Source of the DNA: Anaerococcus ihuae
GTDB taxonomy: Bacteria > Bacillota > Clostridia > Tissierellales > Peptoniphilaceae
Length of the DNA stretch: 64,000 bases
NCBI RefSeq assembly: GCF_928368155.1
Contig: NZ_CAKMRU010000001.1
Span: 688,001 to 752,000, forward strand
Reading direction: 5' to 3'
Made by a program: the position numbers and the translations under genes. The notes beneath the pieces were generated by a model. That model worked only from the letters and a program-made list of their open reading frames with translations. It searched no databases and had not been told where the DNA came from. Below are positions 1 to 64,000 of this stretch, piece after piece. The first letter of the stretch is position 1. Every line of letters begins with the position of its first letter.

Positions 1-103
1 GTTTTAAATCTCCAACCGTAACCATTTCTCTAATTTTTAAATCAGATGCATCTCTAGCCTCAATTACTGGACCATTTATTGTTTTAATTGTTGGAGTCAT
101 CAT
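1..103 (-). CDS. ntpA: V-type ATPase catalytic subunit A, N-terminal fragment (runs off the window)
   Basis: Only about the first 33 codons are visible. They begin with two adjacent ATG codons at about 103 and 100 and encode a start like MTPTIKTINGPVIEARDASD. This is the conserved N-terminal beta-barrel opening of the V/A-type ATPase A subunit, the catalytic nucleotide-binding subunit of the V1 head. The start overlaps the 3' end of subunit E by some 17-20 bases, so translation is probably coupled. The gene order E then A fits a V-ATPase operon. The Walker motifs lie outside the window and could not be checked. Confidence 0.8.
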   Translation of the reverse strand, partial: MMTPTIKTINGPVIEARDASDLKIREMVTVGDLK

Positions 104-704
104 TATCCTCCATTTCTTTTTCAAATTCGTCAGAAATTATTTTATAAAATTTACTTCCAATTTCGTATTTATAATTATCTAATTTTTTTTCTAAGGAATA
201 GTCATATTGGTAGGTTAAATCTTTATTTTTTATAATAAATCCACCAATTTTTGAATCATCCATTATATCTGTATGAAAATCAAACAAATCTTGGTCGGAT
301 TTTTTAACGCATAAAATTAAATCTTTATTATTTTCTGATAAATTTTTATATACTTCATTTGCTTCTTTTACAAGTTTCTTTTTGTATTCATCACTATTAC
401 TGTAGGTTTTCAACTCTTTTTTAATCTCTTCAATTAATTGGGATAATAGTGATTGGTTAAATTTGTAATAAGAAGTCTTTTTGATTTGAGAAATATTTGC
501 TATCTTTTCATTTTTTCTCGCTTTAGCAAATTCTTCTCTTTTTTCCATATATTTATTATAATTATTTTCTAAATTATTTTTTATTTCGTTTAAAGTTTTT
601 GAAGAATATTCAGTTGAGTCATACAATTGCTTTTCGCTTTTTCTTTTTTCGTTTGACCAAACCATCTTTCTAAAACTTGAAATTTTTGCACTTAAATCAA
701 GCAT
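84..704 (-). CDS. ntpE: V-type ATPase subunit E (peripheral stalk)
   Basis: This 206-residue, lysine- and glutamate-rich protein has a long N-terminal helical, coiled-coil-prone half (about residues 1-110) and a C-terminal alpha/beta half (about 110-195). That is the layout of the V/A-ATPase E subunit, which pairs with subunit G/H to form the peripheral stalk linking the catalytic head to subunit I. It sits between subunit F and subunit A, as expected. Sequence conservation in this family is weak, so the call rests on size, architecture and operon position. No separate G/H gene is visible nearby (see the gene at 2821). Confidence 0.8.
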   Translation of the reverse strand: MLDLSAKISSFRKMVWSNEKRKSEKQLYDSTEYSSKTLNEIKNNLENNYNKYMEKREEFAKARKNEKIANISQIKKTSYYKFNQSLLSQLIEEIKKELKTYSNSDEYKKKLVKEANEVYKNLSENNKDLILCVKKSDQDLFDFHTDIMDDSKIGGFIIKNKDLTYQYDYSLEKKLDNYKYEIGSKFYKIISDEFEKEMEDNDDSNN

Positions 705-718
705 TTAAGTCTCCTTTA

Positions 719-955
719 CTAATCCAAAACTACCACTAAAGGAGTAGCATTTTCTACCCTATAATTTTCAACTTCTTCTTTAATTTTCTCATAACAATCT
801 TTTGAGAAAATAATTAAAGCTAAATCTTTTTCTTTAGTAAATTTTTTGAAATTATAAGATATATCTTCTTTATTTTCTACAATTTGACCATCTATTCCCC
901 CAAGCCTAAAACCAAGAAGAAAAGACATGTCATTTGTTATAATTTTTGCTTTCAT
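719..955 (-). CDS. ntpG: V-type ATPase subunit F (central stalk)
   Basis: This 78-residue protein begins MKAKIITNDMSFLLGFRLGG, which resembles the Rossmann-like start of subunit F, where the conserved GFRLAG segment occurs. Subunit F belongs to the rotating central stalk with D and C, and in related enzymes regulates ATP hydrolysis. Family members are usually about 100 residues, so this one is short; its C-terminus ends after the central beta strand (PLVVVLD), without the usual regulatory helix. It is one base from the subunit K gene and 14 bases from subunit E. Confidence 0.82.
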   Translation of the reverse strand: MKAKIITNDMSFLLGFRLGGIDGQIVENKEDISYNFKKFTKEKDLALIIFSKDCYEKIKEEVENYRVENATPLVVVLD

Positions 956-956
956 T

Positions 957-1382
957 TTAAGCGAATAAAATCATTATAGAAATAATTACACCAAAGATTG
1001 CAATACCTTCAGCAAGTCCTACAAAAATTATTGTTCTACCAAGAATTGAAGCATCTTCTGATATAGCTCCAAGAGCAGCTGATCCTACTTGGCCTACTGC
1101 ATATCCTGTACCAATTGTTGCAAGACCTGTTGATAAAGCTGCACCAATATATTTTAAACCATTTGAAGCTTGGCTAGCATTTCCCGCTGCAGCTGCCTTT
1201 ACACCGTTTGGTAAAACTAAAACCAAAATCATTACCATTATTGGTAAAAATGTAGATAAATTAATTTTTAATGCTTTTCTAATTTTTTCTTTTGATGAAT
1301 CTTTGTTGTTTTTTAATAGGTATAAACCTGAATAAATTGTAATTACTACGCAAGCTAATGCTAATATTGAAATTAAAATCAT
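957..1382 (-). CDS. ntpK: V-type ATPase subunit K (membrane rotor ring, c subunit)
   Basis: The 141-residue protein has four hydrophobic segments, at about 2-23, 41-60, 75-105 and 115-140. The last two form the canonical c-subunit hairpin: a glycine/alanine-rich helix (ATIGTGYAVGQVGSAALGA, about 89-107) and a helix with the ion-carrying glutamate in GLAEGIAIFG (E125). The first two segments are an N-terminal extension rather than a second clear ion-binding hairpin. Several copies would form the rotor ring against which subunit I works. Gln98 beside the carboxylate could indicate Na+ coupling, but that is inference. The start follows a good ribosome site (aaggagatagta before ATG). Confidence 0.88.
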   Translation of the reverse strand: MILISILALACVVITIYSGLYLLKNNKDSSKEKIRKALKINLSTFLPIMVMILVLVLPNGVKAAAAGNASQASNGLKYIGAALSTGLATIGTGYAVGQVGSAALGAISEDASILGRTIIFVGLAEGIAIFGVIISIMILFA

Positions 1383-1392
1383 TACTATCTCC

Positions 1393-2805
1393 TTATAATT
1401 TACTTATTGGACTAAACTTTTGTCCATCTCCCTTATAATATTTACTAAACATTTCGTAAAATTCTAACCTTAATCCTTGAATAAAAACTATCATCCCTTC
1501 AAGACCAATAATTAAAATATTTCCTAGTATTAAAATTATTATTCCTATAAATCCACCACCAACAAGTTTACTCATAACTTCAAATGCCATATATAAACCA
1601 ACGTGATTTATTGCAAAAGCACCAACCCTTGTAAAGGAAACTAAATTTGAGAAAACTGAAAGCAAGGCTTCAATTATAGAAAATGAACTTTCTATATAAT
1701 AATCAGAACTTGACTTGTCATAAATTGGATGTATATCTAAAAGCTTTCTTGAAATTGGTTGCTTAAATATCATTAAAACTATTGATAAGATAAGCGAAAT
1801 TATTGAAACAGGCATAGGTATCGGATTTACTTTTACTATATTTAATATGATTAAAATAAATGAAATCATCATAATTAATCCTGCTATACCTTCTTTTCCA
1901 AAAAATCCTTCTTCCAAATCTTTTTGCTTGTGAAGTTTATTATATATTCCTAAAATATAGGATATAAAAAGCAAAATAACTCCAAAAGCAACCGAAGCAA
2001 CTAAAACTTTTAGAATATTATCGAATGGTTTTATTAATAATGTTGGTATCAAATCTTCAATTCCAAAAAATGACCCATACATCAAGCCAAAAAATGATGC
2101 TGAAAATCCTATTCTTCTCACTAATTGACCAAAGATTTTATTTTTCTTTTCTATTAAAAAGCTAGCTAGAACAAATATAAGACCTTGTCCCAAATCTCCA
2201 AACATCAATCCATACAAAAGCATATAAGTTATTGCAAAAAATCCTGTTGGATCAAGTTCATTGTAATTTGGAGCACCATACATATTTACTAAAAATTCAA
2301 AGGGTCTAGCTATCTTATTGTTTTTTAACTTAGTGGGTGGATTGGCTATTGTCTGGCTATTTTTTTTTTGATCGACTAAGCTGTCTTCATACTTGTCGAC
2401 TGTATCCTTAACCACTTGTAATTTTGATTGTGGTACCCATCCTGATAAATAAAAATATTTTCTTCCCTTAAGCATTTTATCCTTAAGTTTAGAAGATTTT
2501 TTATAAAAATCAATTGTTTTTGGAAGATTTTTCAAATCATCTATATTTTCTTCCTTGATTTTTTCAAGTTTTTTATTTACTTCTTCGAGCTTTTCTTGAT
2601 TTTCTTTATATTCTTTTTTTATTTGCTCAAGACTTGATTTTTCTGGAATTTCCTTATCAATAAAACCAAGCGATGATATTGTTCTATTTACTTCATCTTC
2701 TACACTTTTAGGATAAACTAAGAGGTAGTCTTCATTACCACTTTCAATTGATTGGTTTAAATTATTATTCTTATCTTTAAAGCCCAATCTCTCCAATAAT
2801 TTCAT
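1393..2805 (-). CDS. ntpI: V-type ATPase subunit I, C-terminal half (membrane stator)
   Basis: The 470-residue protein holds the second half of the cytoplasmic domain (about 25-165) and the full membrane domain (about 190-455). It has the signature segment LMFGDLGQGLIF after the first membrane helix, the SFTRVGAFA segment, and the conserved proton-path arginine in IQGLRLEF (R446). Subunit I (a-type) normally has 600-700 residues and starts with an MxxVKM motif. That start is missing here but is found on the upstream gene at 2821-3693, from which this gene is separated by 15 bases with its own ribosome site. The pair therefore looks like a split subunit I. The half has its own ATG and an intact frame throughout. 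Confidence 0.88.
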   Translation of the reverse strand: MKLLERLGFKDKNNNLNQSIESGNEDYLLVYPKSVEDEVNRTISSLGFIDKEIPEKSSLEQIKKEYKENQEKLEEVNKKLEKIKEENIDDLKNLPKTIDFYKKSSKLKDKMLKGRKYFYLSGWVPQSKLQVVKDTVDKYEDSLVDQKKNSQTIANPPTKLKNNKIARPFEFLVNMYGAPNYNELDPTGFFAITYMLLYGLMFGDLGQGLIFVLASFLIEKKNKIFGQLVRRIGFSASFFGLMYGSFFGIEDLIPTLLIKPFDNILKVLVASVAFGVILLFISYILGIYNKLHKQKDLEEGFFGKEGIAGLIMMISFILIILNIVKVNPIPMPVSIISLILSIVLMIFKQPISRKLLDIHPIYDKSSSDYYIESSFSIIEALLSVFSNLVSFTRVGAFAINHVGLYMAFEVMSKLVGGGFIGIIILILGNILIIGLEGMIVFIQGLRLEFYEMFSKYYKGDGQKFSPISKL

Positions 2806-2820
2806 AAAACCTCCTTTCTC

Positions 2821-3693
2821 CTAACTAATTATTTTTTCAAAAAATTCTTTGACTATACTATCTTTCGTAGACTCAAAAATCTTTCCACTTTCTGATTTTC
2901 TCTTGTCATAGAATTTTTCTATTTCTTTATTTTTCAAGTCAGCTTGTTTTAAAATATCATCATAAATTTTACTAGAATCATCTTTAGTTTTCTTTTCATA
3001 TTGTTTTGTCAAATCAATACTTACATTGTTGACGTTATCTTTTTCATTTTTGATAATATTATCAGTATCATATCTTAATTTGCTTGTTTCATCATCAATG
3101 CTATAAATACTCTTTAATGCTTCTTTATTTATATTAATATCAGGATCATTTTTTTGTAAGTGAATGATTAATGACGGTATAGATTCATAGTTATTTTTCA
3201 AAATAAACCTACCATCCTTACTTACTTCCCCAAGCCTATAGTTAAAATAATTAAGATTTCTTATCTTATTAATATCTATTTCTTCATTTTCCAAGGCTTG
3301 TAGGTTATTAATGTATTGTTCGAGCTTTTTGTTTCTTTCTTCTAATTCTTTTTTCTTTTCTATATTTTCTTCAAAAACTTTTAATAAATCTCTAAGTTTT
3401 TCTTCATTAATTCTTTTACCCTCAGATGAATCTTCAAGGTTTAAAAATTCTTTTATATCCTCAAGATCTTTTATAAAGGAAGAATCAGTTTTTTCAAAAC
3501 TTTCCAAATCATTAAAATCTTCAGTTTTATCAATATTTTCTTCACTTGCCCTAATAGAAAATTCCCTGTTTTGTATTTGTCTAAAAGCATCAACTTGGTC
3601 AAATTCATCTATATCTATCAAATCTTCAAGAAAATCATCTAGGTTTTCAAGTCTTGCCATAATATTAACCAAGTGCATTTTTTCGACAGCCAT
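2821..3693 (-). CDS. V-type ATPase subunit I N-terminal half fused to a G/H-like peripheral-stalk coiled coil
   Basis: Residues 1-182 look like the first half of the cytoplasmic arm of subunit I. They start MAVEKMHLVNIMARLENLDD, continue with a charged coiled coil (about 95-140), and reach a segment NYFNYRLGEVSKDGRFIL that matches the usual F-x-(F/Y)-R-x-G-x-(V/L)-x-K-x-G stretch before the arm folds back. The remaining 85 residues (about 205-290) are a second charged helix ending ESTKDSIVKEFFEKII, which resembles the end of V-ATPase subunit G/H. The usual G/H gene is absent from the cluster, so a fusion of I-N with G/H is inferred. The gene lies between subunit C (4 bases) and the rest of subunit I. 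Confidence 0.7.
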   Translation of the reverse strand: MAVEKMHLVNIMARLENLDDFLEDLIDIDEFDQVDAFRQIQNREFSIRASEENIDKTEDFNDLESFEKTDSSFIKDLEDIKEFLNLEDSSEGKRINEEKLRDLLKVFEENIEKKKELEERNKKLEQYINNLQALENEEIDINKIRNLNYFNYRLGEVSKDGRFILKNNYESIPSLIIHLQKNDPDININKEALKSIYSIDDETSKLRYDTDNIIKNEKDNVNNVSIDLTKQYEKKTKDDSSKIYDDILKQADLKNKEIEKFYDKRKSESGKIFESTKDSIVKEFFEKIIS

Positions 3694-3697
3694 ATTA

Positions 3698-4675
3698 TCA
3701 CCTCTTTATTATATAATGCTTCTTTTCGTCCTTATCAAAAGTTTGATCAAATTCTAGAATACTAGTTATATTTTTATTTGAAATTGTCATCATATCAACT
3801 ATATAAATCAATTTTAATAAATCATACTTTGAATTTTCCAATTTTTTGGAATTTTCACTTAATAAATCTTCTTTTGCCTTATAAAAATTATAGGTCGATA
3901 AGAATAAATCTTTATATTGACTATTTAAAATTTCTTCTTTAAACTCATTCAATGTTAAATTTGACAATTTCTTTAAATCATCTGTTTTCAAATATTTACC
4001 ACCCTCAATCAAATAATTAAATATCTCATAATTATTTAATACAAAGTAGTTTTTCAACCTAAATAACATCTCTATATTGAAAATATCAATCTTTCTTCCA
4101 ATAAAATCTCTAAGATTACTGTCTATTTTTTTTGGAAGTTTTTTACATTCATCCAAAAGATCCCTATAATAAAATTTATTTAGAGCATTGGAAATTAGAA
4201 ATATTATTGAATCCCTTTCCATGTTTTCATTTAAAAACGGTAAGAGGGTTCTATAATATCTTGTTGGCTTTGATTTTTCGATGAAACTTTTAAAATCATC
4301 ATCTTTTGACACATTTATATCATGAGAAAATTTTTCTCTTTTAATAATATCCAAACTGTCAGTTAAATGGTCATTGATTATAGCTTGAATTATTAATTGC
4401 ATAAGCTGAACTTCAAAACTTGAAATATATTTTAAAAAGAAATTTTTCTCTTCACCTTTTAAAAATTTCAAAAATGAATGTATATCATCATATAATTTGT
4501 TTGAAAGATAAATTTCTAAATCTTTTTTCGAATTTACATTAGGTATTTCACTGTTATTATTTCGAATTACATCTATTTTTCTTTCAAAACTATCTTCATA
4601 TAATAAATCTCTGCAAATTTCTTTGCTAGGTAATTTGCCATATTTAGCTTTTGCCCTAACTACATAAGCTTTCAT
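3698..4675 (-). CDS. ntpC: V-type ATPase subunit C (central stalk cap on the rotor ring)
   Basis: The 325-residue protein is almost entirely helical and polar. It has the features of the V/A-ATPase C (d-type) subunit, a funnel that couples the central stalk to the K ring: a start MKAYVVRAKAKYGKLPSKE, internal pseudo-repeats (for example ISSFEVQLMQLIIQAIIN near 125-142 and KIDIFNIEMLFRLKNYF near 195-211), and the expected length. The segment that places an aromatic/acidic loop, followed by a helix reading 'iEmLfR.K', is typical. It is the first V-ATPase gene of the run, starting 21 bases after the miaB stop, so it may be cotranscribed with miaB. Confidence 0.85.
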   Translation of the reverse strand: MKAYVVRAKAKYGKLPSKEICRDLLYEDSFERKIDVIRNNNSEIPNVNSKKDLEIYLSNKLYDDIHSFLKFLKGEEKNFFLKYISSFEVQLMQLIIQAIINDHLTDSLDIIKREKFSHDINVSKDDDFKSFIEKSKPTRYYRTLLPFLNENMERDSIIFLISNALNKFYYRDLLDECKKLPKKIDSNLRDFIGRKIDIFNIEMLFRLKNYFVLNNYEIFNYLIEGGKYLKTDDLKKLSNLTLNEFKEEILNSQYKDLFLSTYNFYKAKEDLLSENSKKLENSKYDLLKLIYIVDMMTISNKNITSILEFDQTFDKDEKKHYIIKR

Positions 4676-4696
4676 AAAGCCTTCTTTCTTAAATTC

Positions 4697-6049
4697 TTAA
4701 TCTAAGTGACCTGAAATAGTAAATGAAGTGTTATCAGTGATTTTCACCTTAACTATTTGTCCTATTAATTTCTTATCTGCTTTTACATGAACTAGTTTAT
4801 AAGTGTCTGTTCTACCAGTCAAAACATCTTTATTATTTTTACTTTCTGATTCCAATAAAACATCAACAACTTTACCAACATATTCTTTGTTTTTTTCATT
4901 AAAAATTGGATAAAGGGTATCCAGTAATCTATCAAACCTATCTTGAACAATTTTATCATCTATTGGATCAAGTTTTGCTGCTTTTGTTTTTGGCCTTGGA
5001 GAATATTTAAAGGTAAAGGCTGTATCAAAGCCAACTTTTCTACAAACATCTAATGTATCTTGGAAATCTTCTTCAGTTTCAGTAGGATAGCCCACAATAA
5101 TATCAGTAGAAATTGCAATACCCGGAATTTCTTCTTTTAATTTTCTAGCTTTTTCTAAATATTGTTCTTTGTTGTATTTTCTATTCATATCTTTAAGAAC
5201 TTTATCAGAACCTGATTGCATAGGTAGGTGAAAATAATTACATATATTGTCATTTTCTTTCATTACCCTTATTAAATCATCGGATAAATCCTTTGGATGG
5301 CTTGTTGTAAATCTTAATCTTTGAAGACCTTCAATTTTTGCACATCTTTCCAAAAGCTCAGGAAAAGTTACATTAAAATCAGACTTATTTCCATAGGAAT
5401 TTACATTTTGTCCCAAAAGAGTTACTTCTTTATATCCATTTTTAACCAAATTTTCAATCTCTTCAATAATATGAGATGGCCTTCTACTTTCTTCCCTTCC
5501 CCTTGATTGTGGAACTATACAATATGAACAGAAATTATCGCATCCTGTCATAATATTTACATATGCTTGAAAATTATTTTTGCTGTTATAGTTTACATAA
5601 TCATCTTTGACATTATCTTCAGATACATCTATTACTCTCTCTCCAGTTTCTAAATATTTAAATAAAAGATCTGGTAGAGAATTTATATTTTTTGTCCCAA
5701 AAATTATATCAACTTCTCTATGTTTTTTTTCTATAACTTCTCTTGCAACACTTGTTTGCATCATACAACCTGAAACAGCTATAATTTTTTCTGGATTTTC
5801 TTCTTTTAATTTTTTCAAACTAGAAACTTGACCATAAAGTTTTAATTCTGCATTTTCTCTTACAAGACAAGTATTAAATAAAATAAAATCTGCTTCATTT
5901 CTGTCTTCAGTAAGCGTGTATCCTAAGTCTTCAAGGATATAGGATATTCTTTCAGAATCATGCTCATTCATCTGGCAACCAAAGGTTGTTATATTATATT
6001 TTTTCCCTTTAAAATAATTCTTATATTTTTCATTATATTTTAATTGCAT
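4697..6049 (-). CDS. miaB: tRNA-2-methylthio-N6-(dimethylallyl)adenosine synthase MiaB
   Basis: MiaB is a radical-SAM methylthiotransferase that adds a methylthio group to i6A37 of tRNAs reading UNN codons. The 450-residue protein is full length. The N-terminal UPF0004 domain has its three cluster cysteines (C25 in TFGCQMNEHDSER, C61 in NTCLVREN, C95 in SGCMMQ). The radical-SAM CxxxCxxC is at C170, C174 and C177, followed by the SRGREESR segment. A TRAM RNA-binding domain occupies roughly the last 65 residues. A clear ribosome site (aaggagatat) precedes the ATG. The gene lies after the ispH terminator and just before the V-ATPase genes. Confidence 0.96.
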   Translation of the reverse strand: MQLKYNEKYKNYFKGKKYNITTFGCQMNEHDSERISYILEDLGYTLTEDRNEADFILFNTCLVRENAELKLYGQVSSLKKLKEENPEKIIAVSGCMMQTSVAREVIEKKHREVDIIFGTKNINSLPDLLFKYLETGERVIDVSEDNVKDDYVNYNSKNNFQAYVNIMTGCDNFCSYCIVPQSRGREESRRPSHIIEEIENLVKNGYKEVTLLGQNVNSYGNKSDFNVTFPELLERCAKIEGLQRLRFTTSHPKDLSDDLIRVMKENDNICNYFHLPMQSGSDKVLKDMNRKYNKEQYLEKARKLKEEIPGIAISTDIIVGYPTETEEDFQDTLDVCRKVGFDTAFTFKYSPRPKTKAAKLDPIDDKIVQDRFDRLLDTLYPIFNEKNKEYVGKVVDVLLESESKNNKDVLTGRTDTYKLVHVKADKKLIGQIVKVKITDNTSFTISGHLD

Positions 6050-6065
6050 ATATCTCCTTAAAGCT

Positions 6066-6096
6066 AAAAAAGAGATGATTTAAACCATCTCTTTTT
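6066..6096 (-). terminator. Rho-independent terminator after ispH-S1
   Basis: An 11-base A-rich arm and its complement surround a short loop (core GAGATG...CATCTC), with a U-run on the minus-strand side. It lies between the ispH-S1 stop and the miaB ribosome site. No good promoter is visible between this hairpin and miaB, so partial read-through is likely. Confidence 0.75.
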
Positions 6097-6119
6097 GTGT
6101 AATTGTAATTTATCAGCTA

Positions 6120-8195
6120 TTATTCTTCAGTAGAATCTTCGTCTTCTATTTCTATACCTGATAATACTTCTTCTATAGCAAATCCAATGTTATTGTTTAA
6201 GTCGTTATCACCAAATTCATTATTTGATTCTTTCTTTTCAGCTTTTCTTTTAGCTTTAGCATTAGATCTGTTTTTGTTTTCTTCAAAATTTCTTCTTGGT
6301 TTTCTTTCACTTCTTTCTGGAGCTTCTTTTAAAGCTTTCATTGAAAGACCAATTTTTTCTTCTTCTGGGTCGATGCTTAAGATTTTTACTTCTACTTCAT
6401 CTCCAACATTTAATTCATCAGATGGTTTTTCAACGTGATCCCATGAAATTTCAGAAACGTGAATTAAACCTTCAACACCTTCGCTTACTTCTACAAAGGC
6501 ACCAAAGTCAAGTAAATTTACAACTTTACCTGTTATAACATCTCCTACTTCATGTTCATTTGCAAATTCAGCAAATGGTTTTTCAAGAAGTTGTTTTCTA
6601 CCTAGAGAAATTCTATTTTTTTCTTTATTAAGTTTTAAAATTTTAACTTCAATGTCATCGCCAATGTTTAGTACATCTCTTGGGTGTTCAACTCTTGTCC
6701 AAGCTATATCAGAAACATGAAGTAATCCATCAAGGCTTCCTATTTCAACGAAAGCACCAAAGTCAGTTAATCTTGCTACTTTTCCTGTTATAACTTGTCC
6801 TTCTTCTAATTCATCCCATTGTTCATCAAGTTTTTCTTCAACAATATCTTTTCTTGATAAAACTAGACGATTTTTTCTCTCATCTATTGAAATGATTTTT
6901 AAATCCCAATGTTCACCAACAAATTTTTTGAAGTTTTTAACAAAATATGGTGCAATTTGACTTGCTGGAACAAATCCGTTTATTCCCATAACTTTTGCAG
7001 TTAAACCACCTTTGTTAGATCCTGTAATATCACCTTCAACAGTTTGATCATTTTCAAAAGCTTCTCTTAGAGTTTTCCAGTTTTTCATTCCTTCTACTCT
7101 TCTTGTAGATAAAGCTACGTTTCCTTCACCATCATCAAGTTTTATAACATAAACTTCAATTTCTTGACCAATTTCAAAATGATCTTTTGGATTTTCACTT
7201 TGTTCTTCAGTCATTTCGTCAAGTTTTACAATACCATCAGCACGATATTGAATATCTACAAAAACTTCATCATCCTTCACATCAATAATTGTTCCGTTAA
7301 TAACATCTCTTGGGTATATTTTTTTCATACTGTCTTCAATGCTATTCATTAATTCTTCATTTGTTAAATCATCCATCCTATTAACTACCTCCTCGATAAC
7401 CTGATCTGGTGTGGACGCACCAGCGATTACCCCTATTATATTAAAATTTGAGAGCTTTTGCAAAGGTAGATCTTTAACAGTTTCTATTCTTTTAACATTT
7501 TTACAATACTTTTGTGCTATTTGATAAAGCTTGTTTGTATTTGAACTATTAAAACCACCAACAACAATCATACAATCAACTTCTTTAGAAAGGCTCTTAC
7601 ATGCTTCTTGCCTTAATCTTGTAGCATTGCAGATTGTATTTTCTATTACTACATCATCATTCGTCTTCTCTAACTCATGAGCAATATTCTCAAAAAAATC
7701 AATTCTGTTTGTTGTTTGACTAACAACATAAAGTTTTGACATATTTGTAATATTTTTTGCTTCAGTCTCATTCTTAATTATTATACCATTATTTACGTAA
7801 GATGCCATAGCTTTTATTTCAGGATGTTCTTTATCCCCAATAATTATTATGGTATAACCTTCATTTTCTTTTTCTTTTATTTTTTTATAAATGTTTAATA
7901 AAACTGGGCAAGTTGCATCAAATACTTCATTAGAATTTTCTCTAAGATCTTTTTTTAATTTTTCACTTACCCCATGGCTTCTTATAACAATTTGTGAATT
8001 TTCTAAATTTAAAGCTTCTTTTTCATCAATTACACCTACGCCCTTTTCCTCAAGCATTTTTACTTGAGTAGGATTGTGTACCAAGGGTCCAAGTGTGTAT
8101 GTTGTTATATTTTTTTCGCTTGCTTTATTTGCAAGATCTACACTTCTTCTAACTCCATTACAAAAGCCAGAATTTTTTGCTACTATTACTTTCAT
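6120..8195 (-). CDS. ispH: IspH fused to four S1 RNA-binding domains (HMBPP reductase / ribosomal-protein-S1-like)
   Basis: Residues 1-280 are 4-hydroxy-3-methylbut-2-enyl diphosphate reductase, the last step of the MEP isoprenoid pathway. The [4Fe-4S] cysteines are in NSGFCNGVRR, DATCPVLL and NTICNATRLRQ, and the substrate histidines are in VHNPTQV and GDKEHPEIK. From about 295 on there are four S1 domains (about 298-365, 380-445, 465-533 and 550-620), the third and fourth with the classic DFGAFVE strand. A lysine- and acid-rich tail follows. This fusion is known in clostridia and annotated as bifunctional IspH/S1. It would combine isoprenoid synthesis with mRNA binding on the ribosome. plsC precedes it by one base. 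Confidence 0.95.
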   Translation of the reverse strand: MKVIVAKNSGFCNGVRRSVDLANKASEKNITTYTLGPLVHNPTQVKMLEEKGVGVIDEKEALNLENSQIVIRSHGVSEKLKKDLRENSNEVFDATCPVLLNIYKKIKEKENEGYTIIIIGDKEHPEIKAMASYVNNGIIIKNETEAKNITNMSKLYVVSQTTNRIDFFENIAHELEKTNDDVVIENTICNATRLRQEACKSLSKEVDCMIVVGGFNSSNTNKLYQIAQKYCKNVKRIETVKDLPLQKLSNFNIIGVIAGASTPDQVIEEVVNRMDDLTNEELMNSIEDSMKKIYPRDVINGTIIDVKDDEVFVDIQYRADGIVKLDEMTEEQSENPKDHFEIGQEIEVYVIKLDDGEGNVALSTRRVEGMKNWKTLREAFENDQTVEGDITGSNKGGLTAKVMGINGFVPASQIAPYFVKNFKKFVGEHWDLKIISIDERKNRLVLSRKDIVEEKLDEQWDELEEGQVITGKVARLTDFGAFVEIGSLDGLLHVSDIAWTRVEHPRDVLNIGDDIEVKILKLNKEKNRISLGRKQLLEKPFAEFANEHEVGDVITGKVVNLLDFGAFVEVSEGVEGLIHVSEISWDHVEKPSDELNVGDEVEVKILSIDPEEEKIGLSMKALKEAPERSERKPRRNFEENKNRSNAKAKRKAEKKESNNEFGDNDLNNNIGFAIEEVLSGIEIEDEDSTEE

Positions 8196-8196
8196 C

Positions 8197-8787
8197 TCAA
8201 ACCTTTCTTAAAAATTTGTGATTTTCATACATTTTCTCATAAGTTTCATCCATTATTTTTTCCATCGCATCTTTTGATTTTAAATTTTTAAAATCTTCAA
8301 TTTTTACTATATTTTTTATATACAAGTCTGTTTTAAAAAATGGCTTATAAGAAGATATGATTTCTATTGTTAATATATCAGTTTTTGATTTAAGTGCAAT
8401 ATATCCTGCTCCATCTTTTATATTTTCTCTCTTTATTTCTTTTACTCGTGTACCTTCTGGAAATATTCCCAAAATTTTTCCTGATTTTATTAATTTTATT
8501 GAATCTCTTAAAACTGACAAATCTTTTCCATTTCTTTGAGCAGGTATGGCTTTTAAAAATTTTAAGATATTTTTTAAAATAGGCACTTCAAACAATTCTT
8601 TTTTTGCAATAAAGTGAACTTGCCTATCTAAGGCTAGAGCTATAAAAACTGGATCAAGCAAAGACTTATGATTTGCACATACTATATATTTTTCATTTTC
8701 AGGAATTTTTTCAACACCATGAACCTTAATTCTAAACAAAGGAGTTGCAATTATTCTAAGTATTGAATAGATAAACCTATAAAACAT
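8197..8787 (-). CDS. plsC: 1-acyl-sn-glycerol-3-phosphate acyltransferase
   Basis: PlsC acylates lysophosphatidic acid to phosphatidic acid at the inner face of the membrane. The 196-residue protein has the acyltransferase HX4D motif (ANHKSLLDP, about 38-46), the glycerol-phosphate binding motif FPEGTR (about 114-119), and an amphipathic or hydrophobic N-terminus (FYRFIYSILRIIATPLF). Its length is normal for the small PlsC form. The start overlaps the end of cmk by 11 bases, and the cmk-plsC-ispH/S1 order is a conserved firmicute arrangement. Confidence 0.93.
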   Translation of the reverse strand: MFYRFIYSILRIIATPLFRIKVHGVEKIPENEKYIVCANHKSLLDPVFIALALDRQVHFIAKKELFEVPILKNILKFLKAIPAQRNGKDLSVLRDSIKLIKSGKILGIFPEGTRVKEIKRENIKDGAGYIALKSKTDILTIEIISSYKPFFKTDLYIKNIVKIEDFKNLKSKDAMEKIMDETYEKMYENHKFLRKV

Positions 8788-9427
8788 CTTCTCTATCCAT
8801 TTTTCTTAAAATTTCATCTATAGTTTCATCTATTGTAAGATTTGATGAATCAATTTCTATTGCATCCTTTGCTTTTTTTAATGGGGAAATTTCTCTGTGT
8901 GAGTCAATATAGTCTCTTTTTTCTATATCTTTTTGAATTTCTTCTAAAGATTTATCTATTTCATTTTGCTCATATCGTCTTTTCGCCCTAACTTCACTTG
9001 ATGCTACTAGGAAAAATTTATATTTTGCATTTGGAAAAACTACGGTTCCTATATCACGTCCATCGAGAATTATAGATTTATTTTCTGAGATTTTTCTTTG
9101 CAAATCTACCAAATATTTACGCACAAGTGGGATTGATGAAACCCAAGATACATTTTCAGTTACAATTTTATTTCTAATTTCTTCGCTTACATCTTTTTCA
9201 TTTAAAAATACCCTATCTTCATTTATATCTATTTTTATATTTTTAAGAAAATTAAGGTCAATTTGGTCTTCATTTTTTATCCCATTTTCCAAAAAATATA
9301 GGGTCAAGGCCCTGTACATTGAGCCAGTATTTAGGTATGAAATGTTTAATTTTTTTGACAAAATATTTGCTATTGTACTTTTTCCTGATCCACTTGGACC
9401 ATCCAAAGCTATAATAAATTTACTCAT
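8777..9427 (-). CDS. cmk: Cytidylate kinase
   Basis: Cmk phosphorylates CMP and dCMP. The 216-residue protein has the P-loop GPSGSGKST (about 10-18), the nucleotide-monophosphate-binding segment YLNTGSMYRALT (about 31-42), and the conserved DGRDIGTVVFP segment (about 122-132), followed by the lid region RAKRRYEQ. Length is typical. Its first codons overlap the end of the upstream flavoprotein gene by eight bases. Confidence 0.96.
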   Translation of the reverse strand: MSKFIIALDGPSGSGKSTIANILSKKLNISYLNTGSMYRALTLYFLENGIKNEDQIDLNFLKNIKIDINEDRVFLNEKDVSEEIRNKIVTENVSWVSSIPLVRKYLVDLQRKISENKSIILDGRDIGTVVFPNAKYKFFLVASSEVRAKRRYEQNEIDKSLEEIQKDIEKRDYIDSHREISPLKKAKDAIEIDSSNLTIDETIDEILRKMDREDVL

Positions 9428-10640
9428 AAACCCTCCTTAAATCTTTTGCACAAGCAAAAGCTTGTGAAAATGCTATTTGTAAATTATATCCACCAGTAAG
9501 GCAATCTACATCAGTTACTTCTCCTACAAAATAAAGGCCTGAGACTTTTTTTGATTCCATACTTTTTGGATTAAGCTCTTTGCAGTCAACTCCTCCTGAA
9601 GTTATAACAGCATTTTTAATTGGAGAAAGTCCTGCAAAATTCAAATTAAAGTGTTTAATTTCATCAATAAGCCTATACCTTTCTTCTTTTGTAATTTGAT
9701 TTGCTTTTGTGTGATAGTCTATTTCTGCTCTTTTTAAAACTACATCAACAAAGGCATTTAATAGTAATTTTTTTAAAATATTTCCAATATCCTTGTTAGA
9801 ATTATTTTCAAAATCTCTAATTAATCTATTATCAAGCTTTTCAAAATCAAGTCCTGCTTTTAGGTCAATATAAATGTTTTTCACCTTTTCTCTGTTGATT
9901 AATGATGACATAGTTAATACAATTGGTCCTGTGATAAATTTTTTCCCAATGAGCATCTCACCAAATTCCCTATAATTTTTCTTTTCACATTCTACATTTA
10001 AACTTACATTTTTTAAAGAAATTCCATTTAAGGAGTCCAAATCATTACCGGATATTTTTATAGGACAAAGTCCTGGTTTTTGACTTATAATATTGTGAGA
10101 AAGATCTTTTGCAAATTTGTAACCATCACCGTTTGAACCTGTCAAAGGATAAGAAAGTCCTCCTGTTGCAATTACCACTTTATCAAATTCATAAACATTC
10201 TTATTTGTTTTTACAATAAATTTATTTGACTCTTTTTTAACCTTTTGAACATTTTCATTTAATTTCAAATCTATTTTTTTGTCAACTAATAATTTTTCAA
10301 ATAATTTTATTACATCACTGGACTTTTCACTTTTTGGAAATACCCTGTCTCCTCTTTGAACTGTAAGCTTTAAACCTTGATTTTCAAAAAAATCCATAAG
10401 AGCGTAATTATCAAAATTTGTAAATGATGAGTACATAAATTTCTTATTTACTATTATATTATCCAAAAATTCATCAAAAAATTTGGCATTTGTAATATTA
10501 CACCTGCCTTTTCCAGTTATGAATAACTTTTTCCCTATTTTTTCATTTTTTTCTATAAGGATTATTTTATTTTTTTCATCTTTAGCATTTATAGCAGTGA
10601 AAATCCCGCTAGCTCCTGCTCCTATTATTCCTATATCCAT
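9420..10640 (-). CDS. NAD(P)/FAD-dependent oxidoreductase of the HI0933/YhiN (BaiN-like) family
   Basis: The 406-residue flavoprotein has an N-terminal dinucleotide-binding motif GIIGAGASGI (about 4-13), then the family-specific GKKLFITGKGRCNITNA (about 37-53), and a C-terminal second FAD contact (GLYFVGEVTDVDCLTGGYNLQ, about 368-388). Members are often named BaiN or 'aminoacetone oxidase', but the true substrate in this group is not established, and I do not assign one. It lies in the housekeeping run between rluB and cmk, which suggests a general metabolic role. Confidence 0.88.
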   Translation of the reverse strand: MDIGIIGAGASGIFTAINAKDEKNKIILIEKNEKIGKKLFITGKGRCNITNAKFFDEFLDNIIVNKKFMYSSFTNFDNYALMDFFENQGLKLTVQRGDRVFPKSEKSSDVIKLFEKLLVDKKIDLKLNENVQKVKKESNKFIVKTNKNVYEFDKVVIATGGLSYPLTGSNGDGYKFAKDLSHNIISQKPGLCPIKISGNDLDSLNGISLKNVSLNVECEKKNYREFGEMLIGKKFITGPIVLTMSSLINREKVKNIYIDLKAGLDFEKLDNRLIRDFENNSNKDIGNILKKLLLNAFVDVVLKRAEIDYHTKANQITKEERYRLIDEIKHFNLNFAGLSPIKNAVITSGGVDCKELNPKSMESKKVSGLYFVGEVTDVDCLTGGYNLQIAFSQAFACAKDLRRVYE

Positions 10641-10644
10641 AATT

Positions 10645-11340
10645 TTATAAACTTTCTAAATATTTTAATTCACTTTTACTAAGCTTTTTATATGATCCGT
10701 CTTTTAAATTGCCAAGTTCAATTTCTCCAATTTTAATTCTTTTTAAATCCAAAACTTTTACACCAAAATAAGAAAACATTCTTCTAACTTGTCTATTATA
10801 TCCTTGATGAATTATTACCTTATATAGAATTTGATTTTTATCAATCAAAGAAATTTTTGCCTTACTTGTTATCTCTTTTTCGGATAATTTAATTGATTTT
10901 TTAAATTTTTGTTCTTCATTATCTGATAATTTTTTATCAACTTTTACAATATATGTTTTATTAATTTCCTTACTTGGATGAATTATTTTGTTGGTAATAT
11001 TTCCATCGTTTGTAATAAGCATAAGGCCATGACTATCTTTATCAAGTCTTCCAGCACAAAAAAATCTCCCATCAATTTTTATTAACTCATTTAAGTCTTT
11101 TTTATTGTGGGGATCGTAATTTGATGAAATATAGCCAAGAGGTTTATTTAATTTATAATAAAAATTTTCTTGTATTTTTAAAATTTCGCCATTTATTTTA
11201 ACTTCATCGCCATCTTTTACCTGGTAAGATAAGTCTTCGAGTTTTTTCCCATTTACAAAAACAAGACCATTTTTTATATATTCTTCACTTTTTCTTCTTG
11301 AAGCAAGGCCTGTTTTTGCTATAAATTTATTAATCCTCAT
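10645..11340 (-). CDS. rluB: Pseudouridine synthase of the RsuA/RluB/E/F family
   Basis: The 231-residue enzyme has an N-terminal S4 RNA-binding domain (about 1-60: MRINKFIAKTGLASRRKSEE) and the catalytic pseudouridine synthase domain with the active-site aspartate in CAGRLDKDSHGL (about 95-106). The family isomerises specific uridines in rRNA. The position directly after scpB is the conserved firmicute location of rluB, which modifies 23S rRNA near the peptidyl-transferase centre. The exact target is inferred from context. It overlaps scpB by 11 bases. Confidence 0.9.
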   Translation of the reverse strand: MRINKFIAKTGLASRRKSEEYIKNGLVFVNGKKLEDLSYQVKDGDEVKINGEILKIQENFYYKLNKPLGYISSNYDPHNKKDLNELIKIDGRFFCAGRLDKDSHGLMLITNDGNITNKIIHPSKEINKTYIVKVDKKLSDNEEQKFKKSIKLSEKEITSKAKISLIDKNQILYKVIIHQGYNRQVRRMFSYFGVKVLDLKRIKIGEIELGNLKDGSYKKLSKSELKYLESL

Positions 11341-11866
11341 CTAATTCACCCACTATTTCTTCATCAATTTTTGGCAATTGATCAAGACTTGTTATATTAA
11401 AATATTTCAAAAATAAATCAGTTGTTACATAAATTATTGGCTTTCCTATCTTATCAAGCCTACCATTTTCTCTTATTAATTTTTTATCCAAAAGAGAATC
11501 AATGGTTGATTGGGATTTAACTCCTCTTATTTTATCTATTTCAGCCCTAGTTATTGGCTGTTTGTAGGCGATAATTGATAGGGTTTCGAGTGAAGAATTA
11601 GATAAGTTTTTTTCAGATTTTTTTACTATATTTGAAATATATTTTTCATGTTCTGACCTAGTTGAAAATTGATATTTATTTTCATATTTTTTAATAATAA
11701 GACCAGATAAATTTTCATTTCTTTCTTCCATCATTTCATAAATTGCCCTTCTTATTTCAGATTTTTCAGCGTCATAAATGATTTTTGAAAGGTCATTAAT
11801 ATCAATTGGCTCACCCCAAATATATAAAATTTCTTCAATAATTCCTTTTAAATAAGTACTATCCAT
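11330..11866 (-). CDS. scpB: Segregation and condensation protein B
   Basis: ScpB is a 178-residue kleisin-interacting protein with two winged-helix domains. The segment LETLSIIAYKQPITRAEIDKIRGV (recognisable in about 93-116, quoted here only as a motif region) is the family signature. With ScpA and SMC it forms the bacterial condensin that organises chromosomes. The gene overlaps scpA by eight bases, giving the conserved scpA-scpB-rluB order. An acidic tail ends the protein. Confidence 0.95.
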   Translation of the reverse strand: MDSTYLKGIIEEILYIWGEPIDINDLSKIIYDAEKSEIRRAIYEMMEERNENLSGLIIKKYENKYQFSTRSEHEKYISNIVKKSEKNLSNSSLETLSIIAYKQPITRAEIDKIRGVKSQSTIDSLLDKKLIRENGRLDKIGKPIIYVTTDLFLKYFNITSLDQLPKIDEEIVGELDED

Positions 11867-12572
11867 CTTTTTCCCTTTTTATTATTAAAAACTCGTTTGT
11901 ATTTTCTTCTTCTAGGTAAATTTCTTTTAATCTTACAAGCTCTAGTAGTGCCAAAAAGGTTCCAATACAAGCTACTTTTGATTTTATCTCATCAGTTATT
12001 TTATTTAACCTTATTGATTTTGTAAATTTTAAAGTGTTTCTTATTTTTTTAATATAATCATTTACATCAAGTCTTTTTATAGACTTAATTAGGTCTGGTT
12101 TTTCTATTTTTTCGTTTTTATAGGCTTTGATTAGTTTTGTAAACTCATTTTTTAAAATATTTACATCTTTGGCTATTATTTCATCTTCACTTTTATATTG
12201 TGATAAGTCTTCTTGATATTTTGTAAAATATGATTTTGCTTCATTTTCTAAAATTTTCAAATCATCTTCTACACTTTTTATTTTTTTGTATTCTATAAGA
12301 TAGGAAATAAAATCTTCCTCTATCGTATCATCCTTTTCCTTTGGCATTAATTTGCTGGATTTTATGTATAACAAAATAGAAGATATATAAATAAACTCAC
12401 TTAATTGATCAAGAGGAATATCCATTTCATTGATAGCCTCCATATAAGGGCTTGTTATATCTTCTATTTTTATGTCATAAATATCTACTTTTTGTTTTTC
12501 AATAAGTTTTAACAAAACATCAAAAGGTCCTGTGTAAACTTCTAAATCAATATTTAAACTATTATTTTTCAT
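11859..12572 (-). CDS. scpA: Segregation and condensation protein A (kleisin)
   Basis: ScpA, about 237 residues here, is the kleisin of the SMC-ScpAB complex. The N-terminal signature YTGPFDVLLKLIEKQKVDIY (about 13-32) is typical, and the C-terminal winged helix ends in a segment FLALLELVRLKEIYLEE that binds the SMC head. I chose the ATG at 12572; a TTG directly in front would add one codon. The start overlaps the end of nudF by 11 bases. Confidence 0.95.
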   Translation of the reverse strand: MKNNSLNIDLEVYTGPFDVLLKLIEKQKVDIYDIKIEDITSPYMEAINEMDIPLDQLSEFIYISSILLYIKSSKLMPKEKDDTIEEDFISYLIEYKKIKSVEDDLKILENEAKSYFTKYQEDLSQYKSEDEIIAKDVNILKNEFTKLIKAYKNEKIEKPDLIKSIKRLDVNDYIKKIRNTLKFTKSIRLNKITDEIKSKVACIGTFLALLELVRLKEIYLEEENTNEFLIIKREKDG

Positions 12573-13101
12573 CAATTAATCTTTTTGCATACATTACAGC
12601 AATAATTGTTTTTGCATCTGTAATTTCACCATTTATAACCATGTTATAAATATCGTCTATTTTAAATGATTTTCTTTCCAAAAATTCATCTTCATCTTCT
12701 TCTAGTTTAGATTCTTCTAAATTTTTTGCTAAAAAGAAAGATAATTTGTCATTTGTAAAACCTGGAGATGCATGCATATCAAATAAATATTCTATATCCA
12801 AAGGTTTATAGCCAATTTCTTCTTGCAATTCTCTTTTTGCAGTGTCAATTGGTTTTTCATTTGCTTCAACAAGACCTGCTGGAATTTCTAGAGTAAATTC
12901 ATCTATAGCTTTTCTATATTGGCGAACCAAATAAATAGAATCCTCACCATCAAAAGCAATAATTCCTACTCCCTTCATATGGTCAACTATTTCTCTTTTT
13001 GAATATTTTTTATCAGGCATTTCTACAGTTTCAACTCTTAGTGAAAGAATTTTGCCTTCATAGATATTATCTACTTTTATCGTTTTTTCATAATTATCCA
13101 T
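12562..13101 (-). CDS. nudF: NUDIX hydrolase, ADP-ribose pyrophosphatase type
   Basis: The 179-residue enzyme has a complete Nudix box from about residue 78 (GLVEANEKP...AKRELQEEIGY, matching GX5EX7REUXEEXGU), followed by a segment reading HASPGFTNDKL that marks the ADP-ribose pyrophosphatase subgroup. It would hydrolyse ADP-ribose to AMP and ribose 5-phosphate, clearing a reactive metabolite. It starts one base after recN ends. Substrate specificity is inferred from the family. Confidence 0.9.
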   Translation of the reverse strand: MDNYEKTIKVDNIYEGKILSLRVETVEMPDKKYSKREIVDHMKGVGIIAFDGEDSIYLVRQYRKAIDEFTLEIPAGLVEANEKPIDTAKRELQEEIGYKPLDIEYLFDMHASPGFTNDKLSFFLAKNLEESKLEEDEDEFLERKSFKIDDIYNMVINGEITDAKTIIAVMYAKRLIDEK

Positions 13102-13102
13102 A

Positions 13103-14791
13103 TTATTTTCCTTTTCTTAAATTATTAGCCATATCAATCATTTCTTTGGCAGATTCTAGGGTTTTATTGGTTATATCAACTCCTGCCAATAATCTTGCTA
13201 TCTCTTTTGTCCTATCATCTCCCTTAATATTTGTAGATTTAGATATGGTCAAATCTTTTTCATCATATTTTTCTATTAGGATATGATTTGTTGAAAGGGA
13301 TGCAATTTGTGGAAGATGGCTTATGGCAAGAATTTGCCTTTCTTTTGATAGGTCAAGAATTTTTTCTCCAACAATTTGTGCAGTTCTTCCACTTATTCCT
13401 TGATCAATTTCATCAAATATCATAGTATCAATTTTATCATAATCTGCAAATATTTTTTTAAAGGATAAAACTATACGAGAAACTTCTCCTCCAGATGCAG
13501 TTTTTGATAAGGATTTTAAGTCTTCACCCTTGTTAGTTTTGATTAGAAAATCTATATCATCAATTCCATTTGAATCTATATTTTTCTTTTTAAATAAGAC
13601 CTTAAAATCTCCATTTACAATATTTAGTGATTGAATTTCGCTTTTAATTTCTTTTTCTAGATTTTTCGACTTATCTTTTCTTATTTTTGAAAGTTCTTTA
13701 GACTTCTCTTCTAATTTTTTATCAATTTCCTTAATATCTTTGTCGATATTTTTTTTAAAATCAGAGATTTTTTCTAATTCTTTAAGCCTTAAAGAAATTT
13801 TATCGTAATATTTTAAAATATCTTCTATATTATTACCATATTTTCTTTTTAAATCAAAAAGTTTTTGATTTATCATCTCAAGTTCATAAAGTCTTTCAGG
13901 ATTTTGATCAAGATTTTCCTTATAAGAATCAAGCTCAGAATAAATTTCATTTGCCAAATCAATTAGGGTATAAATTTTATCATTTACTTCTTCTATACTT
14001 TTATCAATTCCAGAAAATTCTGAAAGATTTGAAGAAAGACTCGCTAGAAGGGAACTTATACTTACTTGGTCATAGTCAAATGAAGAAATTAATTCTTCAC
14101 TTTTTTCTATACTTTCCCTAAGCTCAGTTATTGAATTTAATTTCTTATATTCTTGGTCTATTTCTTCTTCATTTAAATTTAACAAATCAATTTGTTCTAT
14201 ATCATCAATTTGATAATTTATTAGCTCTTTTTCCCTTAAAACTTCTTCGTCAGTCAAATTAAAATTTTCAAATTTTTTTAGTAAATCATTTTTTTCTTTA
14301 TATAATCTACTAATTTCATTTTTTAAATTAATATCATTGTCAGTTTTTTTATAGGCATCAATTATATCTATGTAGTTATCTTTATCCATAAATATATTTG
14401 AATCGCCTTGTTTATAAATATCTATAAGTAAAACTGAAATTTCCTTAACCAAGGAAAGATTTGTAACTCTTCCATTAATTCTAATGGATGATGATTGTTG
14501 GTTTATAGTTCTTGTAATTATTAGCTTATTATCATCAAAAGTTATATCTTTGTTTTCTAATTTTTTTATGGTTTCATTATCTAGATCAAAAACTGCTTCA
14601 ATAATTGTCTTATCATCAAATTTTCCAATTATATCCTTGTTCGCCCTTTTACCCAAAACTATATTTATAGCCTCAAGTATCAAACTTTTTCCAGATCCAG
14701 TTTCCCCAGACAAAACATTAAATCCACTATCAAAAAACAAATGATCTCTTTTAATAATTACTAGGTTATTTATAAATAACTCAGCTAACAC
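13103..14791 (-). CDS. recN: DNA repair protein RecN
   Basis: RecN is an SMC-like ATPase acting early in double-strand-break repair. The 562-residue protein has the Walker A motif SGETGSGKSL (about 29-38), a long central coiled coil (about 150-380), the ABC signature TASGGEVSRIVL, and a Walker B FDEIDQGISG near residue 460. The start codon is GTG, directly after the argR stop codon, so translation is probably coupled to argR. The argR-recN order is conserved in firmicutes. Confidence 0.96.
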   Translation of the reverse strand: MLAELFINNLVIIKRDHLFFDSGFNVLSGETGSGKSLILEAINIVLGKRANKDIIGKFDDKTIIEAVFDLDNETIKKLENKDITFDDNKLIITRTINQQSSSIRINGRVTNLSLVKEISVLLIDIYKQGDSNIFMDKDNYIDIIDAYKKTDNDINLKNEISRLYKEKNDLLKKFENFNLTDEEVLREKELINYQIDDIEQIDLLNLNEEEIDQEYKKLNSITELRESIEKSEELISSFDYDQVSISSLLASLSSNLSEFSGIDKSIEEVNDKIYTLIDLANEIYSELDSYKENLDQNPERLYELEMINQKLFDLKRKYGNNIEDILKYYDKISLRLKELEKISDFKKNIDKDIKEIDKKLEEKSKELSKIRKDKSKNLEKEIKSEIQSLNIVNGDFKVLFKKKNIDSNGIDDIDFLIKTNKGEDLKSLSKTASGGEVSRIVLSFKKIFADYDKIDTMIFDEIDQGISGRTAQIVGEKILDLSKERQILAISHLPQIASLSTNHILIEKYDEKDLTISKSTNIKGDDRTKEIARLLAGVDITNKTLESAKEMIDMANNLRKGK

Positions 14792-15244
14792 TTACTTCAC
14801 CATACTTCTTAAAGTTTCAATTAAATCGTCAATTTCGTCAATATTTTTTGGTGTTATAAATATTGTATCAAGGCCTGTTACAATTCCACCAATATTTTCA
14901 AGTTTTGCATTTGTAATAAATAGACCACAAACAGTTGCCGTATAAGAAATAGTTTTGATTACAACTAATTGATAGGATCTCTCTACAGAAAGAACAGATT
15001 CTTTGAATATCTTTTCCATTCTTTCGTTTAAGGAATCATAAACTGTATCAATTACAGTATATTTGTAATCATAATCATCAGTTTGAACTTTTGAAATTCT
15101 AAGTTCTTTTATATCTCTAGATATGGTAGCTTGGGTTGCATCTACTCCTTGATTCTTTAATAAGTTTGAAAGTTGACTTTGTGTTTTTACTTCATTATTT
15201 TGAATTATATCTAAAATAAGTCTTTGTCTAGTATACTTTTTCAT
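14792..15244 (-). CDS. argR: Arginine repressor family regulator
   Basis: The 150-residue protein has an N-terminal winged helix (ATQATISRDIKELRI is the recognition region, about 36-50) and a C-terminal hexamerisation and arginine-binding domain (about 80-148), where TATVCGLFITNAKLENIGGI carries the usual glycine-rich trimer contacts. ArgR/AhrC normally controls arginine synthesis and catabolism. No arginine genes are present in this window. Its ATG overlaps the ispA stop (ATGA). Confidence 0.92.
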   Translation of the reverse strand: MKKYTRQRLILDIIQNNEVKTQSQLSNLLKNQGVDATQATISRDIKELRISKVQTDDYDYKYTVIDTVYDSLNERMEKIFKESVLSVERSYQLVVIKTISYTATVCGLFITNAKLENIGGIVTGLDTIFITPKNIDEIDDLIETLRSMVK

Positions 15245-16083
15245 TTAATCCTCTCTGTTAAATAATCAATTAAATAAATATGAAAATCATTGTCCTTAAA
15301 GTCTTTAATATTTTCTTTTGCTTTTTTATTAAAGTCTAACAGTAATTTTTTTGCTTCATCCATCGAAATACAGGATAAAATATTTAATTCAATTTCATCA
15401 TATTTGTCCAAAATATCATCTTGCAATTGGAAGGAAAGTCCCAAATAATATGCATAGTCTTCAAGTTTTTTGATTTTTTCATCACTAACTCCTGCATAAA
15501 GACCTGCCATTACCAAAGCTGCCATAAAAAGTCTTGCAGTCTTGTTTTTATAAACATCTAAAACATAGGATAAATCTACATTTTTATCAGCTTTTATATC
15601 AAAAACTTGGCCCTTTATCATCCCTTCTTTGCCAGAAGCCTTTGCCAAATATTTTCCAGGCAAAAGAAAACGTTGGTCATATACACTCAAGTCTAGAATA
15701 TTTTCAAAAGCAAAGGTTAAGAGACTATCCCCAACCAAAACTGCTAAATTTTCTCCAAATTTTTTGTGAACTGTAAGCTTTCCTCTCCTGTAATCATCAT
15801 TATCCATGCAAGGCATATCATCATGAACCAAGGAATATGCATGAATCATTTCAAGACAAAGTGCTAAATCGATTATTTTTTCATCAATTGCCTCTTTTCC
15901 CAAAAGCATTTTTACAGTTTCTAAAAATACAAGGGGTCTAATTCTTTTTCCTGAATCACTTGCATAAACTAAGGCTTCACTTAGAGGATTATCATCCTTA
16001 AATTTTTTTGCCATTGCCTTGTCGATAAGATTTTTATCATTTATTAAAATTTTATCAAATATTTCTTTATTCATTTTCGTCAT
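15241..16083 (-). CDS. ispA: Polyprenyl synthetase, farnesyl-diphosphate-synthase type
   Basis: The 280-residue prenyltransferase has the first aspartate-rich motif DDMPCMD (about 93-99) and the second one QDDILD (about 221-226). In FPP synthases of this bacterial group the two extra residues between the first-motif aspartates (DDxxxxD) are typical. It condenses DMAPP or GPP with IPP and would use the products of IspH (6120-8195) in the same gene run. It overlaps the upstream xseB by 17 bases. Confidence 0.94.
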   Translation of the reverse strand: MTKMNKEIFDKILINDKNLIDKAMAKKFKDDNPLSEALVYASDSGKRIRPLVFLETVKMLLGKEAIDEKIIDLALCLEMIHAYSLVHDDMPCMDNDDYRRGKLTVHKKFGENLAVLVGDSLLTFAFENILDLSVYDQRFLLPGKYLAKASGKEGMIKGQVFDIKADKNVDLSYVLDVYKNKTARLFMAALVMAGLYAGVSDEKIKKLEDYAYYLGLSFQLQDDILDKYDEIELNILSCISMDEAKKLLLDFNKKAKENIKDFKDNDFHIYLIDYLTERIK

Positions 16084-16261
16084 TATTAATTATTTCAACC
16101 TTCGCCTTATAATCATTGATTTGATTATTTAGTTTATCGTAAATTTCTTTTGCCTCTTTATAAATTTCAAGGCTTTTATCAATATTATCCTTATTATTTT
16201 CTAAATCTTTAAGCAAAGACTCCATTTTTTTGTAATTTTCTTCAAAAGTATTATCCATCAT
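16067..16261 (-). CDS. xseB: Exodeoxyribonuclease VII small subunit
   Basis: The 64-residue helical protein matches the family: FEENYKKMESLLKDLENN followed by the SLEIYKEAKEIYDKLNNQI helix. It associates in several copies with XseA to form exonuclease VII, which degrades single-stranded DNA. Its start overlaps the xseA end by 11 bases, and its end overlaps the ispA start, the standard xseA-xseB-ispA order. Confidence 0.92.
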   Translation of the reverse strand: MMDNTFEENYKKMESLLKDLENNKDNIDKSLEIYKEAKEIYDKLNNQINDYKAKVEIINNDENE

Positions 16262-17432
16262 AAATCTCAGCTTTCACTTCTCCATCTGCAAATATTATTT
16301 TTACCTTATCCTTATTTTTTAAAGAATACTTTGAATAAATAAATTTTCCATCTCTATCTTTAACAAAAATACTTTTTTTTCTAATATCCAAAATAGATTT
16401 TAAAGAATCAAGTTTTAAACCCAACATTGAAAGATTATTTTCTTTTTCTTCTATATTTTTTTCTAAATTATTTTTGATTTTTTCAAAAATATCATCTAAG
16501 TTTTTAGTCTTAGAGTCTAATAAATTATCAAGACTATAAGAGTTGAGTTTTACTTTCATATTTTTAAGCTTTAATTCTTTAATTTCAATATTTCTATCGA
16601 CAGTCTTTTTTATATCTATAAAAATTTTATTTATTTGATCTTTAATTTTTTTGTAATTTCTAACCAAAAAAGAGCCCGCTTCTGTAGGTGTTTGTAAGGA
16701 TAAATCACTTACTAAGTCTGTCAAAGACAAGTCGATTTTATGGCCTATGGCAGAAATTATTGGACTTTTTGCTTGGTAAATTTTTTCTACAAGATCTTTT
16801 TCATTAAAAACTTTCAAATCTTCCTTGCTCCCACCACCACGGGTTAGGACAATTGCATCCAGATTTTTTTTATCAAGAATATCTATTGCATTAATTATTT
16901 CATTTTTTGCACTTAATCCTTGAACCTTAACTGGATACAAAAATATATTTATGTCAGATATTTCTTTGTTTATAACTGAAAGAAAATCAACTATGGCGGC
17001 TGATTTGTCTGATGTTATAAGGCCAATATTTTTAGGATAATCGCATATGGTTTTCTTTATACTTTCGTCAAAATAACCTTTTTTATAAAAGTCTTCCTTG
17101 ATTTTTAAAAATTTTATATATTCTTCTGACAGACCCTTTTTCTCTATATTTTTTACTGATATAGAAATTTTAGAAAAAAAGTTGTTGTATATAAGATTTC
17201 CATCAACAACAACTTCATCTCCATTATTGTATTGATCCAAATTTTTATCTTCATAATAATAAATTACACAATCAATAATTTCATTATCTTCTTTTAATGA
17301 AAAATATACGTGATTGTGAGAAATTTTATAATTGGCTATTTCACCTTTTATACTTATATTTTGAAATAAAGGATCGTGTTTAAAGGAAGTTTTTATATAT
17401 TGATTAAGCTGTTTTACACTTAAAGATTTCAA
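16251..17432 (-). CDS. xseA: Exodeoxyribonuclease VII large subunit
   Basis: The 393-residue protein has an N-terminal OB fold (about 1-95, starting with the typical LSVKQLNQYIK), the catalytic core (about 120-300, containing ARGGGS-like LTRGGGSKEDL and SAIGHKIDLSLTD), and a coiled coil before the C-terminus. The start is a TTG that follows the nusB stop directly; the family's usual N-terminus begins there, so this start is preferred. The ribosome site is weak, and coupling to nusB is likely. Confidence 0.95.
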   Translation of the reverse strand: MKSLSVKQLNQYIKTSFKHDPLFQNISIKGEIANYKISHNHVYFSLKEDNEIIDCVIYYYEDKNLDQYNNGDEVVVDGNLIYNNFFSKISISVKNIEKKGLSEEYIKFLKIKEDFYKKGYFDESIKKTICDYPKNIGLITSDKSAAIVDFLSVINKEISDINIFLYPVKVQGLSAKNEIINAIDILDKKNLDAIVLTRGGGSKEDLKVFNEKDLVEKIYQAKSPIISAIGHKIDLSLTDLVSDLSLQTPTEAGSFLVRNYKKIKDQINKIFIDIKKTVDRNIEIKELKLKNMKVKLNSYSLDNLLDSKTKNLDDIFEKIKNNLEKNIEEKENNLSMLGLKLDSLKSILDIRKKSIFVKDRDGKFIYSKYSLKNKDKVKIIFADGEVKAEIYDG

Positions 17433-17822
17433 TTATTTTCTCTTTTCTGCAATTTTTCCTAATACACTATTTATAAACTTATAACCATCGCTTGTAGAAT
17501 ATTCTTTTGCTATATTTACAGCTTCATTGATAGATACACTTACTGGAATTTCTAAATTCTCAAATTCATTTACACTCAAAAATAAAATTGCCCTATCAAC
17601 TTTTGAAAGTCTTTTTAGTCCACTTGCTCCTATTTGACCCGTAATTATTTTTTCTAGTTTTTCAAAATTTTCTACATAGGATTTTAAAGATTCATATAAA
17701 AATGAATCTTTATTTAAATCTATTTCATGATTAATAAGGGCTTGGTCGATATCTTCAATATTTTTAATTTGGTCTTCAAAAATTAATTTAAAGGTCCAAT
17801 CTCTTTGTTTTTTTCTATTCAT
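17433..17822 (-). CDS. nusB: Transcription antitermination factor NusB
   Basis: The 129-residue all-helical protein starts MNRKKQRDWTFKLIFE and contains the family's LSKVDRAILFLSVNE segment (about 78-92) and the final FINSVLGKIA helix. NusB binds boxA RNA with NusE during rRNA antitermination. It sits between an Asp23-family gene and xseA, as in many firmicutes. Confidence 0.95.
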   Translation of the reverse strand: MNRKKQRDWTFKLIFEDQIKNIEDIDQALINHEIDLNKDSFLYESLKSYVENFEKLEKIITGQIGASGLKRLSKVDRAILFLSVNEFENLEIPVSVSINEAVNIAKEYSTSDGYKFINSVLGKIAEKRK

Positions 17823-18133
17823 TGTAATTTTAAACTATCAACTTCGACATTGACTCTTTTTACTTTTAAGCCAGTCATAGTTTCAACTTGTCTTTTTACA
17901 TTTTCTTGAACGTTTTTAATAGTTTTTCTTACATTCACATCTGCATTAAGCACAAGATTTAAGTCAATAATTACAAAACCATCCATTACAGATATTTTTG
18001 TATTTTTAGCTTCTTTATTGGATTTTGTATTTGTTTCAATTACACCATTTATTTCAAGAGATGCCTTATTTGCTATAGCTTCAATGGTCTCATTTGCAAT
18101 TTTAACACTTCCAAATTTAAAACTTCTAGTCAT
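17819..18133 (-). CDS. Asp23/Gls24 family protein (YqhY-like)
   Basis: The protein, about 104 residues from the preferred ATG at 18133, belongs to the Asp23/Gls24 family (SFKFGSVKIANETIEAIANK start, then VDVRKTIKNV-type strands). An in-frame upstream extension exists, but a good ribosome site (taaaggagaaag) lies directly before 18133. The homologue beside nusB in Bacillus, YqhY, affects acetyl-CoA carboxylase activity; a similar role here is only inference. A second member is at 25106. Confidence 0.9.
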   Translation of the reverse strand: MTRSFKFGSVKIANETIEAIANKASLEINGVIETNTKSNKEAKNTKISVMDGFVIIDLNLVLNADVNVRKTIKNVQENVKRQVETMTGLKVKRVNVEVDSLKLQ

Positions 18134-18143
18134 TCTTTCTCCT

Positions 18144-18701
18144 TTATACTCTGGATAAATATTCCCCTTTTCTTGTATCAATTTTTATAACATCTCCCTC
18201 ATTTACAAAAACTGGTACATTTATAACAGCTCCTGTTTCAACTTCTGCAGGTTTTGTTACATTTGTTGCTGTATCACCTTTGATTGCAGGTTCTGTTTTA
18301 ATAACTTCAAGTTCTACAAAATTTGGTGCTTCAATAGAAAAAGGTTTATTCTTATAAAATCTCATTGTTGCTGTATCATTTTCTTTAATGTAAGGAATTG
18401 CTTCAGAAATAGCATCCTTATCTACTGGAATTTGCTCAAAAGTTTCTGGATCCATAAAATAATACAATTGACCATCATTGTATAAGTATTGCATTTCCTT
18501 TGTAGAAATTATTGCTTGTTCAAACTTTTCATTTGGGTTAAAAGTTACATCCTTATTTCCACCTTGCATTACAGATTTTATTTTTGCCCTAACAAAAGCT
18601 GCACCCTTACCTGGTTTTACGTGTTGGAAATCAATTACTTGATAAACGTCCCCATCATATTCAAAAGTTATCCCTTTTCTTAAATCATTTGCTGATATCA
18701 T
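18144..18701 (-). CDS. efp: Translation elongation factor P
   Basis: EF-P relieves ribosome stalling at polyproline. The 185-residue protein from the ATG at 18701 has the three beta-barrel domains, with the modifiable lysine loop in [10 protein letters not shown] (about 27-36) and the C-terminal signature [18 protein letters not shown] longer in-frame extension upstream is rejected because a strong ribosome site (aggaggattt) precedes 18701 and the standard EF-P N-terminus starts there. It heads the long minus-strand run and has its own extended -10 promoter. Confidence 0.96.
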
Positions 18702-18729
18702 AAATCCTCCTAATCGGTCTTTTTCTAAT

Positions 18730-18735
18730 ATTATA
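18730..18735 (-). promoter_or_regulatory. Extended -10 element of efp
   Basis: TATAAT on the minus strand is preceded by TGG (TGGTATAAT), about 29 bases before the efp start. The -35 region is weak. This likely drives the efp operon. Confidence 0.6.
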
Positions 18736-18795
18736 CCACTATTATTAGCTTTTTTAAATTTAAATGTAAAATTATGTAATAAATAGAAATATTTT

Positions 18796-18825
18796 TTCAC
18801 TTTATTTTTTTCTATTTGATATAAT
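18796..18825 (+). promoter_or_regulatory. Promoter of tmcAL
   Basis: A perfect TATAAT at 18820-18825 lies 18 bases after TTCACT (18796-18801), a fair -35. The ribosome site aaggagtt and the ATG at 18842 follow directly, so the leader is very short. Confidence 0.6.
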
Positions 18826-18841
18826 AAATAAAGGAGTTATT

Positions 18842-20017
18842 ATGAAAAAATTAGCAATAATATCAGAATACAATCCGTTTCATAACGGCCACAATTACAT
18901 ACAAAAAAAAGCAAGAGAAATTACAAGTGCAGATATATTGATTTCTATAATGAGTGGAGATTTTGTTCAAAGAGGCGAAATTAGCCTAATAGATAAATAT
19001 AAAAGGGCAAATGCTGCCATGATTTCAGCAGATCTCGTTATAGAAATGCCTTCATTTATTTCTTTACAATCTGCAAATTTATTTGCCAAAAAAAATATAG
19101 AAATTTTAAGCAAATTACAAGTTGATTATCTTGCATTTGGAATTGAAAATATAAATGAGGAAGAATTTTTTAAAACTTGTGAAAAATTATTTGATAATAA
19201 AGATAAGATAAATAAAAATATAAAAAATTATCTAGACCAAGGAATGTCCTATGCCAAAGCCTCCTATCTTTCATCAATTAAATATGTTAAAAATGAAAAA
19301 TTTTTTTCAGCTAACAATATTCTTGCCCTAGAATATATTAGGGGGATTAAAAATTTAAATTCAAATATAAAGCCTATTCCTATAAAAAGGCTAAAATCTA
19401 TGAACAAGGATGAAAATTTAAAGTCTGATTTTTTTGCATCATCAAGCTCAATTAGAAATAATATAAGTGATAAGAAAATAAAAGACTACCTTCCTGAAAT
19501 TTCCTACAACTTTATAAATGAATTTAAAAATACTTATTCATTTTTTCCAAAAAATAATTATTTGTATAATTATTTTAGATATAAAATTCTTATTGAAGAA
19601 AAAAATATGATAGATATTTTGTGCTTCGAAGAAGGTATGGATAATTATCTTATAAAAAAAGCTAAAGAAAATAAATCTTATGAAGATTTTATTAAAAACT
19701 CCACAAGTCAAAGATTTACAAGTTCAAGAATAAAAAGACTTATGATTAATTATTTACTAGATAACAAAACTTTTTTAAACAAAATTGATATTAATTTCAT
19801 AAAAATTCTTGCCTTTAACGAAAAAGCCTTAAATTTATTTAGAGAAACTGACCTTGAAATTGTTATTCAAAAAAAAGATACGGAAAAATTAGATAAGCAC
19901 AATAAAATAATTTACAATCAAATAATCAAAGCCTCAAACCTATATTCACTAGTTCTAGGAAGAGATTTTAATTACGATTACAAGCAAAAAATATCAATAA
20001 AAAAATCCTCATGCTAG
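18842..20017 (+). CDS. tmcAL: tRNA(Met) cytidine acetate ligase (YlbM)
   Basis: TmcAL makes N4-acetylcytidine at the wobble base of elongator tRNA-Met from acetate and ATP. The 391-residue protein has the nucleotidyltransferase-fold HxGH-type motif in SEYNPFHNGHNYIQ (about 8-21), the MSGDFVQRGEISLIDKYKRA segment (about 38-57), and a helical C-terminal domain. Length is normal. It is a single plus-strand gene between two minus-strand runs, and its stop codon is inside the loop of a bidirectional terminator. Confidence 0.94.
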   Translation: MKKLAIISEYNPFHNGHNYIQKKAREITSADILISIMSGDFVQRGEISLIDKYKRANAAMISADLVIEMPSFISLQSANLFAKKNIEILSKLQVDYLAFGIENINEEEFFKTCEKLFDNKDKINKNIKNYLDQGMSYAKASYLSSIKYVKNEKFFSANNILALEYIRGIKNLNSNIKPIPIKRLKSMNKDENLKSDFFASSSSIRNNISDKKIKDYLPEISYNFINEFKNTYSFFPKNNYLYNYFRYKILIEEKNMIDILCFEEGMDNYLIKKAKENKSYEDFIKNSTSQRFTSSRIKRLMINYLLDNKTFLNKIDINFIKILAFNEKALNLFRETDLEIVIQKKDTEKLDKHNKIIYNQIIKASNLYSLVLGRDFNYDYKQKISIKKSSC

Positions 20018-20030
20018 AGGATTTTTTTTT
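20001..20030. terminator. Bidirectional terminator between tmcAL and the coiled-coil gene
   Basis: AAAATCCTC and GAGGATTTT arms flank the loop ATGCTA, with a U-run on both strands. The tmcAL stop codon lies in the loop/right-arm junction. Confidence 0.85.
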
Positions 20031-20511
20031 ATTTTTGATTTAATATATGTTGTTTATTTTTTTCCAATGATTGAGCCAATTGGTTGAAGTTTTCACTTGA
20101 TTTTGTAAATAATTGGTCAATGTATTGGTAAGATTGTTGTTTAATTTTATTTGCTTCTTGGTTAGCTTCTTCAAGAATTCTTTGAGCTTCTTGTCTAGCT
20201 TGAGCAGTTATCTGATGTTCAGAAATCATTCTTTGATATTGACTTTTAGCTTGTTCTTTGAAATTTTTAATTTCATTATTTGCATTTTCAACTTTAGATC
20301 TTGCTTCATTATCAGCTTCTTGAAGAATTCTTTCTTTTTCATCATTAATCCATTGAGCATTTTTAATTTCTGTTGGTAGAGAATCTCTCATATCCCTAAC
20401 TATTTCAAAAATTTCGTCTGGATCTACAGAAACTTTTCTTGAAAATGGTACTGAACTAGCATTGTCCATTATATCTTCAATTTCATCAATAAGTTCATTA
20501 ATATTTGCCAT
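20029..20511 (-). CDS. Coiled-coil protein (AtpF/DivIVA-like), function unknown
   Basis: The 160-residue protein has no membrane segment. It consists of an N-terminal region with ELIDEIEDIMDNA and VDPDEIFEIVRDMRDSLP, followed by a long glutamine- and glutamate-rich coiled coil (about 55-155). Similar proteins in clostridia sit next to coaD and are often misnamed ATPase or ATP synthase subunit B. The resemblance to DivIVA-like or F-type b coiled coils is structural only, and I do not assign a function. Its start overlaps coaD by 14 bases. Confidence 0.8.
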   Translation of the reverse strand: MANINELIDEIEDIMDNASSVPFSRKVSVDPDEIFEIVRDMRDSLPTEIKNAQWINDEKERILQEADNEARSKVENANNEIKNFKEQAKSQYQRMISEHQITAQARQEAQRILEEANQEANKIKQQSYQYIDQLFTKSSENFNQLAQSLEKNKQHILNQK

Positions 20512-21004
20512 TATTTTTTCCTCCTAGATTATTTTTTTCATATATAGCTTTTTTTACATTTTTTGATACAAATTTAGATACATCTCCACCAAAACTAGCT
20601 AGCTCTCTTACTCCGCTTGAACTTATAAACGAGAATTTTGGGTCAGAAAGTAAAAATATAGTTTCAAGACCTGGGTAAAGATTAGTATTGAATTGAGCAA
20701 TATTCATCTCATACTCATAATCTGCAATAGCCCTAATTCCCCTAACTATTATTTTTGAATTTTCTTTTTTCGCAAAATCGACCAATAAACCTTCAAATGT
20801 TTTTACTTTTACATTTTCTAATTTACATTCTTCAATATCTTTTTCTATTAATTGTTTTCTCTCTTTAATTGAGAAAAGAGAGTGCTTGGCTTCATTTATC
20901 AATATAGCAATGACTACCTCATCAAACATATCATTTAATCTTTTAATTATATCTAAATGTCCGATTGTAATAGGATCAAAGCTACCTGGATATATCACTT
21001 TCAT
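20498..21004 (-). CDS. coaD: Phosphopantetheine adenylyltransferase
   Basis: CoaD transfers AMP to 4'-phosphopantetheine, the fourth step of coenzyme A synthesis. The 168-residue protein has YPGSFDPITIGHLDII (about 4-19) with the TxGH nucleotidyltransferase motif and the C-terminal FISSSGVRELASFGGDVS segment. Its start overlaps the rsmD end by 23 bases, the usual rsmD-coaD pair. Confidence 0.96.
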   Translation of the reverse strand: MKVIYPGSFDPITIGHLDIIKRLNDMFDEVVIAILINEAKHSLFSIKERKQLIEKDIEECKLENVKVKTFEGLLVDFAKKENSKIIVRGIRAIADYEYEMNIAQFNTNLYPGLETIFLLSDPKFSFISSSGVRELASFGGDVSKFVSKNVKKAIYEKNNLGGKNNGKY

Positions 21005-21542
21005 AGCAATAAATTTTTATGATTTTCCTTCCATATTTTTTCTCTTTAATTAATTTCAAATTAGTCATATAAGAAAAATCAATATCCCTATCTGATTCGC
21101 TTATTATTATACCATTTTTATTCAACAAATGGTAGGCTAATATAGTTTCTAGACTAATTTTCAAATAATCTTCTTTGTAAGGAGGATCCAAATATATGTA
21201 GTCAAAAGTTTTATTGTCATCTTTTAAAATTTCTAAAACTTTTCTAAAATCCCCTCTTATGCATTTAGCATTTTCACTTTTTGTCTTTTCAATATTTTCT
21301 TTTAGTATCCTATAATTAGAATTATTTAATTCACCAAAAACAACTTCCTTTGCCCCATGAGATAAAAATTCAATTCCCATTTGTCCAGTACATGAAAACA
21401 AATCAAGTACTGTATAGTCTTCTTTAAAAGGATAAAGCATAGCCATTACAGCTTCCTTGACCTTATTATCCGTTGGTCTAGAATTATTTGATTTTGGTGA
21501 TTTTAAATTGAATCCCTTATATTTTCCAGCTACTACTCTCAT
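20982..21542 (-). CDS. rsmD: 16S rRNA (guanine966-N2)-methyltransferase
   Basis: The 186-residue Rossmann methyltransferase starts MRVVAGKYKGFNLKSP, has the SAM-binding VLDLFSCTGQMGIEFLSHGA (about 44-63), and carries the catalytic DPPY motif in YLDPPYKEDY (about 115-124). It methylates G966 of 16S rRNA in the 30S subunit. It begins exactly at the last base of recG. Confidence 0.95.
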   Translation of the reverse strand: MRVVAGKYKGFNLKSPKSNNSRPTDNKVKEAVMAMLYPFKEDYTVLDLFSCTGQMGIEFLSHGAKEVVFGELNNSNYRILKENIEKTKSENAKCIRGDFRKVLEILKDDNKTFDYIYLDPPYKEDYLKISLETILAYHLLNKNGIIISESDRDIDFSYMTNLKLIKEKKYGRKIIKIYCYESDISR

Positions 21543-23521
21543 TAATTTAACACTATCCTCTTATCTATATTAAAATATTTTTCCAAGTAAGTAAAATTTA
21601 CCCCATCAAAATTATTATTTTTTAAATAAGTAAAAATTTTAAAACAAAGATCAATTTCATCTTCTTTTAAATTTAGATAATTTAAATCATCAAGATTTTT
21701 CCCATGTTGGATTGTAGATAAAATTTTACCTGCTCCCCTTAATTTTAAATCTTTTTTTGCGATTTCAAAGCCATCATTTGAATTCTTAATAATATTTAAC
21801 TTAGATCTTTCATCAATTTTTTTACTTATCAAATAACAATAAGATTTGTGTTCTCCCCTACCAATTCTTCCCCTAAGTTGGTGAAGAGAAGACAAACCAA
21901 AATTATTAGCATTGTAAATTATCATACTGTTTGCATTGGATACATCTATTCCAACTTCTATTACAGTTGTAGAAATTAATATATCAATTTTACCATCTGA
22001 AAAATCTTTTAAAATCCTCTCTTTTTGATCTGCTTTTAGTTTTCCGTGAAGTTTTTCAATACGAGCATTTTTGAAATTTTTCTTATAACGTTTGTATAGG
22101 TTTTCTAGACTATTTTCGTCATCACTATCAATAGAATCACTAACTACATAAACTTGTCTTCTCCTATCGATAAAATCACTGATTTTAAAAAATAAGCTAG
22201 ATTCCATAGATAAAAGCACAAGCTCTGTTATAATTTCTCCTCTTCCCTTAGGTAGCTCTGTAATTTGAGATAAGTCTAAGAGCTTTTTCATCTTTAAAAA
22301 AAGAGTCCTTGGAATTGGAGTAGCTGTCATTGTTAGATAATTTGCATCATTCCCCTTTTCATACAAGGCCTGTCGTTGTCTAACTCCAAATCTGTGCTGC
22401 TCATCAGCAACTATAAGTTTTAAATTTTTAAATTCAACATCTTCAACAATAAGAGCATGAGTTCCAATAACTATATCAATTTGACCATTTTTTATTTTTT
22501 CTTTAATTTCATCCTTATTTTTAACAGATGAAGTTAATAGACAAACCTTCAAACCAAAACTTTCAATAAGTTTTTTATTTTTTTCATATTGTTGAATAGC
22601 CAAAACTTCTGTAGGCACCATCATACAAGTTTGGTAGGAATTTATAGAAAAAATAATCATAGCTATCAAGGCAACTATGGTTTTTCCACTTCCAACATCT
22701 CCACACAAAAGCCTGTTCATAATTGACTTACTTGTTGAATCATTTAAAATTTCACACAATGCCTTATACTGGCTCGCAGTTAATTTAAAATCAAGTCTAT
22801 TTAAAATGCATTCTAAATCGAAATCCAATTTTAAATCTTGGTAGGAGTTTTCTTTTTGCATTAAATAGATAAAAATCAATTCCTTCAAAAAATCAATAAT
22901 TTTTATCTGACTCTTAGCTTTTTTTAATTTTTCTATACTAGTTGGAAAATGAATTTCTCTAAGATTTGTAAGTTTATCAGAAAATTCAAATTGATCAAGA
23001 ACCTTTTTATCTAATAAAACTTCTTCTTGATTAAAATTATCCAATGCCTGCCCAATAAAATCTGATAAATTTTTATTATTTATTGACTTTGTCAATGGAT
23101 AAATTGGAACTATATTTCCAATTCTATTATCTTCAAGGTTAGAAAATTCTGGATTATGACACTCAAATTCATAACCATTTTTTATGATTTTTGTATAAAA
23201 TTTATATGTTTTTCCAATTTTTAAGGATCTTGGTGAAAATTTGTCGTTAAAAAATACTATTTTTATCCTTTTATCATTTTCACTAGCATAAAGATAAGAA
23301 ATAGAAAACTTTTTACTATAATTTATATAAGGTTTTGATTCGATTTTCCATTCATAATAGTGTTTATTTCCATCAAGACCATGGGATAAGTCAAATTTTT
23401 TTGACCTATCCTCATACTCCCTAGGATAATAATTATATAAATCTTCAACCTTATAAATAGATAATTTAGACAAATATTCTTTTTTCTTTTTTCCTATACC
23501 TTTAAGATCCAAAAGATCCAT
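21542..23521 (-). CDS. recG: ATP-dependent DNA helicase RecG
   Basis: RecG remodels stalled forks and branched DNA. The 659-residue protein has the N-terminal wedge/OB domain (about 1-200), Walker A LLCGDVGSGKT (about 271-281), the DEQH box in VADEQHRFGVRQR, motif III TMTATPIPRTL, and motif VI HQLRGRIGRGEH. It is slightly shorter than the usual 680-700 residues. It starts six bases after fakA ends. Confidence 0.96.
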   Translation of the reverse strand: MDLLDLKGIGKKKKEYLSKLSIYKVEDLYNYYPREYEDRSKKFDLSHGLDGNKHYYEWKIESKPYINYSKKFSISYLYASENDKRIKIVFFNDKFSPRSLKIGKTYKFYTKIIKNGYEFECHNPEFSNLEDNRIGNIVPIYPLTKSINNKNLSDFIGQALDNFNQEEVLLDKKVLDQFEFSDKLTNLREIHFPTSIEKLKKAKSQIKIIDFLKELIFIYLMQKENSYQDLKLDFDLECILNRLDFKLTASQYKALCEILNDSTSKSIMNRLLCGDVGSGKTIVALIAMIIFSINSYQTCMMVPTEVLAIQQYEKNKKLIESFGLKVCLLTSSVKNKDEIKEKIKNGQIDIVIGTHALIVEDVEFKNLKLIVADEQHRFGVRQRQALYEKGNDANYLTMTATPIPRTLFLKMKKLLDLSQITELPKGRGEIITELVLLSMESSLFFKISDFIDRRRQVYVVSDSIDSDDENSLENLYKRYKKNFKNARIEKLHGKLKADQKERILKDFSDGKIDILISTTVIEVGIDVSNANSMIIYNANNFGLSSLHQLRGRIGRGEHKSYCYLISKKIDERSKLNIIKNSNDGFEIAKKDLKLRGAGKILSTIQHGKNLDDLNYLNLKEDEIDLCFKIFTYLKNNNFDGVNFTYLEKYFNIDKRIVLN

Positions 23522-23526
23522 CTATC

Positions 23527-25098
23527 TTACTCCAAGGTAATTGTATAATAATATAGAGGTTGTCCGCCATAAATTAATTCAACATCGCAGTCTTTGAATT
23601 TCTTTTGAACAAATTTTTGAAGTTTTTTAGCATCTTTATCTTCTATATCCTCACCATAGTAAATAGTAATTAAAGATGTATCAGAATCTACAGCCTTCTC
23701 CAAAGTTTCCCTTGCGGTTTTTTCTATAGTTTTTTTGCTAGTTACTATATTATTATCAACAATTCCTATAAATTCATCTTTTCTAATTTCAACATTATTA
23801 ACAATAGTATCCCTAACAGCTATAGTAACTTCACATATTCTAACATCTTCAATAGCATCATTGAAATTTTCCATATTTTGATCTAGTGACTCATCTTCAT
23901 CAAAAGATAAAAGTGCAGAAAAGGATTCAGGAATCGACCTTGTTTCAACAACCCTACAAGTCTTATCAGATAAATCACAAGCTTGTTTGGCGCTCATTAT
24001 AATGTTCTTATTATTTGGGAATATTATTATATTTTCACTATCAACTTTTTCAATTGCCTTATATATATCTTCAGTTGATGGGTTCATTGTTTGTCCACCA
24101 GCTATAATTTTATCAACATTTAAACTTTCAAAGACTTTATCATAGCCTTTTCCCCTAGAAACAGCTATAAATCCATATTTTTTAGCAGGTTTTTTGTTGA
24201 TTTTAATATCATTTAAAACGTCAGGATTTGTATTTTCAATATTCATATTTAAAACTTGACCATATGAAGAAACTTTTTCTAACAAATCTCTAATACTATC
24301 ACAATCAAAAGAAAGATTTAAAATTCCATTGTCAAAATTTTCAGACAAAGAAGTAGATATTTCATTTAATTTTTCAAGCAATTCATCTTTTTCATCTTCT
24401 CCGATGCTAATAGATAAATCAACATTATAATCCTTTGAAGGCAAATCCTCAATTTCTATTTCTGATAGGTCAGTTTCAATATCAATATCACCATTTAAAG
24501 CTTTCAAAGCTCCTTCAAGCAAAAACATCAATCCTTGTCCACCAGAGTCAACGACTTTAGCTTCCTTTAATACTGGAAGTAAATTCGGAGTATCAAGAAG
24601 AGCTTTTTGACCTGCACCTATAATTTTATATAGGTATTTGTCTATATCAATATTATTCTCAAAAGAATTATTAGCCTCTTCAGCCATCAACCTTGATACT
24701 GTCAATATTGTTCCTTCTGTAGGCTTCATTACAGCTTTATATGCAGTTTTATTTGCAGTATCAAAAATTTCTTTTATAATTTCTCCATCTATAGTGTCAT
24801 GACCTTTCAAGGCTTTTGACATACCACGACAAAGCTGGGATAAAATTACACCAGAGTTTCCCCTAGCCCCCATCAAAGTTCCTTGACTTAAAGCTTTAGC
24901 TATATCATAGCAAGATGATGATTCAATTTCCTTTACTCTTTCTACACCAGATTTCATTGTCATAGTCATGTTAGTACCTGTATCACCATCAGGAACAGGG
25001 AATACATTTAAACTATCGACAACATCTCTTTTTTCATTAAGAAGTTCAAAAGCTTTAATAATCAAAGTTTTGAACTTTTTACTATCGATTTTCTTCAT
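23527..25098 (-). CDS. fakA: DAK2-domain protein FakA/YloV (fatty acid kinase, ATP-binding subunit)
   Basis: The 523-residue protein has an N-terminal DAK phosphatase-like kinase domain with NVFPVPDGDTGTNMT (about 29-43) and GARGNSGVILSQL (about 81-93), a middle domain, and a C-terminal domain (about 300-523). In staphylococci FakA works with a FakB lipid-binding protein to phosphorylate exogenous fatty acids. No FakB is seen here. The yloU-fakA-recG order is conserved in firmicutes. Confidence 0.92.
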   Translation of the reverse strand: MKKIDSKKFKTLIIKAFELLNEKRDVVDSLNVFPVPDGDTGTNMTMTMKSGVERVKEIESSSCYDIAKALSQGTLMGARGNSGVILSQLCRGMSKALKGHDTIDGEIIKEIFDTANKTAYKAVMKPTEGTILTVSRLMAEEANNSFENNIDIDKYLYKIIGAGQKALLDTPNLLPVLKEAKVVDSGGQGLMFLLEGALKALNGDIDIETDLSEIEIEDLPSKDYNVDLSISIGEDEKDELLEKLNEISTSLSENFDNGILNLSFDCDSIRDLLEKVSSYGQVLNMNIENTNPDVLNDIKINKKPAKKYGFIAVSRGKGYDKVFESLNVDKIIAGGQTMNPSTEDIYKAIEKVDSENIIIFPNNKNIIMSAKQACDLSDKTCRVVETRSIPESFSALLSFDEDESLDQNMENFNDAIEDVRICEVTIAVRDTIVNNVEIRKDEFIGIVDNNIVTSKKTIEKTARETLEKAVDSDTSLITIYYGEDIEDKDAKKLQKFVQKKFKDCDVELIYGGQPLYYYTITLE

Positions 25099-25105
25099 AT
25101 TTCTC

Positions 25106-25459
25106 CTAACTTCTTATTCCTTGAACTAAAATATTTACACTTGATACACCAACATTAAGAGAATGTTCTACATTGTATTTAACATTTTCAATGATATTTT
25201 GGCACACAACTGCTATTCTTACACCATAATTTAAAAATAATGATATATCTATTGTTACAGATCCATCTATATTTCTAACAACTTTTACGCCTCTGTTCAT
25301 ATTTTCAATGCCTAAAAGTTTATATAATCCATCTTTAGTACTTCTGCTCGCAAGACCCACAACCCCGTAGGATTCCATTACAGAAGCTGCAGCAATATTT
25401 GCAATTACTGTTTCTGAAATACTAACTTTACCGTAATTGTTTTTATACTTAATTGCCAT
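25106..25459 (-). CDS. yloU: Asp23/Gls24 family protein YloU
   Basis: The 117-residue protein begins MAIKYKNNYGKVSISETVIA and carries the Asp23 fold with the VNILVQGIR end. The ATG at 25459 is preferred over an in-frame upstream start because it follows a strong ribosome site (ggaggagttt). It is encoded just before fakA, its usual partner position. The role is unknown; Asp23 relatives in staphylococci are membrane-anchored and linked to cell-wall stress. Confidence 0.9.
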   Translation of the reverse strand: MAIKYKNNYGKVSISETVIANIAAASVMESYGVVGLASRSTKDGLYKLLGIENMNRGVKVVRNIDGSVTIDISLFLNYGVRIAVVCQNIIENVKYNVEHSLNVGVSSVNILVQGIRS

Positions 25460-25492
25460 AAACTCCTCCATTTTAGTTTTAATATATAAAAT

Positions 25493-25498
25493 ATTATA
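25493..25498 (-). promoter_or_regulatory. Extended -10 element of yloU-fakA
   Basis: TATAAT preceded by TGG (minus strand), 34 bases before the preferred yloU start. The -35 is weak. Confidence 0.55.
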
Positions 25499-25594
25499 CC
25501 ACAAATAAAAAATTATTATAATTTAGTAAAAATTTTCATTGAAATTTCAAAATATTTTTTTCAAATAATAAATTAAAATTTTTAAATTTTCGCA

Positions 25595-25624
25595 CAAAAA
25601 AAGGATGAGCTAAGTCATCCTTTT
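25595..25624 (-). terminator. Terminator of nifJ
   Basis: AAAAGGATGA and TCATCCTTTT arms enclose a six-base loop, with a U-run on the minus strand, 20 bases after the nifJ stop. Confidence 0.85.
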
Positions 25625-25643
25625 GATTTTTTTTTAAGTTATC

Positions 25644-28600
25644 TTATTTTCCAGCTAATCTCTTATATGTTTCATATCTATCTTTAGCAGCTTTTTCTGC
25701 CTCTTGATATAATTGGTCAGCTGTTTCAGGGAATGATCTCTTAAGTGAAGAGTATCTAACTTCTCCTTGGATAAATTCTTGGAATGATTCCTTAGGTTCT
25801 TTTGAATCTAATTGGAATGGATTCTTTCCTTCATCAGCAAGTCTTGGATCAAATCTCCATAAGTGCCAGTAACCAGCATCAACAGCTTGTTTTTCTCTAA
25901 ATTGAGATTTACCCATACCAATTCTGATACCGTGGTTGATACATGGTGCATAGCAGATGATTAGAGATGGTCCATCATAGCTTTCTGCTTCTTTCATAGC
26001 TTTGATTGTTTGATTTTGGTTTGCTCCCATAGCAACTTGTGCTACGTAAACATATCCGTATGAAGTCATCATTAGACCAAGGTCTTTCTTTCTAACCTTT
26101 TTACCAGATGCAGCAAATTGTGCTACTGCTGATAATGGTGTAGCTTTAGATGATTGTCCACCTGTATTTGAATAAACTTCTGTATCAAATACTAAGATAT
26201 TGATGTTTTCTCCACTTGCAAGTACGTGGTCAACTCCACCAAATCCTATATCATAGCTCCATCCGTCTCCACCAAAAATCCAAACTGATTTTTTAATCAT
26301 ATAATCTTTTAGTGCATAAATTTTGTGAAGTAAGTCTTTTGCTTTTTCATCACTTACAGATTTAGCTTTATCTTCAAGGTTAAGGATTTTAGCTGTAGCC
26401 TCTTTAGATGCTTTAACATCTTCTTTTCCTTCTAACCAAGCTTTGAATGCTTCAGTAAGTTCAGAATCTGATCCAAGTTCATTGAATTCATTCATGTAAG
26501 TTTCAAGAAGTAATTTATTTGAATCAGCTGCAAGTTTCATACCATATCCGTATTCTGCTGCATCTTCAAATAATGAGTTACCCCAAGCTGGACCTTGTCC
26601 ACAAGCATTTGTTGTATATGGTGTTGCTGGTGCTGAAGCTCCCCAAATTGATGAACATCCTGTAGCGTTAGCTATATACATTCTATCACCAAATAATTGA
26701 GTAACTAATTTAGCATATGGTGTTTCTCCACATCCTGCACAAGCTCCTGAAAACTCAAGTAATGGTTGTTTAAATTGAGATCCTTTCAATGTCATTGGAT
26801 CCATAACATCTTCTTTGTATCCAACTTTTTCATGAGCATATTCCCAATTATCTTTTTCTTTTTCAACTTCTTCTTCGAAAGGTTTCATAAGAAGAGCTTT
26901 CTTTGGAGCAGGACATACATCAGCACAGTTTCCACAACCTGTACAATCAAGTGGTGAGATTTGGATTCTGAAATCATATCCGTCCATTCCCTTACCAATT
27001 GCTTTCTTTGTTTCAAATCCTTCAGGTGCATTAGCTTTTTCTTCTTCTGTTACTAAGAAAGGTCTAATTACAGCGTGTGGACAAACATATGAACATTGGT
27101 TACATTGGATACAATTATCAATTTGCCATTCTGGTACGTTAAGAGCGATTCCTCTTTTTTCGTATTGAGTTGTACCTGGTTCAAAGTCTCCGTTTGTTCT
27201 ATCTTTGAATACTGAAACTGGAAGATCATCTTCTTTTTGTTCAATCATTGGTTTAACGATGTTTTTGATGAATTCTGGAAGTTCTTTTTCTTCTTTAACT
27301 TCATCTTTTGCATCTTTCCAAGATTCTGGAACATCTACTTTAACTACTGCGTCAATTCCTTTATCAACTGCTTTGTAGTTCATGTTTACTATATCATCAC
27401 CTTTGTGACCATAAGCTTTAACTATAGAATCTTTTAAGAATTTAACTGCTTCATCTATTGGAATTACATTTGCAAGGTTGAAGAATGCTGATTGCATAAT
27501 CATATTTGTTCTTGAACCTAATCCAATGTTTTCAGCGATGTGTGATGCATCAATTATATTAAAGTCAATATTGTGCTCAGCAATATATTTTTTCATTTTT
27601 GCTGGTAAATGTTCTTCTAAATCTTCTTCTGACCATGGGCAGTTTAATAAGAAAGTACCACCATCTTTTAGTCCATCTAATAAATCATATTGATTAACGT
27701 AAGCTGGTTTTGAACATGAAATAAAGTCAGCTTCGTCTAATAGGTATGTTGATCTAATTGGATTTTTACCGAATCTTAAGTGAGATACTGTAAGTCCACC
27801 AGATTTTTTAGAGTCGTAATCAAAATATCCTTGAGCATACATATCTGTATTATCTCCGATAATTTTGATAGCTTGTTTATTTGCTCCTACAGTTCCGTCA
27901 GATCCGAATCCCCAGAATTTACATCTGCTTGTTCCTTCTTGTCTGATTCTTAAATCAGTTCTGTCAAGAGATTTATATGTTACATCATCAACTATAGAGA
28001 TTGTGAAATCATCTTTCATTTCTCCTTCAAGATTTTTAAATACTGCTTCAATATCTGCAGGTATTGTATCTTTTGATGAAAGACCATATCTACCACCAAT
28101 TATTTGTGGTTTATCTTCAACATCATAATAAGCTGATTTAACATCTAATAGTAATGGTTCACCAATTGAACCTTTTTCTTTTGTTCTATCTAATACAGCA
28201 ATTTTCTTAACTGTTTTTGGTATAGCTTTTAGTAGGTGATCTTTTGAGAATGGTCTGAATAAATGAACTTCAACCATACCAACTTTTTTACCATCTTCTA
28301 CTAATTTATCGATTGCTTCTTCAGCTGCTTGGCAAACTGAACCCATAGCTATTATGATTTCTTCTGCATCATCTGCACCATAATAGTTGAATAATCCGTA
28401 ATTTGTACCGATTAATTCGTTGATTTTGTTCATGTAGTTTTCTGTTATACCAATTATATTTGTATAAGCTGGGTTTGAAGCTTCCATTCTTTGGAAGAAA
28501 ATATTCTTTTCAGCAGTACCAATAGTTTTTGGTCTTTCTGGGTTTAATGATTCATTTTTGAAAGCATCTACTGCTTCATAATCTACCAATGGAGCTAATG

Positions 28601-29174
28601 TATCATAGTCCCAAACTTGAATTTTTTGAATTTCGTGACTTGTTCTAAATCCATCAAAGAAATGGCAGAATGGAATTCTTCCTTCAATAGCTGCTAAGTG
28701 AGCTACTGGTGCTAAGTCCATAACTTGTTGAACTGATCCTGTACATAGCATAGCAAATCCTGTTTGTCTTGCTGCCATAACGTCAGAATGGTCACCATAA
28801 ATTGAAAGTGCGTGAGTTGCTAAAGTTCTAGCTGCAACATGGAAAACACCTGGTAATCTTTCTCCAGCAATTTTATACATATTAGGGATCATTAATAATA
28901 ATCCTTGACTTGCTGTATATGTAGTAGTAAGTGCTCCTGCTGCAAGTGCACCGTGAACTGCTCCTGCTGCACCAGCTTCTGATTGCATTTCTTTTACTTG
29001 AACTGGTCTACCAAATACGTTTTTTCTACCGTTTGCTGCCCAAACATCTACTGCTTCTGGCATTGGTGATGAAGGTGTGATTGGATAGATTGTTGCTACA
29101 TCTGTAAACGCATAAGATACGTGAGCAGCTGCAGTGTTACCATCCATAGTCTTCATAGCTCTATTAATTGTCAT
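25644..29174 (-). CDS. nifJ: Pyruvate:ferredoxin (flavodoxin) oxidoreductase
   Basis: The 1176-residue single-chain PFOR oxidises pyruvate with CoA to acetyl-CoA, CO2 and reduced ferredoxin. Domains in order: the pyrimidine-binding TPP domain (YPITPSSPMPE near 31-41), the gamma domain, the linker, a two-cluster ferredoxin domain (CIQCNQCSYVCPH and CTGCGNCADVCP, about 688-760), and the C-terminal TPP/pyrophosphate domain (GDGWSYDIGFGGVDHVL near 965-981, preceded by the ACAGCGE cluster cysteines). It is monocistronic with a strong promoter and its own terminator. The ferredoxin at 60412 is a possible electron acceptor. Confidence 0.98.
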   Translation of the reverse strand: MTINRAMKTMDGNTAAAHVSYAFTDVATIYPITPSSPMPEAVDVWAANGRKNVFGRPVQVKEMQSEAGAAGAVHGALAAGALTTTYTASQGLLLMIPNMYKIAGERLPGVFHVAARTLATHALSIYGDHSDVMAARQTGFAMLCTGSVQQVMDLAPVAHLAAIEGRIPFCHFFDGFRTSHEIQKIQVWDYDTLAPLVDYEAVDAFKNESLNPERPKTIGTAEKNIFFQRMEASNPAYTNIIGITENYMNKINELIGTNYGLFNYYGADDAEEIIIAMGSVCQAAEEAIDKLVEDGKKVGMVEVHLFRPFSKDHLLKAIPKTVKKIAVLDRTKEKGSIGEPLLLDVKSAYYDVEDKPQIIGGRYGLSSKDTIPADIEAVFKNLEGEMKDDFTISIVDDVTYKSLDRTDLRIRQEGTSRCKFWGFGSDGTVGANKQAIKIIGDNTDMYAQGYFDYDSKKSGGLTVSHLRFGKNPIRSTYLLDEADFISCSKPAYVNQYDLLDGLKDGGTFLLNCPWSEEDLEEHLPAKMKKYIAEHNIDFNIIDASHIAENIGLGSRTNMIMQSAFFNLANVIPIDEAVKFLKDSIVKAYGHKGDDIVNMNYKAVDKGIDAVVKVDVPESWKDAKDEVKEEKELPEFIKNIVKPMIEQKEDDLPVSVFKDRTNGDFEPGTTQYEKRGIALNVPEWQIDNCIQCNQCSYVCPHAVIRPFLVTEEEKANAPEGFETKKAIGKGMDGYDFRIQISPLDCTGCGNCADVCPAPKKALLMKPFEEEVEKEKDNWEYAHEKVGYKEDVMDPMTLKGSQFKQPLLEFSGACAGCGETPYAKLVTQLFGDRMYIANATGCSSIWGASAPATPYTTNACGQGPAWGNSLFEDAAEYGYGMKLAADSNKLLLETYMNEFNELGSDSELTEAFKAWLEGKEDVKASKEATAKILNLEDKAKSVSDEKAKDLLHKIYALKDYMIKKSVWIFGGDGWSYDIGFGGVDHVLASGENINILVFDTEVYSNTGGQSSKATPLSAVAQFAASGKKVRKKDLGLMMTSYGYVYVAQVAMGANQNQTIKAMKEAESYDGPSLIICYAPCINHGIRIGMGKSQFREKQAVDAGYWHLWRFDPRLADEGKNPFQLDSKEPKESFQEFIQGEVRYSSLKRSFPETADQLYQEAEKAAKDRYETYKRLAGK

Positions 29175-29224
29175 CTAAGACCTCCTAAAAATTATATGAA
29201 TCAATTATCGTTAACACTATTTTA

Positions 29225-29253
29225 AGTATAATCATTATCTTGTCATTAGTCAA
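29225..29253 (-). promoter_or_regulatory. Promoter of nifJ
   Basis: On the minus strand TTGACT (29248-29253), a 17-base spacer and TATACT (29225-29230) form a near-consensus vegetative promoter. The leader to the ribosome site (aggaggtc) is about 45 bases. Confidence 0.75.
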
Positions 29254-29277
29254 GTAAATATCAAATATTTTCACAAG

Positions 29278-30210
29278 CTAATTATCATTGCTAGAATCTT
29301 TAAATAAATTATCAGTCATTACTTTTGCTGCATTATATCCCATTGATTTCTCTCTTTGGTTCATCGCAGCCACTTCTATAATCATAGCTAAATTTCTACC
29401 TGCCCTAACCGGGATTAGTATTTTTGGAATTTCTAAATTTAGAATTTCTGTAAAATGATCATCGAGTCCAAGCCTGTCATATTCGTAATCTTCTCTCCAA
29501 TGTTCAAGTTCAATTACTAAATCTATTTCTGTTGAAACTTTTACAGATCCAGTTCCATATAGTCTTCTTACATCAACAATTCCAAGTCCCCTTATTTCTG
29601 TGTAATGTCTTATATTTTCTGGGGCTTGTCCTACAATTTTATTATCGTATGCTGCGATTTCTACAACATCATCTGCAACTAGCCTGTGACCTCTATTTAC
29701 AAGATCTAGGGCTGTTTCACTTTTTCCAACAGAGCTTTCTCCAAGTATTAAAACTCCCACACCAAAAACTTCTAATAATTCTCCATGAACTTGAGTCCTA
29801 TCTGCAAAAATATATTCTAGTTCTTGAGATATAATTGAAGTTAATTTTGTTGTTGGCAATTTTGATCTTAATATTGTTATATCGTAATAATCTGCCAAAT
29901 CTAAAATATCTTTTGGAAGCCCTGCATTATATGAAAATAATATTGCTGGCATTTTGTAGGATAAAATCCCCCTAAATCTTTCATATTGCATTTTATTGTC
30001 AAGACTTGTTAGGTAAGTGTATTCTACACTACCAATTATTTGGAGTCTTTTGTATGGAAATTCCTCCAAATATCCCGTCAATTGAAGACCTGGTCTATTA
30101 ATATCCGGACTTTGTAAAATGACTTGATCATAATCTGACGATTTATGAACTATTTCAAGTCCCAAAATATCAACCACATCTTTTAATTTTACACTTGTTT
30201 GTTTTCCCAT
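29278..30210 (-). CDS. hprK: HPr kinase/phosphorylase
   Basis: HprK phosphorylates Ser46 of HPr and controls carbon catabolite repression. The 310-residue protein has an N-terminal sensor domain (about 1-130), the catalytic His142 region VHGELLEVFG, the P-loop GESSVGKS (157-164), the acidic ADDVVEI (179-185), and the family signature EIRGLGI (205-211). Its start lies 10 bases after uvrC. No clear terminator follows, so transcription may continue toward nifJ. Confidence 0.95.
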   Translation of the reverse strand: MGKQTSVKLKDVVDILGLEIVHKSSDYDQVILQSPDINRPGLQLTGYLEEFPYKRLQIIGSVEYTYLTSLDNKMQYERFRGILSYKMPAILFSYNAGLPKDILDLADYYDITILRSKLPTTKLTSIISQELEYIFADRTQVHGELLEVFGVGVLILGESSVGKSETALDLVNRGHRLVADDVVEIAAYDNKIVGQAPENIRHYTEIRGLGIVDVRRLYGTGSVKVSTEIDLVIELEHWREDYEYDRLGLDDHFTEILNLEIPKILIPVRAGRNLAMIIEVAAMNQREKSMGYNAAKVMTDNLFKDSSNDN

Positions 30211-30220
30211 TTTTTCCTCT

Positions 30221-32068
30221 TTAATTATTTAATTTGAAATATTTTATTATTTCAAGAGCCTGATTTTCTCCAATCAAATCTACTTCCATCAATTCTTCAA
30301 GGCTCGCTTTTTTTATATTTTTTATACTTTTAAAGTGCCTTAAAAGATTTTCTTTTTTTCTTTTTCCTATACCGTTAATATTATCAAGCTCAGATTTTTT
30401 CATTGTTTGATTCATTAATTTCCTATGATAGTTTATGGCAAATCTGTGTGCTTCTTCTTGAATTTCATAGATTAATTTGTAGACTGGATCTCGTTTTTTT
30501 ATTGGTGTTTCTTCATTTTCATAGATGATAGCTCTTGTTGTATGCTTATCGTCTTTAACAAGTCCTGCAACTTCGATTGAAAAATTTAATTTTTCCAAGA
30601 CTTTTTTTGCTGATTTTACTTGACCCTTGCCTCCGTCCATCAAAATTAAATCTGGCAGTTTTCCAAATCCTGTATAGGTGTTGTTATTTTTAATCTCTTT
30701 TTTTGCCCTTTGAAATCTTCTTGTAAGAACCTCTTCAAGTGAATGATAATCATCCGGACCTTCTATGGTTTTTATTTTAAATTTTCTGTATTCTTTTCTT
30801 TCTGCTATACCGTTTTGAAATACAACCATCGATCCAACTGATTGAACTCCAGATGTATTTGAAATATCGTAGGCTTCAATCCTATTTATAGCTTTCAAAT
30901 TTAAAATTTCTTTTAAACCATTTAGACCCGAATGTTTTTTTCTTTCTTTTTCTTCTAGTCTTTTTTCATATTTTTTCATCATGTCACTTGCATTTCTGTA
31001 AGCCATATCTACTAATTCTTTTTTATTCCCAAGTTTTGGACAAATTATGCTTACCTTTTTGCCTTTTTTATTTTCAATAAATGATTTTAAAAGCTCATAA
31101 TCTGATGGCATTGTTCGAACTAGGATTTCCTTAGGTATATACATAAGATTTAGATAAAATTGTTTCATAAATGAAGACATAATATCTGCATCATCTTCCC
31201 TATAATCATCTTTTATTATAAAATGTTCCCTATCGACAATTTTTCCATCTCTCATAAAAAACACTTGCATGGTAACATAAAAAAGCCCTTTGGACATGGC
31301 TATAATATCCATATCATCTCCACTTGTTGTTGTTACTTTTTGTTTTTGTGATATGGTTGACAAGGCCCTATGATAATCTCTATATTTTGCTGCATTTTCA
31401 AAATCTAAACTCTCACTTGCTTTATTCATTTTTTCTATGACTAAATTTGGTATATGGTCCGACTTGTTTTCTAAAAATTCTTTTATTTTTTTTATATTTT
31501 CCATATACTCATCTTCATTTTCATTTCCTATACAAGGAGCCTTACACCTGTGAATATAATAATTTAGGCAAGGTCTATCTAGTTTTTGACCCTTATCAAA
31601 ATTTAAATTACAGGTTCTAAAGGGATAAAGACTATGAAATAATTCTATAACGTCATTTACTGCATAGGCATCTGGATAAGGGCCAAAGTAAAAGCCCTTA
31701 TCCTTTTTTACATTTCTCACCTTTTGGATTCTTGGAAATTTTTCATTGGTAATTTTTATATATGGATATTGTTTATCATCTCTTAAAACAATATTATATC
31801 TCGGCCTGTTCTTCTTTATTAGATTTGATTCTAAAACGAGAGCTTCGACCTCATTTTCTACAATTATATATTCAAAGTGATCTATATGACTTACCATGGC
31901 GAGGACTTTTCTGCCTTTATTTTTGTTGTTGTCAAAGTATTGGCTTACACGTTTTTTTAAATTTATAGCCTTTCCAACATAGATTATTTCATCTTGGCTA
32001 TTTCTCATTATATAAACGCCTGGTAGTTCTGGTAACTCTTTTAGTTTTTCTTTTATTTGATTGTTCAT
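30221..32068 (-). CDS. uvrC: UvrABC excinuclease subunit C
   Basis: UvrC makes both incisions in nucleotide excision repair. The roughly 615-residue protein has an N-terminal GIY-YIG domain (LPGVYIMRN...IIYVGKAINLKKR, about 14-40), the cysteine-rich linker (CLNYYIHRCKAPC), a UVR helix, the RNase H-like nuclease domain (EAYDISNTSGVQSVGSMVVF), and C-terminal HhH motifs (INGIGKRKKENLLRHF). The ATG at 32068 shares its A with the stop codon of the aminopeptidase gene (TGATG), so the two are translationally coupled. Confidence 0.96.
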   Translation of the reverse strand: MNNQIKEKLKELPELPGVYIMRNSQDEIIYVGKAINLKKRVSQYFDNNKNKGRKVLAMVSHIDHFEYIIVENEVEALVLESNLIKKNRPRYNIVLRDDKQYPYIKITNEKFPRIQKVRNVKKDKGFYFGPYPDAYAVNDVIELFHSLYPFRTCNLNFDKGQKLDRPCLNYYIHRCKAPCIGNENEDEYMENIKKIKEFLENKSDHIPNLVIEKMNKASESLDFENAAKYRDYHRALSTISQKQKVTTTSGDDMDIIAMSKGLFYVTMQVFFMRDGKIVDREHFIIKDDYREDDADIMSSFMKQFYLNLMYIPKEILVRTMPSDYELLKSFIENKKGKKVSIICPKLGNKKELVDMAYRNASDMMKKYEKRLEEKERKKHSGLNGLKEILNLKAINRIEAYDISNTSGVQSVGSMVVFQNGIAERKEYRKFKIKTIEGPDDYHSLEEVLTRRFQRAKKEIKNNNTYTGFGKLPDLILMDGGKGQVKSAKKVLEKLNFSIEVAGLVKDDKHTTRAIIYENEETPIKKRDPVYKLIYEIQEEAHRFAINYHRKLMNQTMKKSELDNINGIGKRKKENLLRHFKSIKNIKKASLEELMEVDLIGENQALEIIKYFKLNN

Positions 32069-33837
32069 CAAATCTCTTTACAACTTTCTATTAAATATTC
32101 TAAATCTGATCCTTCAAGATATGGTGATAAAATATCTTGACATTTTTTGTTGTAAGAATTAATCCATTCTATCTCCCACTTATCAAGCATTTCTATATTT
32201 ATTGGTCTAGTATCTATTGGGACATAGGTTAGGCATTCAAATTTCATAAATTTACCAAATTCATTTTCCAAATCTTTTTTAACATAAACTTCACTTTCAA
32301 TTCTTACTCCGTGTTTATTTGCTATATATAAACCGGGTTCTATTGAAGTTGTCATATTTTCTAATAATTCAATATCATTAAATTGAGAAATATTATTTGG
32401 ACCTTCGTGAACAGTTAGACTAAATCCAACTCCATGGCCTGTTCCGTGGAAATAATCTTTACAAGCTTTCCACAATGGATATTTTGCTATTGCATCTAGT
32501 CTTTGTCCCTTTGTTTTTTCTTTAAATCTTGCACTCATTAAGGCGATGTGAGATTTTAAAACTAGGGTATAATTCTCTTTTTCTTCTTCCGTAAGTTCTC
32601 CAAGAGCAATTGTTCTTGTTATATCTGTAGTTCCTTCTTTGTAATGAGCTCCAGAATCTACCAATAAAAGTGATTTTTCTTCTAAAGTTTTTGATGAAAG
32701 TGATGTTGGTTCATAATGAACAATGGCTCCATTTTCTTTGTAACCTGCTATTGTTTCAAATGAATCTTCAATGTAAGTTTCGTTTTCTTTTCTTAAATCT
32801 TGCAATTTTTTGCTAGCTATAAGCTCTGTCAAAGACCCTGTACATGTTCCAACTTCAACCCAATTGAAAAATTTAACAAGACTTACTCCATCAATAATAT
32901 AGGCTTTTTTCTCATTTTCTATTTCTGTTTTGTTTTTTACAGCCTTCATCCTCGTTGAAATATTTATTCCGCTTGTTATTCTAACATTTGAATTGATAGC
33001 ATCAAAAATCGCTACATTTGTTCTTTCTGGATCTATATAAATCCTATTTTTGCCCTTTATATTTTTTAATAATGTGTAAATATAATCATAAGAATGAACT
33101 TTTACCTTGTTTTCTTTTAAATAAGATAAAACTTCATCGTCAAGTTTATCTTGGTCTATACAAAGATGAATTTCATCCATTGAAACCAACAAATATGATA
33201 AAACTACTGGAGTATATCCAATATCATTTCCTCTTATATTTAAAAGATAACAAATATCTTCTGGAGATCCAATAAAATTATAATCACACTCTTTTTTCTT
33301 AAGCTCTTCTCTTAGCCTATTTATTTTTGATTCTAAGCTTTCTCCAACATATTTTAAATCATAAATCCAAACTTTTTCTTTTGGAAGGCTTGGTCTATCT
33401 TCCCAAATTTGAGAAATATAGTCTATATCATAAACCAAGGCACGTGATCCCATATTTTCACTTAAAGATTTGTAATCTTTAACTGAATAACAATTTCCAT
33501 CAAAACCAATTTTTCCAAATTCTCCTACTTCTTCTAGTAAAAATTCTTCCATTGTAGGATCTTCTTCAAAACCTTGTTTATAAAATTCAAATTCAGAAAA
33601 TTTCAATTCATTTTCAGCTTGTAAAAAATATCTAGAATCAGTCCAAAGTCTTGCCTTATCTTTTGTAACAACACAAACTCCTGCAGATCCTGTAAAACCT
33701 GAAATATATTCGCGAGTTTTGTAATAATCACTGATATATTCTGATTGGTGAGGATCAGAAGTATTTATAATATATGCATCTATTTTTCTAGCAGCCATTA
33801 GCTCTCTGAGCTTTTCTAGTCTTTGATTAATATTCAT
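32068..33837 (-). CDS. Xaa-Pro aminopeptidase (peptidase M24 family)
   Basis: The roughly 589-residue, two-metal enzyme has the three-domain layout of eukaryote-like aminopeptidase P: two creatinase-like N-terminal domains and a C-terminal pita-bread domain. Metal ligands are visible in LLVDSGAHY and TTDITRT (two Asp), FHGTGHGVGF (His), SIEPGLY (Glu) and RIESEVYV (Glu). It releases N-terminal residues before proline. The ATG at 33837 follows aaaggagaaatt and is preferred over an in-frame upstream start seven codons earlier. Confidence 0.95.
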   Translation of the reverse strand: MNINQRLEKLRELMAARKIDAYIINTSDPHQSEYISDYYKTREYISGFTGSAGVCVVTKDKARLWTDSRYFLQAENELKFSEFEFYKQGFEEDPTMEEFLLEEVGEFGKIGFDGNCYSVKDYKSLSENMGSRALVYDIDYISQIWEDRPSLPKEKVWIYDLKYVGESLESKINRLREELKKKECDYNFIGSPEDICYLLNIRGNDIGYTPVVLSYLLVSMDEIHLCIDQDKLDDEVLSYLKENKVKVHSYDYIYTLLKNIKGKNRIYIDPERTNVAIFDAINSNVRITSGINISTRMKAVKNKTEIENEKKAYIIDGVSLVKFFNWVEVGTCTGSLTELIASKKLQDLRKENETYIEDSFETIAGYKENGAIVHYEPTSLSSKTLEEKSLLLVDSGAHYKEGTTDITRTIALGELTEEEKENYTLVLKSHIALMSARFKEKTKGQRLDAIAKYPLWKACKDYFHGTGHGVGFSLTVHEGPNNISQFNDIELLENMTTSIEPGLYIANKHGVRIESEVYVKKDLENEFGKFMKFECLTYVPIDTRPINIEMLDKWEIEWINSYNKKCQDILSPYLEGSDLEYLIESCKEI

Positions 33838-33867
33838 AATTTCTCCTTTAATTTTCATCTTTTAAAT

Positions 33868-33873
33868 ATTATA
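33868..33873 (-). promoter_or_regulatory. Extended -10 element of the aminopeptidase-uvrC-hprK operon
   Basis: TATAAT preceded by TGG on the minus strand, 31 bases before the preferred start. The -35 is weak. Confidence 0.55.
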
Positions 33874-33905
33874 CCATTGTTAGAAAATTAAAGAAAAATA
33901 TAGAA

Positions 33906-33934
33906 TTGATTTTTTCAATCTCTTTCTATATAAT
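33906..33934 (+). promoter_or_regulatory. Promoter of ychF-tdk
   Basis: TTGATT (33906-33911), a 17-base spacer and a perfect TATAAT (33929-33934) precede ychF, with the ribosome site agaaagag close to the ATG. Confidence 0.75.
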
Positions 33935-33975
33935 TAATAATGCTAAATAAAGAATAAAAAAGAAAGAGTGATTAA

Positions 33976-35073
33976 ATGAAATTAGGAATAGTTGGCCTAC
34001 CAAATGTGGGCAAATCAACTTTATTTAATGCTATTACAAAAGCCGGAGCAGAAATCGCAAATTATCCTTTCTGCACAATAGATCCAAACGTAGGACTTGT
34101 AAATGTTCCAGATTATAGAGTTGATTATCTTGCAAAAATGCACAATTCAAAAAAAATTGTACCAGCAGCTATAGAATTTTATGATATAGCAGGACTTGTA
34201 AAAGGAGCAAGCAAGGGCGAAGGATTGGGAAATAAATTTCTATCAAATATCAGAGAAACTGATGCAATAGTAGAAGTTTTGCGTTGTTTTAATGATCCAA
34301 ATGTAACCCATGTTGATGGAAATATTGACCCATTAAGAGATATTGAAACAATAAATTTTGAGCTTATTCTTTCAGACCTTGAACTTGTTGAAAAAGTTTT
34401 GACAAAAAGAGAAAAAGTTGCAAAATCTGATAAATCAGCAAGAAGTGAAGTTGAATTATTAAAAAGAATAAAAGAAGTTTTGGAAAAAGGAAAATCTGCC
34501 AGAGTTTTAAATTTACACGATGAAGAAAAAGCCCTTCTTAAAACCTACCAACTTCTTTCAACAAAACCAATAATTTATGTTTGCAATGTCGATGAGAGCG
34601 ATGTTGCAAATAACGGTGATGATAATGAATTTGTTCAAAAAGTTAGAGAATTTGCCAAAGAAGAAAATGCCCAAGTTTCTGTAGTAAGCGCAAAAATCGA
34701 ACAAGAAATATCCGAGCTTGAAAGTGATGAGGAAAAGAAAGAATTTTTGGAAATGATTGGGCTTAGTGAATCTGGTTGCGATCAAGTTATAAAAGATTCT
34801 TACAAAACTTTGAATTTAATTTCGTTTTTGACAACTGGAGAAGATGAAACGAGAGCTTGGACAATCACTAATGGAACAAAGGCGGTTGATGCTGCTGGAA
34901 AAATCCACACAGATATACAAAGAGGTTTTATCAAAGCAGAAATCGTAAGTTTTGATACCCTAAAAGAATATGGTAATATGGCAAAAGTAAAAGAACATGG
35001 TCAACTTCGTATGGAAGGAAAAGACTATGTGATGAAAGATGGAGATATTACCAACTTCAAATTCAATGTTTAG
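33976..35073 (+). CDS. ychF: Redox-responsive ATPase/GTPase YchF
   Basis: YchF is an Obg-family P-loop protein that binds ribosomes and prefers ATP. The 365-residue protein has G1 GLPNVGKST (about 7-15), G3 DIAGLVKGAS, and in place of the GTP-specific NKxD a variant NVDE, which is a family feature. A coiled-coil insertion (about 125-165) and a C-terminal TGS domain (about 280-365) follow. tdk starts seven bases downstream, so the two form one plus-strand operon. Confidence 0.96.
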   Translation: MKLGIVGLPNVGKSTLFNAITKAGAEIANYPFCTIDPNVGLVNVPDYRVDYLAKMHNSKKIVPAAIEFYDIAGLVKGASKGEGLGNKFLSNIRETDAIVEVLRCFNDPNVTHVDGNIDPLRDIETINFELILSDLELVEKVLTKREKVAKSDKSARSEVELLKRIKEVLEKGKSARVLNLHDEEKALLKTYQLLSTKPIIYVCNVDESDVANNGDDNEFVQKVREFAKEENAQVSVVSAKIEQEISELESDEEKKEFLEMIGLSESGCDQVIKDSYKTLNLISFLTTGEDETRAWTITNGTKAVDAAGKIHTDIQRGFIKAEIVSFDTLKEYGNMAKVKEHGQLRMEGKDYVMKDGDITNFKFNV

Positions 35074-35080
35074 GTGAAAT

Positions 35081-35686
35081 ATGAAAAAACAAGCAAAACT
35101 TATAGTTCACACAGGATCAATGTTTTCTGGAAAAACCACTTCCCTATGGCGTGAATTGTATAGGATGAAAATTGCAGGCTATAAAACCATCGCCTTTAAA
35201 CCATCAGTAGATTCAAGGCACAAAGACGAAAAAATAATAAGTCATGATAATCTAGAACTTGATGCAATAAAAATAGAATCCATAAAAGAAATTTTAGAAT
35301 ATGCCCAAAACAATGAAATTGATGCAATAGGAATTGATGAAGTTCAATTTTTCCCAGATGAACCATCAAAAATAGTAGATTATTTTATAAAACTTATGCA
35401 AAATCACATTACAATTGTTGTATCAGGACTTGATATGGATTATAAGGCAAGACCTTTTGAAATTGTAAAAGAGTTAATGCCAATAGCTGACGAGTTAATA
35501 AAACACCATGCAATTTGTGCTTCATGCGGTGAAGATGCTTGGGTTTCATTTAGAAAATCTTACAATGAAGATAGGATTGAAATAGGAGCCCAAGATTCCT
35601 ACGAACCCTTGTGTAGATCATGCTACAATAGAAAAATGAAAGATAGAGAAAAAAATAAAAATCAAATTTCACTAGATCAAATTTAA
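35081..35686 (+). CDS. tdk: Thymidine kinase (type II)
   Basis: Tdk phosphorylates thymidine for salvage. The 201-residue protein has the P-loop TGSMFSGKTT (about 11-20), the catalytic region GIDEVQFF (about 86-93, with the base Glu), and a zinc-binding lasso with cysteines in CASCGED and CRSCYNRK. The length is normal. Transcription stops in the complex intergenic region that follows. Confidence 0.95.
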   Translation: MKKQAKLIVHTGSMFSGKTTSLWRELYRMKIAGYKTIAFKPSVDSRHKDEKIISHDNLELDAIKIESIKEILEYAQNNEIDAIGIDEVQFFPDEPSKIVDYFIKLMQNHITIVVSGLDMDYKARPFEIVKELMPIADELIKHHAICASCGEDAWVSFRKSYNEDRIEIGAQDSYEPLCRSCYNRKMKDREKNKNQISLDQI

Positions 35687-35705
35687 CTACTCATTTTGAC
35701 TAGTT
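35685..35705 (+). repeat. First copy of a 21-base imperfect inverted repeat, at the tdk stop codon
   Basis: This copy begins with AACTACTCATTTTGAC and overlaps the tdk stop codon. It is a small hairpin (AACTA...TAGTT ends) and agrees with the copy at 35959-35979 at 19 of 21 positions (differences at positions 8 and 16). It looks like half of a duplicated tdk terminator. Confidence 0.7.
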
Positions 35706-35724
35706 CAGACTGTTGAAAAACTAA

Positions 35725-35845
35725 AAAATGTCCATTTCTACCGAACGTAGTGAGCGGAGAAATCTCATGAAATCTCTCCGTGCGTTCGCTTCACTCACAC
35801 TAAAACATGTTTGCTTTGCAAACTTTTTCGTGCTTTAGCACTTAG
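35725..35845. repeat. Palindromic intergenic repeat element
   Basis: This noncoding stretch contains a 24-base imperfect palindrome centred on TCATGA (35756-35779) with only two mismatched base pairs. It is flanked by related but inverted GAACGTAGTGAG and TGCGTTCGCTTCACTC segments, then two short hairpins (GTTTGC/GCAAAC at 35809-35823 and GTGC/GCAC at 35830-35841). Its GC content is well above its surroundings. It resembles dispersed intergenic repeats with cores like GAGATTTCTCC that I recall from other bacterial genomes. No ORF is seen. Confidence 0.6.
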
Positions 35846-35958
35846 TTTTAGGGATAAATATTCCAAATCAAGGCATATTTATCTAGTCGAGATGGGTTTT
35901 AGCGTAATTTTGTTTTAAATTAATAATGAATTAATAAACTGACTTTGTCTACGCTCTA

Positions 35959-35983
35959 AACTACTAATTTTGAGTAGTTTTAT
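35959..35983 (+). terminator. Terminator of ychF-tdk (second copy of the 21-base repeat)
   Basis: AAACTACT and AGTAGTTTT arms surround the loop AATTTTG, followed by a U-rich tract. It lies about 270 bases after tdk, beyond the palindromic element, and duplicates the hairpin at the tdk stop. Confidence 0.7.
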
Positions 35984-36009
35984 TTTTGAAAAATTTTATA
36001 TTTACAAAC

Positions 36010-36037
36010 AAAAAAGGCTGCTGTTTATAGCAACCTT
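36010..36037 (-). terminator. Terminator of thlA
   Basis: On the minus strand AAGGTTGCT and AGCAGCCTT arms (one mismatch) surround ATAAAC and are followed by a U-run, 20 bases after the thlA stop. Confidence 0.8.
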
Positions 36038-36056
36038 ATTTTTGTTTATAAAATTA

Positions 36057-37238
36057 TTATCTTTCAACTACTAGAGCTGTTCCCATTCCTCCACCTATAC
36101 AAAGTGTAGCGAGTCCTTTTTTAGAATCTCTTTTTTCCATTTCATATAATAGTGTTGTAAGAATTCTTGCTCCTGATCCTCCGATTGGGTGACCTATTGC
36201 AATTGCTCCACCGTTTACATTTGTTTTTTCTGGATCAAAGCCCATTTCATTTCTTACAGCATATGATTGAGCTGCGAAAGCTTCGTTTGATTCAACTAAG
36301 TCAAGGTCTTCAACTTTCCATCCTGCTTTTTCAAGAGCTTTTTTACTTGATGGAATTGGACCTGTTCCCATAACTTTTGGATCAACTCCTGCAGATGCAT
36401 AGCTTACGATTGTAGCTAGTGGCTTAACGCCTAGTTCTTTAGCTTTTTCTTCACTCATAACTACAAGACAAGCTGCTCCATCGTTAATTCCTGATGCGTT
36501 AGCTGCTGTAACTGTACCATCTTTGATAAATGCTGGTCTTAATTTAGAAATTCCTTCTTGTGTAACACCGTCTCTAATATATTCGTCATCTTCAACAACT
36601 GTTACATTTCCTTTTCTATCTTTAATTTCTACTGGAGCGATTTCATCTTTAAATCTTCCTTCAGCACGAGCCTTGCTTGCTCTTTGTTGACTTACTGCTG
36701 CAAGATCATCTTGCATTTCTCTAGTAATTCCATATTTTTCAGCTACATTTTCAGCTGTTACTCCCATATGGTAGTCATTATAAACATCCCAAAGACCATC
36801 AGTAATCATTTCGTCAACAAATTTTTTGTTGCCCATTCTTGCTCCCCATCTAGCTTCGTTTAATAAGAATGGAGCGTTTGACATGCTTTCTGCACCACCT
36901 GCAAGAACTACATCAACATCTCCTGCTAAAATCATTTGAGCTGCTAATGAAACTGTTCTAAGACCAGATCCACAAACTTTATTGATTGTCATAGCTGGAG
37001 TTGTTTGAGGGATTCCAGCACCAAGTGAAATTTGTCTAGCAACGTTTTGTCCAAGTCCTGCTTGTAAAACGCAACCTAAAACTGTTTCATCAATATCTTC
37101 TGGTTTGATTCCTGCTCTTTCGATAGCTGCTTTTGCTGCAACTACACCTAAATCTACAGCACTTTTTGTTTTTAATGCACCACCAAAACTTCCAACTGGA
37201 GTTCTAGCTGCACTTGCAATTACTACTTTTCTTGTCAT
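36057..37238 (-). CDS. thlA: Acetyl-CoA C-acetyltransferase (thiolase)
   Basis: The 393-residue biosynthetic-type thiolase condenses two acetyl-CoA to acetoacetyl-CoA. The nucleophilic cysteine is in [10 protein letters not shown] (about 84-93), the substrate loop in SNEAFAAQ, the catalytic His in [16 protein letters not shown] (about 339-354), and the second Cys in CIGGGMGTA (about 377-385). The ATG at 37238 follows gggg-rich aaaggggaaatt; five upstream in-frame codons are discarded. It is monocistronic, with a strong promoter. Downstream butyrate genes are not in the window. Confidence 0.96.
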
Positions 37239-37269
37239 AATTTCCCCTTTCAATTTTATATCTGATAAT

Positions 37270-37288
37270 TTGTTATCTTAACTTACAA
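37270..37288 (-). promoter_or_regulatory. Imperfect inverted repeat at the thlA transcription start, possible Rex operator
   Basis: TTGTTATCTTAACTTACAA lies just downstream of the thlA -10 box, where a repressor would block transcription. The ends resemble the two halves of the Rex consensus (TTGTTAA-N4-TTAACAA), but the spacing is one base longer and several positions differ. The assignment is tentative. Confidence 0.3.
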
Positions 37289-37292
37289 TATA

Positions 37293-37321
37293 ATTATAAC
37301 ATGTAGTTAAAAATTTATCAA
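37293..37321 (-). promoter_or_regulatory. Promoter of thlA
   Basis: TTGATA (37316-37321), a 17-base spacer and a perfect TATAAT (37293-37298) on the minus strand. One of the best promoters in the window. Confidence 0.8.
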
Positions 37322-37424
37322 ACATTTTTTCCAAACTTTCTTCTGGATTTTGAAATCCTTTTTCTTATATTTCTACTTACAATAAAAATATACAGGATAA
37401 AATAAATTTTGCAAAAAATTAAAT

Positions 37425-37449
37425 AAAAAAACATCCAAAAATTTGGATG
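37425..37449 (-). terminator. Terminator of brnQ
   Basis: CATCCAAA and TTTGGATG arms with a two-base centre and a U-run on the minus strand, just after the brnQ stop. Confidence 0.85.
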
Positions 37450-37455
37450 CAAAAA

Positions 37456-38766
37456 TTATTTATTTTTATTTAATTTTAGATACAAGCTTGTAATTATTAT
37501 AGTTACAAGTACTGGCACTACCCATGGAAAATCTACTATGTTTAAAGAAATTATTTTTACAAATCCTTTTAAGATTGATTCTAAAGCTTTTAGTATTGAA
37601 ATATTTACATTAAACATATCTGATAAAATTTCCATCAAACTTACAAAAGCATCTATAAAAGAGACTACCGTTACTACTACAAATGAATTTCTAATAACAA
37701 GTTTATTAATTTTATCTTTTCCAAACAAGTTAAATACAACCAAAATAACTGCCAAAGGATAAACAAATTGTAAAAATGGGCCAGTTAATCTTATTATTGA
37801 TTCTACTCCAAGAGCTGAAAGCAATAAGGAAACCAAAGCTATTATAATTGCAAAAAATTTATATGAAACCTTGTTCTTTGTAAACTCAGAAAATATATTT
37901 GATATTGAAGAAATCAATCCAACAGATGTTGTAAAACATGCCATTATAATTGCAATAATTAAAACAAATTTTCCCTTATCTCCTAGTACTTTTTCAGCAA
38001 TATAATTTAACAAATAAACTCTTGAGTCGGTATCAATACTTGTTGAAACACTTGCTCCCAAAAATGTTAAAGAAATATAAACAAAGGCAAGTCCCAAAAC
38101 AGCAATTAAAGAAGCTTGGATAGTTTTTTTCAAAAGTTGATCTTTGTAGCCTTTTTTTATTACACTTTCAACAATGATTGGTGTAAAGGCAAGAGCTGCC
38201 AAAGCATCCATAGTATTGTATCCTTCAAGCATTGAATCAGAAAATATTTTTCCTACATTTAAATCTATTTCTTTTATTTGACCAATTGGACTTGCTACCC
38301 CTACTATTATCATTATTAGTAATGAAATTAATAAAAGTGGTGTCAAAAATTTACCTATCAAATCTACAACAGAATTTTTTGCCAATGCCAAAAATAAGGA
38401 TAGGCCAAAAAATATCATTGTAAAGACAAAAATATTTATGTTAAATCCTGCAGATTGAACCATTTCAAAACTTGTTGCAGCCGTCCTTGGAATTGCTCCA
38501 AGAGGTCCAATACAAAGAGCAATAATTAAAATAATTGCTTTTGAAAGCTTATTTCCAGCAAGAGAAGTAAAAGTAAAAATATTTCCTTGTCTTTTTGCCA
38601 TACTAACAACAGCAAGTAGAGTAAGTCCAACCCCAACAATTGTAAAGCCAATTGACGCTATTAACCAATTATCTCCATATGTATATCCCAACATTGGTGG
38701 AAATATTAAATTCCCCGCTCCAAAAAACATTGCAAATAATGCAAATCCTATAACTAATATATCCAT
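37456..38766 (-). CDS. brnQ: Branched-chain amino acid transporter (LIVCS family)
   Basis: BrnQ takes up leucine, isoleucine and valine with Na+ or H+. The 436-residue protein has about 12 membrane helices and the family N-terminus GFALFAMFFGAGNLIFPPMLG (start of about residues 7-27, in which FGAGNLIFP is diagnostic). The C-terminus ends in a charged KLNKNK. It is monocistronic. The 250-base AT-rich upstream region shows no T-box core. Confidence 0.93.
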   Translation of the reverse strand: MDILVIGFALFAMFFGAGNLIFPPMLGYTYGDNWLIASIGFTIVGVGLTLLAVVSMAKRQGNIFTFTSLAGNKLSKAIILIIALCIGPLGAIPRTAATSFEMVQSAGFNINIFVFTMIFFGLSLFLALAKNSVVDLIGKFLTPLLLISLLIMIIVGVASPIGQIKEIDLNVGKIFSDSMLEGYNTMDALAALAFTPIIVESVIKKGYKDQLLKKTIQASLIAVLGLAFVYISLTFLGASVSTSIDTDSRVYLLNYIAEKVLGDKGKFVLIIAIIMACFTTSVGLISSISNIFSEFTKNKVSYKFFAIIIALVSLLLSALGVESIIRLTGPFLQFVYPLAVILVVFNLFGKDKINKLVIRNSFVVVTVVSFIDAFVSLMEILSDMFNVNISILKALESILKGFVKIISLNIVDFPWVVPVLVTIIITSLYLKLNKNK

Positions 38767-38788
38767 AAGTCCTCCTCATTTATTTTAT

Positions 38789-38794
38789 ATTTTA
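38789..38794 (-). promoter_or_regulatory. Extended -10 element of brnQ
   Basis: TGGTAAAAT on the minus strand, about 23 bases before the brnQ start and directly upstream of the gaggagg ribosome site. No good -35 is seen. Confidence 0.4.
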
Positions 38795-38995
38795 CCATTT
38801 TTTTGATTACTTATTAAGTCTTTTTTAAAGTTTTTTTCATATTTTTTTATATTTATTTGCAAATCATGAGATTTCCTTATTGGTATTTTTGTTAATTATA
38901 AATTTGAAAACATTTTATTTTGTATTTTTATTATTTATTTTCACTTATTTACTTTATTTTGGTATATTTTATCTTTTTGAAAAAAATTATTTTTT

Positions 38996-39025
38996 ATAAA
39001 AAAATAGGAGATTTCTCTCCTATTT
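38996..39025 (-). terminator. Terminator of map
   Basis: AAATAGGAGA and TCTCCTATTT arms enclose TTTC, with a U-run on the minus strand. The map stop codon lies in the first transcribed arm. Confidence 0.85.
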
Positions 39026-39820
39026 ATATGCTTCTATAAATTTTTTATCTTCTTCTGTCAAAGAAAACTTATTTTGGTCAGTTATTATTTCTGCCCCATC
39101 TTTTCTTATAACGAGTTGATGTTCAAATTGTGAACAAACTGAACCATCTCTTGTCCTTGCTGTCCATCCATTTGCATCCATTTTTGATTTCCAATCTCCT
39201 ACTGCAATCATAGGTTCGATTGTAAATACCATATTTTCTTCTATCCTAGGACCAAACCCTTTTTTTCCATAGTGTGGAACTTGAGGATCTTCGTGCATTT
39301 CTTTGCCTATACCATGGCCTATAAAATCTCTTATAACTGAAAAACCATTTTCGCCTTCAACATATTCTTGGATTGCATATCCTATATCTCCTATCCTATT
39401 TCCTGGTTTTGCAGCTTCTATTCCTTTGTAAAGAGCTTTTAAATTTACATCAACTAATTTTTCATTTTCTTCACTTAATTTTCCGATTTTATAGGTCCAA
39501 CATGAATCTGCAAGTCCACCCTTGTAATCTATAACATTATCTATTGAAACCACATCGCCTTCTTTTAATTTATAATCTGAAGGAAATCCGTGGCAAATTT
39601 CATCGTTTACAGATATGCAAAGTGTATATGGAAAACCTTGATAACCTAGTTGAGCTGGTCTTGCCTTTTTGTGCTTTATAAATTTATTTGCAAAATCATC
39701 AAGAAATTTTGTTGTAATTCCTGGTCTTATTATTTCTTTTATTGCAAGGTGTGTTTGACAAAGAATTTCTGAAGCCCCATACATTTTTTCTATATCATTT
39801 TGTGTATAAAGTCTTATCAT
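39020..39820 (-). CDS. map: Methionine aminopeptidase (type I)
   Basis: Map removes the initiator methionine. The 266-residue protein has the five metal ligands in SIDNVIDYKGGLADSC (two Asp), GHGIGKEMHEDP (His), FTIEPMI (Glu) and FEHQLVI (Glu). It is slightly longer than the 250-residue minimal form but lacks an N-terminal zinc-finger extension. It follows the nitroreductase gene by 18 bases. Confidence 0.95.
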   Translation of the reverse strand: MIRLYTQNDIEKMYGASEILCQTHLAIKEIIRPGITTKFLDDFANKFIKHKKARPAQLGYQGFPYTLCISVNDEICHGFPSDYKLKEGDVVSIDNVIDYKGGLADSCWTYKIGKLSEENEKLVDVNLKALYKGIEAAKPGNRIGDIGYAIQEYVEGENGFSVIRDFIGHGIGKEMHEDPQVPHYGKKGFGPRIEENMVFTIEPMIAVGDWKSKMDANGWTARTRDGSVCSQFEHQLVIRKDGAEIITDQNKFSLTEEDKKFIEAYK

Positions 39821-39838
39821 TAAAATTCCTTCTTTATT

Positions 39839-40636
39839 TTATAATTCTTTTTGGGCAATGAATTGGAATTTATCTAGGTCTAATTTTACATCAACATCCC
39901 AATTTGAATTTATAGAAATATCTTTTGTTAATTGGTCAAAATAATACATTACAATTCCTGCATCTACTAAATTTGCTTCGTCTTTGTAGTCTTCTAGATA
40001 TAATTTTACAAGATTATCAATCAAAACAAATCTCCATGGTTGTGAATTGTATGATGATGGTGCAAATCTTAGGTATGAGAATAAATCATCAAGTCCTCTT
40101 TGAGATAATTCTTCGACGCTTGCTTTGTGATCAAGGCTATCAATAAATACAAATTCATTTATTCCTTTTCTATCATCGTATCTGTGTTCTCTAACTTCTT
40201 CTTTTGAAGCTTCACCGATTGCAAGAATTGACATGATTTTTCCTTCAGCATTTACAAAAGCTGATTTTAAGATATCATCACTTACTCCATTTACTGTAAT
40301 ATAGCATGAGCCAAGTCCTTCTTCTTCTAATTTTGTAATCAATTCTTCAAGGCCATAAGCTCCTTTTACTAGGGCATTTTTGTTGTCGTTTTTAATTTCA
40401 AGTCCAACGTATAGTGGAGCCTTAATCATAACTCCCTTGTAACCTGCATTTCCTTTTAATTTGAAATAAACTTCTTCGCCTTTTTTATTTACTTGGTAGT
40501 TAAGATCGCTTTCACCAAATCTATTTTGAATTTCAGTAATAATTTGGTAGATCTTTTTTACTTTTGTATCATCTACATTTTGATCTTTAAAATCTCTTGT
40601 AGAAGTTCTAGTTTTTAAAAAATTTGTAGTTAACAT
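39839..40636 (-). CDS. Nitroreductase-family protein (TM1586-like)
   Basis: The 265-residue protein starts with the TRTSTRDFKDQNVDD motif typical of FMN-dependent nitroreductases and has the second half-signature RFAPSSYNSQPWRFVL near 190-205. The two-lobed form with an internal repeat of the NTR fold points to the 'putative TM nitroreductase' group. Substrate unknown; probably FMN-bound and NAD(P)H-dependent. It is cotranscribed with map. Confidence 0.85.
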   Translation of the reverse strand: MLTTNFLKTRTSTRDFKDQNVDDTKVKKIYQIITEIQNRFGESDLNYQVNKKGEEVYFKLKGNAGYKGVMIKAPLYVGLEIKNDNKNALVKGAYGLEELITKLEEEGLGSCYITVNGVSDDILKSAFVNAEGKIMSILAIGEASKEEVREHRYDDRKGINEFVFIDSLDHKASVEELSQRGLDDLFSYLRFAPSSYNSQPWRFVLIDNLVKLYLEDYKDEANLVDAGIVMYYFDQLTKDISINSNWDVDVKLDLDKFQFIAQKEL

Positions 40637-40656
40637 AATTCCTCCCGTTTTTAAAT

Positions 40657-40662
40657 ATTATA
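40657..40662 (-). promoter_or_regulatory. -10 element of the nitroreductase-map operon
   Basis: TATAAT preceded by AAGG on the minus strand, 20 bases before the start, next to the ggaggaatt ribosome site. Weak -35. Confidence 0.5.
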
Positions 40663-40723
40663 CCTTAAATAGGTAATTATTAAATAAATTTATTAGCTAA
40701 GCTTAATCAAATTCTCATACTTA

Positions 40724-40734
40724 TATGATAAAAT
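40724..40734 (+). promoter_or_regulatory. -10 region of the UvrD-like helicase gene, possibly leaderless
   Basis: TATGAT (40724-40729) overlapping TAAAAT (40729-40734) lies 7-12 bases before the ATG. No ribosome site can be seen between it and the start. Confidence 0.4.
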
Positions 40735-40740
40735 ATAAAT

Positions 40741-42558
40741 ATGAAATTTACAAGCAAACAATTACAAGCAGCAAATCATTTGGATGGTCCCTTGTTAGTT
40801 TTAGCAATTCCTGGATCTGGAAAAACTACTATGCTTTTAGAAAGAATTAAGATTTTATCCAAAAATATTGATCCTTCAAAAATTTTAAGTTTAACTTTTT
40901 CTAAGATTCAAGCTAGGGATATGGAAAAAAGATTTGATGGCAAAAAATCAAATTTTATGACCATCCATGCTTTTTGCTATCTTATAATTAGAAATTATTT
41001 AAAAAAATATAATAGAGAAATAAATCTTATTGAAGATGAAAAAATTTATAACAAGTACAATCTTGTTGGTGAAATTTATAAGAAGATTAATAATAAAAAA
41101 ATTTCCAAAGAAGATTTGAATTTATTTTTTCAAAAAATATCTTTTATGAAAAACTCCCTCCTTGATCCTTCTTATCTTGACCAAGTGGAAATATCAAATA
41201 TCAAAAAAATTTATTTTGAATATGAAAAAGTAAAAAAAGAAAAACACCTTTTAGATTTTGATGATATGCAAGTTTATGCCCTAAAATTATTGGAAGATAA
41301 GGCTTTACTCAAATCTATTAAAAATAAATACAAATACTTTCAACTTGATGAGGGGCAAGATACTTCTCTTTTACAATTTAAAATTCTAGAAAAAATTGTT
41401 TGGCCTGAAAATAATCTTTTGGTAGTTGCTGATGATGACCAATCTATTTATTCTTTTAGGGCAGCTGATCCAACTTATCTTTTAAATTTTAAAAATGTTT
41501 ATAAGGATGCAAAAATTTTAAGCCTTGATACAAATCATAGGTCCGGTGAAAATATAATAAATTTAGGGGAAAATTTTATTGGACAAAATAAAAATAGGTA
41601 CAAAAAAACTTTTAAAGTTTCTAGAAAAATCCCTGGACAAATAAGAACCAAAACTTTTTCTGATTTTTCTAAGGAATATGACTTTATATTAGAAAATCTT
41701 AATAAAAAAGAAAACACTGGAATTTTATTTAGAAATAATATCTCTGCAATTTCATTAATCTCATATTTTTTGGAAAATAATATAGATTTTACAATTGGTT
41801 CTAACATAATGGATTTTTTTGAATCAAAAATTTTTGTTGATATGGTAAATATAATTAAATTTTCAAAAGATTTTTCAGATGTCGAAATTTTTTCCGATAT
41901 TTACTATAAAATCTCAACTTATTTATCAAAAGAAGACATTGAAAGATTAAAGTACAAGGCTATTAATGAAAATATTTTTGATTTTTATGAAAATTCTCAA
42001 ATTGAAGATTTCAAAAAAGATAGTCTTTTTAATATTGAAAAGAAATTGAAACATATAAGAAAACTTCCAATGGACAAAAAAATTTCTTTTATTTACAAGA
42101 GTCTATCCTATAATTCTTATATAAATATGATTAGTAGAAAACACAATGAGGAAACTATAAACAAGGACATTTATATAGAAAGTTTAATGTATTTTTCTAA
42201 ATCTTGCAAAAATCTTGAAGAAATTTATGAAAAAATTGACCTTATAGAAAAAAAATCAAAGTCTTTAATAGAATCTAATATAAAGCTTTCAACTATCCAT
42301 TCTTCCAAAGGGCTTGAGTATGATAAAGTTTTTATAATTGACTTGGTTAAAAATGAATTTCCTATTATTTTAGATGAAGAAAATTATGAGCTAAGGCTTG
42401 AGGAAGAAAGAAGAATTTTTTATGTAGGTCTTACCAGAGCGAAAGATAGCCTTTACTTACTGAGCCTCAAAAAACGAAACAAAAAAAGTGTAAATCCATC
42501 TATTTTTTACAAAAATAGCCAAGAAATAATAAAAAATAGCCTTGGACCAAAGAAATAA
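40741..42558 (+). CDS. UvrD/PcrA-like superfamily I DNA helicase
   Basis: The 605-residue helicase has Walker A AIPGSGKTTM (about 22-31), motif II as LDEGQDTS (DEGQ instead of the usual DExQ with Ala), motif III DDDQSIYSFRAADP, motif IV LDTNHRSGENI, motif V TIHSSKGLEYDKV, and motif VI RRIFYVGLTRAK. It is shorter than PcrA (about 720) and lacks the long C-terminal tail, so it may be a distinct Rep-like helicase. It stands alone on the plus strand, convergent with hydF, and has no evident ribosome site. Confidence 0.92.
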   Translation: MKFTSKQLQAANHLDGPLLVLAIPGSGKTTMLLERIKILSKNIDPSKILSLTFSKIQARDMEKRFDGKKSNFMTIHAFCYLIIRNYLKKYNREINLIEDEKIYNKYNLVGEIYKKINNKKISKEDLNLFFQKISFMKNSLLDPSYLDQVEISNIKKIYFEYEKVKKEKHLLDFDDMQVYALKLLEDKALLKSIKNKYKYFQLDEGQDTSLLQFKILEKIVWPENNLLVVADDDQSIYSFRAADPTYLLNFKNVYKDAKILSLDTNHRSGENIINLGENFIGQNKNRYKKTFKVSRKIPGQIRTKTFSDFSKEYDFILENLNKKENTGILFRNNISAISLISYFLENNIDFTIGSNIMDFFESKIFVDMVNIIKFSKDFSDVEIFSDIYYKISTYLSKEDIERLKYKAINENIFDFYENSQIEDFKKDSLFNIEKKLKHIRKLPMDKKISFIYKSLSYNSYINMISRKHNEETINKDIYIESLMYFSKSCKNLEEIYEKIDLIEKKSKSLIESNIKLSTIHSSKGLEYDKVFIIDLVKNEFPIILDEENYELRLEEERRIFYVGLTRAKDSLYLLSLKKRNKKSVNPSIFYKNSQEIIKNSLGPKK

Positions 42559-42575
42559 ATTCTCTGACCCAAGGC
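42539..42575. terminator. Possible bidirectional terminator between the helicase gene and hydF
   Basis: GCCTTGG and CCAAGGC arms are separated by 23 bases that include the helicase stop codon. U-rich tracts flank both sides. The long loop makes it a weak call. Confidence 0.4.
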
Positions 42576-42577
42576 AT

Positions 42578-43720
42578 TTATTTATAAATTTTATCCAAAA
42601 TTCCATTTAAATATGCCAAAACTATCCCATAATTTGTCATGGGAATATTTTTTTCTTTCGCCATTTTTATTCTTTCCATGACATATTTTTTATTAAACAT
42701 ACAAGCTCCACATTGGATTATAAGATCATATTTTTCAATATTTTCAAAATCCTCTCCCCTTGTAAAGTCAATTTCTACATCCTTATATTTTTTTTTCAAA
42801 AGTTTTGGAATTTTTACTGTCCCTATATCTTCAGTCATTGGTGGATGAGAACAAGCTTCTGCTATTAGAATTTTTTTTGCTCCTTGATCAAGTTTTTTAA
42901 CTGATTCTACATAATATTTTATATCCCCCTTAAAGGCAGAAAATAAAACTGAAAATGAAGTCAGTTTTATATCCTTATCCAAAATATTATAAACTTCCTT
43001 AAAATATTGGGAATCAGTTATAACAAGATCAGGTTTTCTCTTAAATGAATTTAAAGTATTTTCTAAATTTTCAAGATTTGTTGAAACTGCTGTGGCATTT
43101 TTATCTATAATTTCTCTTATAGTCATAACTTGTGGCTTTATTAGCCTAAATTTTGGAGCTTCAGCGTCTTGAGGAATGACCAACAAAACCAAATCACTTG
43201 CCTTTACAAGATTTTTTGTTATGGTCTTATCTTCAATTTCAAATTTTGACCTAACCTTATCAAAAAATTTCTCCCTATCATCCTTTTTTTTCAAATTTAT
43301 AAGCAAGGGATCAAGGCTTTCAAATTTCTCGAAAATATTTTTCCCAACTTCCAAATCCTGCTTACTTGCTATAAATAAAATATTTTTATGCTTATTTTTT
43401 AAATCCAATAAATTTTCAATTTCATCTTCTAATGATAAAAAATACAAAATCACATCGGCTTTTTCGATTGTCTTTTTTGTTTTTGAAATTCTTTTTTCAT
43501 ATAAACTTGTATCATCATCAAAGCCAGCCGTATCATAAAACAAAACCGGACCAAAATCATGAATTTCCATGGATTTTTTTATTGGATCTGTTGTTGTACC
43601 CTTCTTATTTGATACAATCGAAACATCTTGGTCACATATAAAATTTAAAAAGGAAGATTTTCCTGAATTAGTCTTTCCTAACAAAACAAAACTAAGTCTT
43701 TCCGAATTATAAGCTATCAT
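42578..43720 (-). CDS. hydF: [FeFe]-hydrogenase maturation GTPase HydF
   Basis: HydF is the scaffold on which the diiron subcluster is assembled and delivered to HydA. The 380-residue protein (ATG at 43720, overlapping the hydG stop as ATGA) has an N-terminal GTPase domain with LLGKTNSGKSSF, a DTAGFDD G3 motif and a SKQD-type G4. A dimerisation domain and the C-terminal cluster domain follow, with cysteines in EACSHPP and IIQCGACMF. The motif CxH-Xn-HCxxC appears here with Gln in place of the second His. HydE and the hydrogenase are not in the window. Confidence 0.94.
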   Translation of the reverse strand: MIAYNSERLSFVLLGKTNSGKSSFLNFICDQDVSIVSNKKGTTTDPIKKSMEIHDFGPVLFYDTAGFDDDTSLYEKRISKTKKTIEKADVILYFLSLEDEIENLLDLKNKHKNILFIASKQDLEVGKNIFEKFESLDPLLINLKKKDDREKFFDKVRSKFEIEDKTITKNLVKASDLVLLVIPQDAEAPKFRLIKPQVMTIREIIDKNATAVSTNLENLENTLNSFKRKPDLVITDSQYFKEVYNILDKDIKLTSFSVLFSAFKGDIKYYVESVKKLDQGAKKILIAEACSHPPMTEDIGTVKIPKLLKKKYKDVEIDFTRGEDFENIEKYDLIIQCGACMFNKKYVMERIKMAKEKNIPMTNYGIVLAYLNGILDKIYK

Positions 43721-45141
43721 ACATGAATATCTCTTTTTCCATCCCTTATTTGGTCTAGCCATTTTTTTGTATTTATACGGAGTTTTTCGTTTTCATTTTT
43801 TTCAATTTCTCTATCAATTAAAGCTCTTCCATCTTTTTTTGTTTTATCACTTGCATAATCTGTCAAATACTCATCTAAAGTCAAAATTGCATTTGGTTGG
43901 CACATATTTCCTATTCCATAATTTTTAACAATTTTCATAAAATCTTTTCCGACTCTTCCTTCTCTATAGCAAGCAGTACAAAATGATGGTAAATAATCCA
44001 TATTCAATAACCAATCAACTACCTCGTCTAAAGTTCTATTATCTGAAAGTTCAAATTGATTTGATCCTTCTACATCTCCAATTTCATCTGAATATCCACC
44101 TACAGTAGTTTTTGAACCTCCAGAAATTTGGCTTATACCTAGATCTAAAACTTTTTCTCTAACTTTTTGGGATTCTCTTGTTGAAATTATCATTCCAGTA
44201 TAAGGAACTGCAAGTCTTAGGCAAGCTACAATTTTTTCAAACATTTCATCACTCAATGAATTGTCAAATTCATTTGGATCTATATCATCAGCCGGTTGAA
44301 CTCTTGGAACTGAAATTGTATGAGGACCACAATTAAATCTTGCCTCTAAATGTTCAGCATGCATTAGAAGTCCAATAAATTCATATTCATAAGATTCTAG
44401 TCCAAATAAAACTCCACATCCAACATCATTAATTCCTGCACTCATTGCCCTATCCATAGATTCTGTGTGATAATCATAATCATGTTTTGGACCAGTTGGG
44501 TGGAGCAATTCATAATTTTTCTTATTATAAGTTTCTTGGAATAAAATATATGTACCAATTTCTGCATCCAATAATTTTTTATAATTTTCTTCTGTAGTTG
44601 CAGCTATATTTACATTAACTCTTCTTATTGATCCATTTTTGTGTTTTATAGAATAAATTGTTTTAATTGATTCTAGAACATAGTCAATAGGATTATTTAC
44701 AGGATCTTCTCCAGTTTCAAGAGCAAGCCTTTTGTGGCCTAAATCTTGAAGAGCTATAACTTCTTTTCTAATTTCTTCTTGGCTTAATTTTCTTCTAGGT
44801 ATTGTTTTATTTTTCGCATGATAAGGACAATACAAACAACCATTTACGCAATAATTTGATAAATAAAGTGGGGCAAACAAAACTATTCTATTTCCATAAA
44901 ATTTTAGTTTTAATTTTTTTGCTAGCGAAAATATTTCCTTATTTAGGTCCTCTTGATCACAAGATAGCAAGACGAAAGCATCCCTGTGATTAAGCCCCTC
45001 GGCTTTTTTTGCTTTTTCTAAAATTTCTTTTATTAATTTCCTATCATTTTTATGTTTTCTACCATATTCCAAAGATTCTAAAATCTCTTCATGGTTAATA
45101 AATTCTTCTGCATTCTTTGATTTTACATCATAAATAGCCAT
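43717..45141 (-). CDS. hydG: [FeFe]-hydrogenase maturation radical-SAM enzyme HydG
   Basis: HydG splits tyrosine to make the CO and CN ligands of the H-cluster. The 474-residue protein has the radical-SAM CX3CX2C in NYCVNGCLYCPYHAKN, a TIM-barrel core, and the C-terminal auxiliary-cluster motif FCTACYREGR with a downstream NMCQPNAILTLDEYL. The ATG at 45141 is preferred, since aaaggagataag precedes it. Upstream in-frame codons overlap a strong hairpin. The gene is directly coupled to hydF. Confidence 0.95.
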   Translation of the reverse strand: MAIYDVKSKNAEEFINHEEILESLEYGRKHKNDRKLIKEILEKAKKAEGLNHRDAFVLLSCDQEDLNKEIFSLAKKLKLKFYGNRIVLFAPLYLSNYCVNGCLYCPYHAKNKTIPRRKLSQEEIRKEVIALQDLGHKRLALETGEDPVNNPIDYVLESIKTIYSIKHKNGSIRRVNVNIAATTEENYKKLLDAEIGTYILFQETYNKKNYELLHPTGPKHDYDYHTESMDRAMSAGINDVGCGVLFGLESYEYEFIGLLMHAEHLEARFNCGPHTISVPRVQPADDIDPNEFDNSLSDEMFEKIVACLRLAVPYTGMIISTRESQKVREKVLDLGISQISGGSKTTVGGYSDEIGDVEGSNQFELSDNRTLDEVVDWLLNMDYLPSFCTACYREGRVGKDFMKIVKNYGIGNMCQPNAILTLDEYLTDYASDKTKKDGRALIDREIEKNENEKLRINTKKWLDQIRDGKRDIHV

Positions 45142-45161
45142 CTTATCTCCTTTAAGACTAA

Positions 45162-45184
45162 AAACCATCCTATTAGGATGGTTT
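45162..45184 (-). terminator. Hairpin between recR and hydG (terminator or attenuator)
   Basis: An 11-base perfect inverted repeat (AAACCATCCTA with its complement, one central base) with a U-run on the minus strand lies 21 bases before the hydG start and 137 bases after recR. It can end the dnaX-ybaB-recR transcript or act in the hydG leader. Confidence 0.65.
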
Positions 45185-45320
45185 GTTAAGTTTTTTATTC
45201 AGCTTTAAAAAAATTCACTAAATTAATTATTTTAAAAATTTATTAGATAAATTTAAAGACCAAACATATTACTAGTTCTGTTTTATTATATCACAAAACA
45301 AGATAATTTTAATAATATAA

Positions 45321-45920
45321 TTAAATTTCTCTTCTATCTTCCAAGGCTCTTTCAAGAGTAAGTTGGTCAAAATATTCCAAATTTGATCCGACAGGAATTC
45401 CTGAAGCAATTTTAGAAACTTTGACATTTTTTCCTTCTAATAAATGAGCTAAAAACAAAGAAGTTGTTTCCCCCTCAATTGTGGAAGAAATCGCCAAAAT
45501 AATTTCTTTAATATTTTCCTTATCAATCCTGTCTAATAATTTATCAATTGATAAATCTTCAGCTTTTACATTATCAGAAGGTGAAATGAGTCCTCCCAAA
45601 ATATGGTATTTTCCGTGAAAAACTTGTGATTTTTCAATCGCATATAAATTTTTTACATCTTCAATTACACAAATTATATTCTCTTCTCTTGAAACATCCT
45701 TACAAATTCCACAAATTTCATCTTCTGTCAAATTTCCACAAATTTTACAAGGATGAATTTTCGATTTTACTTCAAGAAGAGAATTTGAAAATTCTTCTAC
45801 ACTATCCAAATCTTTTCCAACTATGCTCATTGCAAGTCTTTCGGCACTTTTTTTGCCAATAGTTGGAAGTTTTTGGAATTGTTCAATTAATTTAGTTAAA
45901 CTTTCAGGATACAAACTCAT
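45321..45920 (-). CDS. recR: Recombination protein RecR
   Basis: RecR acts with RecF and RecO to load RecA at gaps. The 199-residue protein has an N-terminal HhH (LPTIGKKSAERLA), a four-cysteine zinc finger (CKICGNLTEDEICGIC, about 57-72), and a Toprim domain beginning IICVIEDVKNL (about 80-90). It starts at the last base of ybaB, the conserved dnaX-ybaB-recR order. Confidence 0.96.
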   Translation of the reverse strand: MSLYPESLTKLIEQFQKLPTIGKKSAERLAMSIVGKDLDSVEEFSNSLLEVKSKIHPCKICGNLTEDEICGICKDVSREENIICVIEDVKNLYAIEKSQVFHGKYHILGGLISPSDNVKAEDLSIDKLLDRIDKENIKEIILAISSTIEGETTSLFLAHLLEGKNVKVSKIASGIPVGSNLEYFDQLTLERALEDRREI

Positions 45921-46252
45921 TACATTAGTCCAGGAATATTAATATTTCCTGTTAATTTTCCCATTTCTCTTTGTGTATATTCGTCAGCTTTTTTCAAAGC
46001 ATCATTTACTGCTGCAACAACCAAATCTTCGAGCATTTCAGTATCTTCAGGATCAACTACATCCTCGTCAATATTTATTTTAACTAATTCTTTTTTTCCA
46101 TTTACAACTGCTTCAATAACACCACCACCAGCTGTTGAAGAAAATTCTTTTTCTTCAATTTCTTGTTGGGCTCTTGCCATTTCTTTTTGCATTTTTTGTA
46201 CTTTTTTCATCATATTATTCATATTTCCACCTGGAAATCCGCCTCTTGCCAT
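45920..46252 (-). CDS. ybaB: YbaB/EbfC family nucleoid-associated protein
   Basis: The 110-residue protein begins with a glycine/methionine-rich segment and a helix ([18 protein letters not shown]), then the beta region ([16 protein letters not shown]). It binds DNA as a dimer in other bacteria. The position between dnaX and recR supports the call. Confidence 0.93.
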
Positions 46253-46263
46253 AATATTCTCCT

Positions 46264-48006
46264 TTATTCTTCAATTATTAAATCATTTTCAAAAACTTTT
46301 TTTAGTTTTTTTATTACATCGTCTTGTGGATTTTTTTTAAATCCTTCTATACTATTATTCTTGTTAGAAATTTTTTTGTCAATAGATGACACTTTTAGCT
46401 CAAATTCTTTTCCTGTAACTGCCTTTAAAATTTCTTTCATTCTTGGCTTTGATTCTTCTAAAAATTGGCTGTATAAAATATTAGAATAATAAATTATGAA
46501 ATTATCTTTTTCAATGTAATAATTAAAACCTTCATCTTTAAACATAGCCCTTAAAATTGGAGAACAATTTGATGAAAGTTCTCTTACAAAAAGTTCTTCT
46601 TGGTCTTTATCTAGAACAAAACTTTCCTCACTCTTTTCTTCTAAATTTTCTACATTTTCATCCTTTTCAATAACATTTTCAAGATCATTTTTTTCTTCTT
46701 CTATTATTTTTTTATCATCTGAAATCTTATTATTTTCAAAAGATTTTTCTAGATTTTCCTCATCCTCTATTTTTTCTTTTTTAATAGGAATAGAGTTTTC
46801 TTTTACTATAAATTTATCTGGATTTAAATTTTCAAATTTTTGATCAACCAATTTATTTATTATGTCGATTATATTTTCTTTTTTTTCTTCTTCTAATTTT
46901 TTAAGTCTTGATAAGATATCTTCTTCATCTTTTAAATTTATAAGTCTTAAAATTGTCATTTCCATAAGGAGAGAAGAATTATCAGATAATTTCATCCTAT
47001 TTGAATAATCATTTAAAATTTCAAGATATCCTACTAGCCTTTCTGATGAAATTTTTTCTATTTTTTCTTTTATTAATTCAATATATTCTAAATTTTCTAT
47101 ATATTTTTCATTTTGACTTGTCTTATAAACCATAATATCCCTAAAATACCCAACAAGCCCATCCAATATATCCTCATCATCCTTGTCATTTTCTCTTAAA
47201 TAAAAAAGCAAATCCAAGGATTCTTTTTGATTGTAGGAAATTATATTATCAACTAATTTATCCAAAGAATCAAAATCAACCAGGCCCAAAATATTTTCAA
47301 CATCTTTTAGGGAAAAATCCTCTTTTTCAATTGATAAAACTTGGTCCAAAATAGAAAGGGCATCTCTCATTGCTCCCTTGGCTTTTTTTACGATAAGATC
47401 TTTTGCTTCAACTTGCATTGAAATATTTCTGTCAGATAAAATTATATCAATTTGTTTAATTATATCTTCTCTACCAATTTTATTAAATTCAAATTTTTGT
47501 ACTCTTGATAAAATGGTTTTTGGAATTTTTTCAATTTCTGTTGTAGCAAGAATAAAAACCAAATGACTTGGTGGCTCTTCCATAATTTTTAATAAAGCGT
47601 TAAAAGCTTCTCTTGTAATCATGTGAGCCTCATCAATAATATAAACCTTGTATTTCAAATTATTTGGTGGATAAACTACAGTTTCTTTCAAATTTCTAAT
47701 ATCATCAATTCTTCTGTTACTAGCAGCGTCCATTTCTACAACATCCATTGTCGTTTCTTCTTCAATTGATTTACAATTTTCGCACTCACCGCAAGGTGAA
47801 GAGTCTTTAGGATTTAGACAATTAATAGCCTTGGCAAAAATTTTTGCACAAGTCGTCTTTCCACATCCCCTTTCGCCCGCAAATAAATATGCGTGAGATA
47901 TTTGACCAGATTTAATCTGATTTTTTAAAACATTCACAACCCTGTCCTGACCCAAAACGTCAGAAAATTTTTGAGGTCTGTATTCTCTATATAAAGCTTT
48001 TGCCAT
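46264..48006 (-). CDS. dnaX: DNA polymerase III subunit gamma/tau
   Basis: DnaX is the clamp-loader ATPase. The 580-residue protein has Walker [11 protein letters not shown] (about 44-53), the four-cysteine zinc module ([16 protein letters not shown], about 63-78), the DEAH Walker B in IIDEAHMIT, and the SRVQKFEF sensor region. A lysine- and glutamate-rich linker (about 370-460) leads to a C-terminal tau domain. No obvious slippery frameshift heptamer was noted. Its promoter faces away from tRNA-Ser. Confidence 0.96.
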
Positions 48007-48026
48007 AATCTTTCCTTTCCCTAAAG

Positions 48027-48032
48027 ATTATA
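48027..48032 (-). promoter_or_regulatory. Extended -10 element of dnaX
   Basis: TATAAT preceded by TGG on the minus strand, about 21 bases before the start and next to the gggaaagg ribosome site. Confidence 0.55.
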
Positions 48033-48068
48033 CCATAGTGAAAATATTTTTTTAATTTAAAAATTCAT

Positions 48069-48096
48069 TTGAATTTTTTTGAAAATAAAGTATAGT
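48069..48096 (+). promoter_or_regulatory. Promoter of tRNA-Ser and SRP RNA
   Basis: TTGAAT (48069-48074), a 16-base spacer and TATAGT (48091-48096) end 16 bases before the mature tRNA-Ser. Confidence 0.55.
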
Positions 48097-48112
48097 TTTT
48101 ATCTGTAAGCAT

Positions 48113-48203
48113 GGAGAGCTGTCCGAGCGGCTTAAGGAGCACGATTGGAAATCGTGTATACATTGATAGTGTATCAAGGGTTCAAATCCCTTGCTCTCCG
48201 CCA
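48113..48203 (+). tRNA. tRNA-Ser (GGA anticodon)
   Basis: A class II tRNA of 91 bases with encoded CCA. The acceptor GGAGAGC pairs with GCTCTCC, the anticodon loop reads TTGGAAA (GGA), the long variable arm is visible, and the T-arm carries GGTTCAAATCC. It reads UCC and UCU codons. The SRP RNA follows directly. Confidence 0.96.
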
Positions 48204-48470
48204 TGCACTAGATGGGGAGTTAGCGGTGCCCTGTAACCTGCAATCCGCTATAGCAGGATTGAATTCCCAAGTTAGGATTTTAAAATATATAGTCTGCCTC
48301 AAATAAGCGGTGTTGATTGATGGGTCTTACGCAATAAGAAACTATGAACCATGTCAGGACGGGAACGTAGCAGCATTAAGTAGATCTTCTTATGTGCCGT
48401 AAGGTCACCTGTCATGAGCTGGCTGTTTGAGTAACGTATAAATTTTATTATACAAGCTTGGGTGTGCTTA
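48204..48470 (+). ncRNA. ffs: Signal recognition particle RNA (large, Gram-positive type)
   Basis: The RNA of about 265 bases has the helix 8 signature GTCAGGACGGGAACGTAGCA with a GGAA tetraloop and the downstream TGCCGTAAGGTCACCTG. It also has the Alu-domain block GCGGTGCCCTGTAACCTGCA. The ends pair (GCAC with GTGC; CCCAAG with CTTGGG), defining approximate limits. It forms the SRP with Ffh for cotranslational membrane targeting. The order tRNA-Ser, ffs next to dnaX is conserved in firmicutes, though dnaX is divergent here. Confidence 0.9.
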
Positions 48471-48488
48471 CATAATATACTCTATAAT

Positions 48489-48520
48489 GCCTTTTGTTTT
48501 TACAAAAGGCTATTTTTTTA
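48489..48520 (+). terminator. Terminator of the tRNA-Ser / SRP RNA transcript
   Basis: GCCTTTTGT and ACAAAAGGC arms surround TTTT and are followed by TATTTTTTT. The ribosome site of the CBS gene starts directly after. Confidence 0.85.
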
Positions 48521-48533
48521 AGAAGGAGTAAAA

Positions 48534-49001
48534 ATGATTGGTGAAAAATTAAAAAAATTATTTAATCAACCTACTGCAAATCTTATAACTCCAGCAAGTG
48601 AAGTTGCAGTTGTAAGAGAAAATGACACACTTTTGCACGCAATAATTGTTCTTTCAAATAGGTCCTATCAAACTATTCCAGTTCTTGATGATAAAGACAG
48701 GGTCAGAGGTTTAATTTCAATTTCAAAAATTGTAATTTCTTCAGAAGATGTTACATTTTTTAACGAAGAAATTCTAACCCAAACCAAGGTAAGTGAAGTG
48801 ATGGACCAAATTGTTCCAATATTGTTTGACGATTCAGACCTTGAAGATATATTAAGACTTATTATTAATAATAATTTTATATGTATAACTCATAGAAATG
48901 GATATTTTGTTGGAATAATTACAAGAAAAACAATTTTGGAAAGATTTACAAATATTGCCCATAATTTAGAAAATGAATATAAATTAATTGAAAAACCATA
49001 A
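48534..49001 (+). CDS. cbpB: CBS-domain protein, probable c-di-AMP receptor (CbpB/DarB, YkuL-like)
   Basis: The 155-residue protein consists of two CBS motifs (about 15-75 and 85-140), which make one Bateman module, without any enzyme or channel domain. Size and the N-terminal segment MIGEKLKKLF match the CbpB/DarB group, which binds c-di-AMP and, in Bacillus, controls Rel and pyruvate carboxylase. The ribosome site aagaaggag is strong. The function as a c-di-AMP sensor is inferred from the family. Confidence 0.8.
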   Translation: MIGEKLKKLFNQPTANLITPASEVAVVRENDTLLHAIIVLSNRSYQTIPVLDDKDRVRGLISISKIVISSEDVTFFNEEILTQTKVSEVMDQIVPILFDDSDLEDILRLIINNNFICITHRNGYFVGIITRKTILERFTNIAHNLENEYKLIEKP

Positions 49002-49007
49002 AAAAAT

Positions 49008-49036
49008 GCTCTTGCAAATTTTTTATTTGCAAGAGC
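49008..49036. terminator. Bidirectional terminator between cbpB and the GlgB-like gene
   Basis: GCTCTTGCAAAT and ATTTGCAAGAGC arms around a short T-loop, with U-runs on both strands. Confidence 0.9.
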
Positions 49037-49041
49037 TATTT

Positions 49042-50631
49042 TTATTTTATTCTAAAAATCCCAGACCCATATGCAGGGATAATACTTTTATTTTTTAAAT
49101 TTTCATCAAAACTTGTCAAAACTGTTTTTGTCTTATTTAAATAGCCTATTTTATATTCCAAGTCGGTCAGATTAATTATAATTAAATACTCAGAATTTTT
49201 TCCTTTTCTTTTAAAGGCAAAAAGCGAATAACCTTCAATGTCTAAAACTTTTGTCTTAAAATCTCCTTCATATAAATCCTCATTGTCTTTGAAAAATTTA
49301 GAAATTTTCTTATAAAATTTGTTAAAATCTTTTTCATTTTTATTTTTTACTTCAAAGTCTATTTTTTTATCAAAACTATAAGTTTCCAAAGATCCTCTTT
49401 CATCTTCCATAAATAGAATTTTTTTAGAATTTAATGTATATGTAAGCAAAAATAAGGTCCTTAATTGGTCATATTTTTTGTCATTTGAGTGCATTTTCAT
49501 AGCAAGACTCGCTCCCTCACCCAAACTATCAAAATAATTAAAACCAAGAAGAAATTTTCTATAATCATTTTCAATCAAATTTTTTACAACATAAGAATAA
49601 TCGTGCCTTTGATAAGGATATTTTTGCATAATTTTTATTATTTTTTCCATAGTTTTATCATAAATATAAGAAAATCCTAAATCAAGACCTATGTCATCTT
49701 TCCAAATCGAATTATAGAAACCGAGACTTAATTTATTTAAACTTTTTATATGAGAATTTATTATTTTAATTAGTTCTATCCAACTTTGATTAACACCTCT
49801 TGACTTATCTCCTTGCCAAAATATCAAATTTTCTAAATTAATAAAAGATAAGCCATCAAGATTAAATTCAACAATTAAATAATTGATAAAAGATAAAATA
49901 AAAGATTTTACAATTTTTTTATTTGGATCTATATTTATTTTCCCATCATAATTATACAAAATATCATCATAATCATAAGTATACATATTTGATCCATCAA
50001 ATCTAAGCAAAGATTTTTCATTAGGATAAAAAGAAGATATTTCTACATCCATGATTATTCCTATATTATTTTTATGGCACCTATCAATAAAGACTTTTAA
50101 ATCTTCTAAATCAAATAACTTTTTATTATAAGAAAAACTGTCAGTAAAAATTTCCATAATTTTTAAATGGGTAAAATTATTTTCTTTTATATAATCAATA
50201 AATTTATCGTTTGTAAAAATTTTCTTATCTATATTTCTAAAATTTATCTCATAAATATTTAAATTTCTATTTTCTTTAATTTTATAAGAATAATCAAAAG
50301 ACTTATCGAAAATTATGGAATTTTCACATTTTTCATCTGATAATTTAGAAAATGGATCTAATTTATAAGATTTTCTCCCATTTTTATCTTCAATCACATA
50401 TAAATACTTATCAAATTCTTTAACATTTTTTATAGTTTTTGAAAAAACACCGGTTGAATATTTTCTAAGTTTTTCCTCTTTCCAACCATTAAAATCACCA
50501 ACTATGTAAATATTTTTAGCACTTGGCCCAAGTGTCCTAAATATATAAGAATTTTCACTTTTTTTATGGTTTCCAAAAAACTTATAGCCATCAAAAGATT
50601 CCCCATTCAAATATTTTCTAGTTTCCATCAT
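49042..50631 (-). CDS. GlgB-like (CBM48 + GH13) protein with no catalytic residues
   Basis: The 529-residue protein has a branching-enzyme scaffold: an N-terminal CBM48-like domain (about 15-110, including IYIVGDFNGW), a GH13 barrel (about 125-420), and a C-terminal beta domain (about 455-529). GlgB landmarks remain, such as LGFSYIYD and LRTLFLLTYTLNSKKILFM. The catalytic sites do not. The RVD nucleophile motif is SFI (262-264), the AEES acid/base motif is GFYN (304-307), and the SHDE motif is NYFD (365-368). The frame is intact, so it looks like a pseudoenzyme, possibly glucan-binding. It is annotated as branching enzyme only by fold. Confidence 0.8.
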   Translation of the reverse strand: MMETRKYLNGESFDGYKFFGNHKKSENSYIFRTLGPSAKNIYIVGDFNGWKEEKLRKYSTGVFSKTIKNVKEFDKYLYVIEDKNGRKSYKLDPFSKLSDEKCENSIIFDKSFDYSYKIKENRNLNIYEINFRNIDKKIFTNDKFIDYIKENNFTHLKIMEIFTDSFSYNKKLFDLEDLKVFIDRCHKNNIGIIMDVEISSFYPNEKSLLRFDGSNMYTYDYDDILYNYDGKINIDPNKKIVKSFILSFINYLIVEFNLDGLSFINLENLIFWQGDKSRGVNQSWIELIKIINSHIKSLNKLSLGFYNSIWKDDIGLDLGFSYIYDKTMEKIIKIMQKYPYQRHDYSYVVKNLIENDYRKFLLGFNYFDSLGEGASLAMKMHSNDKKYDQLRTLFLLTYTLNSKKILFMEDERGSLETYSFDKKIDFEVKNKNEKDFNKFYKKISKFFKDNEDLYEGDFKTKVLDIEGYSLFAFKRKGKNSEYLIIINLTDLEYKIGYLNKTKTVLTSFDENLKNKSIIPAYGSGIFRIK

Positions 50632-50718
50632 TATTCCTTCCTATATTTAATATAAAATAATCATCTATTAATTCATTATTTATTATATCATATATGCTTC
50701 TTAGTCCAAGAAATCATC

Positions 50719-50747
50719 TTGTAGTAAAGTGATTTTTTATGTATAAT
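50719..50747 (+). promoter_or_regulatory. Promoter of the AraC-family gene
   Basis: TTGTAG (50719-50724), a 17-base spacer and a perfect TATAAT (50742-50747). The position implies that translation starts at 50780 rather than 50750. Confidence 0.5.
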
Positions 50748-50779
50748 GTATGTATGAAAAAAGAAAAGGAAAACATTTT

Positions 50780-51625
50780 ATGGAAATTTTAGATAAACAC
50801 GGAAACGATAAGTCAGACATGCAAAATATCTATCTTAAAGTTCTTTATGCAAAAAAATTTTCTACTTCCAATAATATAAATTCTAGGATTCATTTTCATC
50901 CATTTACAGAATTTTATTTTATTTTAGATGGAAAGGGAAAATTTTCAATTGAAGATAGGGTTATAGATACAAGTAAAGATGATTTCTTTATCATCAATTC
51001 AAATGTTGGCCACAGTATATATTCATCTAAAGACGAAAATTTAGTTTATATATCTTTTGGAGTAGATAGTATTTTTGTAAAAAATCTTTTAAATGACAAT
51101 GATATTGAAGAAGATAAGTACATATATAAAAATATAGAAGAAAATCAAGAATATTTTATAAAATCCTTTGATATTATTAATGAAGAATTCAATTCTACTG
51201 ATATATTTGCCCAATCAATGGCAAATGCAAAGGCAAGCGAATTTGTTATATCTTTACTTAGAAAATTTAAAGACGAGATAGTTATCACTAATGACATCAA
51301 AATCAACAAGCAAATTGATTACATAAAAAATTTCATTGATAATAATTACTCAGAAGATATTAAGCTCGAAAGCCTATCAAAAATGGCCTATATGAATAAA
51401 TTTCATTTGATTGCTGAATTTAAACAATCATATAGAGTTACCCCTATTGATTATTTGATTTTAAAAAGAATTGAAGTTACCAAGAACCTACTTATAAGTA
51501 CCAACCATTCAATGGAAGAAATTTCATCAATAGTTGGATTTAATTCCCAATCATATTTCAACCAAGTTTTTAGAAAAAAAGTAGGCTTAACTCCTTCTCA
51601 ATTCAGAAAAAATCATAGAATTTAA
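50780..51625 (+). CDS. AraC-family transcriptional regulator with cupin sensor
   Basis: The roughly 281-residue regulator has an N-terminal cupin-like sensor (about 10-100; RIHFHPFTEFYFILDGKG contains the double-histidine strand) and a C-terminal pair of helix-turn-helix motifs (about 185-280; ISSIVGFNSQSYFNQVFRKK is the second, classic one). The start at 50780 is preferred because the -10 box lies too near an upstream ATG at 50750. It is divergent from the GlgB-like gene, so it may control that gene in response to a sugar, but this is inference. Confidence 0.88.
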   Translation: MEILDKHGNDKSDMQNIYLKVLYAKKFSTSNNINSRIHFHPFTEFYFILDGKGKFSIEDRVIDTSKDDFFIINSNVGHSIYSSKDENLVYISFGVDSIFVKNLLNDNDIEEDKYIYKNIEENQEYFIKSFDIINEEFNSTDIFAQSMANAKASEFVISLLRKFKDEIVITNDIKINKQIDYIKNFIDNNYSEDIKLESLSKMAYMNKFHLIAEFKQSYRVTPIDYLILKRIEVTKNLLISTNHSMEEISSIVGFNSQSYFNQVFRKKVGLTPSQFRKNHRI

Positions 51626-51635
51626 GTCAGATAAT

Positions 51636-51672
51636 AAAAAAATCATTAGCAAAAAAACTAATGATTTTTTTA
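51636..51672. terminator. Bidirectional terminator after the AraC-family gene
   Basis: AAATCATTAG and CTAATGATTT arms with an A-rich loop and U-runs on both sides. Confidence 0.85.
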
Positions 51673-52302
51673 TTATTTTAATTCTTCAATTCTAATTCTT
51701 TTTATAACTCCATCTTTCATGCTAATAATCTTAAATTTATAAGATCCATATATTAACCTAGTATTTTCTTTTAATTCATTTATACCTTCGACCTTAGCAA
51801 TTTCATAAACCAAACCGCCCAATGTATTTGACATATCTTGAGGTATATCTAGTTTATATTCTTCTTTTATTTTTTTCACAGTCATAGCTGCCGAATAAGT
51901 ATTGTCAATTTTTGCCATTAAGCTATCATCTTTAACAACAAATTTTATTATAACAAATATTAATCCTATCGATAAGGATCCAACCAAAATATCAAGTAAA
52001 TCTACTGAGTATAAAAGCATTTTCCTAGCTATTACAAATAAAATTAAGGTTAGGATAGCCTCGTGCGATCTAGTTAGAATCATCTCAATTAGCTCAATCC
52101 CTACAACCAATAAAAGTGCAAATTTCAAAAATTCATTTAATAAATCATAATTTTGTTTAAAATCTGAAGCCTTAATTACAGAAATTGCATATTTAACAAG
52201 AATTGGTATTGACAAAATTAAAGAAAATAAAATACTTACACATATAATAATTTCAACGGCTTTAATAGCCATTTCAATTTTTTCCTTTATTTTTTTTTCC
52301 AT
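51673..52302 (-). CDS. Membrane protein: PsiE-like four-helix domain plus CorC/HlyC-type C-terminal domain
   Basis: Residues 1-115 hold four hydrophobic helices (about 12-38, 58-78, 82-98 and 100-122) in a pattern like PsiE, with the charged LTRSHEAILTLILFVIARK loop. Residues 140-209 resemble the small cytoplasmic transporter-associated (CorC/HlyC) domain: IPQDMSNTLGGLVYEIAK followed by FKIISMKDGVIKRIRIEE. Such domains bind ligands or modulate transporters. No function is known to me. It follows the lipoprotein gene by 15 bases, so the two may be cotranscribed. Confidence 0.65.
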   Translation of the reverse strand: MEKKIKEKIEMAIKAVEIIICVSILFSLILSIPILVKYAISVIKASDFKQNYDLLNEFLKFALLLVVGIELIEMILTRSHEAILTLILFVIARKMLLYSVDLLDILVGSLSIGLIFVIIKFVVKDDSLMAKIDNTYSAAMTVKKIKEEYKLDIPQDMSNTLGGLVYEIAKVEGINELKENTRLIYGSYKFKIISMKDGVIKRIRIEELK

Positions 52303-52317
52303 AAAATCTACTTTCTT

Positions 52318-53589
52318 TTAATAATCAACGCCCTTTGTATATTTTGAGCTTGCATTCCAAAGTAAAAATTCATTTTGACCAGAATCATAAATAGCATTTA
52401 TTTGAGCTTCCACAGCATCCTTATCATATTCCATATAATTTCCACTTCCAATCCAAGAAGCTGTAAAATCTTGAATCCAAGGTCTTGATTGAGGCTTATG
52501 TTCAATTTCAGAAAATTCTTTTTGCTCCTCTTTTAAATATCTTTTTACAAGCTCATAAGGTTCTAAATCCGGCTTTTCAATATCAAAAGAATAAAATCCC
52601 CAATGTGAAGGATAAATCATAGAGCTCATTACATCTGTTTGATTAGAAATTTCTTTAAAATCTTGACCAATACCATCAGCTCTTCCAACCTGCATAGAAT
52701 ATCCAAAAACATCAATTCCACATGGAGTATCGTAATCTTGAAGCATTTCTCTTGCCTCTTTTACAAAACTAGTAATGGCATCAACCCTTTTGTCACCATC
52801 TTTCATTTTTAGATTTTCCCATTTTCCTTTAGAATAATCTAAATCATCGCTAATATTCTCAAATCCTTCAGCAAATCTCACATAATCAAATTGAATTTCA
52901 TCAAAACCTGCCTCTGCTGCAAGTTCAGCAATTTTCAAATTATAATTTCTAACATCATCCATATAAGGATTTATGAAAGATTCCCCAAGTCCATTTACTA
53001 ATAGAGAACCATTATTTAATTTGAATCCCCAGTTTGGATGTTTTTCAGAAATTACAGAATCTTTAAAAGTTGTGATTCTTGCAATAACATAAATTCCTTT
53101 ATTGTGCATTTTTCTAATAAAATCATTGGCATCAATTACTTTATCAGTTGCATATTTTATATCCTTATCCTTAGATTTAAAATCACAAGTAATATTTCCC
53201 CAGTCATCTTTAATATCAATGACAACAGTATTAAGCTTTGTACTATCAATTAAATCAATAATTTTATTATACTTTTTGGGATCAGCTACAGAATATGGAT
53301 TTAAATATATACCCTTAACCCCATCTTTTGGATAATATTTAGATTTTTTTTCATTCAATGATTTTAATCTAGACGTATCATAATCCATATTATAATCATC
53401 AGGTGCAACTCCAACAAGATAAGGTTCTCCTTTAGGTTTTTTCTCTTTTTTATTATTTATAGTTAAATTAGAATTTATATCGGAAAATGAATTACTTTCA
53501 TCTTGTTTTTTGTCATTTCTTAAAGAGCAAGATGATAAAGTAATAGAAATTAAAAACAAAAATAATAAATATATTTTTTTATTTTTCAT
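52318..53589 (-). CDS. Lipoprotein, putative glycoside hydrolase (DUF4015-like)
   Basis: The 423-residue protein has a lipoprotein signal peptide with lipobox LSSC (Cys21), a low-complexity polar linker (to about 55), then a TIM-barrel-like domain: GIYLNPYSVADPKKYNKII, then LNTVVIDIKDDWG, GIYVIARITTF, EIQFDYVRFAEG and GIDVFGYS. This strand order with acidic residues at strand ends matches the putative glycoside hydrolase family DUF4015. It would be anchored on the outer face of the membrane. Substrate unknown. Confidence 0.8.
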   Translation of the reverse strand: MKNKKIYLLFLFLISITLSSCSLRNDKKQDESNSFSDINSNLTINNKKEKKPKGEPYLVGVAPDDYNMDYDTSRLKSLNEKKSKYYPKDGVKGIYLNPYSVADPKKYNKIIDLIDSTKLNTVVIDIKDDWGNITCDFKSKDKDIKYATDKVIDANDFIRKMHNKGIYVIARITTFKDSVISEKHPNWGFKLNNGSLLVNGLGESFINPYMDDVRNYNLKIAELAAEAGFDEIQFDYVRFAEGFENISDDLDYSKGKWENLKMKDGDKRVDAITSFVKEAREMLQDYDTPCGIDVFGYSMQVGRADGIGQDFKEISNQTDVMSSMIYPSHWGFYSFDIEKPDLEPYELVKRYLKEEQKEFSEIEHKPQSRPWIQDFTASWIGSGNYMEYDKDAVEAQINAIYDSGQNEFLLWNASSKYTKGVDY

Positions 53590-53613
53590 ATAAACTCCTA
53601 GCCAAAATAAATT

Positions 53614-53644
53614 AAAAAAAGAGCAAGTCTAAAAGACTCGCTCT
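53614..53644 (-). terminator. Terminator of tuf
   Basis: AGAGC-AGTCT and AGACT-GCTCT arms with one mismatch and a short A-loop, followed by a U-run on the minus strand. Confidence 0.85.
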
Positions 53645-53652
53645 AAATAATA

Positions 53653-54849
53653 TTATTGAATTACTTTAGAAACAACTCCTGAAGCAACTGTTCTTCCACC
53701 TTCTCTTACTGCGAATCTTAATCCTTCTTCAAGAGCGATTGGTTTTTGTAATTTGATTTTGAATGTTGCGTTGTCTCCTGGCATTACCATTTCTGTTCCT
53801 TCTTCTAGTTGGATATCTCCTGTTACGTCTGTTGTTCTGAAGAAGAATTGTGGTCTATAGCCTGAGAAGAATGGGGTGTGTCTTCCTCCTTCTTCTTTTG
53901 TTAGTACGTATACTTGTCCTTCGAATTCTGTGTGTGGGTGTACTGAGCCTGGTGCTGCTATTACTTGTCCTCTTTGGATTTCGTTTCTTTGTACTCCTCT
54001 TAGTAGTAATGCACAGTTATCTCCTGATTCTGTTACGTCTAGTGATTTGTGGAACATTTCGATTCCTGTTACTACTACTTCTCTTGTTTTGTCTGTTAAT
54101 CCTACGATTTCTACTGTTGATCCTAGTTTTAGGGTTCCTCTTTCTACTCTTCCTGTTGCTACTGTTCCTCTTCCTGAGATTGTCATTACGTCTTCTACTG
54201 GCATTAGGAATGGTTGGTCGTTATCTCTTTCTGGGATGTCGAAGTATTCGTCTACTGCATCCATTAGAGCTAATATTTTGTCTGACCATTCGCCTTCTCC
54301 GCCTTCTTGTAATGATTTTAATGCAGATCCTACTATTACTGGTGCATCGTCTCCGTCGAAGTCGTATTCTGATAGTAGATCTCTTACTTCCATTTCTACT
54401 AATTCGATTAATTCTGGATCATCTACTTGGTCTTCTTTGTTTAGGAATACTGCGATTTTTGGTACTCCTACTTGTCTTGCTAATAGGATGTGTTCTCTTG
54501 TTTGTGGCATTGGACCGTCTGCAGCTGATACTACTAGGATTGCTCCGTCCATTTGTGCTGCTCCTGTGATCATGTTTTTAACGTAGTCAGCGTGGCCTGG
54601 TGCATCGATGTGTGCGTAGTGTCTTTTTTCTGTTTCGTATTCTACTACTGATGTGTTGATTGTGATTCCACGTTCTCTTTCTTCTGGTGCTTTGTCGATG
54701 TGTTCGTAATCTACGTATTCACCTGTTCCGTATTTTTTGTTTAATGCTTGGGTAATTGCTGCTGTTGTTGTTGTTTTACCGTGGTCTACGTGTCCGATTG
54801 TACCGATATTAATATGTGGTTTACTTCTTTCAAATGTTTCTTTACTCAT
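53653..54849 (-). CDS. tuf: Translation elongation factor Tu
   Basis: EF-Tu delivers aminoacyl-tRNA to the ribosome. The 398-residue GTPase has GHVDHGKT (19-26), the switch [25 protein letters not shown] and SALK motifs. Codon use is strongly biased toward a few codons, unlike its neighbours, as expected for a highly expressed gene. It stands alone, without fusA or rps genes beside it. A strong ribosome site (taggaggaaat) and an extended -10 precede it. Confidence 0.99.
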
Positions 54850-54875
54850 TATTTCCTCCTAAATATTATAAAAAT

Positions 54876-54881
54876 ACTATA
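54876..54881 (-). promoter_or_regulatory. Extended -10 element of tuf
   Basis: TATAGT preceded by TGG on the minus strand, 27 bases before the start. Confidence 0.55.
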
Positions 54882-54949
54882 CCATAAATTTTATATTTTT
54901 ACTACAATTACATACATTATACCGTTTATTTTGCATATTTAAAAATTAT

Positions 54950-54977
54950 TTGCAAAAATATTTTTCTATGGTATATT
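54950..54977 (+). promoter_or_regulatory. Promoter of tRNA-Thr
   Basis: TTGCAA (54950-54955), a 16-base spacer ending in TGG, and TATATT (54972-54977), nine bases before the tRNA. Confidence 0.65.
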
Positions 54978-54986
54978 ATTTTCAGT

Positions 54987-55062
54987 GCCACTTTAGCTCA
55001 GTTGGTAGAGCGCATCCATGGTAAGGATGAGGTCCTCAGTTCGATCCTGGGAAGTGGCTCCA
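54987..55062 (+). tRNA. tRNA-Thr (GGT anticodon)
   Basis: A 76-base tRNA with encoded CCA. The acceptor GCCACTT pairs with AAGTGGC, the D-arm reads AGCTCAGTTGGTAGAGC, the anticodon is GGT in CATGGTAAG, and the T-loop is GTTCGATCC. A T-run follows. Phage genes lie downstream, so its 3' end may once have been an integration site, although no second att copy is visible. Confidence 0.96.
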
Positions 55063-55826
55063 TTTTTTTTTGCCTATTTATAGGATTTTCAACATTTAAT
55101 ATTAATTAAATTCTACAAAAATCTATAAATTTTGATACGGTTGATAACACGTTGCTAACTCAAATATAACTTAAGACAAAGATATAATATAAATTTTTAA
55201 AGGGAGTTTTATCTCCAAATATTTTTTAAATTATTTAAATATACTTATTTTTTTAAAAAAATTCCATATAGAATGACCACCATCAATAATCCCATGGTAT
55301 TTTTAGATACTTTATTTACAACTATATATATGTCTAGCTTTCAAAAGCATTATAAACTTCTTACATTTCTGAAATAAAACCATTTTTTTCTCTTAAATCT
55401 TTACAAATGTTTGATTGGTTGAATTTATCGCTAATTATACAATTACCAAAGCATTTTCGATTGCTTTTTTGTTTTTTGTATTTTTGTTGGTATATTCTCT
55501 TACTTACTATATTAATATTTTAATTAATCCAAATAAGACTACTACTGTTAAACATTTTACATTTAATTATTAAAAGTATTTCACATATTTTCTCATAAAA
55601 GCTAATCTAAGGTGTAGTGTCCTATTTGAGTTCCTACAAGCACATATCTTCATTTGATACTTGCACAAATGTAAAAAATCAAACTATAGCATATACACTA
55701 TCATAATGAATATTTTGTATCACTATGTAGTTGCAACAGTTTCTGCACTTGAATTTTATGCTGACCTAACATTACAAATAGATTAAGTAACTACTATCAA
55801 GTTCTGATATTTAATAAATTTTTCAC
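55063..55826. other. 764-base AT-rich stretch without a recognisable gene
   Basis: After the tRNA-Thr T-run there is no ORF of useful length on either strand. The start contains ATACGGTTGATAACACGTTG, in a context that could be a remnant of integrase or attachment DNA, but I cannot show this. The part near 55600-55800 has less extreme composition and may be decayed phage coding sequence. Confidence 0.5.
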
Positions 55827-56333
55827 TTATCTTATTTGTTTTTGTACTCGTCTTTTAACCTCTGGACTTTTGCCCTTTAATCTTTCGTTCACTTTTTTTT
55901 CCACCAAGTCTTTTAACATATCAGCAAAATCTTTCACATTCTCTTTTGTAGATTCTGCCTCATCAGTTATAAGATTATTCACAAGATCATCAGAAATATT
56001 GAAGCCTTGTTCAATCAACATATTTTTCGCAACCTTTGCCATGGCTGATTGATTCTCTCTTTGCTTGTACTCTTCAAGTTCCTTTTTGTACTTGTCGAGT
56101 TCGTACTTCAACTTTTCATCTTCATTCATCTTTTCAAGCTTTCTGGCTTCCTCAAGCTCCTTGATTTTTTCATCTTGTTGCTTTTGCCATTTAGCTTTCT
56201 TTTCCTTGATGATTTCGTCTACTTGTTCATCAGAATATTTCTTTTCAGACTCTTTATTCTCATCCTTTTTTTCTTTTGTTTCTTCGATTTCTTCTGTAGT
56301 TTCTTCAACTTGATTTTTAGTTTCGTCTGCCAT
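55827..56333 (-). CDS. Phage capsid scaffolding protein (DUF4355-like)
   Basis: The 168-residue protein has an acidic, glutamate-rich N-terminus, a long central coiled coil (about 35-95; WQKQQDEKIKELEEARKLEK), and a C-terminal MLIEQGFNISDDLVNNLI segment. This is the pattern of DUF4355/GP20-type scaffold proteins that precede the major capsid gene in Siphoviridae-like phages. The ATG at 56333 follows tggaggtaaat; four upstream codons that overlap the ribosome site are dropped. The capsid gene that should follow is missing. Confidence 0.8.
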   Translation of the reverse strand: MADETKNQVEETTEEIEETKEKKDENKESEKKYSDEQVDEIIKEKKAKWQKQQDEKIKELEEARKLEKMNEDEKLKYELDKYKKELEEYKQRENQSAMAKVAKNMLIEQGFNISDDLVNNLITDEAESTKENVKDFADMLKDLVEKKVNERLKGKSPEVKRRVQKQIR

Positions 56334-56403
56334 ATTTACCTCCATAATTTAAAGTTGTAATGCTTAACTATCCTTAAAGTTTTACGTCATTAAAGCTTGG
56401 ACA

Positions 56404-56487
56404 TGGTGGGAAGAGTGGGATTCGAACCCACGAAGGCTAAGCCAACGGTTTTACAGACCGTCCCGTTTTCCACTTCGGTATCTTCGC
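56404..56487 (-). tRNA. tRNA-Tyr (GTA anticodon), probably degenerate
   Basis: An 84-base class II tRNA with encoded CCA. The anticodon stem ACGGT/ACCGT and loop CTGTAAA (GTA) are intact, as are the variable arm GGC-TTA-GCC and the T-arm GTGGG/CCCAC. The acceptor stem has a C-C mismatch at the second pair (GCGAAGA against TCTTCCC), and the D-loop is short. It lies inside the phage remnant and may be a phage tRNA or a decaying copy. Confidence 0.8.
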
Positions 56488-56537
56488 AAATAAAAAATCG
56501 CACGATTAATTCACGATTTCTCACGATTAACGCACGA

Positions 56538-56798
56538 TTATTTTTTCATTCCTTTGTTTACATTGTAGTATCTTTGTTTCTTATTAAGCTTCTTAAACTC
56601 TTCCTCAGTAAGTATCCTTTGCATTGCTAATTTATATTTCTTGTTATATGGATACTTGTTACTATCTATTAATCTTCTAACATTTAAAGCATCTTTCTTG
56701 CATAAAAAATGGGCGTGTTGCTCATAAGCACCGCCCTCTCTAATTAGTATCCGTTTTCTTTTCGGTAGTTTTGGATAATATTTTATTGTTAGTTTCAT
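56538..56798 (-). CDS. Small basic phage-associated protein, function unknown
   Basis: The 86-residue protein is strongly basic (KLPKRKRILIRE; a lysine-rich C-terminus with NKKQRYYNVNKGMKK). It contains EHAHFLCKKDA-like histidine and cysteine residues that could bind metal, but no family is recognised. It starts with ATG within the end of the small membrane-protein gene. It belongs to the phage segment by position. Confidence 0.55.
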   Translation of the reverse strand: MKLTIKYYPKLPKRKRILIREGGAYEQHAHFLCKKDALNVRRLIDSNKYPYNKKYKLAMQRILTEEEFKKLNKKQRYYNVNKGMKK

Positions 56799-56982
56799 TA
56801 TTATTTTTAAAATTTTCTTTATACCATTTTTCGTTTCTTATACCTATCACAACAGCAGATATAACCCATGTTATAATTAACAATCCTAATATTATATAAG
56901 GAGCAAACACTGCCCACCAAGACCAAGATATATAACCTAAAGCCTTTAATATTATTAAAGTTATTTGTAATAAAGTTACTAT
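56740..56982 (-). pseudogene. Small phage membrane protein, start codon apparently mutated (ATG to ATA)
   Basis: An open frame of 80 codons encodes a helix-rich membrane protein: LLQITLIILKALGYISWSWWAV then APYIILGLLIITWVISAVVI. This resembles the small transmembrane phage proteins with an (I/N)WSWWWV core. An ideal ribosome site (aaggag) lies six bases before an ATA codon, and there is no in-frame ATG, GTG or TTG nearby. The start has therefore probably been lost. It overlaps the next gene by 59 bases. Confidence 0.5.
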
Positions 56983-57036
56983 TTATTTCTCCTTAGTTTA
57001 AATTTAAAAAACACATTCTAACTCGAATGTGTTCGT

Positions 57037-57369
57037 TTATACAAACAAAGCTACAACATCAACCAATCCTTTTAATGATTCCTTAGCTTTTGCCATTAAA
57101 TTATTATCAAATAAGTACTCTATACCTTTAGGTGTTATTTGTATTTCATTATAGTATATGATTTTACCATCTTTAGTTTTTTTGATATAAACCCCTTCGA
57201 CAAATCATTGTTTAGATAGGTTTTCAATGATGTAATACCAATAGTCTTTATTTAGTCTTAAGCTCATATTTTCAAACTGTTCTTTATCGGGAGTTTTACC
57301 ATCTTTCAAACACTCATATAGGTATTTTAAAACTTGGTATACAATTACAAAATAATCATCTTTTGACAT
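57037..57369 (-). pseudogene. YjcQ-family phage protein with an in-frame stop
   Basis: The 111-codon frame starts ATG TCA AAA (MSKDDYFVIVYQVLKYLYE) and ends with KESLKGLVDVVALFV. It has the YjcQ-type winged-helix layout: a first helix pair, then IENLSKQ*FVEGVYI, then ITPKGIEYLFDNN. A TGA at 57205-57207 (codon 55) interrupts it, where a glycine or similar codon is expected. The frame is otherwise intact, so this is a recent nonsense mutation. Confidence 0.75.
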
Positions 57370-57370
57370 A

Positions 57371-57577
57371 TCAATCAGCTCTCTTTACCAATTCAATATC
57401 ATCTTCTAAACACTGATGTATTTTATATTCCCAATCGCCTGACTCATAAAAAGTTTTTTCTTTATCCTCTATAAGATAAATATCTCTACCATTAATATTG
57501 GTTATATCTACAGCTGTGCCAATTACATTTTTATTAATAATTTTTACAGTATCAAATTCATTTATTCTTTTTTTCAT
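57371..57577 (-). CDS. Small acidic protein overlapping the toxin-like gene, possible immunity protein (DUF4926-like)
   Basis: The 68-residue protein (ATG at 57577) has an SH3-like beta pattern: NEFDTVKIINKNVIGTAVDI then GRDIYLIED, resembling small DUF4926-type proteins (F-D-T-V ... G-T-V-D-I). Its start lies inside the 3' end of the minor-head/toxin gene (20-base overlap). Such pairs with DUF6883-type toxin domains are plausible immunity pairs, but this rests on weak similarity only. Confidence 0.5.
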   Translation of the reverse strand: MKKRINEFDTVKIINKNVIGTAVDITNINGRDIYLIEDKEKTFYESGDWEYKIHQCLEDDIELVKRAD

Positions 57578-58469
57578 ATCTGTAAGCCGTAACAAATCTA
57601 GGCTTATCCCCCTTCCTATCAATGCTCCACGCTGTTCTAAAATTTCTTTTTTTATTAATTCCTAGTTGCATATCAATTCTAAAATTTTTGAAAGTGTAGT
57701 CATTTTTTCTATCATGAACTTTTTTTCCGTTTTTATAACCTTCGTACAACTGATCTAATAATTTATAAGAATTTTCTTCTTTAAACCCAACGCTTTTAAA
57801 TTCTTGATAGTAATCTGTTCCTTTTTTTAGAAGATACTTATAAATTTTATTATAGTGAATTGTAAAATCTTCAGTATAAAAAACTTCATTAATCTCATTA
57901 TAATTATACCCTATATCCTCTAAATTATAACTTTTATCAGAGTTTTTATCATCAAAATAAGTAACAGTAGTACACCTACACCTTGGATGCCATAAGGGGA
58001 TATTATCACCCTCAACTGCTTCTGATATTTTAACAATATCCACATTATGAGGACTACAATGCCTGCAAGCTGTAGGCTCGGTCATTATTTCTAAATATTC
58101 ATAACCACCATCTTTATATGCTTCAATTTGAGTTTGTATCCATACCCTGCCGCTTTCTGTATAAGCTAACCTTTCAGTAGCATTAGTTATATTTTTAATA
58201 TCCTTACTAACTAAATCTCTGAGTTTTCTTGCAAACTCCCTGGGATTTTTGCCCTGTATTACAACAGATTCAATGTTTCTTTCAATTCGTCTCGATAATT
58301 CTCTTGCATCTCGCCAAATCCTATCAGAAAAATGGGCGTTGTGATAATCTTGGCTAACAATAAATCTTGCCCTTCTTTCAATTCCTGTTTGATTTATATT
58401 AAGTCCAAGAATACTCGCTTGACGTTTGTACTCATCAATTTTGCCTTTTATCAGACAACTACATTTTTT
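57558..58469 (-). pseudogene. Phage minor head protein (Mu gpF/SPP1 gp7-like), 5'-truncated, with toxin-like C-terminus
   Basis: The open frame extends from a stop at 58470 with no usable start in the expected place. An ATG at 58085 opens only the last 175 codons. Upstream codons clearly continue the same protein (ERRARFIVSQDYHNAHFSD, then NATERLAYTESGRVWIQTQ), the head-morphogenesis domain. A zinc-like ACRHCSPHN and HPRCRCTT follow near codon 135-165. The last about 100 residues (IHYNKIYKYLLKKG ... RTAWSIDRKGDKPRFVTAYR) resemble DUF6883-type toxin domains. The N-terminal part of a normal minor head protein is missing; an A7 run at about 58465 could mark a frameshift or a deletion edge. Confidence 0.7.
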
Positions 58470-58513
58470 TCATTTTTTTATAAGAATTTCTAAAAAATTA
58501 TAGGTGTTTACTT

Positions 58514-58783
58514 TTAATACCACATTATTTTGCAATCTTTAATTTCTTTGTTTCCTTCAACCATATCTCTCAATGCATTTAAAGCTTCAATAGCATATGG
58601 ATAACCGCTGTATTCTTTCTCATCTGTAGGGCTTAATTCTATTTTATAATCAGCTAAATCCGCACAATTTACTGATACCTTACCAAACTCATTCCAATCT
58701 TCTGGATAATAATCAGCACATATCCAATTATTTATTTTTTTAATATTTTTTAACATTAACATTCTTATTAATTTTTCTCCCAA
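58514..58783 (-). CDS. Conserved small protein of unknown function
   Basis: The protein has up to 89 residues, starting at a TTG at 58783 (aagga just upstream) or an ATG at 58762 or 58756. It contains NWICADYYPEDWNEFGKVSV and ends KIMWY. I recognise this kind of sequence only as an uncharacterised family in firmicute genomes and prophages. It lies at the border of the phage remnant, and whether it belongs to it is unclear. Confidence 0.55.
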   Translation of the reverse strand: MGEKLIRMLMLKNIKKINNWICADYYPEDWNEFGKVSVNCADLADYKIELSPTDEKEYSGYPYAIEALNALRDMVEGNKEIKDCKIMWY

Positions 58784-58936
58784 ATGTCCTTCAGAACCTC
58801 TTAATATGTTTTAAAATTCTTAAAATATATTTATAATATGTTTTTAATTAATATTAGCGTTTTATTTATAAATAAACTCAATTTATTATTTTTTTCTTCT
58901 TAGTTTATTTTATAAATTATTTAAATCTAAATATAT

Positions 58937-58970
58937 AAAAAATCAAGCCTTATGAAAGCTTGATTTTTAT
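58937..58970 (-). terminator. Terminator of uraA
   Basis: AAATCAAGC and GCTTGATTT arms with a nine-base loop and a U-rich tract on the minus strand. Confidence 0.85.
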
Positions 58971-58973
58971 TTT

Positions 58974-60239
58974 TTATTGATTTATCAAATTTAATTTTCT
59001 TAGCAATGTTAAAAACGCAGATAGTAAAACTGCAACTACTGATGCTAGTACCATACCTTGTAATTGGATTGAACCAAATTTTATTGATAGGCCTGATAAT
59101 CCTGCTATAAATATTGTTGATGTTAGGATTAAATTTATTGATTTTGAATAGTCTACTTTTTGATCTACTAATAATCTTATACCGCTTGTTCCTATCATTC
59201 CATATAACAAGAAGGTTACTCCTCCTATTACATCTCCTGGTATTGTTTGAATTAAGGCTGCAAGTGGTCCTACAAAGGCCATTAATATTGATATAACTGC
59301 TGCAGCTCCTATAACTTGAACTGAATATACTCCAGTTATTGCCATAACTCCTATATTTTCTCCATAGGTTGTTGTTGGAACTCCCCCGACTAATCCTGAT
59401 AGAGCTGATGAGAAGTTATCTGCAAATATTGACCTATGAAGACCTGGATCTTCTAATAAATTTCTTCCGATAATATTGCTTGTTACAACTTGGTGTGAAA
59501 TGTGTTCGCTTGTTATGACTAGTATTACTGGTAGCATTGATAAAATTGCTTCTATTGAAAATTTTGGTGCTGAAAAGTTTGGTAGGGTAAATAGTTTTGC
59601 TTCTAATACTGGTGTAAAATCAACCATTCCAAAAAATACTGAACAAATATATCCCACAACTATTGCTATTAAGATTGGAATAGTTGAAAAAAATCCTTTA
59701 AAGGAAACTGATCCAATTATTGCTGTAAAAAGTGTAATTCCAAATATTATAAAATCTTTATAATTTGCAGTATCTGTCATTAAATTTGCTCCGATTGAAC
59801 CGCCTGTTACTGTATTTCCTGCAAGTTCAAATCCTATTAGGGCAACAACAGATCCCATAGCAGCTGGTGGCAATACTACGTCTATCCATCCTATCCCAAA
59901 TTTATAAATTATATATGCCAAAAAACATCCTAGAATTCCGACCACAATAAAAGCACCTTGAGCATATTGAAATCCTTGACTTGCAATAATAGCTGTTCCT
60001 GGTGCTAAAAATGCAAATGATGATCCCAAATAAGCTGGTGCTTTCTTTTTGGTAAATAATATAAATAATAATGTTCCTATACCATTCATAAAAAGTACAA
60101 TTCCGGGATTTATTTTAAATAAAATAGGAACTAGAACACTTGCTCCAAACATTGCGAATGTATGTTGGATTGAAAGTGGCAATAACAATTTAAATGGCAA
60201 CTTATCTTCTACATGGTAAATTTTTTTAGAATTTTTCAT
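58974..60239 (-). CDS. uraA: Uracil permease / NCS2 nucleobase transporter
   Basis: The 421-residue membrane protein has about 14 helices and the NCS2 signature segments: QHTFAMFGASVLVP near the start (about 24-37), the substrate-site SEHISHQVV (about 243-251; the Glu and His region), and NGTTYGE-like VPTTTYGENIGVMAI (about 286-300). It imports uracil with protons. It is monocistronic, and no PyrR-type attenuator is seen between its promoter and start. Confidence 0.94.
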   Translation of the reverse strand: MKNSKKIYHVEDKLPFKLLLPLSIQHTFAMFGASVLVPILFKINPGIVLFMNGIGTLLFILFTKKKAPAYLGSSFAFLAPGTAIIASQGFQYAQGAFIVVGILGCFLAYIIYKFGIGWIDVVLPPAAMGSVVALIGFELAGNTVTGGSIGANLMTDTANYKDFIIFGITLFTAIIGSVSFKGFFSTIPILIAIVVGYICSVFFGMVDFTPVLEAKLFTLPNFSAPKFSIEAILSMLPVILVITSEHISHQVVTSNIIGRNLLEDPGLHRSIFADNFSSALSGLVGGVPTTTYGENIGVMAITGVYSVQVIGAAAVISILMAFVGPLAALIQTIPGDVIGGVTFLLYGMIGTSGIRLLVDQKVDYSKSINLILTSTIFIAGLSGLSIKFGSIQLQGMVLASVVAVLLSAFLTLLRKLNLINQ

Positions 60240-60266
60240 AATACCTCCTTGTATATATCAAAAGAT

Positions 60267-60295
60267 ATGTTAGCAAAAATTGTATTAAATGTCAA
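60267..60295 (-). promoter_or_regulatory. Promoter of uraA
   Basis: A perfect TTGACA (60290-60295), a 17-base spacer and TAACAT (60267-60272) on the minus strand. The ribosome site aaggaggt follows about 20 bases later. Confidence 0.75.
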
Positions 60296-60363
60296 TATTT
60301 TTTGTAATTATTAATTTAAAAAACATTCATTTATTTTACCTATTCAAATTTTAAATTTTATAA

Positions 60364-60391
60364 AAATAAAAGACCCAGCCAAAGCTGAGTC
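60364..60391 (-). terminator. Terminator of the ferredoxin gene
   Basis: On the minus strand GACTCAGC and GCTGGGTC arms (one G-U pair) with a four-base loop and a U-rich tract. Confidence 0.8.
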
Positions 60392-60411
60392 CATTTTTTT
60401 ATGTATATATC

Positions 60412-60588
60412 TTATTCTGCTGGTGAGATTGCTTCTACTGGGCAAACTGCTGAACATGCTCCACAGTCGATACAAGCATCTTCGTCTATAACGTAAGCTG
60501 CATCTCCTTGTTCAATTGCTTGAACTGGGCATTCACCTTCGCATGATCCACATGATATACATGTATTTTCATCTATTCTATAAGCCAT
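60412..60588 (-). CDS. 2[4Fe-4S] ferredoxin
   Basis: The 58-residue protein has two classic cluster motifs: CISCGSCEGECP (Cys 10, 13, 16, 20) and CIDCGACSAVCP (Cys 39, 42, 45, 49). It is a clostridial-type low-potential ferredoxin, the likely electron carrier for the PFOR at 25644 and a hydrogenase. The strong ribosome site ggaggtaatatt precedes the ATG. It is monocistronic, with its own terminator. Confidence 0.97.
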   Translation of the reverse strand: MAYRIDENTCISCGSCEGECPVQAIEQGDAAYVIDEDACIDCGACSAVCPVEAISPAE

Positions 60589-60672
60589 AATATTACCTCC
60601 TAATTTGTTATATCATTATTATAGTAGCTAATCTTATTAATGTCAAATGATAGTAAATCTCAATTTTTATTT

Positions 60673-61491
60673 CTATTTATCCATTACTCTCCTTATATCT
60701 TTTGGACAGTAAGATTTTTCGATTTCTGTATCATCTTCTTCGATTCTAACCCTCACCTTACATTTTTCTTTGACATAATTATTTTCAACAACTACCCCTA
60801 CTCCATCTTCTGTTTGTATTTTTTCACCAACTTTTGGCATAGCTTTTTTTGCTATTTTGTAATTTTCATTTTCGTAGGATAAACAACACATTAATCTTCC
60901 ACAAAGTCCTGAAATTTTATTTGGATCTAGAGTTATATCTTGTTCTTTCGCCATTTTTATTGATAGAGGTTGAAAATCACTTAAAAATCTTGCACAGCAA
61001 CATTTTTGTCCACAAATTCCAACACTTGAAACCAATTTTGCATGATCTCTTACTCCAATTTGTCTAAGTTCAATCCTATTTCTATAAATAGATGCAAGTT
61101 CTTTTACTAATCTCCTAAAATCTACCCTATTATTTGATGAAAAATATATTAGCAATTTTTTTCTATCTAAAGTAAATTCAGCTTCAATAGCATGAAGGTT
61201 TAAACCGAGTTTGTCCGCCTTATTTTGGCATATCTCTACAGCCTCTTTGGCGTCTTTCTTGTTTCTTTCGTAAGTTAAAAGGTCATCTTTATTAGCTTTT
61301 CTTATTATTTCATTTAAATCATGGTCAAACTCATCTTCTTTGATTTCTTTTATTGAAGTTTTTACCATTCCCATTTCTACACAAGAATTAGAGTTTACTA
61401 TAACCCTATCCCCAATTTCCAAATCAAAATCCAAAGGATTGTAATAATATATTTTTCCAGTTTTTTTAAAGCTTATCCCTACTACCTTCAA
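60673..61491 (-). CDS. ricT: PSP1 domain protein RicT (YaaT)
   Basis: The roughly 272-residue protein has the PSP1 domain with a cysteine-rich iron-sulfur region: GICGQKCCCARFL and GLCGRLMCCLSYE. In Bacillus, RicT with RicA and RicF forms the Y-complex affecting RNase Y and development. The start is a TTG at 61491 with agaggggaaaag as ribosome site, inside the end of holB; the family N-terminus (KVVGISFKKTGKIYYY) begins there. The first 21 codons of a longer reading are dropped. Confidence 0.9.
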   Translation of the reverse strand: MKVVGISFKKTGKIYYYNPLDFDLEIGDRVIVNSNSCVEMGMVKTSIKEIKEDEFDHDLNEIIRKANKDDLLTYERNKKDAKEAVEICQNKADKLGLNLHAIEAEFTLDRKKLLIYFSSNNRVDFRRLVKELASIYRNRIELRQIGVRDHAKLVSSVGICGQKCCCARFLSDFQPLSIKMAKEQDITLDPNKISGLCGRLMCCLSYENENYKIAKKAMPKVGEKIQTEDGVGVVVENNYVKEKCKVRVRIEEDDTEIEKSYCPKDIRRVMDK

Positions 61492-62296
61492 TACTTTTCC
61501 CCTCTCTATAAATAAAAATAAGGAAATTTTCAACTGACATGTCAAAATTTGCATTATTTTTAAATCCTTTTGTTATTTGCTCAATTTTTTTTATTATCCT
61601 ATCAATAGAATCAAAAGGTAATTTTTCTATTTTCCTAAGGTAAAACAATATTTTCTGATTTTCTTTTAAATTATCTGTATAGTATTTTAATTTTATCAAA
61701 TTATTAAAAAAATTTAAAATTTCACCAAATAATTCCTCTTTATAGTCTTTTGCCTTGGCAAAAAAATCCTTATTTTTATAATAAAAAGAAAAATTTCCAG
61801 AAATTATTTCACTCAATATATATGATAGTTTTTCTCTATCTACATATTCATTTTCAACCTGACTTTTAAAATTAATTATTTGACATCTTGACCTTATAGT
61901 TTTTAAAAGACTGTGAGCATTATTTGTTGTAAAAATAAGAATAACATAGGATTTTGCCTCTTCAATACTTTTTAAAAGAGCATTTGAGCTTTCTATACTC
62001 AAATTTTCGCTATCCTTGATTACATAAATTTTAATTTTCCCATTTGTAGGCCTTAGATACATATCTTTAATTAAAAACCTTATGGTCTTTATGCTTATAT
62101 TTTTTTCTTTTTCATCTTTTTCAATTATTTCAAAATCAGGATTTTCTTCAAGTTTTGTATCAATACCATATTTTTTAAAGACACTCGTAGAAAATTCCAA
62201 TGCCTTTTCTAGATTATAAGAAGAATTTCTAGATTCAAAAATATAGGCATTGGAAAGTTTGTCATTTTTTATTTGATTTTTTAAAATCTCTGTCAT
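61466..62296 (-). CDS. holB: DNA polymerase III subunit delta'
   Basis: The 276-residue clamp-loader subunit shows the delta' pattern: a degenerate P-loop, without GxxGxGK, in the N-terminal LSNAYIFESRN segment, KIYVIKDSENLSIESSNALLKSIEE (Walker B region with DSEN in place of DEAH), and the SRC motif IRSRCQIINF. No zinc cysteines are seen in the usual place. It lies in the conserved tmk-darA-holB-ricT order. Confidence 0.88.
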   Translation of the reverse strand: MTEILKNQIKNDKLSNAYIFESRNSSYNLEKALEFSTSVFKKYGIDTKLEENPDFEIIEKDEKEKNISIKTIRFLIKDMYLRPTNGKIKIYVIKDSENLSIESSNALLKSIEEAKSYVILIFTTNNAHSLLKTIRSRCQIINFKSQVENEYVDREKLSYILSEIISGNFSFYYKNKDFFAKAKDYKEELFGEILNFFNNLIKLKYYTDNLKENQKILFYLRKIEKLPFDSIDRIIKKIEQITKGFKNNANFDMSVENFLIFIYREGKSIEGSRDKL

Positions 62297-62297
62297 A

Positions 62298-62627
62298 TTA
62301 GATTCTTATATATTGGTCGACATCTAAAATAAATAACGTAGCTCCTCCTACATTGACATCCACTGGCGCACTTGTTGCCAAAAGTGGAGAATCTGCTGTT
62401 GGATTTATAACTGATGATTGGGTTGTTCTTTTTTTACAATTATCTTCAATGATTTTTTTTACCTCATCAAGATTTTCTTCTTCAATACCAATAAGAAGAG
62501 TAGTATTTCCTTCTCTTAAAAATCCACCTGTTGTTGCAAGTTTTGTAACCCTATATCTTTTTTCCGTCAAAGAATCCATCAAAAAGTTTGCATCTGCATC
62601 TTGAACTATAGCTATTAAAAGTTTCAT
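62298..62627 (-). CDS. darA: c-di-AMP-binding PII-like protein DarA (PstA/YaaQ)
   Basis: The 109-residue protein has the PII-like DarA layout: MKLLIAIVQDADANFLMDSL, then RVTKLATTGGFLREGNTT with the ligand-binding TTGGFLR region, and a final GGATLFILDVDQYIRI. DarA binds cyclic di-AMP; its downstream target is not known. It starts inside the tmk stop (ATGA overlap). Confidence 0.93.
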   Translation of the reverse strand: MKLLIAIVQDADANFLMDSLTEKRYRVTKLATTGGFLREGNTTLLIGIEEENLDEVKKIIEDNCKKRTTQSSVINPTADSPLLATSAPVDVNVGGATLFILDVDQYIRI

Positions 62628-63253
62628 TTTTTCTCCTTTAAATAAGTCTTAATTACACCTAAACAATTATTAACAACTGTTTCTACATCTTTACTAGCAT
62701 CTATTTGGATAATTTCATCCTTAAATTTTTTAGATAAATCTATATAGCCATCATAAGTTTTTTTGTGAAAAGAATCATCTTCATTTTCCAATCGATCAGA
62801 AACAAAATTCCTCCTTTTCCTATCAATTGCAGTTTTATAGTCTATATTTAAAAACAAAGTTAAATCAGCCTTTATTTCTCCAATGGCAAAGTCATTTATA
62901 TTTTTAACCTCATCAACACCAAGACCTCTTCCAATTCCTTGGTATAAGATAGAACTCATTACAAACCTATCACAAAGAATAATTGATTCCTTTTCTAACA
63001 AAGGTCTTAATTTTTCTTCTACTAGTTGAGCTCTACTTGCAGCATACAATAAAGCCTCACACCTTGCTGACATTTTTATATTGTCATTATCTAAAATAAT
63101 TTCTCTAATTTTTTCTGAAATTTCCGTTCCGCCAGGTTCCCTAAACTTATATATATCATACCCATCTTGCATTAGTTTCTTATAAACTTTCTCCAAAACA
63201 GTAGTTTTACCAGAACCATCCGGACCTTCAAATACAATTAATAAACCTTTCAT
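62624..63253 (-). CDS. tmk: Thymidylate kinase
   Basis: Tmk phosphorylates dTMP. The roughly 209-residue protein has the P-loop FEGPDGSGKTT (about 7-17), the REPGGTEISEKIR segment, the DR motif in LCDRFVMSS, and the lid RKRRNFVSDRLE. I prefer the ATG at 63253; a second in-frame ATG at 63268 would add five residues. Neither has a ribosome site, and a TATAAT lies only seven bases upstream of 63253, so the mRNA may be leaderless. Confidence 0.93.
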   Translation of the reverse strand: MKGLLIVFEGPDGSGKTTVLEKVYKKLMQDGYDIYKFREPGGTEISEKIREIILDNDNIKMSARCEALLYAASRAQLVEEKLRPLLEKESIILCDRFVMSSILYQGIGRGLGVDEVKNINDFAIGEIKADLTLFLNIDYKTAIDRKRRNFVSDRLENEDDSFHKKTYDGYIDLSKKFKDEIIQIDASKDVETVVNNCLGVIKTYLKEKK

Positions 63254-63259
63254 ATATTT

Positions 63260-63265
63260 ATTATA
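63260..63265 (-). promoter_or_regulatory. -10 element directly upstream of tmk
   Basis: A perfect TATAAT on the minus strand places the transcription start at about the tmk ATG. The -35 is poor. Confidence 0.45.
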
Positions 63266-63313
63266 CAATAAATTGAAAAAAGATTAAAATTTGAAAAATA
63301 AAATAAATTTTTG

Positions 63314-63339
63314 CAAAAAAAAAGACCATAAAGGCCTTT
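63314..63339 (-). terminator. Terminator of rplY
   Basis: AAAGGCC and GGTCTTT arms (minus strand, one G-U pair) with a U-run, 12 bases after the stop of rplY. Confidence 0.75.
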
Positions 63340-63350
63340 GTTTCTTAGAC

Positions 63351-63998
63351 TTATTCTTCGTCTTCTTTTTCTTCAGTTTCATCAACAGTTGGTACGTCAG
63401 CTGCAGATTCATTATCTTCTTCTTCATCAACAATAATTTCTTCTTGAGGTTCTTGAAGTGAACAAACAACTTCATCGTCTTCAAGTAAAATATTGATGTT
63501 TTCATCTTTAGCAATATCAAGATCAGCAACTGTGAAAGCATCACCAATTTGCATTTCAGTTACAACAACTTCAGCATATTGTGGAATATACATTGGTAAA
63601 CATTCAACTTCAACAGTATCAATATTTTGAACTAGAACTGAAGGTTCAACCCTAATATCATCTCTACCGCTTAAATAAACTGGAACTGTAACTCTGATTT
63701 CTTCTTTTGCGTTGATTGCTTGGAAATCTACATGGAAAAATTGAGATTTAAATGGGTGCATTTGATAATCTTTAATAAGTACTGGTACTTTCTCTCCATC
63801 AAGATCTAAGTCAATAATTGTAGATGTACCTGCTTGAGATAATACTTTTTCAAAATCTCTTGAAGTAAATTGTACATTTATATTTTCTTTATCTTTACCA
63901 TATACAACACCTGGTACAATAGCTTGTTGTCTAAGTTTATTAACTTTATTTTTTCCGACAGCTTCTCTATTTTCTGCTTTTAAAACTATATCTGCCAT
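63351..63998 (-). CDS. rplY: Ribosomal protein bL25 (general stress protein CTC type)
   Basis: The 215-residue protein is the long CTC form of bL25. It has an N-terminal L25 beta-barrel (about 1-90; KLRQQAIVPGVVYGKD) that binds 5S rRNA, a second beta domain (about 95-180), and an acidic tail rich in Glu and Asp. It carries its own terminator. Its upstream region lies outside the window. The terminator and the tmk -10 separate it from tmk. Confidence 0.94.
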   Translation of the reverse strand: MADIVLKAENREAVGKNKVNKLRQQAIVPGVVYGKDKENINVQFTSRDFEKVLSQAGTSTIIDLDLDGEKVPVLIKDYQMHPFKSQFFHVDFQAINAKEEIRVTVPVYLSGRDDIRVEPSVLVQNIDTVEVECLPMYIPQYAEVVVTEMQIGDAFTVADLDIAKDENINILLEDDEVVCSLQEPQEEIIVDEEEDNESAADVPTVDETEEKEDEE

Positions 63999-64000
63999 TG

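Follow-up and report, generated by a model that had tools for sequence, protein, structure and literature searches.

The stator of the Thermus thermophilus V/A-ATPase is described as A3B3E2G2 together with one subunit I/a, in which I is one chain, G is a free and non-covalently held subunit, two EG stalks accompany each subunit I, and the contact between EG and the arm is poorly resolved and likely flexible, according to the sections of the source used here (PMC5758568). Hendecads and right-handed coiling are given as features of EG stalks in the corresponding part of a review (PMC6131620), and subunit I of Enterococcus hirae (8wci_P) is likewise one uninterrupted chain. A natural covalent fusion within a peripheral stalk is described for the F-ATP synthase of Mycobacterium smegmatis, whose b-delta protein has an internally duplicated domain; that enzyme is F-type, the fused subunits are b and delta, and the excerpts of that source drawn on here mention no split of its membrane stator subunit (PMC8617483). 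At the locus described below, a natural covalent stalk fusion occurs in a V-ATPase, and in contrast to Thermus subunit I is encoded as two chains with G fused to the first.

The window, a stretch of 64,000 nucleotides from Anaerococcus ihuae, carries a minus-strand V-ATPase cluster in the order miaB, C, I_N::G, I_C, K, F, E that continues with A, B and D beyond the window (Table 1); the gene ahead of C is presumably miaB, judging from its sequence. The named relatives belong to Anaerococcus, with A. jeddahensis the closest. An initial annotation had read two intact open frames of this cluster as a subunit I split across two genes, the first half fused to a G/H-like domain. Both frames are present as it described, homology to subunit I breaks between them, and the single polypeptide of ~600–700 aa usual for this subunit is replaced by products of 290 and 470 aa. 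I_N::G ends in a TAG stop at 2821–2823 and I_C starts at an ATG at 2805 behind AAGGAGG. We consider it probable (roughly 0.86) that a G/H gene moved into a hairpin of subunit I, that the arm was thereby split, and that two proteins rebuild one complete subunit I.

Table 1. Features of the V-ATPase cluster in the window, and loci carrying additional arms
Feature	Position	Strand	Basis
V-ATPase subunit C	3698..4675	-	PF01992 E 2.6e-31
I_N::G gene, 290 aa: first half of subunit I and G/H stalk helix	2821..3693	-	ORF
I_N part, residues ~1-185: proximal-lobe half, ascending helix, distal-lobe half	3139..3693	-	alignment with intact subunit I and proxy model
G/H tail, residues ~188-290, within a single predicted helix 186-289	2824..3132	-	profile comparison, periodicity
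AGGAGG ribosome-binding site 5' of I_C	2810..2815	-	read directly in the DNA
I_C gene, 470 aa: remainder of subunit I	1393..2805	-	PF01496 E 1.4e-29 (membrane domain, above cut-off); NF004430 E 3.2e-52 (below whole-protein cut-off); alignment
I_C leader, N-terminal residues 1-24, non-conserved	2734..2805	-	sequence comparison
I_C half-arm, residues ~25-167: distal-lobe half, descending helix, proximal-lobe half; single copy in the window	2305..2733	-	
Membrane domain of subunit I (in I_C)	1396..2304	-	
V-ATPase subunit K, ring subunit	957..1382	-	PF00137 E 4e-15
V-ATPase subunit F, 78 aa	719..955	-	
V-ATPase subunit E, expected partner of the G tail	84..704	-	PF01991 E 3e-4 (below cut-off); NF003049 E 5e-5
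Start of subunit A, running off the window; ORF overlaps the end of E	1..83	-	
I_C with tandem half-arm	L065, L066, L068, L069, L072, L075, L080, L131, L156, L157		
Extra arms of genus g34	L049:2703-3737, L153:2964-3998, L167	reverse (L167)	

Other subunits of the cluster also vary. At the loci read from Anaerococcus, g61 and g11, subunit F measures 76–80 aa; in most other relatives read it has 99–104 aa, with an exception of 83 aa at L034. Its C-terminal stretch is absent in the lineage with the I_N::G fusion. Compared with the two more distant relatives in an alignment (A6), a short stretch is deleted from the C-terminal part of this lineage's subunit E, which might be connected with the change in the stalk. 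Subunit D, beyond the window (L031:4369-4985), falls into three reading frames in the window's assembly, reflecting either assembly error or decay; it is open, with frames of 214–219 aa, in three other genomes of the genus (G001, G006 and G020), and the stretch from a fourth (G016) has no such frame.

We compared the tail of I_N::G with free G/H proteins of relatives by profile alignment. Using hhalign, a profile of free G/H from 14 relatives (A3, no Anaerococcus) aligned with a profile of 10 tails (A4) end to end over 104 columns (98.8%, E 1.2e-16), and a subunit E control reached 0.7%. Hydrophobic residues recur with a peak at 3.70 residues in the tails and 3.68 in free G/H, near 11/3, and none of 300 joint shuffles reached either peak; the tail is thus a long, straight predicted helix with hendecad periodicity, as expected of a G/H protein. 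The domain begins near residue 188 and not at 205, as initially proposed. In 33 of 33 genomes of Anaerococcus and genus g61 the tail is fused to I_N and is not a free polypeptide (the ORF is frameshifted in G013), and loci bearing it have no free G/H gene before C. Together, profile comparison, the A3 profile search described below, periodicity and gene order support the tail as a full-length G/H domain, fused to the first half of subunit I as the initial annotation had supposed.

To locate the cut, we aligned 12 two-gene readings with 20 intact relatives using MAFFT (A8), and the extra stretch falls in the turn between the two strands of the distal-lobe β-hairpin. Once both gene products are combined the two-lobed cytoplasmic arm is complete, and a profile of the two halves with intact relatives covers residues 1–653 of 672 of E. 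hirae subunit I (E 4.5e-65). Selection acts on both products: dN/dS of the G tail is 0.055–0.159 in nine of ten species pairs and saturated in one, and across ten pairs the I_N body, I_C arm and membrane domain remain below 0.21 where computable, except for first arm copies in I_C proteins with two. The I_C leader is freely variable among relatives.

The arrangement is found throughout the genus. I_N::G is matched at full length in 31 of 31 genus genomes, one copy in each, with the ORF open in 30 and frameshifted in G013. Among 101 related genomes, 62 have a match at E 0.01 or better, 31 of them from the genus itself. Of the remaining 31, most match through the beginning of a subunit I encoded in a single open frame of 645–677 aa, and seven (G032, G049, G053, G054, G074, G079, G083) have a distinct short ORF upstream that corresponds to residues ~187–289. 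The I_N::G profile has matches at E 1e-10 in 123 of 249 genomes from the order, and the fusion is found in 33, comprising the 31 genus genomes and two of genus g61; in genus g11 the gene falls on contig ends (as in G040). In a class sample of 391 genomes, matches at E 1e-8 number 50, and the fusion occurs only in the three Anaerococcus among them. Other genera of the family and order share the orthologous cluster C–I–K–F–E–A and a G/H homologous to the tail, but there the G/H is a free gene before C and subunit I is intact. Subunit I is encoded in an open frame of 600 aa or more at 52 of 54 other named loci, the remaining two being cut by contig ends, and the intact frame measures 643–671 aa in 56 of 57 family genomes with an orthologous I and 527 aa in one (family outside g1, g61 and g11, I at E below 1e-112, counted by hand from tables). 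In a tree of the membrane domain with 28 split and 6 intact proteins, the split proteins form one clade (support 100/99), which fits a single origin.

These comparisons suggest a course of events. The ancestor would have had the order of the relatives, G/H–C–I–K–F–E–A; along the line leading to Anaerococcus, G/H would have left its site before C for the turn of the distal-lobe β-hairpin of subunit I, and the remainder of subunit I would have gained translation from its own start. I_N::G would then supply one half of the arm, from whose tip the G stalk helix emerges, and I_C the other half together with the membrane domain; homology and a proxy model suggest that the two proteins close around each other into one complete subunit I. 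The G helix would project upward from the arm tip, in the place of an EG stalk in Thermus, and may pair with subunit E, forming a right-handed coiled coil to hold the A3B3 head. With G fused at the arm tip, the stalk–arm contact that is apparently flexible in Thermus would become a covalent joint.

Because G is fused to I_N, two stalks would need two I_N::G chains. In ten of 28 I_C proteins (nine from the genus, one from g61) the 142-residue half-arm is repeated in full, in tandem, before the membrane domain, the copies being 31–58% identical, and the other 18, including that of the window, have one half-arm. In the tree, eight of the nine genus first copies group at 100/100, the first copy at L072 joins the second copy of the same protein (94/97), and the two g61 copies branch separately from these with weak support (88/56), groupings by which the duplication may have arisen twice. 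First copies are faster-evolving yet constrained, with dN/dS of 0.16–0.41 in four pairs. We tentatively propose, at a little short of even odds, a two-armed rotary ATPase in which the split would let a single membrane anchor bear two arms, with two identical I_N::G chains per enzyme, each contributing half an arm and one G, in which both EG stalks would be covalently continuous with an arm and the duplicated half-arm of I_C (in the octavius–nagyae–provencensis group and one genome of a related genus) would seat each copy. The competing view, plausible but on the doubtful side, is an enzyme in which one I_N::G and one I_C make one arm with one G and one EG stalk, like the one-stalk F-type. A 1:1 assembly is the simplest and suits the single half-arm of the 18 I_C proteins; the two stalks described for the Thermus relative in the sections consulted (PMC5758568) and the duplication of the docking half-arm in the other ten speak against it. 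Since the single-stalk enzyme differs from our main reading in stoichiometry alone, the two are compatible. Docking of two I_N::G on a duplicated I_C is our preferred reading for the duplicated-arm species, and the window's species may have one or two copies.

A second V-ATPase lies on another contig of the window genome (L149:4251-12000) in the order G/H–I–K–E–C–A–B, with a free G/H of 107 aa (4251–4574) and an intact I of 646 aa; the corresponding loci L154 and L155 list an F gene, which L149 does not. The initial annotation's view that no separate G/H exists therefore holds for the cluster, where none precedes C and miaB and C are 21 bases apart, and fails for the genome. With this free gene at hand, the tail could be a generic coiled coil and the working G/H supplied in trans, an explanation that we regard as improbable on sequence grounds. 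It draws some support from the curated libraries: matches of the 290-aa protein in Pfam and NCBIfam are weak, and neither it nor its tail reaches a G/H model of either library at cut-off. However, these models are insensitive for the lineage, as free G/H of relatives also match weakly (NCBIfam V-type ATP synthase subunit H in 6 of 14, best E 1.8e-4; Pfam V-ATPase_G in 4 of 14, best E 0.013, and in 1 of 10 tails at E 8e-4). The tail is far closer, over its full length and with the same period, to the free G/H of its own cluster type than to the G/H family of the second V-ATPase (19.4%, E 0.0012 in the same hhalign comparison), and it is under purifying selection. A search of 130 family genomes with the A3 profile returned the tail as top match in all 31 genus genomes (E 1.3e-18 to 4.7e-5) and, in those genomes, nothing outside the tail better than E 0.004, although this profile misses the G/H of the second V-ATPase and so cannot show that other G/H are absent. 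A free cognate G/H at E 1e-5 or better accompanies 48 of the 57 non-fusion family genomes defined above, the other nine falling short of that threshold.

Readthrough of the I_N::G stop, which would join both products in one chain of ~766 residues, is very improbable. We examined the junction in 25 unbroken rows (L056 and L132 are one record, and L031 is the window's own genome; L053, L071 and L074 were left out for frameshifts in I_C, and L131 was not recognised by the script). The second ORF shares the frame of the first in 18 rows, as readthrough would require, but is shifted by one in three and by two in four; TAA, TAG and TGA all occur as first-ORF stops, one pair of genes lies 102 bases apart, and a continuous chain would need the far end of a 104-residue helix to connect directly with the arm again. 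The earliest possible I_C starts overlap the end of I_N::G in two rows, and a loose ribosome-site motif precedes one of the first two I_C starts in 24 of 25. That a single subunit I gene was broken by an indel or assembly error has a near-negligible chance and is already refuted by the genus-wide pattern: the three-frame subunit D of the same assembly and the I_C frameshifts of three genus assemblies would suit it, but all 31 genus genomes searched share the split with an extra domain of ~100 residues, and not an intact subunit I that differs by a single-base indel, and the 28 split proteins form one clade, bearing out the earlier judgement that a simple frameshift is unlikely.

Joining of a subunit I arm to a G/H-like tail recurs in another family of the order. 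One genome (G226, L163:2278-3684) encodes a 468-aa protein with the whole soluble arm and a C-terminal G/H-like tail that, unlike the Anaerococcus pair, has no membrane domain and adjoins a free G/H and an intact 648-aa I. Its tail aligns with its own free G/H with a local score of 169, compared to at most 78 for 500 shuffled tails, and this type of fusion occurs in 1 of 28 genomes of that family. As the fusion point and the family differ, it is probably independent of the Anaerococcus fusion. Three genomes of genus g34 (G063, G093, G238) encode, ahead of an intact I, an additional arm of 344 aa that has neither a membrane domain nor G. Extra arms and the arm–G fusion have probably arisen more than once.

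The stator arm of Anaerococcus is thus built from two genes, the first fused to a stalk helix that normally is a protein of its own, and the head and membrane parts of the pump appear to be tied in a new way. The finding bears on how the stator holds the head while the rotor turns, and on the stiffness required at the foot of each peripheral stalk: here nature would have made the EG-to-arm contact covalent, with the arm cut in two and, in some species, doubled. Free, fused, doubled and separately fused arms all occur among homologous enzymes, which lets stalk number and rigidity be tested within one family.
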